DNA of 64,000 nucleotides, taken from positions 71,819,266 to 71,883,265 of the forward strand of contig NC_084837.1 of NCBI RefSeq assembly GCF_033115175.1. Direction: 5' to 3'. The notes under the pieces were generated by a model that saw only the letters and a program-made list of their open reading frames with translations, was not told the origin of the DNA and ran no database searches. The translations under genes and the position numbers were made by a program. Every line of letters begins with the position of its first letter. The first letter of the stretch is position 1. Source of the DNA: Lepus europaeus. Lineage: Eukaryota; Chordata; Mammalia; Lagomorpha; Leporidae. Below are positions 1-64,000 of this stretch, in pieces.

Positions 1-455
1 CGTGTAGGGGAGGGAGAGGAAGAGAGAGAAGGGGGGGGGAGGGGGTGGGGAGAGAGGAGGAGAGGAATGGGAAGAAAGGGGGAGAGGGATGGAAGGGGAA
101 GGGATAGAGGGGGAGGGGTGGAGAGAAAGGGAGAGGGGGTGGAGAGAAAGGGAGAGGGGGTGGAGAGAGGGGGGGTGGAGAGAGAGAAGGGGGGGTGGAG
201 AGAGAGAAGAGGGGGTGGAGAGAGAGAAGGGGGGTGGAGAGAGAGAAGGAAGGGGTGGAGAGAGAGAAGGAGGAGGTGGAGAGAGAAAAGGAGGGGGTGG
301 AGAGAGAGAAGGAGGGGGTGGAGAGAGAGAAGGAGGGGGTGGAGAGAGAGAAGGAGGGGGTGGAGAGAGAGAAGGAGGGGGATGGAGGGTGGAGAGATGG
401 AGGGGAGGAGAGACTGGGAGGGAGATGGGGTGGGGAGATGGGGGTGGGGAGAGAT
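1..455. repeat. GA-rich tract with a 21-bp minisatellite
   Basis: The + strand is almost pure purine with interspersed T. From about 230 to 378 the unit TGGAGAGAGAGAAGGAGGGGG repeats nearly perfectly every 21 bases; before that the unit length is less regular. Because 21 is a multiple of three and the unit has no stop, all three + frames stay open and give false Arg/Glu/Gly-rich reading frames. I regard none of them as a gene. Instability and non-B DNA are plausible but inferred. Confidence 0.9.
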
Positions 456-722
456 AGAGGGGGGGACCTTCCACCTGCTGGTTCACTCCCCAAATCTCTG
501 CAACAGCAAGGTGTGGTCCAGACGAAGCCAAGAGACCATCCTGGTCTCCCTCATGGGTGGAGGGACCCAAATACTTGAGCCATCTTCCACTTCCTTCCCA
601 GGAACATTAGCAGGAAGCTGGATCAAATGCAGAGCAGCCAAGACTCAAACCATTACTCCAATATGGAATGCTGGCATTTCAAGTGGCATCTTAGCCCACT
701 GCACCACAACACTGACCCCAAC
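456..722 (-). mobile_element. old CSINE, antisense
   Basis: The + strand shows the reverse complement of a C-type SINE: a TGGTTCACTCCCCAAAT block, then CATCTTCCACT, GCAGGAAGCTGGATC and a CCCACTGCACCACAA head. Divergence is high and no TSD is clear. The GA minisatellite abuts its 3' side, so the minisatellite may have grown from the SINE's CT-rich tail. Confidence 0.8.
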
Positions 723-1999
723 ATGCATGTTATTTTCCTTATAATTAATCCAGAATAAACAGAATCATAGTTGCGTGAGTTAAACAATGTTTCTCTAAGA
801 TTTTCAGAAGTGATTACTTATTAATGCTGTAATTCAAATTCTTTTACTCTAATGTATAAAGTTCCAATAAGAAAATTAGCATTTAAGTTTATGTTTCCCC
901 AAATTGAATCTCTTCCATGAAGCAGTAACAATCCAAGCATCCTTCACTGAGGATTCACTGTAATGAATGTAGGAGGTTTAACTTTGAGGAAGTAAAATAT
1001 AATCCTTATTATACATGTATTAACTGACAAAAATGCCCTGACACTCACACCATCTCTAAGATACAAGAGTAAAGAAAGTCATCTCTTGTTGAGCTTTTGG
1101 ACCATAAAGGCCTAAGGAAATAGAGTAAGGAATAATACTAGATGAGAGAAAAAGTTTTGCTCAAACAGTAAAATCTAGCTCTAAAAGCAGGAAATTGGGA
1201 TTTTTGAAACTCAACCATCTGTAAGTGATGAAAAATACAATATTCATATGAATAGATTCCCTTTCTTAAAGTCACCCTTGAGCAGAGCAAATGGAAAAAA
1301 AAAAAAAAAAGCTTCCATATATTCCAGATAGGTCTTAACTTACCCTTGGCTTCATCTCATGCAAGGGTTTAAATGGTGGTTTCCTTGTGTAAAAGTCCTA
1401 GTAGGTGTTATGTGTTTATGAAAGAAGGGCAGGAGAGGGAGGAAGAGAAAGAAGAGTAGCAGAGATAATAGCTGGGGCTTTACTCATATATTCCTTTAAA
1501 ATGAATTGCGTCCTTTTTTTAAATATTGCAAATTATATTGCCATGAGTTTTTTTCCTTTAACTTTCAAGTTTAGGTTTTTCATAAAATAATTCACAGAAA
1601 ATAATTCTTCTAATGAAAGAAATGGCAAAGTCAAGAAATGCCAGTTTGTCCAGAGAAAATAAGGAGTTGGCATCAGACACCTTAAGAATGAGGTAACACG
1701 ACATCAAGTTGGAAAAGTTCAGTGACCAGGTAAGTGGGGAAGAGGCCATCCCGAGATTCCACAAGAACTCACCTTACAGTGAAAATGAATGCGCCTGGGT
1801 GCAGATGGCTCAACTTTAGAAAAGGGTTAAATTGCAGGGTCCCTTTAAGGGTCTGAGACCAATCAATCAAGTTAATAGAAGTTAGAGTAGAAGCCCTCTG
1901 CTTCTAATCTCCATGCTCAAACTTGTCCTATATGCCTTGTTTTTCTTCCAACTCTGCTTTTCCTTCCCCTTTGGAGACAAACTACTATACTATTAGGGA
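723..1999. other. no recognisable feature
   Basis: AT-rich single-copy-looking sequence with an A-run near 1294-1311. No open frame, RNA gene or clear repeat was recognised. Confidence 0.5.
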
Positions 2000-2115
2000 A
2001 ATAGATTCAAATCCCAGCTCCCTTTCTATCTAGCATCAAGTCACTTCTCCTTCCTACGACTCCACCTCCAGATCCGTAAGATGCAGGTGATGGTGCCTTC
2101 CTCCAAGCTGCTGTG
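2000..2115 (+). mobile_element. possible MIR SINE fragment
   Basis: The order TTCAAATCCCAGCTCC, then AAGTCACTTCTCC, then CCAGATCCGTAAGATG follows the central part of the mammal-wide MIR consensus. It is short and diverged. Confidence 0.45.
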
Positions 2116-3309
2116 CAGTGAAGTATGCCTGTCTACTCAGTTCACTCCATTAGAGTGTCTTCCTCCCCTCCTCCACAGTCTGCCTTTCTCCCTCCTTTCT
2201 CCTCTTTCAGTCTCCCAGCTTCCCTTCCTGTTCCCCTAACTTTTCCTGTTTCTCACTCAGGCACTTTCTCCCCAACCCAACTCACCTTCTCTAGGAGGAA
2301 TAATCCGACCATGAATGGAGAGATGGTCTGCCTTGATGGCAACCCCAGCGTGGACTTAAAGTCCACCTGCTTACTCAGTTGAAGGCCTAAGGGTAGGAAG
2401 CTAGGATGATAGAATGAAGGAGCCAGTCACTTCTCGCCTCTTGCTGTCCCCTTCCTCCTTCTGGCTCTGAGGCTTAAGAGCAGAGCCTTAGCAAATCCTT
2501 CACACTTGAAGGTGGTGACCACGGAGTCACACCCACTGCGACCCACAATATCACCCGAGGAGTCCAGGTGGTAGCCCTCTGATGGCAGCTGGCAGTGGGA
2601 AACTAAAACACAGCACTAGGACCACACAATAGGAACATCTCCGTGACGCAGGGTAAGCTCAGCCTTGGGAAGAGGTAAGGACAAAGTCCAAGCTCTGTCC
2701 TGCATGTGTGAGCTTGGAGCATGAACGTGAAGGTGGGAGGCATGGGGAATGCTTTAATCGCATTTGGTATCAGTGACAGCTGCCTGCAGCCACTGTACTT
2801 GGAGACAGCAGGCATTACACAAAAGCAGAAGTGAGATATATTTAAGCCAATCTCTGTGTGTAAGCATGTGAGTGCACATGTCTGAGTGTGATAGTTAGTA
2901 CAGCCAGATTTATCAATTACTCAGCAACTATATCTATTTACAATGCCTCACAGTAAGTTGTTACATTTTCTGTGCAATATCTATCAGTCTGGTCTTGTTG
3001 GGAGCTGCCACGTCCTCACGGATGCCTGTGGACTGTCAGGCGTGCAGTCATTACCCAGCCACTCATGTTAAAGCTTCCCTGCCTCCCGGTGTTTATTCCC
3101 TGCTCACTCTCGCCTTGATCTCGTGGCTGCCTTTTCTTTCTGTCAGCCTGCTCTCGCTGCCTCTTTTGTGCATTTCCGCTCCTTCTCCTCACCCCGTCCT
3201 TTCTTTCCTGCTTCAGTCATGTTCCTTTCCCTTCTCACTTGCCTATTTCTGCTATGCTAATCCAGAGCCCCAGAATTTGGTCCTGTTAAGCTCGCCACCG
3301 CCAGCAAGT
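2116..3309. other. no gene seen; pyrimidine-rich patch
   Basis: About 2157-2290 is rich in CCT/TTCC. The rest looks single-copy. Short open frames here have no recognisable motif or homology and I treat them as chance. Confidence 0.5.
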
Positions 3310-3470
3310 TCTTCCTTCTGAGCTCCAGTTTCCTCATCAGTAAACACCAACAATCAAGAAACTTGTAGGATCGTTGGGTAAAACACAACAGGCCATGCTC
3401 TAAGGGAATTAGCACAGTGTTTCCTACCAGCGTTGGCACTCAATAAAGGAGTGCTATTATTTTTTATTAC
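3310..3470 (+). mobile_element. MIR SINE, 3' part
   Basis: CAGTTTCCTCATCAGTAAA and the distal CACTCAATAAAGGAGTG match the conserved core and tail of MIR in the right order and spacing. Confidence 0.6.
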
Positions 3471-3869
3471 TTTATTTCTTAGCTCTCCACGTGTAGAAAA
3501 ACCCATCAAATTTTGGAGCCATCTCTTCCCCCAACTGATGTTCAATCAAACATTTATCAGGAGGGAGAATGGAGAAATATGACAGAGGGAAGGGAGTCAC
3601 CAAGCCTGCCTTAAGGCCTGACAGATGGCAGATTCCAAACTGAGAACTTTTCAAAGGAAAAGAAGGGCTTGATAAATTAAACAAGGTACACACAGGCAAA
3701 AGGAACAGCATGTGGAAAAGACCAGAAGGGAAGGTTGGGGGAGCAGTAACTGTCAAAGCAACCAGATCAGAGAGGCATGGGAAGACTGTTGTGTAACAGA
3801 ATTTGCAAGGGAGGTAGACAAGAGTTGGATCCCAAAAGACATCTTCTTCTTCATCACTGAACCCATCAT
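3471..3869. other. no recognisable feature
   Basis: Looks single-copy on both strands. I see no repeat, RNA or credible coding signal. Confidence 0.4.
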
Positions 3870-4070
3870 CACATCATTCGCCAGGTACTTAGCCTTGCGC
3901 TGAGTATTTCATGTGTATTATCTTATTTAATCCTCACCAAACCTCTGCAGGGAGGAACTGCCACTACCTCCATTTACAGATGAGGAGACACACAGCATTA
4001 CTGCTGTCAAGATGGTGTGATTGATCCTGCAGATAATGGGGAGGCAAGAGTACAATGGTACAATTAGAAT
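3870..4070 (-). mobile_element. MIR SINE, antisense
   Basis: The sequence ATGTGTATTATCTTATTTAA, then CTCCATTTACAGATGAGGAG, is the reverse complement of the MIR core and 3' part. Confidence 0.65.
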
Positions 4071-4409
4071 CCAGCCCCCCCTTGTCCATTGTCATTGCCC
4101 TTGCTCCCTTGTGTCTCTATTCCACTCCATGCTGTCAAAGTTTTTAGGTAGGTTACTCTCACAGCATAAGCTGGCATGGGAAGAAATCAGTGGGTGCAGG
4201 ACCCAGTGACAACAGGCAAGCAGAACTGGATTCTAGAAATGTTTCCACAGTAGAACTGGCAGAGTTTATGAATGTTTCGTAGAATGGGTTATGGAACAAG
4301 GTTGATTTTAGGTTCTTGCCTTGGGACACTACGAGGATAGAGATGCCATTAACTATGATAACAATAGCAGTGAAGGGAGAAACACTGTGGCCTTCCCACC
4401 ACGCCCTCT

Positions 4410-4485
4410 TCACTGAGGCACACAGCACAGTGCACGGAACAGAGCAGGCACTCAACAAACATTAGCCAAGTAAATAAAATGACAG
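4410..4485 (+). mobile_element. possible MIR/L2 tail
   Basis: AGAGCAGGCACTCAACAAACATT resembles the shared MIR/L2 3' end. The match is too short to assign a family. Confidence 0.35.
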
Positions 4486-4490
4486 AGGAG

Positions 4491-4818
4491 GGGCCGGTGC
4501 TGTGGCGTAGCAGGCAAAGCCACTGCCTGCAGTGCCAGCATCCCATATGGGCACCGGTTCAAGTTCCGGCTGCTCCACTTCTGATCCAGCTCTGTAGTAT
4601 GGCCTGGGAAAGCAGTGGAAGATGCCCCAAGTGCTTGGGCCCCTGCACCTGTGTGGGAGACCCAGAAGAAGCTCCTGGCTCCTGGCTTCGGATCGGCAAG
4701 GTCCGGCCACTGCAGCCAATTGTAGAGTGAACTAGCGGATCGAAGACATCTCTCTCTCTCTCTCTTTCTCTCTTCTCTCTCTCCTTCTAACTTTCAAATA
4801 AATAAATCTTTTTTAAAA
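4491..4818 (+). mobile_element. CSINE, full length
   Basis: It runs from the GGGGCCGGTGCTGTGGC head through the B-box-like GGTTCAAGTTCC, the AAGTGCTTGGGCCCCTGCACC block and a CT-rich 3' end to AAATAAATAAATC and a poly(A) tail. C-type SINEs are tRNA-derived, transcribed by RNA polymerase III and mobilised by L1. A second SINE has inserted just after its tail. Confidence 0.93.
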
Positions 4819-4831
4819 AAATCACTCTTTA

Positions 4832-5214
4832 GGCCGGCGCCGTGGCTTAACAGGCTAATCCTCCGCCTTGCGGCGCCGGCACACCGGGTTCTAGTCCCGG
4901 TCGGGGCACCGATCCTGTCCCGGTTGCCCCTCTTCCAGGCCAGCTCTCTGCTGTGGCCAGGGAGTGCAGTGGAGGATGGCCCAAGTACTTGGGCCCTGCA
5001 CCCCATGGGAGACCAGGAGAAGCACCTGGCTCCTGCCATCAGAACAGCGCGGTGCGCCGGCTGCAGCGCGCCTACCGCGGCGGCCATTGGAGGGTGAACA
5101 AACGGCAAAAGGAAGACCTTTCTCTCTGTCTCTCTCTCTACTGTCCACTCTGCCTGTCAGAAATTAAAAAAAATAAATAAATAAAAAAAGAAAGAAAAAA
5201 AATTTAAAAAAAAA
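4832..5214 (+). mobile_element. CSINE (young CSINE2-like) with 11-bp TSD
   Basis: A GC-rich, well-preserved copy (GGCCGGCGCCGTGGC head) ends in a long A-rich tail. ATCACTCTTTA at 4821-4831 is repeated at 5215-5225, so both ends are exact. It inserted directly behind the SINE at 4491. Confidence 0.95.
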
Positions 5215-5225
5215 ATCACTCTTTA

Positions 5226-5827
5226 ACTCTTTTATATAAATAAATAAATCTTTAAAAAATCAGAGAGGAAACAAACGTCCTCTCAGTAAGTAAGGCACAT
5301 GTTTCCCAAATATGATGGTCAATAATATTTCATGTTATATCTACAAACTATATTGAATTGGTTAAAAATTAAAATATTTAATATGTATGCTTAATATCTA
5401 GTTAGAACTAAATGTTAATATTTAAAATATTTCATGTTAATAAGAGGTTACCAATTTCTTTCACGTCTTTTCATTAGAAATCTTATAAACACGATACTGG
5501 CTTCTAATTCTCACACTTGCCCTGCCTGACAAGCATCTGGAATACGTAAATAAGTTTTATTTCAAAGGGAGCTACAATTTCCAGCTTATTTTTAAATGGT
5601 TAAGTCTTTTCCCACTAAATAAATTTGTAATTTTCTGTGTAAGAACAAAATAAAGTTCTCATTGCACAAAAACGTCCTACAGGCAAACACACAAAAAGTC
5701 ACTTGATCCCTCAGTTTTAAAGATCCATACAATATGAGACGATATCATAGCACAAGATAGAGAAATATCGGTTAAATCACTGAGTTTCATTTTGCAGTAA
5801 AGGCCAGCAAAGCACAACACCTGAGCA

Positions 5828-5860
<33 letters not shown>

Positions 5861-8699
5861 GGTGTGTGTGGGCACAGGTGTTCGTAATCCCATACGAACA
5901 CCTGTATTTCCACCTCTCCTTTCTAATAAGCCTTCAGCCCCCAATTAATGTTCTCACCAGTTTCCACTTTCTTCAAAACAGCTAATTGTTAACCTGGGAC
6001 TGAAGATATTCTCAAGTCTACCAGCCACACAGCTAGAAGGATCTATTTCTCCTTGCAGACAAATCTTAGCCCTGAAAACACAACCTCAAGCCCCAAGTGA
6101 CCACTCAGTGCAAACTGTTCACATCCAAAACATGAATTTTTCAGAGAATAACCAATATCTCAAATAGGTGAGCTAAATACCAATTCTTTGGGAAAAAAAA
6201 TTCAACTACAACCAAAGGAAGAGACAAAGACCCACAAAACAAAATAAACTGGTATCTGGGCTACTCACATAAGTCATTTAATAGAATAAAAATCTGCATT
6301 TCAAATAAAAAAAGAAAATGTCATGTATCCCCTATCCCCAACTAATTTCTCCCAAAATTGTTTTTTAGTAAGAGGATAACAGTCAAGAATATTTTCTAAA
6401 CCTCAACCACCCTGATGCAAACAAAACAGGAATCTGGAAAAAGGAAACAGCAGGTCTCAACCAGCCCAGAGCTAACTTTCCATTCGATCACACTAACCAT
6501 TGACTGCTAACCCACCATTGATCTCACTAACCCACCAACTCACCTCAGACTGCACCTAACCTGTTCCCCCAGAAGGGAGATTCCCCAGCAGTGCAGGAAG
6601 TTCAAACAGGGATCCATTCCATGGCCATATCAGTGAGGAAAGCAAGGCTAAACCGCCGGCTCAAGTAATTGCATAGAAAACAAAGTAGGTCTCCAGGGGA
6701 CATTCTTAAAAACCTGAGATCAACTCCCGGAAAAACACTCTTGACCGCTTACCGCGACCGGAAGCTGCTAGGTGACAACCAGACCGAGTATCTCATCAGA
6801 AAAAGAGGAAGAGGTTGTGAGAGGGCAGCTTCACCAGTCCTGAGGAACTGGGGGAGAAAAACGCTCCCCGGGAAAACGCCAGAAGCCGGGAAGCACCTCT
6901 CCTCCTGTACTTGCCTGCCACTGGTGTCAGGGCAGAACTGGTTAATCCTGGAGAAACAAAAGGAAGCTCCCAGGAGGCTGGCTCCTGGGATGGCTGCTTC
7001 TGTGGGAACCAAGAGTTCAGGAGAGTGGAAGTGAAGGCGGGAAGAGGGCGCCAAGCACCATGGTCGCTCACCATGTACCAGCCCTCGACTGCTGAAAGCA
7101 AGCATCTTTTCGGTTCCCACCTGTTTGCTCAGAGCGCAGGCAAGTAGCAGCAGGGCTTTTTTCAATCATCACAAATGAAGTCCAGCTCTTTGGGATGAGA
7201 GCTGAGCACACCCAGGCACGTCTAATATGAAAAGCAATGATACTTCTTCTTTCCCGACATCCTCCACTTCAGCCCAGAGGAAGCGAACGTTAACCCTGAG
7301 ACTACTGAAGAACAAACATGCCTAGGAAATGGATTTACTTATTTATTTATTTATCTTTAGTTTGGAATCGTTGTGAGGGGCTTCTGGTTTTCAAGGTGGG
7401 ATTAGAGGAAAACAAAATATTTTGGTTTACGAATATTTGTGAAAGGAAGGATATGGCTCCTCTTTAGGAGGCCTAAAAGCCATTTAGGGATTTGCCAAAG
7501 GTTGCATCAGATTTGCCAGTTAAGCACGGAAACCAAATGGGTTTCACCCGCATGTCTGTAACCACAGCAGGCTGACCCCGGGTGCATCATCAGCCCCACT
7601 GCCGTCTCAGCTGCCCCTCAGGTCTGCAGAGAGGCAGAGGGGAGGACCTTTCCCTCCAAGTCTTCACAGCAGCGCAAAACCACAGATTTCTGGAAATGAG
7701 AGCGATGGATTTTTTCCTTACATGATAAAGAGGACTAAGGACAGTGTGGAGAAGGAACCATCATTTCTTTGTTTAAAATGAAAAACAATTTTAAGCAGCA
7801 CAAAAAAATGAAGTATAACCTCTGTATCATTTTTTTCCCTAAGCCAGAATGCCCTTTCCTTGATGTACAATAAAAACTGTTAACTGCTAAGCCAACTGAA
7901 ACCCTTGTGTGGACAGCACACGCTCTTCCCAACAAGACAGCTTTCTGAGCCACCACCTCCAGGTAGCCCACCTCACAACCAGTTCTTCTCCATGAAGAAC
8001 TTTCCCTGGCAGAAGTTTCAACGATTTAGGAACAGAGCTGTCAGAGGTAACCCCTACCTTAGAATACCCTTTGGTGTGGGCATTTGCTTGATTCTCTGCA
8101 AATTTCACCTCTACCATAACACAGACTCCTATAGAGCAGTTAGCCTGGAGCAGCTGTTGCGAGTCTGTGGTCCACCAGGAGAAACTGCCCTAAGAGGCGG
8201 CCACCGGAGGAAGGGAAACAGCATTGCAGGGTTCTCAGTGCTGGGTGTGGGAGACACCTGCTGGAACAGGAGGAGGTAACGCAGCTGTGAGGTGGCTGCC
8301 GGCCCAGCATCACACAGGCCACCTGATCTGGGGTGTTGTCCTGGCTGAACTGCTTGTCCACACATCTATCAGCAAAAGTCCACGCCTTCCGGCATGGCTG
8401 GGAAAGGAAGAGCATGAGCCTGGAGAAGGCACAAAGTAAGAAAGAGGCCTGGGAAGATGGTGGTGTGGGAGCCGGGACTGAGACAGAAGTGAAGGAACTG
8501 CTCTCTGCCCTGGGCCCCACCACAGGTCCCGCCCCCGTTCCACCCCCGCGCCATTTTTCAACCTGTCACACTGGCAATACTATGTTTAGTAATTCCCTTT
8601 GTGGAAGAAGACATAAGGAAATTAGCTTCTTCACCTACATCGCTCATGGGAGTTCATATTGATAAAATATGCGTAAGAGAAAACTAAGTAATGCCTATC
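5226..8699. other. long stretch without a recognisable gene
   Basis: Apart from an AAATAAATAAATC scrap near 5240, a T-run at 5833-5860 and a short TTTA tract near 7335, this looks like ordinary non-repetitive DNA. Several 100-140 codon open frames lie near 6670-7165 and 8130-8660 on both strands. They overlap one another, start at random and show no domain, so I do not call them. Confidence 0.5.
5833..5860. repeat. T28 homopolymer
   Basis: An uninterrupted run of 28 T, followed by a short GTGTGTG. It could be the remnant tail of an antisense retroposed sequence, but no body is recognisable next to it. Confidence 0.9.
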
Positions 8700-9240
8700 A
8701 ATTACCCAAATGCATGGTTCCGTTTCCCGGGAATTTACCTTCCCGATACTCACACACCTGTGCCAACATATTTGCCAATGTGTTCATTGTTGCCCTGTCC
8801 CTGACAGCAAACATAAATCAAGAAAAAGGGTTTAGGTGCAGGGGACTGCCTAAATAAGATAAGGTGTATTCATACAAAAGATCACTGTATAGCCATCAAG
8901 AAAGGATAGAATTGGGGTGAAAAATCTAAGCATCGGGTTTCAGATCTGGCCCGGCAAGTGATGGACAAGCGGACTCAGCGATTTCCCAAGCCTCTCCAGG
9001 TCTCAGTTTCTCATCTGTAAAAAGGTGATCATTACAGCTCTTACTCCATAGGATTGTTGCCACTGAAGCAGCTCCTGGGACATTGCAGAGACTCAACAAA
9101 CGTGTGTGTGAATAAAAGAGGCCCCTTCAGACCCATGTAGAAAGACATCCGTGATGTCTGGGCAAGGGAATAGTGAAGTTGCAGAAGAATTATATGTAGG
9201 GTCATCTCATTTGTTAAAAATATTTCAAAAATGCTTGCTG
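8700..9240 (+). mobile_element. old L1 (L1ME-type) 3' fragment, split by a MIR
   Basis: The piece near 8780-8905 (CAGGGGACTGCCTAAATAAG, then CATACAAAAGATCACTGTAT) and the piece near 9130-9240 (AGAAAGACATCCGTGATG, then GGTCATCTCATTTG) follow consecutive parts of an old mammalian L1 ORF2-end/3' UTR pattern. The MIR at 8925-9118 lies between them. The start is approximate. Confidence 0.6.
8925..9118 (+). mobile_element. MIR SINE inside an old L1
   Basis: TCTCAGTTTCTCATCTGTAA is the diagnostic MIR core, followed by CATAGGATTGTTGCCA and ACTCAACAAACG in consensus order. Confidence 0.75.
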
Positions 9241-9284
9241 TTTTATTATTTCCTCCTACTGAAATATAAGCTATCTTTAGTAAG

Positions 9285-9350
9285 GACTTATTTTTTATCT
9301 CCAGTGTGTCGATAATAGGTGCTCAGTAAATATTTGTTGATTGAATGAAT
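9285..9350 (+). mobile_element. MIR/L2 3' end scrap
   Basis: ATAGGTGCTCAGTAAATATT with TTGATTGAATGAATGA is the ending shared by MIR and L2. Only this tail is visible. Confidence 0.5.
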
Positions 9351-9380
9351 GATAATAAGGGGTCTCTATAAGAAGAAATT

Positions 9381-9692
9381 TTTTAAGATTTATTTTATTT
9401 ATTTGAAAGGCAGAGTTACAGAGAGAGAAGGAGAGACAGAAAGATCCTCCATCCTCTGTCTCACTCCCTAAATGGCTGCAATGGCCAGAGATGGGCCAAT
9501 CCAAAGCCAGGAGCCAGGAACTTCTTCAGGGTTTCTCACATGGGTACAGGGGCCCAAGCACTTGGGCCATCCTCTAGGCACGCTAGCAGGGAGCTGGATT
9601 GGAAGTGGAGTAGCCAGGATTTGAACCAGTGCCCAAATGGGATGTCAGTGCCACAGGTGCAGCCTAACCCGCTGTGCCACAGCCCTAACCCC
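9381..9692 (-). mobile_element. CSINE, antisense, with 11-bp TSD
   Basis: The reverse-complement SINE begins with TTTTTTAAGATTTATTTTAT (tail) and ends at the tRNA-like head near GCCACAGCCCTAACCC. AAGAAGAAATT at 9370-9380 recurs at 9693-9703, marking the insertion limits. Confidence 0.93.
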
Positions 9693-9703
9693 AAGAAGAA
9701 ATT

Positions 9704-10589
9704 ATTAATAGCAATTACCTCTGAGGAATTGGAGTGAAGGGAGAGGCTGGTGGACCCTGGGAGAAACATTTCCTTTGTTCCGCCCACTCTGCACTGTTTG
9801 AATTTCTTACTGTGAGCTTGTGCACCTTTCAATGCAAACGCAGCACCAGAAGACAGAGGTTTCATTTACAGGAAACAACCAGAGCTTGCCTCTCCTAACA
9901 GCAGACAGATCACAGGCCCAAGAGACGACTGTCCCTGCAAGCTGTCAAGTTCATGTGTCAGAAAGCAACTGACAAAGGAAGAAAAACACATGCTCACTTT
10001 TTCTTCCATTGATCTTACCAAAGTTATCCCTGCAATCTTCAGGCTGGATCCTCTGCCCTAGTCCATCAGGACCCCTCTCCATCATCTCAGCGTCAACTCC
10101 ACTCTCCACAGGGGCATCGCCCTTGGGCTCTCTCTTTATGTGAATCTTTCCCTGTATCTCCTCACTTGACTTTCCCAGTTTACATGCTACTGCCCCAGAG
10201 CCCCTCCGGACTATGTTGGGGATTCTCTACCAGCACGTATCCTACAACAACTTCTGTCTCCCCTTCAGGAGTATGGGCCACCCGAGGCATGGGCTATGAC
10301 AGCTGTTTCTACAGTTGTGTACACACATGTGCATGCACGCATGTGCGTGTACACACACACACACTCACACACACATCCCAGAGCCCTGCAACGTAAATGA
10401 GTAAATGCATGTTAAGGAGCCACGTGTTCTGATTCTAAAGATACCGGGAACACTCCATTTGCCCTAATGTCCCTAATAGCAGAAAAAGTCCATGTGCCTT
10501 GTCACCATGCTCCCTGAAATTCCAACACTAGAGACATAGTTCTCTTATCCACTAAGCATATTCTTTTTAAGTGCTTGTACTCATTGGAT
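9704..10589. other. no gene seen; contains a CA/TG microsatellite
   Basis: Imperfect alternating TG/CA sequence lies at about 10311-10377 (GTACACACACACACACTC). The flanks look single-copy, with no credible coding frame. Confidence 0.6.
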
Positions 10590-10845
10590 CAGAGAGATAC
10601 AATGTTTATAGCAGCACTGGTCACAATAGCCAAAATATGGAATCACTAAAGTGTTTGTTATTGGATGAAGGGATAAAGAATATGTGAGATAGATAGATAT
10701 ACATATATTTATATATATATACACACACATATATACAACAGAATATTATTCAGCTTCAAAAAAGAATGAAATTATCTCATTTTCAGCAAAATGGTTAAAA
10801 CTGGAAAACATTGTGTTGAGTGAATTTTTAATAGTAAAAATGGTT
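10590..10845 (+). mobile_element. L1 fragment (ORF2 3' end/3' UTR)
   Basis: TAGCAGCACTGGTCACAATA, then GGATGAAGGGATAAAGAATA and GAATATTATTCAGCTTCAAA are hallmark L1 ORF2-terminal sequence. The middle has expanded into an AT/CA tract (10685-10740). Confidence 0.8.
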
Positions 10846-11140
10846 AAAATGGCAAATGTTATGTTTCATAGGTTTTTACCACAATTTTTTCAAGACAGTT
10901 CTGCTTTTCCTTTGTAAAGAGTAGGAAGAAGGGTACTCGGGAAGCTCCCCCCCTCTGGAGGGATATTAGCGGCAGACTGCAAGGCCTTGCCAGCCAGGAA
11001 ACTTATTTTAAATTCTCACTGTAGGATATTAAAAAAAAACATACTCTTATTCCCTTTACCAAAGGTATCTTAGCAGGGCTAAATCTTTAAACACCATTAG
11101 GCAGCATGTACACTGTCAGAATGTCTGAAAGTCTGTTTTG

Positions 11141-11493
11141 TTTTGTTTTTTTTCTTTTTTTGACAGGCAGAGTGAACAGTGAGAGAGAGAGACAGAGAGA
11201 AAAGTCTTCCTTTTTTCCATTGGTTCACCCCTCAGTGGCCGCTGCAGCAGGCGCACTGCACTGCCAGCGCGCTGCACTGATCTGAAGCCAGGAGCCAGGT
11301 ACTTCCTCCTGGTCTCCCATGGGGTGCAGGGGCCCAAGTACTTGGGCCATCCTCCACTGCCCTCCCGGGCCACAGCACAGAGCTGGACTGGAAGAGGAGC
11401 AACCAGGACAGAATCCGGCACCCCAACCAGGACTAGAACCCGGGGTGCCGGCGCCACAGGCGGAAGATTAGCCTAGTGAGCCGCGGCGCCGGC
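11141..11493 (-). mobile_element. CSINE2-like, antisense, with TSD
   Basis: A GC-rich copy in reverse. The poly(T) tail is at 11141-11160 and the head ends with GCCGCGGCGCCGGC. CTGAAAGTCTGTTTT (from 11125) and CTGAAAGGCTGTGTTTT (from 11494) form an imperfect duplication. Confidence 0.93.
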
Positions 11494-11510
11494 CTGAAAG
11501 GCTGTGTTTT

Positions 11511-14180
11511 AAAAGACCTTAATTTGCTTTAAACTTCTGCCTTTCGCAAATATCTTCTACATCTCTAGTCTAGATTTTCTAAAGACCTTTCTCAATGATT
11601 ACCTCAACTTGTCCACACAACAATCCAGTAGATTATGTTAAAGGAATTAAATATGTGAGCAACGGAGAGTAAAATTTTTCCTAATTTACTCACCCTCTTA
11701 CCCTTTCCTCTAACTTTTCACACATTTCATCAAAAGGCAGGAATGGAATTTCTATTTTGATGAATCTGAAACTACACAGCTTTTCTAAATAGAACAAGGA
11801 GCATCATATATTTCCTAGAAGCTATAAATATCTCTTGCTCTGTTGACAGTGAATAACATATTTAAGGACATCAGTAAACCACTTGCCACAAGTGGAACGC
11901 CCTGACCCATAGTTTTAAAATTCACACTTGTAAGAAACTGATTTAACAAATGCTTTCATTCAGCACACACAGGTGCTCTGTGGGAACATGATGAGACACA
12001 GAAAGGAGAAAACACAATTCCTGCTCTTGAGCCACTTATCATCTGCTAGGAGAAATCAGACAGGAGGACAAGGGGACTCTGCAACAAAAGTCTCTTTTCT
12101 GTCATTGAGAATGGGAACAGCAAACAGCAGATTGAGTCATTTTACATCCATTCAATGTAATTTCAGTGAAATACACTAATTAAGATCCAATTAACTCCCT
12201 GGAATTCAGTCATTACAATAGTTTCAGTGTTTGCTGTTGTTGTTGGCTTACTTGCTTTTCAGCCCACACGAAAGATTGAGCAGACTGCAAGTTAAACTAA
12301 ATCTTTGGTATCAGCCTAAGTGACTGAGAAGTAGCTCCAGCCTAAAATTATGATTTCCATAAATGCAATAAATAATGAAAGAAGACAAGAACAAAGTAGG
12401 TCCACGATTCTGTAGGCAAAATCTGGAACAATCACCTGCTCCAAGAAGCCAACTTGAACCTACTGAAGCAGTATCTCCTTTGAGAGGAGCTGACCATAAA
12501 CCCATACTTGAAAGTCTGTGCATTGCTGCAGTAGAAATCATTCAAAGTTGTGTGAATTACTTACCCATCCATCTTAGCTTCCTGGTTATAAAACCTTCTC
12601 CAGTTATTTGTGGAGATTAGAGGAGATAATTATTTAATGAACAGCAATTGAATAAAAGAATGAGTGTAAACTGCATTTGCAGTGAATAAACAACAAGTAA
12701 TCCAGCACCTGTCACATGGTTGTCGTGTAGCAGAGGTCCATGTCTCCTTTGCCTCTCCAGAATCTTCCTAGTGGCTTCCATATTTCCTTTATCAGAACAG
12801 AAGGAAGACCTGTAGGTTCTGAGCTACTCCATATCTCCAGTTCTTTCCATCTCAATCCAACCACCTCCCTTCTTCTCTCAAGGGCAGTAAACTCGAAGCA
12901 GATCCTTCTGACATACCATAAAATAACACAGAAAATAGAAATCTTACAAGGGTGAAATCAATGAGGATAATGAAAGTGCTAATATGTTCTGGCATTACAG
13001 GGCATTATTTTTCATGCCTTGTTCACCATAGTAAGTGACAGGGTAGACTAATAATATTTCTGGACCACCACGCCTTCTTTCCTTCATCATTGAAATGGAC
13101 TCTCCTCCCATTCAGGAACATATCCATAAAAGTTTTTAAATCAAACACACCTCCCTGGTCTTTATTATCTAAAATGAGAAATTAGCTTTCTAACTTCTTG
13201 TAATTTCATTTATTTTCTAGTACTTTCCTTGGTGAGTTGGGCTGAAGTTCACCAAAAAAAGATAACTCAGCTTCTCCTCCTCCAGTTTCCCCACCACACT
13301 TCCTGTAGATAGTTCACCCTTTTGCGAAAGGAAGTAGATTCCCTTACATTGGCCAACACCAACCACTGACCCTTTGCTGGTGGTACCATTTCCTATGTGG
13401 GATTTTCCATCCTCCGTGGAAGGACTTACACTTGAGTTTCAGTTATTTCTCAACTAACACACAAAGGGTACAAAAGAAAATGAAAGAACATAGCAGGAAA
13501 CACTCCTTTAGAAGTTAAGCATGGCTAGAGACCAAAATTAAGGAATACAGGAGTTTTTTACTTTACTGTTAAAATTACAGGAATTAAAAATATAAATCCA
13601 CCACTGCATTAAATTCAAGATGGTATGAGTTTTTTTAAAGACAGCCAAAGCCCTGAGTGCTAAGAGTCACTTCTGGGGACCAGCACCGGCAGCAGTCTGC
13701 CTTTCCCTCAAGGAGTCTCTTGAGCACCCTTTCAAAGCAGTTAGAACACGCAGAATGGTGGGGCCTGGAGTCTGCTGTTGTGCAAGTCCACGCATCAGAA
13801 CCAAGTGATGTGCATGTAAATTGCCCTTTCACATGCCTTCTGGACTGTGTGTTCCAGAACAAGAGGACCCAGCTTTGCATCCAGACAACCTAACCCCAAG
13901 CCAAACAACTGGCAACGCTACTTGTAAAAGTCATTCTAACAGTCCATTTCCAAATGACAAATGCTCCACACAGCTAAACCAGGTCCTGAAATAGATTATT
14001 GGCCCCAGTGAGTGAAACACTCCTCAAAACGATGTATCTCTGGCTATCAGGGAAGAACAGTGTCTTCTTTGCGCACAATAAGTGTTGAGGAGTTATTTTT
14101 AGCTTCCAGTCTTTTATAGATTGACATCATAAGAAGTCCATCCAGCAACAGAGCACTTTACAAAAAAGGAGGAGTGGGAC
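11511..14180. other. no recognisable gene or repeat
   Basis: AT-rich single-copy-looking sequence. Open frames near 12311-12955 and 13635-13893 occur on both strands over the same bases and have no recognisable domain. I see no splice-framed exon that I could name. Confidence 0.45.
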
Positions 14181-14239
14181 ACAGGGTTGAATCCAGATCA
14201 TTTCGAAACCCTGGTGGTTCTTGCCACCTCAGAACCTTG

Positions 14240-14371
14240 AAGAAACAGGAGCAGCCAAACACTCATGTGGAAGACCAGAAAGAAGTTCCTGGCTCCTGAC
14301 TTTGGCCTGGCCAATCCCCAGCCATTGCAGCCATTTGGGGAGTGAACCAGAAGATGGAAATGCTCTCTAGT

Positions 14372-14419
<48 letters not shown>

Positions 14420-14460
14420 GATATACCACTGCCTTCAAATATATAAATTTTTTTAAAAAA
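14240..14460 (+). mobile_element. old CSINE, 3' half
   Basis: CTCATGTGGAAGACCAGAAA, TTCCTGGCTCCTGACTTTGG and GCCATTTGGGGAGTGAACCA match the SINE's distal part. The usual CTCTCT block has been replaced by a TAGA microsatellite. The 5' half is unclear. Confidence 0.75.
14371..14420. repeat. (TAGA)n microsatellite
   Basis: About twelve uninterrupted four-base units sit inside a SINE 3' end. Its length makes it likely to vary between individuals (inference). Confidence 0.95.
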
Positions 14461-14838
14461 TAGAAGCCATTGTAGAGACTTGACAAGGGAGCACTGAGGG
14501 AACTTGAGCATGGACTGGGTTTTAAATTATATTGGATAATTATTGCTAGGATAAGAACCACATAGTTTATAGAAGAATGTCTTTTAATTTGCACACTGAA
14601 AGATTTAGGAGTGAAGTGTTGTAATGTTTGCAATATATTTTGAAAAGATTTAGCAAAATGTATGTGTGAGTTTACGAAACATATATGGCAAAATGTTAGT
14701 GAATCTAATAGTATGGATGTGGATGTTCACTATACTATTCTATTTTCTGTATGTTTAAAAGCATATAATAAAAATACTTAACTGCCTTAAAATTCACAAA
14801 AAATAGTATGTATTCAAGAAGGTGCAAGAGTAATGGCA

Positions 14839-14912
14839 ACCTTTCTCTCTGTCTCTCCCTCTCTCTGTCTATAACTCTACCTGTCACATAAATAAATAAA
14901 ATCTTTAAAAAA
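14839..14912 (+). mobile_element. severely 5'-truncated CSINE (~75 bp) with TSD
   Basis: Only the CTTTCTCTCTGTCTCTC part and the AAATAAATAAAATC tail are present. AAGAGTAATGGCA (14826-14838) recurs as AAGAGTAGTGGCA (14913-14925). The TSD right at the truncation point shows the copy was short when it inserted. Confidence 0.85.
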
Positions 14913-15100
14913 AAGAGTAGTGGCATTATGATTTTACAACCTTCATTTATAAAGTACCACTAGTTATATTATAATTAATATTAATTATAAATATAAGGGT
15001 TGGTAGTATTAAAAGTTGGAATTTAGTAGGAGAAATAAAGCATAACATAAATACTGTGGCAAATGATGCAATGAAAAATGCTGCAATAAAGGTGGAAGGG

Positions 15101-15448
15101 CGGCTCACTAGGCTAATTCTCTGCCTGCAGCGCCAGCACACCGGGTTCCAGTCCTGGTCGGGGCGCCAGATTCTGTCCCAGTTGCCCCTCTTCCAGTCCA
15201 GCTCTCTGCTGTGGCCCGGGAAGGCAGTGGAGGATGGCCCAAGTCCTAGGGCCCTGTACCTGCATGGGAGACCAGGAGGAAGCACCTGGCTCCTGGCTTC
15301 AGATCAGCGCAGTGCGTCGGCCACAACACACTGGCCGTAGCGGCCACTTTGGGGGTGAACCAACGGCAAAAGGAAGACCTTTCTCTCTGTCTCTCTCTCA
15401 CTGTCTAACTCTGCCTGTCAAAAATAAAAAAAAAAAAATTAAAAAAAA
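15101..15448 (+). mobile_element. CSINE2-like with 16-bp TSD
   Basis: The head starts at GGCTCACTAGGC, lacking the first ~12 bases of the consensus, and the copy ends in an A-rich tail. AATAAAGGTGGAAGGG at 15085-15100 recurs at 15449-15464. Confidence 0.95.
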
Positions 15449-15519
15449 AATAAAGGTGGAAGGGAAGTTTCAACAGGCAACGAGGCAGGGTAAGAAGAGA
15501 GTCAAGATCAGGTCAGCTA

Positions 15520-15765
15520 AGAATCAGCCCTTAAGGCATTCTGGTCTGGCTGAAAAGCTCATGGCAGCATTCCAGGCATGGAAAGCCACAATACTGTGGC
15601 AAAAAAATAAAATAAAATAAAATAATGTCCTACATGAAGGATCTCTGCGAATGAGACCCCAGCAGAAAGAAGGGGCCATCAAAGAAGAATGTATTTTTTT
15701 CTGAAGGGAGGAGAGGACTTCCACTTTGTTTATGGCCTTGTCTAAACACTGACAGAAACTGTGGA
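15520..15765 (+). mobile_element. L1 3' UTR fragment
   Basis: GCCATCAAAGAAGAATGTAT, GAAGGGAGGAGAGGACTTCC and TTATGGCCTTGTCTAAACA match the reverse complement of the L1 3' UTR at 30960-31060 in this window. An (AAAAT)n tract lies at 15600-15625. It ends at the next SINE. Confidence 0.75.
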
Positions 15766-15767
15766 TT

Positions 15768-16107
15768 TGAAGCTGGTGCTGTGGCGCAGCGGGTTAACAC
15801 CCTGGCCTGAAGCGCCAGCATCCCATATGCACGCCGGTTCAAGACCTAGCTGCTCCACTTCCGATCCAGCTCTCTGCTGTGGCCTGGGAAAGCAGTAGAA
15901 GATGGCCCATGTCCTCGGGCCCCTGCACCCATGTGGGAGACCCAGAAGAAGCTCCTGGCTCCTGGCTTCGGATCAGCACAGCTCCGGCCCTTGTGGCCAT
16001 TAGGAGAGTGAACCAGCAGATGGAAGGCCTCTCTCTCTCTCTCTGCCTCTTCTCTCTCTGTGTAACTCTTTCAAATAAAAAAATAAATCTTTAAAAAATA
16101 AAAAATA
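15768..16107 (+). mobile_element. CSINE, full length
   Basis: The copy has the GCTGGTGCTGTGGCGCAGCG head, a GCCGGTTCAAGACC B-box region, CT-rich 3' end and an (A/T)-rich tail with AAATAAATC. No clear TSD was found. Confidence 0.92.
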
Positions 16108-16254
16108 AAAAAGATAAATTTGGTACAAAAAATATTTTGAAATCTACGCACATGAAGGACATGAAGGATCCTCAAAAAGTCCTCGAAAATCACATAGAAT
16201 GAAAAAAAACTGCATAGATTTCAATTTTTTGCACCAAATTAAACTTATCTTTTC
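16108..16254. repeat. imperfect inverted repeat, mariner-like
   Basis: The arm at 16108-16149 (TTTGGTACAAAAAATATTTT...) is the imperfect reverse complement of 16211-16254 (...TTTTTTGCACCAAATTAAAC), with a loop of about 60 bases containing GGATCCTCAAAAAGTCC. The words resemble the mariner-like element at 21900, so this may be a decayed relative. Confidence 0.55.
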
Positions 16255-16674
16255 ATTTCATTTCAATAAATTGTTAAGTATGTTCATATGTATATACATA
16301 TATTGTTATATAACAACAGGGAATGAAACCATTCAGGGAAAGAGAACCATTCATGGAGGAGAAGAGAGAGAAGTCAGAAAACAAAGTTTCACAAGGAACA
16401 TCAAATATTGTGCTTCTAGCAACTTGAATTTATAGAAGATAATAGAAAATAAGGAAGAAAATACATGATAGGCTTGGATTATAACCCTAACAATCATCTA
16501 GGCAAGTGATAATAGGAGCTTACGTTAAGGTAGCATTAACAGGAATGGAGAGCAAAGTATACATCAAGAAGTACTCCAAAGATAGGATCAACAACATTTG
16601 GCAACTGGTGGGGAAGGGATAGAAGAAAAGTCAAAGACTACACCACATTCTTTGCCCTCGTGGCTAAGGAATGT
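16255..16674. other. no recognisable feature
   Basis: AT-rich sequence with a short palindromic TATATACATATA motif near 16292. No gene is seen. Confidence 0.45.
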
Positions 16675-17079
16675 TATGGCTTGGATATTAGTTTGGGTGT
16701 CCTTCAAAGACCCATGTGTTAAAGGCTTGGTCCTCAAAGTCTTATGTTAATTGTTAATGGATTAATATTAATGGTTAGTGGATTAAGGACAGAAACTTAA
16801 CCCGGTTATGGTGTCTAAAGGCAAGGCCTTTGGGAAATGATTAGATTTAATTAGGTTGTTAGGGGAAATCGCCAGTGACCAAACCACAGTAGCTTTATAA
16901 GGAGAGATCACATAGAGGACAACAAAATAGCATTCATTCTGTCCCCCTGTGCCCTGACTCACCACGTGATTGTTCTCAGCACACACAAATTCACCACTGC
17001 CATCCTCCAGCCTCACCTGAGCCGAGCCAATAGGGCCCACCTGATCTCAGACCATGAACCTCCGAAACCATGTACTATA

Positions 17080-17262
17080 AGCACCTGGGGCCCTGTCACC
17101 CACATGGGAGATTCCTATTGCGTTCTGGGCTCCTAGCTTCAACCTGACCCAGTCCCAGCATGCAGACATTTGAGGGGTGAGCCAGAGGATGGAGGATCTC
17201 TCGTTGTCTATCTCTGTCTTTCTGCCATTGAAACAAAATGACAATAAATTTTTTTAAAAACT
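17080..17262 (+). mobile_element. old CSINE, 5'-truncated
   Basis: CCCACATGGGAGATTCC, GGCTCCTAGCTTCAACCTGA and TGAGGGGTGAGCCAG are distal SINE blocks, followed by a decayed A-rich tail. The tRNA-like head is missing. Confidence 0.75.
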
Positions 17263-17264
17263 GA

Positions 17265-17595
17265 ACCAAGGGGTCAGTATCATAAGGCAGCAGGTTAACC
17301 TACCACTTGTGATGCTGGCATCCCATATCGGATTGCTTGTTCAAGTCCTAGCTGCTCTACTTCTGATCCAACTTCCTGCTAATGTGCCTTGGAAGGCAGC
17401 AGACGATAGCCCAAATAATGTGGGAGATCAGTATGGAATTCCTGGCTCCTGGTCTTTGCCTGGTCCTGCCCTGGCTGTTACAGCCAATTGGGTAGTAAAC
17501 CAACAGATGGAATATATTCTCTCTCTCTCTCTAACTATCTAGCCCTAGCTCTATCTCTCTATTATGCTACCTTTCAAATAAAGTCTTTTCAAAGT
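17265..17595 (+). mobile_element. old CSINE
   Basis: The head is recognisable (GCAGCAGGTTAACCTACCAC, then TGGCATCCCATATCGG) and the body is diverged (CTCCTGGTCTTTGCCTGGTC). It ends with CTTTCAAATAAAGTC and lies directly behind another old SINE. Confidence 0.82.
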
Positions 17596-17698
17596 GAGCC
17601 AAAATAAACATCTTCCCATCATAAGCAGCCCCTCTCAGGTACCTGTTATAGAGATGGAAAGCTGACTAATATGGGGAATGTTGATAACTTTGATCAAG

Positions 17699-17701
<3 letters not shown>

Positions 17702-17743
<42 letters not shown>
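17702..17743. repeat. (GA)n microsatellite
   Basis: About 21 uninterrupted GA units next to the end of the LTR fragment. Confidence 0.95.
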
Positions 17744-17747
<4 letters not shown>

Positions 17748-19558
17748 TGAAACAAGTTCTGGTTCATCTACTTGAGTTCTGTATATAAGCACTCAGCTCA
17801 CCACCAAGCTCAAGAAGAAAACATTCCAAGCCCAGCAATCTCTCTGTGACGCATCAGATGTGAGGGTGAAGTTGCTTTTGCCTTCACAGAAGTTAAACAA
17901 AACCTGAACATTATTAACAAGATCCTTCAGGTTTCCTGAATATTCAGGCAGGTTGTCTGAAACAACTAAGCCTTAACTTAGAACCTCCAAATCTAATTTT
18001 AGAGGGAAATTTAAGAAGTTTCAGGATCTTTGTCCTTAGTTGTTAGCCGGTTGAAACCTGAAAGCTAGCTTTTCTCCTTTTGATGTGTGGTGTAACACAT
18101 CATTCATTTCTAAACTGTCTCAGTTTCATCCACATTAAATATTTAGTGTGACAAAGTCGCAGCTCATAAATTGATCAAAGAGTTACTGTGTGTTTCATCT
18201 TTTGGATTTTACCTCAACCAATTTATAAATAGTCTGCTGTCAGTCTTTAACCACTCCAGCATCACTTGATGCTGTCACACTTCAGAGAATCTCCACTTTA
18301 ACTTTGTTTCCAGAAACTATTACTTGGTAGGAACTGCTTGAGCTATCCCCAGGGTATGTGACATGTCACATCTGTCCACTGAGGTTGCTTTAGGTGGCTT
18401 TTTTGGTGCACATGTACGTAGGCTCCGAGACATTCTTTAAGTGTAAAAGAAGTGCAGGGAACCAATTCCCTGAAAATCCAGGTGCAAGAATTCCACACAG
18501 GACTTGACGTGGCAACACAACAAGCAGATGCTCTCTGCTAAGCAAGCACTTGGAGACCACCTCCTGAACATATTTTCATGGGCCACTTTAATTGAAATCT
18601 GACATACAGAAACTGTAACTAAACACTGATGACATTAGAGCAGAGACCCATAAAGAGAAGAGTCCTCGGGTCCTCTTATGTTTGATTGGGAAGTTTTCCA
18701 TCCAGTTAAAGGACCACAGATGTAGCTTCAAAGAGCCTCGAAAGAGTGTTAAATTCTCTCTGATAAACCATATCTCCTCAAAATTAAACTACAGTCCTCA
18801 GACATTTAATTATCCTCTCATATGCATTTCAGTGAAAGGCAAAGCTCTTTGATTTAATCCAACCTTGAGTGTGGATACCTTTCTCCTCTGAACTATTGAT
18901 AGAAGCATGACATGTAAATACACGCAAGTAGCAGCAATTCCCTTTGGCTTTCCTAATTACATCGATTACTGTGATGCTAACCATGCCAGTTCCATCCTGG
19001 AGTTAAAGTAAACAGGACCACCCCTCTCTGCTCTTAGCCCAGGATTTATAGGGCCTATGTGTCTGGCACTCAGGGAAATGTTGGCTTGCTCTCACCAGTG
19101 ATTACATATACAACATCGTCATATAATTTTCAGATTTTTCAAGGACTTCAAAGCTCACAGCTTTCCGTGAACTTGATATCTGGGCATGTTTACCAAGGCA
19201 TGGACTAAAGGGAAGAGTGCTATGCAGAAACTGCAAATTATGGGCATTTCACAAATGCATTCTGTGTGTCTACAAAATGTCAAAACTTCCAGGAGAAAAA
19301 TGAAAAGGCCAGTCACTCCACCGCCCATGCAGGGATAAAACTAGGCTGGAGCAAATGTGGCTTAAATGTTGGTTTAGAACGGCTGTTTGATTTTTCCATG
19401 ATCAAGATATTGTATCCTAATTGCTCCTTTACTAAATGAGTGGTGCTTAATTGGTAAGTAGAAATGAATTCACTTCCTCCCTTTGCTCTCTTTGTGAAAG
19501 TGACCAGATGTCCCATTTGGAGGACTTATGCTTTGTGATGTGGTACCAAGAACACAGA
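17744..19558. other. gene-free stretch, nothing assigned
   Basis: This region has no recognisable SINE, L1 or LTR and no long open frame, which is unusual for this window. It could be single-copy conserved non-coding sequence or a very old repeat. I cannot decide from sequence alone. Confidence 0.4.
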
Positions 19559-19572
19559 ACCTTGTGTATCTT

Positions 19573-19901
19573 TTTTTTATTATTATTTGACAGATAGAGT
19601 TAGACAGTGAGAGAGAGAGAGACAGAGAGAAAGAGAGAAAGGTCTTCCTTCCGTTGATTCACCCCTCAAATGGTCGCCACGGCCGGCACTGCACCAATCC
19701 AAAGCCAGGAGCCAGGTGTTTCCTCCTGGTCTCTCACGCGGGTGCAGGGCCCAAGCACTTGGGCCATCCTCCACTGCCTTCCCAGGCCATAGCAGAGAGC
19801 TGGACTGGAAGAGGAGCAACCTGGACTAGAACCCAGTGCCCATATGGGATGCCAGCACCACAGGTGGAGGATTAACCAAGTGAGCCACGGCACCGGCCTG
19901 T
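19573..19901 (-). mobile_element. CSINE, antisense, with 14-bp TSD
   Basis: The tail (TTTTTTTATTATTATTT) is on the left and the head (GCCACGGCACCGGC) on the right. ACCTTGTGTATCTT at 19559-19572 is repeated at 19902-19915. Confidence 0.95.
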
Positions 19902-19921
19902 ACCTTGTGTATCTTAAGAGG

Positions 19922-20150
19922 CCGCACTGCTTAGTGGCGAGAGTAGCGGCTCTGGCTGTGTGTAAAGCCTGGCTCTGCCACTTCGTAATTCAGTGCCATT
20001 GGACAGGTCACCCTGTGTGTCTCAGTTGCCTCATTTGAGAATTTGGAGTGCTAATAATGGTACTGACCTCATTCAGCTGTGAGCATCAAATAAGATTATA
20101 TGTGCCCAGTACCTGGAAAGTATCGAATGAACATTATTTTGTTGTTATAA
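19922..20150 (+). mobile_element. MIR SINE, nearly full length
   Basis: AGCCTGGCTCTGCCACTTCG, the core CTCAGTTGCCTCATTTGAGA and GAGCATCAAATAAGATTATA follow the MIR consensus from head to core to 3' part. Confidence 0.8.
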
Positions 20151-20339
20151 TTGGAACATCGGACAATAGAAATGAAAGTTCTTTTCAGCTCAGGAATTAA
20201 GCCCTGCAACATCAATAAAAATTGTTTTACTGAGGTTCTAAGTCCTACATCCCCATAGCTTTTATCCCTACTTTACTGAAACACTTTTAATATACATCGA
20301 TGCCTTTCTATGCACTAAGCACTGTACAAGAGGCATGTA

Positions 20340-20740
20340 TTAGATGTTTTTTCCCATTATAAGAAAACACCTGAGGTAAGCTATATATTCAGGAAGTAGG
20401 TTTATTTTGGCTCACGGTTTTGGAAGTTCATGGCCCAAGATCAAGTGGGTTCCCTTGATCTGGTCATCTGGAAAGGCCAGAAGATGGTAATGGCGAAGTG
20501 TGTGTGGAGGAAGGGTCACATGGGGGTATGGAAAGCAGGAAGAGAGGCCAAACCTAGCTCAGCTTTTACAATCAACTTTCTCATGAGAGCTGCATTCCAA
20601 GGTCCCCTCCGTGACCCAAAGATCTCCCACTATTCCCACCTCCCAAGTGCCATATTTGGATTAAGTTTTCACCCTTCTTAGTACCATTAACTCAACACAT
20701 TGAGAATTAAACATTTGCATGATTTCTGGAGCCATCTCCT
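20340..20740 (-). mobile_element. ERVL-MaLR-type LTR, antisense
   Basis: AAGTAGGTTTATTTTGGCTC, ACGGTTTTGGAAGTTCATGG and GGATTAAGTTTTCACCCTTC occur in the order of a reversed MaLR LTR. It is strongly diverged and its edges are approximate. Confidence 0.6.
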
Positions 20741-21899
20741 CTTCAAACTACATTAAGGCTTCTTATGTATATTATAATCCCAGAATCAAGCAACACTTTC
20801 GCACTGATTCACATCAATCTTCCCCAGAATACTTCCACTGTCATTCTCCTTGTGCTTTGTTCACCCACTGAAGACCTATTATGTGCCAGCCAACAGGCTG
20901 GCCAAAGGCAACTTCCTAATACCAATAACTTTTACCAATCAATGAGTGAACTCTTCTAGAAAAAGCAACATTTTGGGAGACGCCTTGATCACCTGTGGTT
21001 AGCCAGAACTTTCTAGGAGACTCATTCTGAAGCCTGGCAAACTGTACCTACGCCTGTGAAATAGTGGCAGAGGAGAGCCACCATGTCTTTTGCATGCTGA
21101 ATATGACTGTGCACCAGCATGCCTCCCAGGGGTCCACCACTGAGTTTAAATATCTTCAACTAACTGCTATCAGCAGCATTGTACTCCAGTGATTAGAAGC
21201 TTCTCAGAATGAATGTGCTCTTGAGATAAGATCTGAATCAGCAGCTCTGAGGGCAACCATGCACAGTGCCAGGAATGCATAATAAACAGCCAGAGCAAAA
21301 GAACAGCCTTGTTCTGTGCCACTCTTCACCACGAGGAAGCTCACGTCCCTCCCTCGTTAACAACTCTCCCATGCGTCCTTCCGGAAGTGCTGCACACAAC
21401 CCTTCAAGACATCCCTGGTGTTAGAGATGAGCTGATAGTCAGACAGGGAGTAGAAGGAATTTAATGTTTATAAATTCCAGAGCCCAGGCCTCCTGACTGC
21501 TACTTTAATGATCTTTCCACTGCACCACACTTAGTGGAAAGATTTCAAGACTGTCTGATGAGCCACGCTTTTACCAAGGTCCTCACCTCCAATGGTGTCA
21601 ACACTTTGGTAAAGGTTGTGAAAACAGCTTGCCAACTGTAATGTCCATCTCAGTATGACTCTAGAGATCCTATTGAAATTCATCTTTCTGCAATCTGAAA
21701 ATCACATTGAGATAGTCTCTCTCATACTTAGGGGTAAAGGGGTGTATACATTGCAGTCTGGCAATATATCAGACGCCACCTATGTGTGGATATCTTAGGA
21801 CTCAATAATTTTATTTCTGAGAATGTACAGGAAAGAAATGATATGCAAACATTTTGGGGGACAGGGCATTGCTATTTGTATATTCACATGCACACACAA
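20741..21899. other. no gene seen; possible MIR scrap
   Basis: Mostly unassigned. About 21430-21540 (AGAGCCCAGGCCTCCTGACT, then TCTTTCCACTGCACCACAC) resembles an antisense MIR 5' part. Confidence 0.4.
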
Positions 21900-21983
21900 G
21901 AGGGTACCTCAAAAAAATGGAAAAGGAAACTGAAAGATAAGCTTATTTTGGGACAAAAATTTTTTTGAAATTCATCCATGGTA

Positions 21984-22015
<32 letters not shown>

Positions 22016-22369
22016 TACAGGTAGAGTTAGACAGTGAGAGAGAGAGACAAAGAGAAAGGTCTTCCTTCTGTTGGTTCACCCCCCAAATGGCCGCTATGGC
22101 TGGCGCACTGCACCGATCTGAAGCCAGGAGCCAGGTGCTTCCTCCTGGTCTCCCATGTGGGTGCAGGGCCCAAGCACTTGGGCCATCCTCCACTGCCTTC
22201 CTGGGACACAGCAGAGAGCTGGACTGGAAGAGGATCAACCAGGACAGAACCCAGTGCCCCAACAGAACCTGGGGTGCTGGCACCACAGGCAGAGGATTAG
22301 CCTAATGAGCCATGGTGCCGGCTGGTATTTTCATAATATGCATTTTCCATCAACTTTTGAAGACCCTCT
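21900..22369. mobile_element. mariner-like (Tc1/mariner) short element, split by a SINE
   Basis: The left end GAGGGTACCTCAAAAAAATG and the right end CATCAACTTTTGAAGACCCT are imperfect terminal inverted repeats of the kind found in mammalian mariner-derived elements (GAGGGTC-TCAAAAAGTTCATGG type). The internal sequence without the SINE is only about 135 bases, so it has no transposase. The flanking TA duplication is not obvious. Confidence 0.6.
21989..22323 (-). mobile_element. CSINE2-like, antisense, inside the mariner-like element
   Basis: The T-rich tail is at 21989-22016 and the head ends with GCCATGGTGCCGGCT. GGTATTTTC at 21980-21988 recurs at 22324-22332, so the SINE is younger than its host element. 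Confidence 0.93.
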
Positions 22370-22680
22370 CATGTGCATGGATTTCAACATTTTTCCCATC
22401 ATTTTTTAAACCCATGCATACATAGATACCATATTTAAGTGAACCATCTGCTCAGTCATGGGTAAGCCATGCCTGGTCACTCTAAAGGCACCATTGCCAT
22501 ACCTTGACAGTCTACCAGGCACTGCTCACCACCTGGTGACAGGTACCAGAATTAAAGACACAATGCCAAGTGTGAACTATACATAAGAGCATATATTGAA
22601 AGAACATACCTTGTAAAATCAACTGAATTTTACTAACTACAAATATCCTGATTTCAAACCAGAATTAGAAATATTTTTAG

Positions 22681-23014
22681 GGGGGTGGCGCCATAGCACA
22701 CTAGGTTAATCCTCCGCCTGCAGCGCCAGCATCCCATATGGGCACCGGGTTCTGGTCCCGGTTGCTCCTCTTCCAGTACAGCTCTCTGCTGTGGCCTGGG
22801 AAAGCAGTGGAGGATGGCCCAAGTGCTTGGGCCCCTGCACCTGCGTGAGAGACCAGGAGGAGGTACCTGGCTCCTGGCTTCGGACTGGCGCAGTTCCGGC
22901 CATGGCGGCCATTTGGGGAGTGAACCAATGGAAGGAAGAACTTTCTCTCAGTCTCTCTCTCTCACTGTCTGTAACTCTACCTGTCAAATAAATAAATAAA
23001 TAAATCTTTAAAAA
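22681..23014 (+). mobile_element. CSINE with 13-14 bp TSD
   Basis: The head is GGGGGGTGGCGCCATAGC and the tail (AAATA)n with AAATC. AGAAATATTTTTA (from 22667) is repeated immediately after the tail (from 23015). Confidence 0.94.
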
Positions 23015-24057
23015 AGAAATATTTTTAAATAAAAATAATACTTTCCAGTCACTTATTATTTTAATTTTTTTCCATCATTTCCCTCCTATGCCAATAACAC
23101 CACCACTACCAATTCCTGTGCCCACCATTCAAGAAGGGTGTCTACTTTGTAAATTCTTTCTTTTTCCTTTTTTTCCAAAGACAAAGTAGATACGAACATG
23201 TTCAACTGCTGGTATAGAGAAGTTTTGTGAATAAATAAAGTAATTCAATTTGTTCAATAGATGAGTCAATACAACTTGGAGTGACTTTGAAATGCCAGAC
23301 TAACAGTTCATGTACTGGGTAGTTCTCACTGCTAACAATATTCCTACAAAACTTGCCATTTTAACTTGAGTAAATTCATTGCTTATCAGTGAATATGAAG
23401 GAAAATAATTTCATTAACTGTGCATATGAAGGAAAATAACTTAATTAACTGCTGTGTTGAAAGGCAAGTATTTTTGTTAGGAATATTTTACCTTAAGATC
23501 AACTACACAGCAGGATGCTACCTGCTTAATAGGTAGATAGAAATTAAAACTGGATAAGTAAAGTAAGTACTGTCCTATAGAAAAAGTCTCACAACAGTAG
23601 GGAGATATTATACCATAGGGGTTTGGTGGAGAAATAAGTAGACCCATAAGACCAATCTTCCACTGTCCAGGGATGCCTCTCAGCCTACTTTATCCACAGG
23701 CTCTCCCAGTTGGTTCCTACCTCCAACATCTCAAGATCAATCCATCATGTACTGACCCTGCACATCTAAGCCTTACTGAAACTTAGTCTCAAAGACATAC
23801 ATTTCTGTATTGTCCTACATGACTCCTTTAAACACTTGTCACTATTTCATTATTTGTAACTTTTTTATCAATGATAACTATCTTCTCCTTAAAACCTTAA
23901 TCTCTCTGAAAACAAAGACTGCCTCATTCATGGCCTTCTCCCCAGAACCTAGCAAAATGCCAGCATGTTATTGGTGCTCAATAAAGTTTGTATCCCAGTT
24001 TAGAAGCCAGATAATATTCTCTCTGACACCCAGCCTCTTGCACAAGTATCTGCCTGG
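23015..24057. other. no gene seen; L2-like fragment near the end
   Basis: About 23880-23990 (TGAAAACAAAGACTGCCTCA, then TATTGGTGCTCAATAAAGTT) resembles the 3' end of L2 in + orientation. Two diverged 30-base direct repeats containing GAATATGAAGGAAAATAA and GCATATGAAGGAAAATAA lie near 23390-23450. Confidence 0.5.
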
Positions 24058-24068
24058 AACATACTTTT

Positions 24069-24407
24069 TATTTTTTATTTATTTTTTTTTTTTGACAGGC
24101 AGAGTTAGACAGTGAGAGAAAGACAGAGAGAAAAGTCTTCCTTCCATTGGTTCACACCCTAAATGGATGCTACAGCTGGCGCGCTGCGCTGATCCGAAGC
24201 CAGGAGCCAGGTGCTTCTCCTGGTCTCCCATGCAGGTACAGGGCCCAAGGACTTGGGCCATCCTCCACTGCCTTTCCAGGCCACAGCAGAGAGCTGGACT
24301 GGAAGAGGAGCAACCGGGACAGAATCTGGTACCCCGACCAGGACTAGAACCTGGGGTGCCGGCACCACAGGCAGAGGATTAGCCTAGTGAGCCATGGCGC
24401 CGGCTGT
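24069..24407 (-). mobile_element. CSINE2-like, antisense, with 11-bp TSD
   Basis: The poly(T) start and the GCCATGGCGCCGGCT head are both intact. AACATACTTTT at 24058-24068 is repeated at 24408-24418. Confidence 0.95.
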
Positions 24408-24427
24408 AACATACTTTTGAAAACTAA

Positions 24428-24787
24428 GGTTTTGGGACCAAGATTGTGATGCAGAGAGTTAAGCCTCTGCCTATGACGCTGGCATCCTATATTGGAGTGC
24501 CAATTTGAGTCCTGGCTGTCCTGCCTCCAATTCACCTCCCTGCTGTTGTGTCTGGGAAAGCAGCAGAGACTGGTCCAAGCACCCTGTGTTCCAACCACTG
24601 AGGTGGGAGACCCATGGAGTTCTGGCCTTCAGCCTGGATAAGGTCTAGTCTTTGCAGACATTTGGAGAGTGAACCAGCAGATAAAAGATCAATCTCTCTC
24701 TTCTTCTCTCTCTTTCCCCACACCCAGTGTGTATGTGTGGGTGTCACTCTGCCTTTGAAATAAAGAAATACATCTTTAAAAAAAAAT
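24428..24787 (+). mobile_element. old CSINE
   Basis: The head is diverged (GATGCAGAGAGTTAAGCC) and the B-box area reads CAATTTGAGTCCTGG. The 3' part carries an inserted TGTGTATGTGTGGG tract before AAATAAAGAAATAC and the tail. Confidence 0.85.
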
Positions 24788-24791
24788 CCTG

Positions 24792-25100
24792 CCAGTGCCA
24801 CGGCTCACTAGGCTAATCCTCCGCCTGCAGCGCCAGCACCCCAGGTTCTAGTCCCGGTCGGAGCGCCAGTTTCTGTCCTGGTTGCTCCTCTCCAGTCCAG
24901 CTCTCTGCTGTGGTCCGGGAAGGCAGTGGAGGATGGCCCAAGTGCTTGGGCCCCTGCACCCACATGGGAGACCAGGAGAAGCACCTGGCTCCTGGCTTCA
25001 GATCAGCGCAGCGCACCAGCCATAGCGGCCATTTGGGGGGTGAACCAATGGAAGGAAGACCTTTCTCTCTCTGTGTCTAACTCTGCCTGTCAAAAAAAAA
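24792..25100 (+). mobile_element. CSINE2-like, inserted in the previous SINE's tail
   Basis: It starts CCAGTGCCACGGCTCACTAG and ends in poly(A). AAAATCCTG precedes it (to 24791) and follows it (to 25109), which is consistent with a TSD starting in the older SINE's A-tail. Confidence 0.93.
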
Positions 25101-25109
25101 AAAATCCTG

Positions 25110-25890
25110 GGATCTATTGTATTTTTACCAAACAACACCTTTTCTCCAAGACTGAAATTCAAGCCTTTGAATCAAGCTGGTTCCTACTTCTCCACTGGTT
25201 CCATTCTGCCCCCCTTCCAGTAACCAGTCCTCCCCAAAGTGGGGACCTCCATCTCTCATAGGTGTTATCTATATACCAGGTCCTGGATCCTCCTTTTCCT
25301 GCCCCCTTTAATACCAACAGAGCTCAAGTTCTCAATGTGGAGACCTACAGAGATTCCATACAAATAGGCCCTTCAAATACCTCTATATTTAATATCTAAC
25401 AGAATATGAAGAAAAACAGTGGGATATGAACTGCCAATGTCAAGAATTTAGAATTAGGAAGAAATTTAGAATTTCAAAAAAATTATGAAATTAAGAAAGT
25501 TATGTTGAATCACCCACTTTAAGGTATGAGACTGTCCAAAATTCCAATGGAAGATTCAGTAGAAGCATTTAAGACACAAACTCTCTGTCAGAGTATCCAG
25601 TCTATTTGATAACATGATTTATTCATAGATATATACATGAAATTACTAAAAATTCACAAATGAAGCAAGATCATATGCAAATTAAAATCATGCAAATGCA
25701 GATGGGAGTCCAAGAGGGCTGAATAAGGAAAAGATGTGCTGATTCTGACCATGAGGAGATAACAGAAGAAAAGGAGAGGAGCTGCATTCCCAGAGGACAG
25801 TTGAAGAAATGTTTGCAGTGGAAATTCTATAAAAAGAAGACAGACACCTTGGAGCAATGGGGACACTACAATCATGTAGCAGCAAACAGG
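25110..25890. other. no recognisable feature
   Basis: AT-rich, non-repetitive in appearance. A frame at 25654-25981 on the - strand has no motif I recognise. Confidence 0.4.
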
Positions 25891-26806
25891 ACACCATCAG
25901 TGACTCCTGCAGCCCGCAGCTGGAAGGGTCGCCATCTTCTCGGAGCAAGGGCCCCAGCAACAAGCAGGGAGGAAATGCCATCTTAATAAGATGAGTAGAG
26001 GCTGTTGCGGCCTACATACAACTGGGAGATTTATTGGAGGGATAAATCCATGGTCTGCATTGACTCAGAGTCTGGCCTGGAGGGTTGGCAGGAGTCAGGG
26101 CACCCACTTAGGCCCATGAAGTGCTCCCTCCATCTCATTCTATTAAGGTGGCCAGACTCAACTTGCCAAGATGGAACACCAACCAAACCTCTGTTGGTTA
26201 GGCAGTTGGCTCTGGAAATGCCATGGCTCTTTCAGTGGAGGGGGGAGGCTTGTGGGGCTGAGAATGGATATCTTGCTCCTTGTGACTGTGGGAAACTTGC
26301 ACGCTATGACTGGGAATTCTGTGACTGTAATAGGGCATGCAATAGGGTGTGACTAGATCTTTGGGCAATCCCTGTGTCTGTCTTCAGAGGCTCAGGGTTC
26401 TGTGCTCACACTGAGGAGCACACAGATACTTTGTGCAGTTCATGTGCCTGTGCTGTTGAGGCTACTAGGCACTCTAGGTGCACCCTGGGTGGGTGGTTCA
26501 CCTTGGCAGGGAGGGGCTGATGCTGTGGTCATACCAGCTAATGTGATCATACCTTCCCCTTACTGAAAATGAAGGAGATTTACCATGCCAAATATGGGTG
26601 TCATCCTGGCCTCTTGCCCCACCATTGAGCACTGTCAGGAGCTCCCTGGCCCAACCTAGCACACTCCTCTGGATAGCCACTGAAGGAGCAGATATTCCAC
26701 TAAGCCAAAGAGGCATATTTCAAAGATAGAAGCCGTCAGAGGAGAAAACCAACATATGCCTAAAGTTAAATGTAGAAATACAAGGAACATGAACAAGTAA
26801 GAAAAT

Positions 26807-27780
26807 ATGACTCCCCAAAAAGAACACAACAACACTTCAATATTAGAATGTGAAGATGAAAAGATTGATGAACTGCCTGAAAAGGAATTCAAAAGAATAA
26901 TCATAAGATTACTCAAAAATACAGAGATGCAAATACATGAGTTAAAGAAATACATACACAACACAGATGAAAAATTCATAGAGATATTGAAGAGATACCA
27001 AACTGAAATGTTAGGAATGAAGACAGAAGAAAGAATGTCCAAGATAGAAGACAAACCTTTGGAAATATCTCAGTCAGAAAGAAGAAAAAGGAGGAAGAGG
27101 AGGAGCAGGGAAAGGAGGAGGACGAGGAAAAGAAGAGGAGGAAAGGAAGGGGGGGCAGAGGAGGAGGAGGAAAAAGAAGAGGAACAACAACCTCAACAAC
27201 AACTTAGGAAAACCAAAAACTGTGTTCAAGATTTATGGCAACTAGGAAATGACCAAATATGTATGTCTCAGGAGTCCTGGAGGCATGAAAAGAAAGAATG
27301 GATTAGAACACCTAGTTGGTGAATTAATACAGAAAACTTCATAATTTGGAAGATGATAGGGACATCCAAGTACAGGAAGCACATAGAACATGATCAGAAA
27401 AGATCTTCAACACAACACATTATAGTCAAACTTTCAAAAGTAAAACATAAAGAAAAGATTACAAAATATGCATGAGAGAAAAGCCAGATTACCTTCAAAG
27501 GATCTCCAAGTAAACTGAAAGCTGATTTTGTATCAGAAATACTACACAGTCTAGGAGAGAATGTAGACATAGTCCAAGTCCTAAAAAGAAAAAAAAATTG
27601 TCAACCCAGAATACTGTACCCAGCTCACATTTTTAAATGAAGGTGAAATAAAGACTTAACAAAACAAACAGAAATTGGAAAACTTTTTCACCACTCACTC
27701 AGACTTACAAATGATAATTAAGGATGTACTACACACAGAAACACAGAGAGATAGACAGCATCATGAACGAATGTGAAGGC
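26807..27780 (+). pseudogene. decayed L1 ORF1
   Basis: L1 ORF1 encodes an RNA-binding trimeric chaperone. Here the N-terminal coiled-coil half is open for about 90 codons (26807-27080, with LPEKEFKRIIIRLLKNTEMQ). It then enters an expanded GAGGA-rich tract (27080-27190) that encodes Arg/Glu runs, and frame is lost soon after (stop at 27322). The C-terminal half is still readable as DNA: TCAAACTTTCAAAAGTAAAA (RNA-binding domain) and TGTCAACCCAGAATACTGTA (C-terminal domain) align with the intact ORF1 at 46892-47926. Frameshifts and stops rule out a product. Confidence 0.8.
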
Positions 27781-27978
27781 AGAAAATCTCCTAGTAAAAG
27801 TACAAAACAAATTCAAAACAAACAGTAGGAATATTTATGGGAAAATGGTAAGACCAAGCCATTATTTGTCAATAATAACCTTGAAATGTCAGTATATTAT
27901 CAATAATAAACTTGTAAACTATCTAACTTCTCCAGTTAAAAGATACAGAATGGTTAAATGGATTCAAAAACAAGATTG

Positions 27979-28302
27979 GGGGCCAGCGCCGTGGCTTACT
28001 TGGTAAATCTTCTGCCTGCGGCACCGGTACTCCATATGGGTGCTGGGTTCTAGTCCCAGTTGCTCCTCTTCCAGTCCAGCTCTCTGCTATGGCCCGGGAG
28101 GGCAGTGGAGGATGGCCCAAGTCCTTGGGCCCCTGCACCCACATGGGAGACCAGGAAGAAGCACCTAGTTCCTGGCTTCAAATCGGCACAGTGCCGGCCG
28201 TAGCAGCCATTTGGGGAGTGAACCAATGGAAGGAAGACCTTTCTCTCTGTGTCTCTCTCTCATTGTCTATAACTCTACTTGTCAAATAAATAAAAAAAAA
28301 AA
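27979..28302 (+). mobile_element. CSINE inside the old L1
   Basis: The head is GGGGCCAGCGCCGTGGC and the tail AAATAAATAAAAAAAAAAAA. ACAAGATTG before and ACAAGATTT after form a short imperfect TSD and mark the L1 site it split. Confidence 0.93.
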
Positions 28303-30514
28303 AACAAGATTTGCTGCCTACAAGAAACACACTTCACCAACAAAACAAAAAGCCAAAAAAATAAATAAATAACAACACAGACTGAAAATGAAAGAATGGA
28401 AAAAGATACTCTATGCTACAGAAATCAAGAATGAACAAGAGTAGCCATCCTAATATTAGACAAAAAAGAGTTTAACTCAAAAATCGTTAAAAGAAACAAA
28501 GAAGGGCATTATGTAATGATTAAGGGATCAATTCAACAGGAAGATGTGACTATAATAAATGTATATGCACCAATGCCAGGGTGCCCAGCTATTTAGAACA
28601 AATGTTAATGGACTTAAAGAGAGACATAGACTCCAAAACAATAATAACGGGGAACTTTAACAGCCTACTTTCATCAGTGGACATATGAATTCAACACAAA
28701 AAAAATCAATAAAGAAACAACAGAGCTAGTCTACACTATGGACCAACTGGATCTAATTGATATCTACAGAACATTTCATCCCACAGTTACAGAATATACA
28801 TTCTTTCCATCAGTGCAGGGAATTTTCTCTAAGATAGACCATATGCTAGGCCATAAAGCAAGTCTCAACAAATTACAAAAAAATTGAAATCATACCATAT
28901 ATAGTTCTGACCACAATGGAATGAAGCTGAAAATTAGCAACTTAAGAAACTCTATAAAATGTGCAAACACATGGAGACTGACCAACATACTCCTGAATGA
29001 ACAGTGGGTGATAGAAGAAAGCAGAGGGAAATCAAAAAATTTCTAGAACAAATGAAGATGACAACACAACATATTAAAATTTATGAGATACAGCAAAAAC
29101 AGTGTTAAAGGGAAAGTTTAGAGCAATTAGTGCCTACATCAAATAATTGATCTATCAATACATCTCAATTATATAGAAAAACAATAACAAACAAACCCAA
29201 AATCAATAAGATGAAAGAAATAATTAAAATTAAAGAATAAAAAACAAAATCAAAATTGAAGCCAAAAAAATACAAAAGATCAGTGAAATGAAGAGCTATT
29301 TTAAAAAAGAAATAAACAAAATTAATATATCATTGACCCAATTAACCTAAAAAAAGGGGAGAAGACCCAAATTAATGAAATCAGAGACAAAAAAAGGAGA
29401 AGTTACAATGGATATCACAGAAATAAAAAGAATCATCTGGAATTACTACAAATCCCTATATGCCAACAAACTGGAAAATCAAGAAGAAATGGATAGATTC
29501 CTAGACTCATACAATATACCAAAATTAAGTCATGAAGACATAGAAAAGCTAAATAGACCAATAATCAAGATGGAGATTGAATCAATAATGAAGACCCTCC
29601 AACAAAGAAAAGCCCAAGGCCAGATGGCTTTACTGCTGAAATTCTACCAAACTTTTGAAGAAGAACTAACATCAATCCTCAAAATATTCAAAACAACTGA
29701 AAGGGAGGGAATCCTCCAAAACTCCTTCTATGAGTTTAGATTCACCTTAATTCTAAAATCAGAAAAAGATATAACAAATAAAAAGAACTACAGACCAATA
29801 TCCCTAATGAACATAGATGCAAAAATCCTCAACAAAATACTGGCTAATAGAATCCAACAACCCATCAGAAAGATCATACACCCAAATGAAGTAGGATTTA
29901 TCCCTGGTGTGCATGGATGGTTCAACATTGACAAATCAATAAATATGATATATCACATAAACAAAATGAAGGAAAAAACCATATAGTTATCTCAACAGAT
30001 GCAGAGAAAGCATTTGATTAAATACAACATTATTTCATTAAAAAAAATCTTAAGCAAATTGGGTAAAGAAGGAACATTCTTCAACATGATCAAGGCAATA
30101 TATGACAAACTCACAGCCAGGATCATATTGAATGGGAAAAAGTTGGAAGCATTTCCAATATGGTCAGGAACCAGACAAGTATCCCAGTTTTCACCATTGC
30201 TACTCAATATAGTTCTGGAAATTTTAACCACAGCCATTAGACAAGAAAAATAAATGAAAGGGATACAAATTGGAAAGGAGAAGTCAAACTATCCCTCTTT
30301 GCAGATAACAGGATCCTATATATAGGGGAACCAAAAGACTCTACTAACAGACTATTAGAGCTCATAAGAGAGCTTTGTAAAGTTACAGGATATAAAATCA
30401 ATACACAAAAATCAATAGCCTTTGTGTATACAAAGCCATGACTGAGAAAGAATTTGTACAATATGTACCACTCACAATAGCTACAAAAAAATTAAATACC
30501 TTGGAATAAATTTA

Positions 30515-31099
30515 TTTTTTATTTAGTAAATATAAATTTCCAAAGTACAGTTTATGGATTACAATGGCTTCCCCCCACATAATTTCCCTCCCACTCGCAC
30601 CCCTCCCATCTCCCACTCCCTCTCCCATTCCATTCACATCAAGATTCATTTTCAATTATCTTTATATACAGAAGATCAATTTAGTATATATTAAGTAAAG
30701 ATTTCATCAGTTTGCACCCACACAGAAACACAAAGTGTAAAATACTGTTTCAGGACTAGTTATAGCATTACTTCACATTGGACAACACATTAAGGACAGA
30801 TCCCACATGAGGAGTAAGTACACAGTGACTCCTGTTGTTGACTTAACAATTTGACACTCTTGTTTATGGCGTCAGTAATCTCCCTAGGCTCTAGTCATGA
30901 GTTGCCAAGGCTATGGAAGCCTTTTGAGTTCACCGACTTCGATCTTATTCCGACAGGGTCATAGTCAAAGTGGAAGTTCTCTCCTCCCTTCAGAGAAAGG
31001 TACCTCCTTCTTTGATGGCCCCATTCTTTCCACTGGGATCTCACTTGCAGAGATCTTTCATTTAGGTCTTCTTTTTTTTTTTTCCAGAGTGTCTTGGCT
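30515..31099 (-). mobile_element. 5'-truncated young L1 3' UTR, reversed, with 18-bp TSD
   Basis: Read on the - strand this is an L1 3' UTR with the G-rich tract (complement at 30575-30640), TTGATGTGAATGGAATGGGA and a terminal poly(A) (T-run at 30515). TACCTTGGAATAAATTTA occurs at 30497-30514 and again at 31100-31117. It inserted into the ORF2 of the older L1 in the opposite direction. Its 5' end carries an internal T13 (31072-31084). Confidence 0.93.
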
Positions 31100-31208
31100 T
31101 ACCTTGGAATAAATTTAATCAAGGATGTGAAAGATCTCTACAGTGAAAATTACAAAACAGTAGAGAAAGAAATAGAAGATGACACTGAAAAATGAAATAA
31201 TCTTCTAG

Positions 31209-31541
31209 GGTCGGCGCTGTGGTGCAGTGGGTTAACACCCTGGCCTGAAGCACCAGCATCCCATATGGCTGTCGGTTCTAGTCCTGGCTGCTCCTCTTCT
31301 GATCCAGCTCTCTGCTGTGGCCTGGGATAGCAGTGGAGGATGGCCCAAGTCCTTGGGCCCCTGCACCCACATGGGAGACCAGGAAGAAGCTCCTGGCTCC
31401 TGGCTTCAGATCAGTGCAGCTCCGGCCGTTACAGCCATCTGAGGAGTGAACCAGCAGATGGAAGACCTCTCTCTCTGTCTCACTTCTCTCTGTAACTCTG
31501 TCTTTGAAATAAATAAAAATAAATCTAAAAAAAGAAAGAAA
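31209..31541 (+). mobile_element. CSINE inside the old L1
   Basis: The head is GGGTCGGCGCTGTGGTGC and the tail AAATAAATCTAAAAAAAG. AATAATCTTCTA before and AAGAATCTTCTA after form an imperfect TSD. Confidence 0.93.
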
Positions 31542-32312
31542 GAATCTTCTATGTTTGTGTATTGAAAAAATTAGTATCATCAAAATGTCTATACTACCCA
31601 AAGCAATTTACAGAATCAATGTGATCCCAATCAAAATTGGACATTCTTCTCAGATCCAGAAAAACAATGCTAAAATTCATATGGAGACTTAAGAGACCCC
31701 AAATAGCTAAGGCAATCTTAAACAGAAAAAACAAGCTGGAGACATCACAACACCAGATTTTAAGATGTTATATAGGGCAGTTATCATAAAAACATCCTGG
31801 AATAGAAATTCCAGAAATTAATCCTCATTGCTACAACCAACTAATCTTTGATAAACATGCTAAAATGAATCCCTGGGGAAATGACAGTTTCTTAATAAAC
31901 AGTGTTGGGAAAACTGGATCTACTCATCAAGAAGTATGAAAGACCCCATACTTTACACTTATAAAAAGGCAACTAAAAATAGATCAAGGATCTAAATCCA
32001 TGACCTGATACCATCAAATTACTAGAGGAAAACATCCAGGAAACTCTCAAGATACAGCCATAGACAAAGACTTCTTGGAAAAGACCCCAGAAGCCCAGGC
32101 AATAAAGCAAAAATTGACAAATGGGATTACATCAAGCTAAGAAGCCTCTGTACTACAAAGGAAATACTCAACAAAGTGAAGAGGCTACCAACAGAATGGG
32201 AGAAAATATTTGAAAACTATGCAACTGATAAAGGATTAATGATCTATAAGGAGCTCAAGAAACTAAAGAACAATAAAACAGCTCTACTGGCAGATGTCTG
32301 GCTCTACTGTGA

Positions 32313-34215
32313 GATGGCTCACAGGAGGTTCTCTGCACCCAGACATGGAAGCACAGTAGCAGGCATGGGGGAAGGTGAAGTGTTCCCAAGGATGACTCGT
32401 CCAAGCCTATGCACCTCACCACCTTCTTGGGCTCCAAGGACAGCATCACTCACATTGTGGAGGAAGTCAACAGGCTGGGCTCCAAGGTGAACAAGAAGCA
32501 AGCTGTAGAGGCTGTGACCATGGTGAAGACACCGCCCATGGTGGTTGTAAGCATCATGGACTACGTGGAAACCCCTCGAGGACTCTGCACCTTCAAGACC
32601 ATCTTTGCTGAGCCTATCAGTGATGAGTGCAAAAGGCACTTTTACAATCACTGGCACAGCGAGGCCAAGGCAAATTTGGCTGGCTGACAAGTTCACAGCA
32701 GAAGGTCTGTCTCAGCAAGGCATGAGAAGGACAGCTGCGGTCGTCTTGGTGGTTTTAGGTTTGCTGGGAACTACACTCTGCATAAGAAAGCTGGAGCTTC
32801 CTGGTGGTTCTGCTAATGATTTCTGTATTTCTAATTTTAGGGAAGAACACTTAGTCTCATAATCCCCAAAATGTCCATTGCTTTGTAGAATTTTAATCAA
32901 GCAGAATGTTAATATAGGAGAAGGGGTTAATGCTTTATGCAGGGTTGAGCTGTTTGTGGGAAAGAATTAAAAGGCAACAGGCTCCCTGGTGTATACTTCC
33001 CATTAAAACAAAGATAAATGTTATTAAAGCTTTAATTCTATATGTGCAACAAATACAACAATGGTTAGGTTGTCAAAACTGTGGAACAGATCTAAGTGAA
33101 CCTTTAGATAAGTACAATAAAGAAATTAGAATTACAGAAAAAACTGCAAAAGAGGGGATACATTTAAAAAAGGGCCTGCTTTGAATATTGGGGCTTCTAG
33201 TAATTAAATTAGGAAGATAATATTCTAGCTTGTGTAATTAATTTCTGCATAGCTCGGCAGCACTCCAGGCCTTGGCTAGTGTGAGCAGCCCATTGTCTCC
33301 CACCTGTCTGTGATTGTAACCCATGCTCTGAATATGCCCTTGAAAATCAAAGAAGTTGTAACTAGATATAGACATAGAATCTAGAGGCAACATAAAATAC
33401 AAGGTCAAAGGTTCTAAGAAAATGGACAATAGACTTGTTATTGTAAGAAGAAAGAATCACTATGTGACTTATGATGTAAAAATAAAGTCTGGTGCTCAAG
33501 AGCCAGAGCCATACCATCAGCCTTGCTGTGAGTGTGTCTCATTTCTTCCTGTGCCGATGCCTCCCACACCTTCAGGAACCCCCGGAATGCTGGAGCTGAA
33601 CTCCGATACTGGCATAAATTGAAGAAGAAGGCCTTCACCAAGTAGCGTAGGAAGTGGCAGGATGACAAGGGCAAGAAGGACTTCAACAGCATGAAGAAGT
33701 ACTGCCAGATCATCTGCATCAGTGCCCACATGCAGATGCGCCTTCTTCCTCCACAGTAGAAAAAGCCCACCTGACGCAGATCCAGGTGAACGGCAGCACC
33801 GTGGCTGAGAAACTAAACGGTCTTGGAATGGCTGGAGCAGCAAATCCCAGTGAACCAAATGTTTGGTCAGGACGAGATGATCGATGTCACTGAGGTGACC
33901 AAGGGCAAAGGCTACAAAGAGGTCACCAGCTACTGGCACACCAAGAAACTGCCATGCAAGACCCACCAGGGTTGGGCAAGTTCGCCTGTATTGAAGTGTG
34001 GCACACTGCAAGGGTGGCCTTCTCCGTGACACAGGCTGGGCAGAAAGGCTGCCATCACTGAACAGAGATCAACAAGAAGACCTACAACATTGGGTAGGGT
34101 TACCTGGTCAAGGATGGCAATGCCTCTGCTAACTAGGACCTGTCTGACAAGAGCATTGACCCTCTGGGTGGCTTTGTGCATTATGGTGAAGTGACCAATG
34201 ACTTTATGTTTTTGC
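32313..34215 (+). pseudogene. RPL3: RPL3 processed pseudogene, split by an LTR and truncated
   Basis: RPL3 is large-subunit ribosomal protein L3, a source of many mammalian retropseudogenes. The intronless copy begins at ATG 32313 (MAHRRFSAPRHGS) and continues with [12 protein letters not shown] and [10 protein letters not shown]. It is cut at about 32670 and resumes at 33615 with KKAFTK-like codons, then [20 protein letters not shown] and [13 protein letters not shown]. It ends near [13 protein letters not shown] (about residue 285 of about 403). An N-terminal deletion removes the basic Arg/Lys patch after residue 13, and there are several frameshifts and stops. The last third and the normal poly(A) are missing and L1 3' UTR sequence follows directly. 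RPL3L is less likely, since QDEMIDV-type residues fit RPL3 better. Confidence 0.9.
32677..33614 (+). mobile_element. solo LTR inserted in the RPL3 pseudogene
   Basis: The RPL3 reading is interrupted by 938 bases that start TGGC and end GGCA. CAAATT (32671-32676) precedes it and TAAATT (33615-33620) follows, a six-base duplication with one mismatch, as ERVK-class (class II) LTRs make. A polyadenylation-like AATAAAG lies at 33480. No gag, pol or env body is present, so it is most likely a recombined solo LTR. Family assignment is inferred from length and TSD size. Confidence 0.6.
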
Positions 34216-34229
34216 AAAAATTAAATTAA

Positions 34230-34345
34230 AAAGGGGGATTGATGGAGAGAGGCAAGTATGATTATCTTCTTAGAATTATATCTACAAAATACATGAAATC
34301 TGTTCTCCTTATATTAATAAAAATTTTAAAAAAACAAAGAAGTCT
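34230..34345 (+). mobile_element. L1 3' UTR end
   Basis: ATGGAGAGAGGCAAGTATGA and ATGAAATCTGTTCTCCTTAT, then TATTAATAAAAATTTTAAAA, match the other old L1 3' end in this window (59330-59450). It is either the end of the host L1 or was joined to RPL3 during reverse transcription. Confidence 0.7.
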
Positions 34346-34514
34346 AAAATTCATGTCCTATCACCCTACCCAGATATGCATTGCTCAATAGCCACATGTG
34401 ACAATGGCTCCCATATCAGACAACACAGACAAGGAACATTTCCCTCATGAAATGGAGTTTTAATGCATGACGCTGATAGTGGCCTTTTGGTAACACAGAG
34501 GAGATAGTAACTCA

Positions 34515-34808
34515 GTCCTCTTGAGGAGATTGTGAAAGAGAAGATAGAGAAAAGAGAAGGAAAGAGAGATTCTAACCACCGGTTCACTCCCCAAGTGCCT
34601 GCAACAGCTGGTGCTGGGTCAGACTGAAGATAGGAGCCTAGAACTCCATCTGCGTCTCCTACATTTGTGGCAGGAGCCCAAGTATTTGGCCCCTGTGGGG
34701 AAGGAATAGCAAGCTGAAGCGCAGTGGAGGTGTGAGACTCAAACTGGCACTCAATATGGAATGCAGGTATTCCAAGCAGCAACTTAACCTGCCGTGCCAC
34801 AATATCAG
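34515..34808 (-). mobile_element. old CSINE, antisense
   Basis: CCGGTTCACTCCCCAAGTGC, GCAGGAGCCCAAGTATTTGG and CCTGCCGTGCCACAATATCA are reversed SINE blocks. The A-tail side is reduced to a GA-rich patch. Confidence 0.82.
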
Positions 34809-34850
34809 TCTATGGCGTTTTCTTTTAACACAAGGCCTCTGTTTGCCAGA

Positions 34851-35158
34851 ACTATTTTTATTTTCATTTGAGAGACAGAGAGATAGTAATGCAGACAGAG
34901 TGAGCACCCATCCACTGGTTCACTTCCCAAACATCCACAATGGCCAGGGGACCAAAGCCAGGATCCAGGAATTCAATCCCGTTCTCCCACAGAGGTGTCA
35001 GGAACCCATTTTCTTGAGCCATCACTGTTGTCTCACAGGGTCCACATTAGCAGGAAGCTGGAATCAGGAGCCAGAGCCAGAAATCAAACTCAGGCACCCT
35101 GATTGGAACATAGGAGCCCTACCTGGCATCTTAACCAGTCGACCAAACACCCACCCCA
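34851..35158 (-). mobile_element. old CSINE, antisense
   Basis: TATTTTCATTTGAGAGACAG (tail side), CACTGGTTCACTTCCCAAAC and CTTAACCAGTCGACCAAACA (head side). It is the second of an antisense SINE pair. Confidence 0.82.
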
Positions 35159-35424
35159 TCCATGGCATCTTTGAGAGGCTCTAGAAAGATGAATGAGTTT
35201 TTCCTACAGCATAGGACTGGTGTACAGAAAGAGGAAGAAGACAGATGTACAAAGGCAAAAAATAGTCCTGTGGTGTTTTCAGGGAACACTGAGAAATAAG
35301 CAGGACTACAGGGTATGTGGGACACAGGGGCAAGTTACGGTGGAGAGAGGTAGGCTCTACACAGTTGACCCAGTACGGCCCTGGATGCCAATGTCAAGGA
35401 GGAGATCATCTCCCCAGCTTAGTC

Positions 35425-35785
35425 CATTTTGCACTGCTGTAACAGAATCCCACAGACTGGGTAATTCACAAAGAACAGAGCTTTCTTCCTTCTTGTTCTG
35501 AGACTGGGATGTTTAGATTAAGGGGGAGAATCTAGCAAGGGTTATTCTTGCTATTTCATGGTGGAAGGCAAAAGTGTGTGTGTGCATGTGTGTGGGAGAG
35601 AGAGAGGTGAGGAGAGAGAGAGAGGGACAGGACTGAACTCACTTTTATAACAAAGTCACTCTTATGATAACAAATGCATTCCCATGACAGTAACATTAGT
35701 TATTTCTTAAAGTGCTGATTCTCAACACTATTGCACTGGGGGACATGAACTTTGGGAGACACATTCAAACCACAACACCCCTGCC
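35425..35785 (-). mobile_element. ERVL-MaLR-type LTR, antisense
   Basis: ACTGCTGTAACAGAATCCCA, GACTGGGTAATTCACAAAGA, CTCACTTTTATAACAAAGTC and ACATGAACTTTGGGAGACAC are signature words of a reversed MaLR LTR. A GT/GA-rich tract lies inside at 35570-35630. Confidence 0.75.
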
Positions 35786-36664
35786 AGCAATGAAAGCAAC
35801 AGCAATGTTTTCTTGTATGCTTGGTTTTCATTGCAATTTAACATATATACAGAAAATATAGCATCAGGATATAGCTTAGAGTTATCAAAGAGTATTCGGC
35901 TGTGTTACTACCACCAAGATTAAGAAACATTATCAGCACCTCAAAAGTCCCCCTTCATACCCCTTCCCACCATTCTTCCAAAAGAAACCACCACCTGCCT
36001 TTAGTCCTATAATGTGGTTTTTCTCTGGTTGAGTTCTCCTTTCAGCAGGAGAGCAACACAGTTATATTTTACCTGGAAGAAGTAAAAATGTTGACAGCTC
36101 TGTAGAGGGAAGTCTGCCATAGAAAGAAATGGTGGTAGGAAGCTAAGAGGTATGATAAGGATTGCACTAGATTAAGGCAGTAACTGATGTACAGGGAGTC
36201 TTAGTAATAATAGTAGCATCCACTGAGTCCTGGATACTTTGCAGGTGTTGAAATGTGGACACAATGTAGATCTGAACATTCGATCTCCATACAACCCAAC
36301 AGTCAACGGTGATGCGGGCAGGGAGTGGTAGAGCTGAGACTCAAATGCAGACATGTCTGGCTTGATGATCTACGGCCTTAATGCTACTCCCCCTGCTCTC
36401 CACAATTCTGCTCCTCTCTCTTTTGGGAAGGAATAAATTGTTTTAGTGTCTGAATATACATAATGCTTAGCAAGAGGGAATAAATCAAATAGCTAACTTG
36501 AGAAAGAAGCTGAAGACATGGAGAATCCAGAGCCTGCCTTAAGGGATCTAATCTCCATTAAAATCCTCATTTTTCTCAAAAACCAGAACTTTTATTCTAA
36601 AAATAGACACTGAGGAGCAAGCCATTCTAGTCGGCTGTCTAAACTGTGCCGTCAGAGGTTTGAT
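35786..36664. other. no gene seen; antisense MIR fragment
   Basis: About 36200-36400 (AGAGCTGAGACTCAAATGCA, then TTAATGCTACTCCCCC) fits an antisense MIR 5' half. Otherwise nothing was assigned. Confidence 0.5.
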
Positions 36665-37180
36665 AGTTGTATTATCTATTGCTGTGTAATAAATACCGCA
36701 AAGCTTAGTGGCTTCAAACAATGATGTCGTGTCTGTAGGCCAGGAATTCAGAGCAACTTGGCTGAGCAGTTGTGGCTGGACCTCTGTGGGTCAAATACTA
36801 GCTGAGGTTGCCAGCATGCAAAGTCTGCAACTCACTTTGTGTGCATGGTGCCCTCACGCGGTTGACCAGTCTGCGTTCATTTTTGAGCAGGGAGTTCAGC
36901 TTCTCCAGAGTGGACCACCGCTTACAGTTGCTTTAGTGTCCCCAGAATATAGCCACTGGCTCCCTTCACAGCAAGTGATCCATCGGAGAGATCACCTGGT
37001 GGTCAGAAGACTTTTGACCAGCTGGTGTCGAGGGACACAGTTTCACTTTCTCGGTGTTCTATTGGTCATACTGAGTCAGCTCTGGTTCAGCACGGAAATT
37101 GCACAGGGCATGAGTGCCGGGCAGTGGAGATCAGTGAGGGTCACCTAAGAGGTACCACAATGGTGGAGGGAGGCTTCACG
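36665..37180 (-). mobile_element. ancient LTR-like repeat, antisense
   Basis: TTATCTATTGCTGTGTAATA, then AGCTTAGTGGCTTCAAACAA, GGCCAGGAATTCAGAGCAAC and TTCTATTGGTCATACTGAGT follow a mammal-wide LTR-derived repeat seen in reverse. I cannot name the subfamily. Confidence 0.5.
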
Positions 37181-38144
37181 CAGATTCCAGATGTTCTATG
37201 AGTTAAACACTTACAGTGGAAATGGAGAGGGGCACTCTGCATTTCTGACAATGGTAACACAGGTTAAAGGTAGAGTGTACAACTGGCCTCTGCCTGAGTC
37301 GCATCGCCATGGGCGCCCAGGGCAGGAACTAGTGGCCTCTGCCTGACTGGGCTGAAGTGAACTGATGACGAGTTGAGCAGGGAAAGCTTGGAAAACACCA
37401 GTCCTCATTGTGGACCACTCTGCACGTCTGGAGAGGGAAGGTCAGCTCTACCTCTGGATGAGAGAGAGCCACACGTGCCTTCCCAATGGAAGGGTGGCTG
37501 GCAATGACTGTGAAATGTTAGCACATCTGGTGTCCTGGCAGCCAATCCATGGCAGGGTGAGCCGAGGTCCCTTTGGTTTATAGAAAGAAACGTGTAGGAT
37601 TGTGCTTTAGGAAGGCAATTCTAGCAACAAAGAGGAAACCAGAGCAGAGGAGGACAGAATAAAAGCCTATATTTTGAAGTTGCTGATAGAAATACAAAGG
37701 AGAGAGACAGGAGAAACTTTCTCAAATAATTCTAGTGAGCATGATAGATTGTTATATTCTATTGTTTGGACAGATGGCATAATTTGCAATTATTTCTATT
37801 GTTTTATATCTTTCTTTCCAGTCACAGTCTCTACCTTTCCCAACTACTTTTATCTACTACTTTCTTCAGGACCCTTTTCTTTTATTTTCTTTTTAGTTAA
37901 TTTTTAATAGAGTCAATATGATATGTATACACAAGTCTAGGAACATAATGATATCCCTTCCTCCCTCCCTCCCACCCTCCTTCTCTCCACCTTTCTTTTT
38001 TTGCTTAGCTTCTGAGATAATATATTCTAATTTTACATTAGAATAAAAAGGCTTAATCAGGCTCCTATCCACACTTATGGAAACAGCTGGTTTCATATCA
38101 TATTATACCACTGAGTTTTGTGCTTACTGTTGTTAATTCATTTC
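37181..38144. other. no recognisable gene
   Basis: Apart from a CCTCCCTCC patch near 37960, which could be the edge of a lost retroposon, nothing is recognised. Confidence 0.4.
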
Positions 38145-38462
38145 CTTTTTTTAAGATTTATTTATTTATTGAGAGGCAGAGTTACAGACAGATTGACAGA
38201 GATCTTCCATCCACTAGTTCACTCTCCAAATGGCCTCAATGGCCAGAGTTAGGCCCATCCAAAGCCAGGATCCAGGAGCTTCTTCCAGGTCTCCCATGTG
38301 AGTGCAGAGGCCCAAGCACTTGGACCATCTTCCACTGCTTTCCCAGTTCATAAGCAGGGAGCTGGATCAGATGTAGAGCAGCCTGGATTCGAACTGGTGC
38401 CCATATGGGATGCCAGCACCTCAAGCAGAGGCTTAACCTACTATGCCACAGTGCTGGCCTCA
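38145..38462 (-). mobile_element. CSINE, antisense, with 12-bp TSD
   Basis: TTAATTCATTTC at 38133-38144 recurs at 38463-38474. Between them is the whole reversed SINE, from TTTAAGATTTATTTATTTAT to GCCACAGTGCTGGCC. Confidence 0.95.
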
Positions 38463-38676
38463 TTAATTCATTTCTTGGAATTGTATTAGCACTTCTTCAA
38501 ATGCCCCAGCCCAGCCCCGTGCTATCATGAATCAATGTTTGAGTCTCAGTGGCAGCCTAGAGAATAGGAAGCCAAAGGACTGGTTGGAGCACAGGAATCC
38601 TACAATTGGGCGTCCAGATTTCAAGTGCTACATTTCTCTTCAGCCCTCAGATGTGTGGCTTTTGAAGGTAAGACTA

Positions 38677-38999
38677 ATTTTTTTTAAGATTTATTTTATT
38701 TATTTGAAAGGCAGAATGGCAGAGAGAGAGGAAGATTCAGAGAATGAAGTCTTTCATCTATTGGTTCACGCCCCTAAATGACCACAATGACTGGGGCTGA
38801 GCCAGGCCAAAGCCAGGAACCAGGTACTCCATCTAGGTCTCCCACATGGGTGTCAGAGGCCGAAGTAACCAGGCCATCTTCCACTGCTTTCCCAGGCACA
38901 TCAGCAGGAAGCTGGATCGGAAGCAGAGCAGCTGAGACTTGGACTGATGCTTTGATATCGAAGACAGTGGCTTAACCCACTGTGCCACAACACCAACCA
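38677..38999 (-). mobile_element. CSINE, antisense
   Basis: The tail side reads TTTTTTTTAAGATTTATTTT and the head side TGTGCCACAACACCAACC. Moderately diverged. No clean TSD was confirmed. Confidence 0.9.
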
Positions 39000-39345
39000 C
39001 ATAATGTGAGATGGATTCTACATCGGCCTGGCTGCTGGGCGACTTAAGTTCTGTAACCTAGCAGAGCCACTGAAAACTGTAATTGACGTTAAATTGCACT
39101 TTTTGCAAAAACATGTTGAGTTAATCAGGTATGTGGTGTTACCTCTATAATTACAGAAAATAGCTACCAGATCCTTATCTGATTTAGGATGAATCTGTTT
39201 ACTTTTGAGTTTTGCCTATTTTTTTGCACATTTTATATTTTTACCTGTTCTCAAAATCAGGATCAAATAAAATTGAACTAAAAATAATTAAAATAGTTTC
39301 AATAGAACTTAATTAACTTTGGGAGTAAAAATACATTTTAGAGGC

Positions 39346-39655
39346 CAGAGCTATGGCATTAAAGCCAGTGCCTGCACCACTGGCATCCCAGAGGGGTGCC
39401 TGTTCATGTCCCAGCTGCTCCACTACTGATCCAGCTCCCTGTTAATGGCCTGGGAAAAGCAGTGGAAGATGGCCCAAGTGTTTAGGCACCAATGTGGGAG
39501 AACTGGAGGAAGTTCCCAGCTCCTGGCTTTAGCCTGGCCTAGCCCGGCCCAGCCCTGGCCAATATGGCCATCTGGGAATCAGCAGATAGAAGATCTCACT
39601 TCCTCTCTGCCTCTCTCTCTCTCTCTCTCTCTAACTCTTCCTTTCAAATAAAATC
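39346..39655 (+). mobile_element. CSINE
   Basis: It runs from GGCCAGAGCTATGGCATTAA through TTAGCCTGGCCTAGCCCGGC to a (CT)n block and CTTTCAAATAAAATC. The next SINE begins where its A-tail should be. Confidence 0.88.
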
Positions 39656-39985
39656 CTCCACCTACGGTGCCAGCACACCAGGTTCTAGTCCCGGTCAGGG
39701 CACCAGATTCTGTCCCGGTTGCTCCTCTTCCAGTCCAGCTCTCTGCTGTGGCCCAGGAAGGCAATGGAGGATGGCCCAAGTGTTTGGGCCCTGCACCCGC
39801 ATGGGAGACCAGGAGAAGCACCTGGCTCCTGGCTTCGGATCAGCTTGGTGGGCCGGCCGCAGTGCACCGGCTGCAGCGGCCATTTGGGGGGTGAACCAAC
39901 GGAAAAGGAAGACCTTTCTCTCTGTCTCTCTCTCTCACTGTCCACTCTGCCTGTCAAAAAATAAAAATAAATAAATAAATAAAAA
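39656..39985 (+). mobile_element. CSINE2-like, 5'-truncated, fused behind another SINE
   Basis: The copy starts at TCCTCCACCTACGGTGCC, lacking about 30 bases of the tRNA-like head including the A box. It has a complete body and an (AAATA)n tail and inserted exactly at the tail of the SINE at 39346. Confidence 0.9.
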
Positions 39986-40619
39986 TATTGCTACTTACAG
40001 TATGCCATCTGCTTTAAGAGACCACCAAATCATGGATCAACTGTAGATTGGTTCAGGATCAGAAGTGTCTTTTATTTTTTCAGTAAAACTTCAAATTACT
40101 GACGGATGAATAAAATTTTGAATTGGGTTTTAAAAGTTAAAAAGGTATTACCTAAGGAGTGATTCTGCTTTAAAAGTTTCTCCATCGAGTGGGAGACCAT
40201 CCTAAATCCGCTCCAAAGCTCAGCCTTCCAAGAACGTGGTTGATGGTGTTGGCAGGCACTTAGGAACTTTATTCTTGGAGTGTTACTGCCATCTAGTGGA
40301 AATGTTACCAAATGTCATACATTCTGTCTAATTATGCTTCTACCCCCCCCCCCTTCACATCAACACCTTTTTTTTTTTTTTTTTAATTATTTACTTCCCT
40401 CCCTTTCCCACATCAAAGCTGCATTCAAGTGCACCAACAACAGGAAATGTTTGTCAGTCACTAGGAACTTCTTTGAAATCAAGTATTTTGTGTCTAACAG
40501 GACAATGTTTTTTAAAAAATGTTTTCTACCAAAAATTATTTATGGGTCACATTGTGACATGTGAGTACATCAAAATGATGTACACTAGCCAAGACAGGGT
40601 AATCAATACTTTCTCTTCT
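39986..40619. other. no gene seen; C and T homopolymer tracts
   Basis: C-runs near 40344 and a T-run near 40368-40384 lie in otherwise unassigned sequence. Confidence 0.4.
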
Positions 40620-41900
40620 TTTATATTACTTTAGTATTGGAGGCTTGGATCTTCTATTTTTTTTTGCACGTATCTACCCAGTATCACAATATCTATTGGA
40701 ACTAAAATCTCCCACTATACTATGTAACACTGGAACATATTCTTTGGAACTAATTTAGTCCCATTTCCCAAACTCTGTATCCTCCCTAACCCTCTAAGAC
40801 CCTAATAATCACCATTTCATATTCAGATTGAGGGATTTTTTAAGTTTCCATATATAAGGGAGAAAATGTGATAATTGTCTTTCTATACCTGGCTTATTTC
40901 TCTAAACATGATGTTCTCCAATTCTATCCATTTTGCTGCAAGTGACGGGATTTTGTTCTTACAGCAGAACTATATTCTGTTGTGTATATATACCACAGTT
41001 TCTTTAGCCAATCATCTGACACCTTGGTTGATCGCATATCTTAGCTAGTGTGAACAATGCTGAAATAAACATGGCAGGCAGGTATCTCTTTGATACAATG
41101 TATTCATTTCTTTGGGGTACATACCTAGTGGTGGGATTGCTGGATCATATGGCAGTTCTCTTTCTAGTATTTTAAGAAATATCCGGGGGCCAGTGCTGTG
41201 GTATAACAGGTAAAGCTGCCACCTGCAGTGCTGGCATCCCATATGGGCAGCAGTTCAAGTTCCAGCTGCTCCACTTCCGATCCAGCTGTCTGCTATGGCC
41301 TGGGAAAGCAGTAGAAGATGGTCCAAGTCCTTGGGTCCCTGCACCCACGTTGGAGAAGCTCCTTTTTTCTGGCTTCAGATCAGTGCAGCTCCAGCTGTTG
41401 CAGCCAATTAGGGAGTGAACCAGCAGATGGAAGACCTCTCTTTCTCTGCCTCTCCTTCTCTCTGCCTCTCTTTCTCTCAGACTTTCAAATAAATAAATAA
41501 AGCTTTAAAAAAAAACTCCATACTGTTTTCCACAGCGCCTGCACTAATTTAATTCCCACCAACAGTGTGTAAAAGTTCCCCTTTCTTGTGAGAAAACTTT
41601 TGGTAATTTCTTCCAAATAATAGCATTCTCACAGAGGTAAGGTACTATCTCAGTGTGATTTTGATTTACAGCTAGAGATATTCAGCAATTTTTCATATTT
41701 GTGTTGATTATTGCATTTCTTCTGTTGAGAACTGTCGATTCATGTCCTGCCCACTTCTTAACCAGATTGGTTGGGTTTTTGTTGTTGTTGAGCTCTTGAG
41801 CTCCTGATATATTCTGAATACTCATCTTTCATTGAATAAGCAGCTTGCAAATATTTTTCTCCCATTCTTTCAGATTCCAAGACACACTCTTACAGAGGAA
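40620..41900 (-). mobile_element. L1 remnant, antisense (ORF2 end/3' region)
   Basis: CTCCAATTCTATCCATTTTG, CTAGTGTGAACAATGCTGAA, GTGGGATTGCTGGATCATAT and CCCACCAACAGTGTGTAAAA are classic L1 ORF2 C-terminal sequence in reverse. A SINE interrupts it at 41186-41515 and the reading resumes with ACTCCATACTGTTTTCCACA. Frames are broken. Confidence 0.85.
41186..41515 (+). mobile_element. CSINE inside an antisense L1
   Basis: The head is GGGGGCCAGTGCTGTGGT, the B-box area CAGCAGTTCAAGTTCC and the tail AAATAAATAAATAAAGC with poly(A). Confidence 0.93.
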
Positions 41901-42232
41901 AAAATGGTTAGATCCTAAAATATGGAAACAATGGGAAAATAGGATTTGTAACACAAATAAAAAGTAAAATTACAATCAAGACAAAAAATAGGAAATGAGA
42001 CCCAAGAAAGGGACTTTATAATGTTAAAAAATGCATTTCATAATAAATATGAAATAATTATGCAGATCTATATATCAAATAACATAATTTCTGTATAAAG
42101 CAATAACTATAGGAGATTCAAGGAGAAATAGAAAAATACTAATAGACTTTAAACATCATTCTCGGTATGAAACAGATCAAAAGAATAAAATTAAGTAAAA
42201 TTATAAAATATACAACCAACATCATCAATAAA
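41901..42232. other. AT-rich, nothing recognised
   Basis: A-rich sequence up to the TSD of the next insertion. No gene or clear repeat. Confidence 0.4.
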
Positions 42233-42245
42233 GTAAATATTTTTA

Positions 42246-42720
42246 TTTTTTTTAAACTTTTATTTAATGAATATAAATTTCCAATGTACAGCTTATGGAT
42301 TACAATGGCTTCCCCCTCCCATAACTTCCCTCCCACCCACAACCCTCCCCTCTCCCGCTCCCTCTCCCCTTCTATTCACATCAAGATTCATTTTCAATTA
42401 TCTTTATATACAGAAGATCAATTTAGTATATATTAAGTAAAGATTTCAACAGTTTGCACCCACCTAGAAACACAAAGTGAAACATACTGTTTGAGTACTA
42501 GTTATAGCATTAAATCACAATGGACAGCACATTAAGGACAGAGAACCCACATGAGGAGCAAGTGCACAGTGGCTCCTGTTGTTGACCCAACAAATTGACA
42601 CTCTAGTTTTTGGCGCCAGTAACCACCCTAGGCTGTCGTCATGAGTTGCCAAGGCTATGGAAGCCTTCCAAGTTTGCCGACTCTGATCATATTTAGACAA
42701 GATCATAAAAGACAGAGTGA
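42246..42720 (-). mobile_element. L1 3' UTR of composite copy 1
   Basis: On the - strand this ends in TTCATTAAATAAAAGTTTAA and poly(A), and includes the G-rich tract (complement at 42313-42366). It is homologous to the plain L1 3' UTR at 30515-31099 as far as about 42720, beyond which similarity to ordinary L1 fades. Confidence 0.85.
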
Positions 42721-43279
42721 GGATAGTAACCAATGATCCTAAGAGTGGCATTTACCAGGTTTGAACAATTATACAGCATTAAGTGGGGAAGAGGACCATC
42801 AGTACACACAGGTTGGGAGTAGAGCCATTGGTGGTAGAGTAGAGGTTATGATTACGAAGGAATGAGGCCCAAGTACACTAGACAGGGCCTAGAACAAAGG
42901 ACAGAGTCATTATTAGTGGAGCTAAGAAAGGTGCTGTCTAAGCTACAATTAAGTTTTCTGATTGAGAGGCAAATAGAACCTGATAGAAGGGGCTTGATAA
43001 TAATCTGGTGGGCTTTAGGCCTTGTAAGTTAAGAGGCCCAGACCTATCTATCTCTTCACTTTGGGTATATCCTAAGGGAGGTGTGAACCTCCTAGGGGAA
43101 GGCACTCTGTTGACTTTCATTACTTGGCTGGCCTGGGAGGAGAGCTGGCCAGGTAAAGGCAGGTGGCATCTCTAACAAGAAATTTACAGTTCTGCCTGCA
43201 ATGTTGCTGACCCTACTTGACCATCCCCTCAGCTGCAGTGGTCACTTTGGAAGCTGGGCTGAGTGAAGGGCTTTTCAGC

Positions 43280-43591
43280 TTAGAGCCAATAAGATCTGTG
43301 GCTCTGACCTGGGCATCCTTCGACTCCAGGGCAGGTCCATTTCCAGTGATCCAACTCTTGGCAGAGCTGCCAGGGCTCTCCACAAGCTGACTTCTGCTGA
43401 AGCCCAGGCTTACCACATTGAAAGCCACTGCAGTGGACTGGCCTGTTGGGTCTCCTTGAGGGCAGATCACTGTACAGATCAGCCATTAATAGGCCTGCCA
43501 CCCATTGCTTCTGATGCCGAGCTTTCTTTTCCTCCTGGTTTGTGTTAAAGCAGACCAGAGGATGCAAGTCAAGGGAGTGCCCGTTTCCCAT
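43280..43591 (-). pseudogene. degenerate retroviral gag nucleocapsid segment (copy 1)
   Basis: The 103-codon reading on the - strand is identical in protein to that at 49189-49500. It contains two decayed CCHC zinc-knuckle-like blocks: FQCGKPGLQQKSAC (first Cys and His replaced) and LCQELDHWKWTC (Cys-x4-His-x4-Cys kept, first Cys replaced). Retroviral Gag nucleocapsids use such knuckles to bind genomic RNA. The reading stops after about 300 bases and protease-like sequence is not continuous. It resembles a gammaretrovirus-type Gag, by motif spacing only. Confidence 0.6.
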
Positions 43592-43830
43592 CTCTAATCT
43601 TCGGTGGCCTGAACTACAAGTCTATAGTCACAGGCATGTTCTGTAGTAGTTTTTCTAAGGTAGACAATGCCCATGAGGAAAATTATATTCTCACTTTAAA
43701 ACTTTCTTTCCCTTTGGTCTGAAAGGGAGGTTTTTTCTACTTACTGTATACTTGGCTGATGGCGAGGTGAATCTAGCTATGAGATTATTATTTAAGTTCT
43801 TGTTTTGGCTATGCTATTACAGAAAAATGT

Positions 43831-45369
43831 TTGACATAGAATTAAACTCTGATGCTCTGTTAAAGCAATGTGTTAAAGTAATCTATTATGTTCTCTTGAT
43901 ATCTGTTAAATTCTAAGTGTTCAAAAACAGCTGCATTTTTATTAAGAGCTATGGGTTATTTAAATATGTGCTTATTTTCAAAGATTTGAATAATCACCTT
44001 GTAACAATGATCAAATTTGGTCTATGTTATGTCATGAATTTAAGGAATCTTATTTCAACCAGATATTTTGGATTTTGAGCCTTCTTGGCATTCTTGACAG
44101 GCATTCAAAAAATCAAAGTTTCAAACAATCTGGACTCTAAAATTTCCAGTAAATCCTGGACTTTGGTTTTTCCAGTTTGGGCCCAACTGAAAAAATCGAA
44201 GGACCTATGTCTCTCATCTTATAGAGACACCAACTAATCAGTCTATTTGGATTATATTAGAAGTACTGTCAAGATGTGATGTGGTACCAAACTTTAAGTT
44301 TCTATAATGGAAAATGCTATTAATACAAATGTTTGAGAATTAAAAATCTAATGATCTTGTGTTACTAGACATGATAGTTATCTTAATGAGAAAGCCCCAG
44401 AGGCCTAAAGGGTTAAATACTTGTAAAATCCTACAGGTGCTTTCAAAAATACTGTGAAGTAAGCAAGTGCCTCTTGTTGGTTGATGAGTTTATAATTTTA
44501 AACATGGCGACTTAAAGTCTTTTGTCATCCACAGTTATATATGATGTGCTGCTCATAAAACTAAAGTGTTGTTGGTTCTGTGTTTAGCTGTCCTCCTATA
44601 GGTTCCTATGGTCTTTTTCCAGCCACTTCTATTGGATTCAGTACTTTGGGATGGCTCTGTAAACAGATGAAGCCAATAATGTATTAACAGTACCAACTGA
44701 GAGAAAGTATGGTTAACTGAGGTTACTAAAAAGAAAAAGCAATTCAAATCAATTGGCAATCTACAAAAAGAGTTAAAGATTTTAAAAGCTATTATTAAAA
44801 TTGCTATATTGGTCTATTATGCTATGTTATATGTGTGTACATATTGTATGTCCACATGGGGAAATTTTATTAAGAGTTTTATTTTAAATGGCTTATAGAT
44901 AAGATTGTCCATAAATTTAAGTTGCTAAAATCAATCAAAGATACATTTTAATTTGTGTGACCTGAATCTGTGTATCATATGTTTTAAACTTGTTGGTAGA
45001 AAGAAACTAAAAACATTTTAGATGGTTGTGCTTAAGTTTACTGGTTAAACAAACTACACCATGTTAGATATTTAAGAGGTGTTTTCAAATACATGATTCT
45101 TAAAATTTATAGAAGGCATTGGACCTTCTGGTAAATGTTTTCTTAAGTTGTTATCTAATGGTTGAAACGGTTTGCTAAGTATTCATGTAATATTGCTATT
45201 GTCAGCAAGCAATCTAGGACTTGCTCCCTCATTTCTCTATTCTAAGCCCAACTTGTTCTTTCATTTCTCTATTCTCTTCAAGGTAGGAAACTAATTCTAT
45301 TATGAAGGAATCTGTAGGACGCACAATTTAATCTTTAGACCTTATAAAAGAGATGGCTAACATTTTTCT
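43831..45369 (+). repeat. module A of the composite element, inverted in copy 1
   Basis: An AT-rich 1.5-kb segment in the same + orientation as 47974-48960 and almost identical to it. It includes about 555 bases (roughly 43993-44546) absent from the other copy. I see no coherent open frame on either strand and cannot assign an origin; retroviral or host transcript are both possible. Confidence 0.8.
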
Positions 45370-45575
45370 GTAAATATTTTTAAAACATTCAAAACTACAC
45401 CTTGACCATAGGTAGAGAAGGTAACTTCTCAAGTTAAAAAGGAATGTTCACAATTTATCTTATAATGGGATAGAACACACCAGAAAACCCAGCAAGTTCC
45501 ATAACATAGAAATATCAAAAATAATACTATCTTATCTCAGTGAAACAAGACTACATATTGGAAATACAAAAAGGT

Positions 45576-45897
45576 ACAGGTATTTGGCGCAGTAGTTAAG
45601 AAACCACTCAAGACACCCACATCCCACAGCAGAGTGCCTGGATTTAAGTCCGAGCTCTGTTCCCAACTCCAGTCTCCTGCTAATGCGCACCCTGTGAGGC
45701 AGCAGGTGATGGCTCAAGTAGTTCCCGCTGTCCACACGAAGAGACTCAGATGGAGCTCCAGACTCCTAGCTTTGGCCTGGCTCATTCTCACCTGTTGTGG
45801 GCATTTAGGCAGTGAACCAGCAGATGGCAGTGTGCTCGCTCCCTCGCTCTCTCCTGTGTCTCTCTGCTTTCAAATAAATCAATTTTTTAAAGTAAAA
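45576..45897 (+). mobile_element. old CSINE
   Basis: TTGGCGCAGTAGTTAAGAAA (head), CTGGATTTAAGTCCGAGC (B-box area), GTGAACCAGCAGATGGCAGT and CTTTCAAATAAATC. Diverged, with no TSD confirmed. Confidence 0.85.
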
Positions 45898-45975
45898 ACA
45901 AAAACCAAAAAGCCCATTCTGCTTGGAAATTTTAAATATTTTATATTAAATCTCTTTTTAAAAGATTTATTTATC

Positions 45976-46891
45976 GGAGGCGGCAAGATGGCGGAATAGG
46001 CAGGAAGCACACTTAGTCCGGGGGCAGAGAAAGTTCAATATAAGTGGAGATACTGCAGGGTCAAGGAAGAGTAGGGGAAGAAACAGCAGAGGAAACTCTT
46101 CCGGAACTAGTGATTCACAGTGGACCTGCGTGGAGAGCGTGGGAGCCCAAGTTCGGGACACCAGCGGCAGACTCAACGCACCAGCGCTGGAACGCGAGGT
46201 GAGCCGAACCTCCATAGCCCGAGATACCAGCAGGCAAGCGGAAAGAGGAGGCTTGAGGGAACGAGGCTTGAAACTCCGTGGGGAAAAGTTCACCAGGCTA
46301 ACTAGAAGAGAGAGAAAAAAAAATAAAAAAAGTGACTGATACGGACACAAGTTTCTCTCTCTCCGCTCACCTCTCAAAGGCGAGCAAGACAGAGCAGGCG
46401 CCATTTTGGACATACGTCATAAGCAGGGTGACCTCAGGTCTGCACCAGCCCTGAGCCTAGCAAAAATCCTGACTCTGTGGGGAGTGGTGAAATAACAGGA
46501 GATTAGCATCTAACTTGGCAACCCAGTGGGAGACTGCAGGAGAATTGGAGCCCACACTGAGGGCAGCAGAGATTCCCTGTGTGGTCCTTGGGAAAGAGCT
46601 TCCGATCTCTGGCTCCTGTGGGTATATCATTTGCCTGCTAACTACCTCCAATTACGTTCAGCTGTGCGGAATTACTTCCCTTTTAAATCAAAAAAAGAAA
46701 GAGAGATTTACCACACCTAACCTGGGAGTGTCATCCTTGACACACCCTCAACCCTGAGGAACCAAACACAGCTCTCAGTCCACACTCATCTCAAGCCTCT
46801 AAGGCTCAACTGAAAGCAGACAGTCCACTTAATATAGAGCCATAGTGTAACAAGAAAAAACACCACAGTGAAGAAACCAAATATCTCCAAC
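45976..46891 (+). promoter_or_regulatory. L1 5' UTR with YY1-like site
   Basis: The element starts GGAGGCGGCAAGATGGCGGA. CAAGATGGCGG at 45984-45994 matches the YY1-type box that sits near the start of mammalian L1 promoters and sets the start point. The first ~480 bases are relatively CpG-rich. The full 5' end next to a TSD implies that a transcript starting at about position 1 was copied. Confidence 0.8.
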
Positions 46892-47926
46892 ATGCCAAAC
46901 AACAAACGCAAAAACCAAGCTAACAAGAACAAGGAAGACACTATGACGCCCCCAAATGAAAAAGACACCCCAATTCAAGATTATGAAGATGATGAGATCG
47001 AAGAAATGCAAGAAGCGGATCTCAAAAAATTGATAAGAACATTAAGAAGTTCTCAAAAACAAATTCTTGAACTACAGAAATCCTTCATGGACAAGATAGA
47101 AAACCTCTCTCGTGAAAGTGAAATATTAAGGAGGAATCAAAATGAAATGAAACAACTAGTGGAACAAGAAACTCTGATAGTGACTAGAAATCATAATGAA
47201 ATGAAGAGTTCAATAGATCAAATGACAAACACATTAGAGAGCCTTAAAAACAGAATGGGCGAAGCAGAAGAGAGAATATCAGACTTAGAAGACAGAGAAC
47301 AGGAAAGGAAACAGGCAAACCAAAGAAAAGAAGAAATTAGAAATCTAAAAAATATTGTCAGGAATTTACAGGATACTATTAAAAAACCCAACATTCGGGT
47401 TCTAGGAGTTCCTGAAGGCATGGAGAGGGAGAAAGGATTAGAAGGCATTTTCAGTGAGATACTAGCAGAAAATTTCCCAGGTTTGGAGAAGGACAGAGGC
47501 ATCTTAGTACAGGAAGCTTATAGAACCCCTAATAAACATGACCAAAAGAGATTCTCACCACGACATGTTGTAATCAAACTCACCACAGTGAAACATAAAG
47601 AAAAGATCCTAAAAGGTGCAAGAGAGAAACGTCGGATCACTCTTAGAGGATCTCCAATTAGACTCACAGCAGACTTCTCATCAGAAACCCTACAAGCTAG
47701 AAGGGAATGGCGAGACATAGCCCAGGAACTAAGAGAGAAAAACTGCCAGCCCAGAATACTATATCCTGCAAAGCTCTCATTTGTGAATGAAGGTGAAATT
47801 AAGACTTTTCATAGCAAACAGAAACTGAAAGAATTTGTTGCCACTCATCCTGCCCTGCAAAAGATGCTTAAAGATGTGTTACACACAGAAACACAGAAAC
47901 ATGGTCACCAATATGAAAGAAGGTAA
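46892..47926 (+). CDS. intact L1 ORF1 protein (344 aa)
   Basis: An RNA-binding, trimer-forming nucleic-acid chaperone that coats L1 RNA in cytoplasmic particles. Start ATG 46892 has A at -3; an upstream in-frame GTG extends the open frame to 46868 but is not a likely start. Residues about 20-150 are charged, with coiled-coil-type heptads (ESLKNRMGEAEERISDLEDR). Residues about 165-265 form the RRM-like domain (PNIRVLGVPEG; YRTPNKHDQKRFSPRHVVIK). Residues about 270-335 form the C-terminal domain (ARREWRDIAQELREKNCQPR, then ILYPAKLSF). The length is normal for the family and no stop or frameshift is present. The missing partner is ORF2, which should follow within about 50 bases. Confidence 0.93.
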   Translation: MPNNKRKNQANKNKEDTMTPPNEKDTPIQDYEDDEIEEMQEADLKKLIRTLRSSQKQILELQKSFMDKIENLSRESEILRRNQNEMKQLVEQETLIVTRNHNEMKSSIDQMTNTLESLKNRMGEAEERISDLEDREQERKQANQRKEEIRNLKNIVRNLQDTIKKPNIRVLGVPEGMEREKGLEGIFSEILAENFPGLEKDRGILVQEAYRTPNKHDQKRFSPRHVVIKLTTVKHKEKILKGAREKRRITLRGSPIRLTADFSSETLQARREWRDIAQELREKNCQPRILYPAKLSFVNEGEIKTFHSKQKLKEFVATHPALQKMLKDVLHTETQKHGHQYERR

Positions 47927-47973
47927 AGGAAGGAAACCTCACAGCAAAAGATCACAGGAAGCTCAATTTCTCT

Positions 47974-48960
47974 TTGACATAGAATTAAACTCTGATGCTC
48001 TGTTAAAGCAATGTGTTAAAGTAATCTATTATGTTCTCTTGATGTCTGTTAAATTCTAATTGTTCAAAAACAGCTGAATTTTTATTAAGAGCTATGGGTT
48101 ATTTAAATATGTGCTTTTTTCAAAAATTTGAATATCTGCTGCTCATAAAACTAAAGCGTTGTTGGTTCTGTGTTTAGCTGTCCTCCTATAGGTTCCTATG
48201 GACTTTTTCCAGCCACTTTTATTGTATTCAGTACTTTGGGATGGCTCTGTAAACAGATGAAGCCAATAATGTATTAACAGTACCAACTGAGAGAAAGTAT
48301 GGTTAACTGAGGTTACTAAAAAGAAAAAGCAATTCAAATCAATTGGCAATCTACAAAAAGAGTTAAAGATTTTAAAAGCTATTATTAAAATTGATATATT
48401 GGTCTATTATGCTATATTATATGTGTGTACATATTGTATGTCCACATGGGGAAATTTTATTAAGAGTTTTATTTTAAATGGCTTATAGATAAGATTGTCC
48501 ATAAATTTAAGCTGCTAAAATCAATCAAAGATACATTTTAATTTGTGTGACCTGAATCTGTGTATCATATGTTTTAGACTTGTTGGTAGAAAGAAACTAA
48601 AAACATTTTATATGGTTGTGCTTAAGTTTACTGGCTAAACAAACTACACCATGTTAGATATTTAAGAGGTGTTTTCAAATACATGATTCTTAAAATTTAT
48701 AGAAGGCATTGGACCTTCTGGTAAATGTTTTCTTAAGTTGTTATCTAATGGTTGAAACGGTTTGCTAAGTATTCATGTAATATTGCTATTGTCAGCAAGC
48801 GATCTAGGACTTGCTCCCTCATTTCTCTATTCTAAGCCCAACTTGTTCTTTCATTTCTCTATTCTCTTCAAGGTAGGAAACTAATTCTATTATGAAGGAA
48901 TCTGTAGGATGCACAATTTAATCTTTAGACCTTATAAAAGAGATGGCTAACATTTTTCTG
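47974..48960 (+). repeat. module A of the composite element (copy 2)
   Basis: Starts TTTGACATAGAATTAAACTC, exactly where homology to copy 1 begins, and ends CATTTTTCTG, where module B begins. It lacks about 555 internal bases that copy 1 has (junction near 48133-48137). Origin unknown. Confidence 0.8.
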
Positions 48961-49188
48961 CAATAGCATAGCCAAAATAAGAACTCAAATAATAATCTCA
49001 TAGCTAGATTCACTTCGCCATCAGCCAAGTATACAGTAAGTAGAAAAAACCTCCCTTTCAGACCAAAGGGAAAGAAAGTTTTAAAGTGAGAATATAATTT
49101 TCCTCATGGGCATTGTCTACCTTAGAAAAACTACTACAGAACATGCCTGTGACTATAGACTTGTAGTTCAGGCCACCGAAGATTAGAG

Positions 49189-49500
49189 ATGGGAAACGGG
49201 CACTCCCTTGACTTGCATCCTCTGGTCTGCTTTAACACAAACCAGGAGGAAAAGAAAGCTCGGCATCAGAAGCAATGGGTGGCAGGCCTATTAATGGCTG
49301 ATCTGTACAGTGATCTGCCCTCAAGGAGACCCAACAGGCCAGTCCACTGCAGTGGCTTTCAATGTGGTAAGCCTGGGCTTCAGCAGAAGTCAGCTTGTGG
49401 AGAGCCCTGGCAGCTCTGCCAAGAGTTGGATCACTGGAAATGGACCTGCCCTGGAGTCGAAGGATGCCCAGGTCAGAGCCACAGATCTTATTGGCTCTAA
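49189..49500 (+). pseudogene. degenerate retroviral gag nucleocapsid segment (copy 2)
   Basis: A 103-codon open reading begins MGNGHSLDL and carries the two zinc-knuckle-like blocks FQCGKPGLQQKSAC and LCQELDHWKWTC, followed by PGVEG. Only the second block keeps three of the four metal ligands, so metal binding is doubtful. Downstream to about 49860 other frames are open but discontinuous and may be the remains of the following protease region. Protein identity with copy 1 over all 103 codons points to recent copying, not independent decay. Confidence 0.6.
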
Positions 49501-50049
49501 GCTGAAAAGCCCTTCACTCAGCCCAACTTCCAAAGTGACCACTGCAGCTGAGGGGATGGTCAAGTAGGGTCAGCAACATTGCAGGCAGAACTGTAAATTT
49601 CTTGTTAGAGATGCCACCTGCCTTTACCTGGCCAGCTCTCCTCCCAGGCCAGCCAAGTAATGAAAGTCAACAGAGTGCCTTCCCCTAGGAGGTTCACACC
49701 TCCCTTAGGATATACCCCATGTGAAGAGATAGATAGGTCTGGGCCTCTGAATTTACAAGGCCTAAAGCCCACCAGATTATTATCAAGCCCCTTCTATCAG
49801 GTTCTATTTGCCTCTCAATCAGAAAACTTAATTGTAGCTTAGACAGCACCTTTCTTAGCTCCTCTAATAATGACTCTGTCCTTTGTTCTAGGCCCTGTCT
49901 AGTGCACTTGGGCCTCATTCCTTTGTAATCACAACCTCTACTCTACCACCAATGGCTCTACTCCCAACCTGTGTGTACTGATGGTCCTCTTCCCCACTTA
50001 ATGCTGTATAATTGTTCAAACCTGGTAAATGCCACTCTTAGGATCATTG

Positions 50050-50529
50050 GTTACTATCCTCACTCTGTCTTTTATGACCTTGTCTAAATATGATCAGAGT
50101 CGGTGAACTTGGAAGGCTTCCATAGCCTTGGCAACTCATGACAACAGCCTAGGGTGGTTACTGGCGCCATAAACTAGAGTGTCAATTTGTTGGGTCAACA
50201 ACAGGAGCCACTGTGCACTTGCTCCTCATGTGGGATCTCTGTCCTTAATGTGCTGTACATTGTGATTTAATGCTATAACTAGTACTCAAACAGTATGTTT
50301 CACTTTGTGTTTCTATGTGGGTGCAAACTGTTGAAATCTTTATACTAAATTGATCTTCTGTATATAAAGAGAATTGAAAATGAATCTTGATGCAAATGGA
50401 AGGGGAGAGGGAGCGGGAGGGGGGAGGGTTGCGGGTGGGAGGGAAGTTATTGGGGGGGGGAAGCCATTGTAATCCATAAGCTGTACACTGGAAATTTATA
50501 TTCATTAAATAAAAGTTAAAAAAAAAAAA
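50050..50529 (+). mobile_element. L1 3' UTR with G-rich tract, AATAAA and poly(A) (copy 2)
   Basis: Homologous to the reverse complement of 30515-30990. A G-rich stretch at 50402-50460 has many runs of three or more G and could form quadruplexes, as known for L1 3' UTRs. AATAAA lies at 50508-50513 and the A-tail from 50518. Confidence 0.88.
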
Positions 50530-50545
50530 GATTTATTTATCTGAG

Positions 50546-50885
50546 GGGCCAGCGCTGCGGCGTAGTGGGTAAAGACGCCACCTGCAGTGCTGGCATCCCA
50601 TATGGGCACTGGTTCTAGTTCCAGCTGCTCCACTTCCAATCTAGCTCTCTGCTGTGGCCTGGGAAATCACTGGAAGATGGCCTAAGCCCTTGGGCCCTTG
50701 CACCCACGTAGAGACCCGGAAGAAGCTCCTGGCTCCTGGTTTCAGATCGGCACAGCTCCTACCGTTGCTGCCAATTGGGGAGTGAACCAGCAGACAGAAG
50801 ACCTTTCTTTCTATCTCTCCCTCTCTCTGTCTATAACTCTACCTCTCAAATAAATAAATAAATAATTCTTTTTTTAAAAAAAAGG
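50546..50885 (+). mobile_element. CSINE
   Basis: The head GGGGCCAGCGCTGCGGCG lies just right of the composite element's TSD. The tail is AAATAAATAAATAAATAATTC. Confidence 0.93.
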
Positions 50886-51199
50886 ATTTATTTACTTGAA
50901 AGGCAGAATGGCAGAGAGAGACAGAGCGAGAGATAGATTCCACCCAATTGATTCACTCTTTCAAAATTCCTCCAACAGCCTGGGGTAGGCCGGGCTCAAA
51001 CCAGCAGCCTGGAACTCCATATGGGTTTCCCTTGTGGGAGGCAGGAACCCAGGCACGTAGGCCCTCAGCTGTTGTCTGTCAGGCATGTCAGGAGAAAGCA
51101 GGACTGGAAGAGGAGGAGCTGAGACTTGAACCAGGCACTCTGACGTGGGCTGTGGGCCTCCTAAGTGGCAACTGAGCCTGCTGCACCACAACACCCGCC
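50886..51199 (-). mobile_element. CSINE, antisense, tail-to-tail with the previous one
   Basis: GATTTATTTACTTGAAAGGC on the left and GCACCACAACACCCGCC on the right. The A-tails of the two SINEs meet, forming an imperfect inverted repeat of about 300 bases each. Confidence 0.9.
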
Positions 51200-52832
51200 C
51201 TTAAATCGGTTCCTGAGTGACAGGACAAATACAAATTATAAAATGTCTGAAAAATAGTAAACACCTTACTTCCACCAGAATTCATGGTATGTATTTAAGC
51301 AATAATGTAATGATCAGAGAAAAAGCATAACCCCAAACAGCACATCAATAAAAATGAAGGAATGAAAATAAATTCTTGACAAAGAAAGTAATAGACAGAA
51401 AACAAAAAATCCAGCATGCTACGGTTTGAAGACGATCTATCCCCCTCTGAAACTCATGGTGAGCGCAATCCCCGACGTGAGGCATTTAGAGGATAGAAAC
51501 GTAGCCTGCTATGAGGTGTCGAGGCAGCGCTTTTGGGAGATGGCTGGGATCAGATAAGGTCATTAGGGTGGAAATCCATGAATGAGTCCTGGCGGCTCTA
51601 GAGGAAGAGGGAGAGGGACCAGAGGACTGCACTCGGCCACTGGCTACACTGCCTTGGGACTTTGCCAGCAGGAAGGTCATCACCAGACGTGGCTGCTTGC
51701 CCCTCAGCCAGAACTGTGAGCCTACATAGACCGACTCCCTTTATCGTGTCTCCAGTCTGCTAGAGAGCCACAGCAGACAAAGACTGAAAATCGGCACTAC
51801 AAAATCGGTAGCGGAACATTACAGGTCATTCTGGTGGGGGCTCGGAAGATGAGGAGACCAGGAAACCAGCCTCAGCTAAAATCAGGACCTTACTGAAGGC
51901 TGGGGAAAAGAGCACTCTTCTACATCATCACAAAGAACTTGGCTGAGCTGTGTGCATGCCCAGGAGCTTCAGGGAAAGTGAACTTTAAGAAGTACAAAAT
52001 ATTGGTGTAAGAAATTTCAGGAAAAACAAAATATAGAATGGGCTGCATGGATGCTTTGGGTTGCTTTTAACATGATCTGATAGCAAAGAGAAACAGTGGG
52101 AAGATTTGGAAAATTCACAGCCTGACCAGGACATGAGCAAAGAAAAAGCATGTGACGATCTGGTCAAGCTACCTCCTGCTAAGAGATTCATGGAGATAAA
52201 AAAGGAGCCAGTTCCTTCGCAGCAGGACAACTGGGGAAAGCATCAAGGGCATCTCTGAAATCTTTGAGGCAGCTTCTCCCTCGACAGCCCAGATCCCTCC
52301 CAGGGCAGAGCTGACCCAGGGACGGGCACCAAGGCCCGCTCCACAGGCTTTCGGTCCAGGGTCACCTGAGGATTCTTGTTTTCTGGCAAAGCACTGCAGC
52401 AAATTAAGCGGGCCCAGTTTGAGCCGGCAGCAGACTTTGGAGTCCACGTGTTTCTAGATTTTGCAGGTACCTAGAACACAACAGTTCAGGGTCACAGTAG
52501 CTTCCTTCAAGAATCCCGAGAAAGGCGTAGGAGGCCCAGCAGCAGATTGATGAGGTCAGAGCACCTGCAGAGAACCTTACTGGGGCAAAGTCTAGGGGAG
52601 CCCTGCCAGTGGAGCCACAGCAAGGACCCAAGAAAAGTAGTTACAAGCAGCCTGCAACACCTCCCAGGAAAAGCTGCAGATAGCACGCAAAACCAGCCTG
52701 AGAGATAACCATGTGGTCTACCACATAAAACAGCAGGAGTCTGGTTGTCTAAGACCTTGGGGGACCAACACAATCCCCTATACCACAGTGTGCAAGGGAC
52801 CCTGGACTTGGAGCTGTAAGAGTTAAGTCTAG

Positions 52833-53095
52833 GGGCCGGCACTGTGGGGTAGCAGGTAAAGTCCCTGCCTGCAGCGCCAGCATTCCATATGGGTGCTGAT
52901 TCGAGTCCCGGCTGCTCCACTTCCAATCCAGCTCTCTGCTATGGCCTGGGAAAGCAGTAGAAGATGGCCCAAGTCCTCAGGCCTCTGCACCTGTGTGGGA
53001 GACCTGGAAGAAGCTCCTGGCTCCTGGCTTCAGATCAGCGCAGCTCCAACCATTGCATCCATTTGGGGAGTGAACCAGCATATGGAAGACAAATT

Positions 53096-53157
<62 letters not shown>

Positions 53158-53206
53158 GCCTCTCTGTAACTCTTTCTAGTAAATAAATAAATCTTTTTTT
53201 AAAAGA
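52833..53206 (+). mobile_element. CSINE inside the MaLR internal region
   Basis: The head is GGGGCCGGCACTGTGGGG. The normal CT block has expanded into (TC)25 at 53101-53151. The tail is AAATAAATAAATC. Confidence 0.93.
53101..53151. repeat. (TC)n microsatellite
   Basis: About 25 perfect TC units in the 3' part of a SINE, likely polymorphic. Confidence 0.95.
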
Positions 53207-54007
53207 TTCAACATCTATCCTACTAGGTTTCCATCATGATTTGAGCAAACCATTCATTTCTCCTTGTCTATGTCTCCCTTTTGGAATGAGAATGTATATT
53301 CTGTGCCTGACCCACTATTGTATATTAGAAGTAGACAACTTATTTTGATTTTAAAAGCTCACAGCTGGAAGAAGCCTGCCTTCAGTCTCAGATGAGACTT
53401 TTTTAATGCTGGAACAAGCTAAGGCTTTGGGGATATTTGGATGTCATGGTTGCATATCCTATGTGAGAAAGATTTGAGTTGGGGTGGTGGTTAATGGTGG
53501 GTGCTATGGTTGGAATACAGTTTGCTCCCTCTGAAACTCATGTTGGGTTTAATCCCCATTGTGAAGTATTGAGAGGGTGGAAACAGAATTCAACTACAGT
53601 GTTTCAAGGCAGGGCTCTATGGGAGACGATTAGGGTTAGGTAAGGTCATTGGGGTAGAGTCCCCACAAATGAATGCTGGTGGTTTTATAAGAAGGAGACC
53701 AGAAGGATACACACATGCATACCCTGTCTCCGTCACAGTATGCCCTGTGCCACTCTGGGACTCTGCCAGTGAGAAGGTCATCTCTGGACACAGCCCTTGC
53801 CCTTTGAACAGAACCAGGAGCTAAAATAAAACTGCTTGTACTTTACTCAGGCTGTTGGGTTGTATAATTCACAACAGAAAGTGAACTAAGACACTCTGAC
53901 ACTCTAAAGGTTAAAAAAAAAGAAGAAGAAATTATAAAGATGAGAGGAGAAATGATTGAAGTAGGTAGAAAAACAAAGTAAATCTTGTTATTTGAAAACA
54001 TAATGAT

Positions 54008-54308
54008 AGGGGCTGGTGCTGTGGTGTGGAAGATTAAGCCTCCACCTGCAGCGCTGGCATCCCATATGGGTGCTGGTTCGAGTCCCAGCTGTTCCATTTC
54101 AGATCCAGCTCTCTGCTAATGTGCCTGGGAAAGCAGCAGAAGATGGCCCAAGTGCTTGAGCCCCTGCGCTCAGAAAAAACTTCTGGGTCCTGGCTTCAGC
54201 CTGGCCCAGCCCTGGCCGTTACACCATTTGAGGAGTGAACCAGTGGATGGAAGCGCACTCTCTCTGTCTCTCCTTCCCTCCGCCTTTCAAATAAATCAAT
54301 CTTGAGAA
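54008..54308 (+). mobile_element. CSINE
   Basis: The head is AGGGGCTGGTGCTGTGGTG and the B-box area CTGGTTCGAGTCCC. A short internal deletion lies near CTGCGCTCAGAAAAAAC. It ends AAATAAATCAATC. Confidence 0.9.
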
Positions 54309-55047
54309 GAAAAGAAACATGAACACAGATGGTGAAGCATAAGCTAACGGCATCAAGGGGAAAGGAGAAAAGATTGATGGGGCTCAGGGCACAGCACCCC
54401 AAATCTGACTTGCTAGCGTAAGGAGTATTTTGAGAAACTGCAGATAGAAAGACTGTGGGAGTTATCCTTCTATTTAAAAAGTTTATATCTATGAAGAAAA
54501 CCCCAATTTTTAAGACTGACTCCCTCTGCACCAGGACGGGATGATTAAATCACAAGGGTTTTTATAAATGGGAGAAGACATCAACTTAAATTTGCTCAGC
54601 AAACCTTTCCTTTGGGTGACTTTCCTGGCCACCTGGTCTTAGCCAGTCTTTCCCCCTCACCACTCTTTCTTTATTTCAGCAAATAATGCTATTTGAGTTT
54701 CAAGTCCAAGATCTACTCCAAAGATTTACTCATTTCTCTGGATTATTTCCCATGTATACAGGAGGTATACATGTTATTAAATTTGTTTTTCTCTCAATTT
54801 TTTTTTTTGTTACACTCATGAAGGGTGGAGGAGAACATTGTCTTTTCTCCTCTATGGCACAAATAAACAAAATAAAAGGCAAGGAGAAAGTAAGTGCTGG
54901 TACAGAAGAAATCTTTAAAAATCACAAAAGGATAATTTGTATATTTCTTTGCAAATATATTTGGAAGCCTAAAAAATCAATAATTTCTTAGGCTTATCAA
55001 ATTGTAGCTTATCAAAATTGACCCCAGTGGAGACTAAAGTCTTGAAC
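54309..55047. other. no recognisable feature
   Basis: AT-rich. A 101-codon frame at 54686-54991 shows no domain and I treat it as chance. Confidence 0.4.
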
Positions 55048-55056
55048 AGAAGAACT

Positions 55057-55059
<3 letters not shown>

Positions 55060-55096
<37 letters not shown>

Positions 55097-55424
55097 ATAG
55101 GCAGAGTGGACAGTGAGAGAGAGAGACAGAGAGAAAGGTCTTCCTTTGCCGTTGGTTCACCCTCCAATGGCCGCCGCGGTTGGCGCGCTGCGGCCGGCGC
55201 ACCGCACTGATCCGATGGCAGGAGCCAGGGGCTTATCCTGGTCTCCCATGGGGTGCAGGGCCCAAGCACTTGGGCCATCCTCCACTGCACTCCCTGGCCA
55301 CAGCAGAGAGCTGGCCTGGAAGAGGGGCAACCGGGACAGAATCTGGCTCCCCCACTGGGACTAGAACCCGGTGTGCCGGCGCCGCAAGGCGGAGGAATAG
55401 CCTAGTGAGCCGCGGGGCCGGCCT
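55060..55424 (-). mobile_element. young CSINE2-like, antisense, with 12-bp TSD
   Basis: A T-run of about 36 bases (tail) and a GC-rich, CpG-keeping body ending GAGCCGCGGGGCCGGCC. AGAAGAACTTCT at 55048-55059 recurs at 55425-55436. The long pure tail and retained CpGs suggest recent insertion. Confidence 0.96.
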
Positions 55425-55680
55425 AGAAGAACTTCTATGAATTAAAAAAATAAGGAAAGTTACCAAAAACCTACCACCCAAAAATCAGATTCCAAAGACT
55501 TTAAATACCAGATTGTCCATTTTGTCACTCAACCAAAATTGTAGGCCTGTTTTCTAACAAGCTCAAAAAAATCACCAGAAGGAGTTGTCATACAAAATGA
55601 TCTATTTGCAGCAAATAAGGGGGCCACGGGAATCATATTCAAAGCTTTAGTTCCACAAGCAGGGAAAACGGGTATCTTTA

Positions 55681-56010
55681 AAAAAAATATATTTATTTTA
55701 TTTATTTGAAAGAGTTACAGAGAGAGGTAGAGACAGAAAGAAAGGTCCTCCATCCGCTGGTTCACTCCCCAAATGGCCGCAACAGCCAGAGCTGTGCCGA
55801 TCCGAAGCCAGGAACCAGTAGCTTCTTCCCTGTCTCCCATGCAGATGCAGGAGCCCAAGGACTTGGGCCGTCTTCTACTGCTTTCCCAGGCCACAGCAGA
55901 GAGCTGGATTGGAAGAGGAGCAGCCAGGACTAGAACCAGCACCCATATGGGATGCCAGCACTTCAGGCCAGGGCTTTAACCCGCTGTGCCACAGCGCCGG
56001 CCCCAGAAAT
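55681..56010 (-). mobile_element. CSINE, antisense, with 11-bp TSD
   Basis: GGGTATCTTTA occurs before the tail (55670-55680) and again at 56011-56021. The head GCCACAGCGCCGGCCCC is intact. Confidence 0.95.
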
Positions 56011-56021
56011 GGGTATCTTTA

Positions 56022-56469
56022 AGAGAAGGGAAGTTCTTGTCAACACATGTAGGAGTGGGTATTAGTTCATGCCAGTGCAGTTCAGAAACATGCTCTAACA
56101 CAGGTTGCGTGTTTTAATGATCAAGTTTAAACTCCTCCTGGGGTGAAGACCTTAGAATTAAAGAGAAGCAGAGTGATCTTTGGATAATTTTTTACCTATC
56201 TGCGCCTGCTTTGCTCTTGGTAGGGACTGAACCAATACAGGGTGGCTGGTGGTTGCAACTCTCCCCAGAACGTAACTGAAAACCTGCAGGACAACTTTGG
56301 AGAACATCAGGTGCTTTTAGAAACTTGGAATAGAAATGATTCACAATAGAGCCACTTTTGAGCTGCTCAGGCACTGGCCAGTGACAATGTTAGCTAAATT
56401 ATATGTCCCTCCAAATAGCCAAACTGCTTTTATGAAGTAAACATTACTTTAACATTTACACCATAAAAT
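56022..56469. other. no recognisable feature
   Basis: Nothing assigned on either strand. Confidence 0.4.
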
Positions 56470-56632
56470 AACACAAAAAGAGTTTTACAGACCAATATCA
56501 CTTATGATTATCAAGGCAAAAATATAAAGCCAAATATTAGTAAACAGACTCCAAATATCACATTAAGGACCACTCCATGATCAAGTAGAGTTTATACCAG
56601 GAATGAAAGATGACTCAATATTAGAAAAGGTG
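56470..56632 (+). mobile_element. L1 ORF2 reverse-transcriptase fragment
   Basis: TTACAGACCAATATCACTTA, then GGCAAAAATATAAAG and GATCAAGTAGAGTTTATACC, match the region coding the YRPISL and ..GFIPG motifs at 29790-29910, in + orientation. It is short and out of frame. A further scrap may continue at 57021-57090. Confidence 0.7.
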
Positions 56633-56732
56633 CGTCTGGGTAAGTAAAGATATGGAAGTTCTTTGTATTATTTTAGATGTGGAGGTTCAATATTTCCCAG
56701 TATTTTATCCCTCAGATAAAGCTAAACACAGG

Positions 56733-57020
56733 GGGCCAACACTGTGCCAGCACCCATATGGGCGCCAGTTCATGTCCCGGCTGCTCTACTTTTGATCCAG
56801 TTCCCTGCTGATGCACCTGGGAAAGTATCAGAAGATGGTCCAAGCCTTTGGGTCGCTGCACCCACATGGGAGACCCAGAAGAAGCTCCTGGCTCCTGGCT
56901 TCAGCCTATCCCAGCCCTGGTAGTTGTGGCTATTTGAGGAGTGAACCAGTGGAAGATCTCTCTCCAACTCTACCTTTCTCTGTAACTCTTTCAAATAAAT
57001 AAAATAAAACTTTAAAGAAA
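56733..57020 (+). mobile_element. CSINE with internal 5' deletion
   Basis: The head GGGGGCCAACACTGTG jumps straight to CCAGCACCCATATGGGCGCC, losing about 35 bases including the A-box region. The rest of the body and the tail are normal. Confidence 0.9.
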
Positions 57021-57095
57021 AAAAAACTGAACATCAATACCAAATTCCTATCAAGAAACATTAAATGAAAATCATTTCCAAATAAAAAGGTTTTG

Positions 57096-57475
57096 GGGGC
57101 CAGCACTGTGGCACAATGGGTTACGCCCTGGCCTGAAGCACTGGTATCCCATACAGGTGCCAGTTCGAGACCCATATGAGCTCCGGTTCGAGACCCGGCT
57201 GCTCCACTTCCTGTCCAGCTCTTTGCTATGGCCTAGGAAAGCAGCAGAAGATGGCCCAAGTCCTTGGGCCCCTGCACCCACATGGGAGACCGGGAAGAAG
57301 CTCCTGGCTCCTGGCTTCAGATCGGCGCAATTCGAGCCGTTGTGGCCACCTGGGGAGTAAACCATCTGATGGAAGACCTCTCTCTCTCTCTCTCTCTCTT
57401 TCTCTTTCTCTCGCTCTGCCTCTCATCTCTCTGTGTAACTCTTTCAAATAAATAAATATTTAAAAAAAAAAAAAA
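57096..57475 (+). mobile_element. CSINE with duplicated B-box segment
   Basis: A 23-base stretch is tandemly repeated (57150-57172 and 57173-57195), so that two B-box-like words, AGTTCGAGACCC (57162) and GGTTCGAGACCC (57185), are present. Otherwise a complete SINE ending in AAATAAATATTT and A15. Confidence 0.92.
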
Positions 57476-57479
57476 AACG

Positions 57480-57800
57480 GGCTGGCGCCGCGGCTCACTA
57501 AGGCTAATCCTCCGCCTGTGGCGCTGGCACCCCAGGTTCTAGTCTCGGTCGGGGCGCCAGATTCTGCCCCAGTTGCCCCTCTTACTGTCCAGCTCTCTGT
57601 TGCGGCCTGGGAAGGCAGTGAAGGATGGTCCAAGTATTTGGGCCCTGCACCTGCATGGGAGACCAGGAGAAAGCAGCGCGCCGGCCGCAGCGGCGATTGG
57701 AGGGTGAACCAACGGTAAAGGAAGACCTCTCTCTCTGTCTCTCTCTCTCACTGTCCACTCTGCCTATCAAAATAAATAAATAAATAAATAAATAAAAAGG
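57480..57800 (+). mobile_element. CSINE2-like in a SINE cluster
   Basis: The head GGCTGGCGCCGCGGCTCACT follows directly on the A-tail of the previous copy. A deletion removes the CTGGCTCCTGGCTTC block (GAGACCAGGAGAAAGCAGCG). The tail is (AAAT)n. Confidence 0.92.
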
Positions 57801-57822
57801 TTTTTTAAGAATCTAGTGGAAG

Positions 57823-58139
57823 AGCCAGAGCTGTGGCATAGTAGGTAAAGCTGCTGCCTGCAGTGCCAGCATCCCATACGGGCACCAGTTCGAGTACTGG
57901 CTGCTCCACTTCCAATCCAGCTCTCTGCTATGGCCTAGGAAAGCAGAAGATGGCCCAGGTTCTTGGGCCACAACACCCACTTGGGAGTCCTGGAGAAAAC
58001 TCCTGGCTCCTAGCTTTAGATCAGCCCTGCTCCAGCCATTGCAACCATTTGGGGAGTGAACCAGCAGATGGAAGACTTCTCCACCTGCCTCTCTGTAACT
58101 CTGGCTTTCAAATAAATTTTTAAAAATCTTTTTAAAAAA
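57823..58139 (+). mobile_element. CSINE with 13-bp TSD
   Basis: AAGAATCTAGTGG before (57809-57821) and AAGAATCTAGTTG after (58140-58152). The body has CATACGGGCACCAGTTCGAG and ends AAATAAATTTTTAAAAATC. Confidence 0.94.
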
Positions 58140-58152
58140 AAGAATCTAGTTG

Positions 58153-59329
58153 AAAAGGTAGATAACATATTTGAGAAGATGGAGAATACCAGCAGAGATG
58201 TTAACTATAAAGTCACATGGTGATATTAGAAATAAAAAAAATATATCAGAAATGAAAAATTACTAGACAAAGGTTGTAACCAGGACAAAGAAGGGTCTAT
58301 TTCAAGTGTTTGTGTAGACTCATGTTTTTGTCCTTAATCCCACACCACATGATAGAACATATGCATCCCCACTCTCAAGACTTGCTCAAACAGAAACTTG
58401 GAAGACGGGGCTCAGCGAGTTGTATTTTAACATGTGACACAGGGGGTTATTTCCTCCCCATCAAGTAGGAGGGAGACCACCTGCTCTGAAAGTTCAGATC
58501 GAGAGCTGTAAAGGGTGCAGGGACGATCTCACTAGCTCTCTCTCTAGGAGGCCTCCTCTGAGTCAGCAGAGAGGTGATGGGCATGCAGGAGCCGGGAGGA
58601 AGGCTAGAAGCTTAGTCATCTCGTCTAGCCCCTCACCTCCTCCTGCAACGCCTTGGAACAGAATAGAAGCAAGTGGGCATTTGAGGTCATCTAGCGCTCT
58701 GGGTAGAAAGTTGAAGGAAAAGCGCAGCCTAGGAGGCCACACTGACGTGACAGCCCACGAAGGGAGCAGAATTTTGAGGAAGGAAATGAATAATTTCAGT
58801 GGAGACGAGAGACTGGGAGAGGCAGGGATTAGGAGGATCCACCAAGGGAATGGGAGTGCGAATCTCCATGTTTGAGATCTCAGGGCCGACCTCAATCCTA
58901 AATTTTGTTCAAGTCCACAATTTGGTTCTACTTCATATCTTACTGTTGAATTCACATTTCAGAATGGATTAACATGTAGATGACTTCTCTATAAGAAACC
59001 AAATAAAAACTGATTTTCTACATGGAAAAATATCCTAATTTCTATCTTTTTTACATGTTGGAGTTATCATCCTTTCTTGAAAAGGATATTTGAATTGAAG
59101 TAAAATATACACAATATAACATTAACCATTTTTATTATTTTTAAGTGTATAGTTCAGGCATACTTTTCTTTTTTAGGGCTCAAAATGCCATGATTTTATA
59201 AAATGATAATGAAAATATACTACAATTGGGTAGTGGGAGAATTGTTTTCACTTAAAGCAACTTTCACCTAAAAATTATGAAATCCAAAGAATGTTATTGC
59301 AAGAATTAAAGGAAAAAAAACAAAAGAAA
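58153..59329. other. no gene seen; possible old L1 scrap
   Basis: About 59086-59160 (TTGAATTGAAGTAAAATATA, then TAAGTGTATAGTTCAGGCAT) resembles an old L1 3' part. The 130-codon - strand frame at 58563-58955 has no domain I recognise. Confidence 0.4.
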
Positions 59330-59450
59330 GAAAGAGGAAGGTCTGAGAGAGGGAGGATGGGAGGCAAATATAGTTATCTTCTTAGAATTCTACCTATGAA
59401 ATATTTGAAGAATCTGCTATCTTTATATTAATAACAATTTTGAATAAGTA
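59330..59450 (+). mobile_element. old L1 3' UTR end
   Basis: GATGGGAGGCAAATATAGTT, ATCTTCTTAGAATTCTACCT and TATCTTTATATTAATAACAA match the L1 end at 34230-34345. Confidence 0.7.
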
Positions 59451-60149
59451 GTTTAAAAATTACCTCCTTATTTTGTTTTGCCTCTAACTTTGTTCTGAAA
59501 TGCTATTAGATTGAGGAAATTCAGATATCTAACAACCACTACCTTAAAGGAAATTGAGATTAAGAGGGATAGAGCATTTGGAGGAAGAGAGAAGAAAGGA
59601 CAAAGCTACACCAAGAGGAACATGCAGGTCACTTTTAGACTTGTACAGACTGGACTTGCTAAAGCAAGGAGCTCTTCAGAAGAAGCAACTGGAATTAAGG
59701 GGTTTGTTTCTTTTTCATTTTTAAAAAGTGACTGATGATATTCTGCTCATAGCAGAAAACTCAAAAAACATTTGCTATTGGAAGGTAGTAAAGTGTGAGT
59801 CAGATTCAGAAGTCAGAAAAAATGTTTGAACTTCAATTTATAGACTAACTCTTCCTAATACACATGCCAAAAATGAGTATTCAATGTGCAAAGTTATTGA
59901 TCACTCTCCAAGGGAGCCAGCCAGTAACCAAAGCACCTGGTCAGCTCCAGCCCAGGTGTATAATAATATGCTGTACAAATATAACAACCGTCTACACATG
60001 TTAGGAGTGGAAGAGAAATGGGAAGTAAGGGTAACCACTAAAGATCAATGAATAGTGGGGACATAGGTGAACTATTGCTAACAATATCGAATGTTTGTGT
60101 TTCCTCAAAATTCACAAAATTGAGTTCAAAATTTCCCCAAAATTCACAA
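59451..60149. other. no recognisable feature
   Basis: AT-rich. Nothing assigned. Confidence 0.4.
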
Positions 60150-60480
60150 AATGCTTATGTTTCCTCAAACTTGAAATCCTAATGATGGCATCAGGATGTG
60201 GGGGCCTCTGGGGAGGTGATCGGATCATAGGGGTGTAGTCCTCATGAATGAGATTAATATCCCTACAAAATAGGCCCAAGGGGCTCATTTGGACCTTCCA
60301 CCAGGAAAGGACACATCTAAAAGTGACCATTTGTGTGAAAGCAGCCTTGCACCACACACTCATCCTGGATTTTGCAGCCTCCAGAACTGTGAGAAATAAA
60401 TATCTATTGTTCATAAGCTACCCAGCTTATGGGATTTTGCTGCAGCAAACCAAATGGACCAGAACAACTATTAATCTGGT
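60150..60480 (+). mobile_element. MLT1A-type MaLR LTR
   Basis: GGGGAGGTGATCGGATCATA, GTGTAGTCCTCATGAATGAG and GCCTCCAGAACTGTGAGAAA, then TAAATATCTATTGTTCATAA follow the MLT1A consensus order, including its polyadenylation region. Confidence 0.75.
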
Positions 60481-61441
60481 GATACAGCAAAAGTGAGTCG
60501 ATCCTAAACTCAAAGTGAGAATCACGGGAATGAAGAGTTCCAGGGTACAGACATTTGTGAATTCCTTCCCCAAATTTGTTTCTTCTCCCTGGCTCCACCT
60601 TCCCCTTCACCTTCCACACACACTTTTTAATAATACCCTGAAATTGTGCACAAAACAGTCTACATAGCTGTAGCCCAGCCCCATGATTGAGCCCTGATAG
60701 GCATAAATCGTCGGCATTTCTCTTTCCCCAGGCCCTAGAGAACGTGTGCATATTCCAATCAGGATTTTGTGATGGGGGCTTCTAAGGAAAAGATCTGTGT
60801 ATTCCCGAGGTGACTCAGGAAATATCACCCCTCAGGGCTGCTGGTGGCCACCTTTGAGTCATGAAGGGAGAATGTGAACGAGAACAGAGAAGGTGGCGAG
60901 GAGAAACAGGAAAACAGAAACTGCATCCAGGCCCCAGGATGTAAGCCATAGAATAAGGCTCACTCGAAGGCTACCCTACTGCTGGACTCTCCAGTTCCTC
61001 CCTAAATTCCTGTGACTACCTAAACCATTTTGGACCCTTTTACTTGCAACTAAAAGATTGCTCATGTATAAGGTCAAAGTGATCCTCAGAATAACAGAAG
61101 AAAATAGACATTTCTGGTAATCTAGTACCCTGGATAGAGAGCAACTGTTAAGGAAAAGATAAGGAGGATTGATTTGAGAGGCTACATTGAAATGCCTAAT
61201 CCTGAAGAGATGGGGGTGGCACGGGGTAAAGAAGGAAGTCTGGATCTACACTTCGATGTAGAACCGCACACCAGAATGGTTTCTGTTGAGACCACTATTT
61301 TGGTTAATGCTACTGCCTTTTCCTTAGGGATGATGAAGGCCCCCAACTCATCCCTAAGGAAATGATGCAATCAGCCTTCAGTGTTGAGAATCTCAGGAAA
61401 TGGGAAAGGATTGCTGCAAAGCACCAACAACAGAAAGAAGG
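60481..61441. other. no recognisable feature
   Basis: Moderate GC, non-repetitive in appearance. Short overlapping frames on both strands near 61174-61380 share the same bases and have no motif. Confidence 0.4.
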
Positions 61442-61709
61442 GGCGGGGGCAAGCATCTGGCCTCACGGTTAAGATATCTACATGCAACGTTGAAGTGCCT
61501 GATTCTGACTCCCAGCTCCGGCTCCAGCCCCTCCCCTCTTCCTGCGATGCAGATCCTGGGAAGCAGCAGTGATGGTCCAAGGAACCGGGTCTGGGCAGGA
61601 GACCTGGACCAAAGGCATTGCAGGCATTGGGGAAGTGACTCAGCAGACGGGAGTGCCCTCTCCTCTCTTTTTCTTTTGCTCCCTCCCTAAGAAATTAAAA
61701 AAAAAAAAA
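61442..61709 (+). mobile_element. diverged CSINE-related SINE
   Basis: GGGGCAAGCATCTGGCCTCA, TTAAGATATCTACATGCAAC, GGGAAGCAGCAGTGATGGTC and GTGACTCAGCAGACGGGAGT give the SINE order, with an AAAAAAAAAAAAATGAG tail. Differences suggest another C-repeat subfamily. Confidence 0.75.
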
Positions 61710-61871
61710 TGAGAGGCTAAAAAAGAGATGAAGAATATTTTTAATTCTGGAGGGAGAAAGAGAACATAGAAACCTAGATTGGAAGAGGAGCATAACATAG
61801 GTGCTCAGAGTAAGCGAAGAGTTAGTTCCGTGAGACCAGATTCCAGTTTCTAAATCCAGAAATTACTTACT

Positions 61872-62200
61872 AATAATAATAAATGTAAATTTACAAAGTG
61901 CAACTTTTGTATTGTTATGGCTTTTTCCCCCATAACCTCCCTCCCACTCACAGCCATCCCAACTCCCACTCCCTCTCCCATCCCACTCTTCATCAAGATT
62001 CATTTTCAATTATCTTTATATACAGAAGATCAACTTAGTATATACTAAGCAAAGATTTCAACAGACTGCACCCACACAACCGCACAAGATATAGAGTACT
62101 GTTCGACTAGTAGTTTTACGGTTAATTCTCATAGTAAAACACATTGAGGACAGAGATCCTACATGGAGAGCAGGTACACAGTGACAAATCAAAACTTACT
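61872..62200 (-). mobile_element. L1 3' UTR, antisense
   Basis: CATAACCTCCCTCCCACTCA, CATCAAGATTCATTTTCAAT, TTATATACAGAAGATCAACT and CACCCACACAACCGCACAAG match the reversed L1 3' UTRs at 30515 and 42246, more diverged and 5'-truncated. Confidence 0.88.
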
Positions 62201-63094
62201 ATCTTAATTTGCCTCTCTAAGCTCCCCTTTCTTGTCTCTATATAAGGATACAGGAGTATGCTTTATATACTGTGAGGCTCCAAACCTTGACACAGGGAAG
62301 AACCTAGCAGAGTGTCTAAGAGGAAGCATTGGTTATTTGCCATGCTCTGGTAAGAGTTAGGTGGACAGACACAGGAGGACAGGACAGGGTGCTGGTCCAA
62401 CACTGTTTGGGTGGACTCTGAGCTTCCTCCTTCCCAAGCAAACTGAGTATTTCATATGAAAGTAGAACTAAGAGAAATGAAGAGGCTCACACTTCCTCCC
62501 TAAGAAATGACTCTTCAGAAACGCCAAGAACATCGACTTCATGTTCTCTATGCTGAACTATTTCTAACAGAGCCTAGAGCGAATGTGTGTTGAATGGGGC
62601 TAATACCCATGAACTTTGCAACAACTAGGTGGGGAGAGGGGGTGGCACGTACCAGAACGACATATTAAATTAAAACAACATCGAAGCTTGATTGCACGCG
62701 GCCGTATGTGGCAATGCTTCTCGAGAAATCAGGGCTCACGGCTCCAGGCAGGGCCGACTGGGATTGGACATGCTGTCCCCATCCAATGGTAGAGGCTGGG
62801 ATGAGCTAGATGTGACTTGTCCTCGCTAGAGCTTTGTTCCACCTCGAAGCCTCACCCACAAGGGGGCCGCCTGGCAGTCGGGCTGGGCTTGGGCGGGGAA
62901 GCAAAACTGAGAAACAAAGAGAAACCAGGCAGAAAGCCCTTGGGACCAGGAAGGGGCGAGGAGGAGCTCGACCGTGGTAGGGGCACCTGCTACCCGCTAC
63001 GCATAAACAGTCTGGCACTTTGTAGACAGGAACCGTACGCCATCCCCAGAAGCCACTTTATGGGCGGCAACAACAAATGACAACGGCCCCCGCC
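62201..63094. other. distal upstream region of SLC27A2, no feature assigned
   Basis: GC content rises from about 62690 towards the gene. I see no repeat here and no credible upstream exon. Confidence 0.45.
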
Positions 63095-63245
63095 TGCATC
63101 ATCTCCCTTCATCTTCACAACCGCTCAGCGCGTCTCGTCACCACCAGCTGACACGGAAACCGGCTTCCAGAGGTAAAGCGCCTAGGTCACCACGCGGGGG
63201 AGTCCAGACCTGACCCCAAGACCTTCAGACTCGGGCGGAGTGGCG
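63095..63245 (-). mobile_element. CpG-rich MIR relic in the SLC27A2 promoter
   Basis: CCTTCATCTTCACAACCGCT, CACCAGCTGACACGGAAACC, AGAGGTAAAGCGCCTAGGTC and TGACCCCAAGACCTTCAGAC follow the reversed MIR consensus, from tail to head. It has kept or gained many CpGs, as expected inside an unmethylated island. Confidence 0.6.
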
Positions 63246-64000
63246 CTGGTGACCCTCCCATCCCCCACCCCTCCACCCCTGGGCGCAGAGTCGCCCGCTC
63301 TGCTAGGAGGACCTTGGGGGCGGGCCGGGAGCGCAGGTGGCTGCGCCCCACGAGGGGGCGGGCTCAGCGGGCCGGAACCCTCGGCTGCCCACACCCGAGT
63401 CCACCTTCCCGCCAGCCGGCCGCCGCCGAGGAGCTCCGCTGTCGCCTCAGCTCCGCCGCGCACCCCGCTGTGCGTCCGCGCGCAACCTGCCAGCCGCCCG
63501 CCCGGAGCCCGCCCCGCCGCCGCGCTGCACGCCCGGAGTGCGCCCTCTGCCCTCGCGGGGACAGGGGGCCCCGCCACCGTCATGCTGCCCGCCATCTACA
63601 CCGCTCTGGCGGGGCTGCTGCTCCTGCCGCTGCTGCTGAACTTCTGCTGCCCCTACTTCTTCCAGGACATGCGCTACTTCCTGCGGGTGGCCGGCTTGGT
63701 GCGGCGGGTGCGCGGCTACCGGCAGCGGCGGCCGGTGCGCACCATCCTGCGGGCCTTCCAGGAGAAAGTGCGCCAAACCCCGCACAAGCCTTTCGTGCTC
63801 TTCGGTGACGAGACGTTCACCTACGCTCAGGTGGACCGGCGCAGCAACCAGGTGGCGCGGGCGCTGCACGATCAGCTGGGCCTGCGCCAGGGAGACTGCG
63901 TGGCGATCTTTATGGGCAATGAGCCGGCCTACGTGTGGCTATGGCTGGGGCTAATCAAGCTGGGCTGTGCCATGGCGTGCCTCAACTACAACATCCGCGC
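63100..64000 (+). promoter_or_regulatory. CpG island, promoter and 5' UTR of SLC27A2
   Basis: GC- and CpG-dense sequence surrounds the start codon and runs to the window edge. GC boxes (GGGGGCGGG-type, Sp1-like) lie at 63316-63326 and 63354-63362. No TATA box is evident between 63250 and 63560, which fits a dispersed-start CpG-island promoter. The exact start point cannot be read from sequence. FATP2 is known to be a liver/kidney gene under PPAR-alpha influence, but I saw no clear PPAR element. Confidence 0.8.
63582..64000 (+). CDS. SLC27A2: SLC27A2 (FATP2, very-long-chain acyl-CoA synthetase), exon 1, partial
   Basis: An ER/peroxisome and plasma-membrane enzyme that activates very-long-chain and branched fatty acids to acyl-CoA and assists fatty-acid uptake; it also acts on bile acid precursors. 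The ATG at 63582 (G at -3) opens 139 codons to the window edge with no stop. Residues 1-20 are a hydrophobic membrane segment ([20 protein letters not shown]), followed by [15 protein letters not shown]. Then come [16 protein letters not shown], the family-conserved [36 protein letters not shown] and LNYNIRA, the start of the AMP-binding fold. The ATP-binding and FATP signature motifs lie downstream, outside this window. The full protein is about 620 residues. Other SLC27 members differ at the N-terminus, so I am confident of the paralogue. Confidence 0.96.

Follow-up and report, generated by a model that had tools for sequence, protein, structure and literature searches.

The element at positions 45976–50525 of the window, i.e., of the whole 64,000-nucleotide stretch of Lepus europaeus DNA analyzed here, very probably belongs to a young and recently active HAL1-type non-autonomous retrotransposon family that most likely borrows ORF2p and carries a 2.1-kb non-L1 block with what is likely a decayed gag segment. 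Full-length copies of this family have the same anatomy and common junctions, separate target site duplications (TSDs), an open ORF1 and no ORF2, and the same genome contains L1s in which both frames are open. The family is of a known kind, in a form that we did not find in the literature searched.

Anatomy of the element

All features of the element lie on the forward strand. It is bounded by 16-bp duplications, AAAAGATTTATTTATC, found at 45960–45975 and 50526–50541 as the initial annotation had stated. The 5′ duplication has the cut context CTTTTT/AAAAGA, and the leading A residues of the 3′ duplication are indistinguishable from the poly(A) tail. A 916-bp 5′ UTR (45976–46891) opens with GGAGGCGGCAAGATGGCGG, which includes what we take to be a YY1-like motif, AAGATGGC. 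ORF1 (46892–47926) had been described as an intact frame of 344 amino acids, and its product indeed contains both L1 ORF1p domains, i.e., the RNA-binding and the C-terminal domain (Pfam Transposase_22, 1.8e-25; dsRBD-like, 2.2e-26). It also matches solved L1 ORF1p chains in the PDB (best 2.5e-63). The L1 inter-ORF spacer (47927–47966) is followed by a module with an AT-rich first half (47967–49149, about 28–40% GC) in which Pfam found no domain, and a second half (49150–50072) with a probable remnant of a retroviral gag nucleocapsid, marked by two degenerate zinc knuckles at 49354–49452. The L1 3′ UTR (50073–50525) consists of a G-rich tract, an AATAAA signal and the start of the poly(A). Both this 3′ UTR and a SINE from 50542 onward appear to resemble rabbit repeats, which pointed to a lagomorph.

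Comparison with full-length L1s of the same genome

A search of the genome for RVT_1 yielded 34328 candidates, of which 150 were scored. Our reference L1s were four loci of this genome (L043–L046) in which both frames are open, all four with an ORF1 of 345 and an ORF2 of 1274 amino acids; the full-L1 comparison rests on these four loci. The element matched them in two places, i.e., at 46871–47966 with 90.7–90.8% nucleotide identity and over its last 300 bp (50226–50525) with 84–85%. Other matches were confined to a 44-bp repeat piece and to a neighboring second L1 3′ end in L043. The first region comprises ORF1 with 21 nt upstream and the 40-nt spacer downstream; its end, at the left edge of the module, lies 28 nt ahead of the ORF2 start codon position. 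The absence of ORF2, claimed earlier, is thus borne out, since the DNA match to the four full L1s stops before that position, and the element has no ORF2 with endonuclease and reverse transcriptase as an autonomous L1 would. At the other side, comparison with an old L1 3′ end located in the window extends the 3′ homology back to 50073 (86%), and the neighboring L1 3′ end in L043 also carries the match back to this position.

Because L1 homology stops at 47966 and resumes at 50073, we define the non-L1 block as 47967–50072. With 2106 bp it agrees with the module of about 2 kb that had been proposed; the ORF1/module junction formerly put at 47974 lies at most 8 bp from the edge found here, and the gag/3′ UTR junction formerly put at about 50050 lies near 50073. 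The module was absent from the four full L1s and from two more L1 3′ ends (30511–30963 in the window; 8677–9368 in L043). In contrast to the element, the four full L1s have ORF2, lack the module and, in three of four cases (L043, L045 and L046), start with a 5′ UTR of tandem repeats with units of about 39 bp; their related ORF1 region and 3′ end are what they share with it. The initial annotation had called the 5′ UTR of the element an L1 5′ UTR. The YY1-like opening motif speaks for this assignment; against it, 45976–46870 matched none of the four L1s, and of the whole 5′ UTR only the final 21 bp did so. We regard 45976–46870 as a putative L1 5′ UTR.

Copies of the family and their insertion sites

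DNA searches with the ORF1/module junction and with the module returned 357 and 1099 first-look candidates, respectively, which are not confirmed copies; the 40 scored in each search reached about 100% and 99–100%. From the other 39 junction-search matches we fetched 20 copies, which stand closest to the window copy and as a sample are biased to young ones. Seventeen of the 20 were full length, matched the window element end to end without ORF2 at 98.6–99.1% identity, had their own TSDs and, without exception, carried the module. The remaining three were incomplete: L010 lacks 468 bp internally, in L028 the initial 1161 bp are missing, and L021 is rearranged.

Together with the window copy, the full-length set comprised 18 copies. 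The ORF1/module junction was exact in all of them and the module/3′ UTR junction in 16. TSDs were at least 9 bp long throughout, i.e., 13–19 bp in 14 copies and 9–10 bp in four. Insertion sites were T/AAAA-like, with T at −1 in 14/18, A at +1 in 13/18 and A at +2 in 14/18. The copies differed pairwise by 0.83% on average, and each deviated from the column majority by 0.24–0.84%. At a neutral rate of a few substitutions per site per billion years, the 18 sampled copies would date back some one to a few million years.

A second copy of the family lies in the window itself at 42246–45370 (interrupted at 43993–44543). Its pieces are 96.9–98.4% identical to the element, it is truncated at element position 1998, and its 3′ part shows an inversion typical of twin priming. 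By eye, it is flanked by a 13-bp repeat, GTAAATATTTTTA.

The junction search proposed earlier as a check of the family hence returned many copies with common junctions and different TSDs, and the ORF1/module junction, which might have occurred only here, is multi-copy. The view of a composite ORF1-only unit that is mobilized as a whole also stood, given a recently mobile family with intact ORF1 and separate TSDs. As in HAL1, the ORF1 is homologous to L1 ORF1, ORF2 is missing from the family (17 of 20 fetched copies) rather than from one copy alone, and the insertions are of L1 type with TSD, poly(A) and TT/AAAA-like sites.

Selection on ORF1

ORF1 was open in all 18 full-length copies with 344–345 amino acids, 16 of the 17 copies besides the window copy having 345. 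Between the ORF1 of the element family and that of the L1s, dN was 0.0545 and dS 0.274, i.e., a ratio of 0.20 (72 pairs). Fixed differences, counted on both branches together, comprised 34 nonsynonymous and 38 synonymous changes, compared with an expected 73% nonsynonymous (p 2.7e-6). We assigned changes to branches with an old L1 of the window as outgroup, which is 66% identical over ORF1; the comparison covered 405 bp. In this part, ten synonymous and five nonsynonymous changes fell on the HAL1 branch, the same numbers on the L1 branch, and four were unassigned; the HAL1-branch counts departed from the neutral expectation (p 0.0014). These counts point to purifying selection on the older HAL1 branch, some of which may date from before ORF2 was lost.

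Among the young copies, 28 of 43 ORF1 changes, each counted once, were nonsynonymous (two of five shared changes and 26 of 38 single events). With 73% expected this is near neutral, as is expected after insertion, and selection therefore shows on the older branch only. We discarded a cell-counted pN/pS of 0.26, in which a shared site enters many times; counting each event once is fairer. We also did not use a dN/dS of 2.9 among the four L1s, which has very few changes behind it.

Mean pairwise difference was 0.57% in ORF1, compared with 1.14% in the 5′ UTR, 0.74% and 0.94% in the first and second module halves and 0.97% in the 3′ UTR. The copies had been picked by similarity at 47800–48150, which favors ORF1 and the first module half; the low ORF1 divergence is therefore weak evidence of constraint, and the values are none for constraint on the module, of which the 18 young copies gave no sign. 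From the open frame and the selection on the older branch, the element probably supplies its own functional ORF1p.

The module and its gag-like segment

The zinc-knuckle pair at 49354–49452 lies in one frame and fits 12 of 18 motif positions, compared with at most nine in 1000 dinucleotide shuffles and at most eight in 26 other tiles of the window; the motif was fixed after the sequence had been seen. In retroviral nucleocapsids, two knuckles likewise lie a few residues apart. We consider a gag nucleocapsid remnant in the second module half likely, not proven, and the retroviral ancestry of this part would follow from the motif. Of the gag remnant claimed initially, the paired motif stands out beyond shuffles, and an alignable relative was not found in Pfam, the PDB, the protein collection or the viral contigs. 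Pfam was empty for four and then nine more module frames, the PDB gave no retroviral match for the gag and pro frames, and the protein collection yielded no candidate. The nucleocapsid piece matched three cellular PDB chains at E 0.91–1.1. Viral contigs searched by peptide gave two pattern matches, neither confirmed, and those searched with a degenerate knuckle pattern gave none. Compared with the L1 loci and with the rest of the window outside both copies, the module produced only chance-level pieces (E at least 0.41).

A protease remnant downstream of the knuckles, plausible by eye, was rejected: it fits five of 11 positions, a score matched in 1752 of 2000 mononucleotide shuffles. Rfam gave a lone chance-level match at the 3′ edge (E 0.53), and the predicted fold of the gag half was nothing unusual (z −0.51).

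Discussion

Our reading of the element is that its RNA would be transcribed from a promoter in its own 5′ UTR and translated into ORF1p, which would coat this RNA. ORF2p from co-resident full-length L1s may then recognize the L1-type 3′ end and the poly(A) and copy the RNA at TT/AAAA-like sites via target-primed reverse transcription. The 2.1-kb non-L1 block, which sits in the place of ORF2 and probably includes the decayed nucleocapsid segment, would have been captured by the lineage ahead of its present expansion and copied with every full-length insertion. Promoter activity, ORF2p action in trans and a single capture event are inferred steps of this scheme; that L1 ORF2p copies the RNA of an element with a self-supplied ORF1p is most likely, judged from anatomy and insertion signatures.

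Movement could instead resemble that of SVA, with both L1 proteins acting in trans and ORF1 a passenger that is open through youth and few master copies. Mobilization in trans that depends on L1 ORF1p is described for SVA and LAVA (PMC7353768), and the near-neutral recent changes in ORF1 would fit such a passenger. However, the frame is kept in every full-length copy, and synonymous changes are in equal excess on the HAL1 and the L1 branches, although the former may include time spent as a full L1; we regard a passenger ORF1 as somewhat unlikely. The capture itself might have been made by a full L1, the module being the long 3′ UTR of an unsampled L1 subfamily and the element its ORF2-deletion derivative. 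Replacement of L1 5′ and 3′ UTRs by unrelated sequence is known (PMC5753468), the four L1s compared stand beside 34328 RVT_1 candidates with 150 scored, and with an ORF1 about 9% from theirs the parent L1 may be unsampled. Against such an origin, which we judge to be quite unlikely, all four L1s and the two further L1 3′ ends lack the module. An ORF2 deletion would not have to stop precisely at the module border, so the position of that border does not count against this origin.

The gag-like stretch might, moreover, be non-retroviral, its knuckles arising by chance or from a cellular CCHC gene. Pfam, the PDB and the protein collection without a match and a protease motif without significance are compatible with this view. 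The score of the paired motif, however, was reached in neither the shuffles nor the real tiles, and the close spacing of the knuckles is the nucleocapsid layout, so that a non-retroviral source appears unlikely. It is very doubtful, although conceivable, that an RNA element of the gag region, i.e., a packaging, export or ORF1p-binding signal, helps the transcript to compete for ORF2p. If true, an L1 would have exchanged its ORF2 for an RNA signal of retroviral origin and thereby turned into a successful L1 parasite. The gag half lacks an unusual fold, and divergence of the module is not below that of the UTRs beyond the effect of copy selection; both observations speak against an RNA signal.

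HAL1 (half-L1) retrotransposons were reportedly introduced by Bao and Jurka in 2010. HAL1 elements encode ORF1p alone and had several independent origins (PMC5753468), and truncated L1 RNAs that contain ORF1 may be retrotransposed (PMC4859970). In a 2011 table, guinea pig and marmoset have young HAL1 families, and the three youngest rabbit families bear ERV or LTR names; a reviewer remark printed there mentions low annotation in rabbit and hare (PMC3183009). Another paper mentions HAL1 activity in rat (PMC8535693). The element is, like HAL1, L1-derived with ORF1 only; it differs by the 2.1-kb module with a gag-like remnant between inter-ORF spacer and 3′ UTR. Such a module goes unmentioned in the HAL1 passages compared, which come from papers citing the primary work.

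SVA is likewise composite, L1-mobilized and holds a piece of an endogenous retrovirus, in its case env and LTR of HERV-K (PMC4859970). Unlike the element, SVA is hominoid-specific and has no L1 ORF1; the retroviral piece of the element is, in turn, likely gag-like and lies within an L1 frame. Lack of own coding capacity, as in SVA-type elements, does not apply here with ORF1 open in 18/18 copies. HAL1 elements and composites with retroviral pieces such as SVA are thus already known separately. Their combination was not found among the best-ranked literature matches, and an earlier description is possible.

A young, high-copy L1 parasite that has kept its ORF1, in a genome with L1s open in both frames, offers a natural system. 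It lets one ask why an element that borrows ORF2p retains an ORF1p of its own, and whether the preference of L1 for its own RNA acts via ORF1p. Through the module, which each of the 17 full-length copies fetched carries, one could also test directly whether foreign RNA, once captured, is helpful or a mere passenger.

Half-L1 copies and an older L1 in the window

The half-L1 family has a second copy in the window, truncated and inverted, at 42246–45370, i.e., about 600 bp upstream of the window copy (45976–50525). It is split by 551 bp of other DNA and, compared piece by piece, is 96.9–98.4% identical to the window element. The ORF1 of the window copy is one codon short at about position 47330, where it reads KEE versus KEEE, giving 344 instead of 345 amino acids. 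ORF1 of L018, another family copy, likewise has 344 amino acids; this apparently goes back to a separate 3-bp loss, different from that in the window copy. Moreover, the window holds an old, broken L1 at 26700–32500, with an ORF1 remnant at about 26756–27771 and a frame at 29351–29986 that was judged by eye to be ORF2-like. It also includes an L1 3′ end (30511–30963), which lies in the opposite orientation.

L1s with intact frames in the genome

Among the 150 RVT_1 matches scored, of 34328 candidates, 59 lay in frames open over exactly 1274 or 1300 amino acids, as counted from the match table. Four of these 59 were fetched (L043–L046), and all four were L1s with ORF1 and ORF2 open. From both counts, L1s with intact frames seem to be abundant in this genome.

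Tandem units of about 39 bp make up the 5′ UTR of L043, L045 and L046. The 3′ UTR, read in L045, resembles two tandem L1 3′ ends separated by an A run. Together, these terminal structures suggest that both ends of the L1 lineage have turned over recently.
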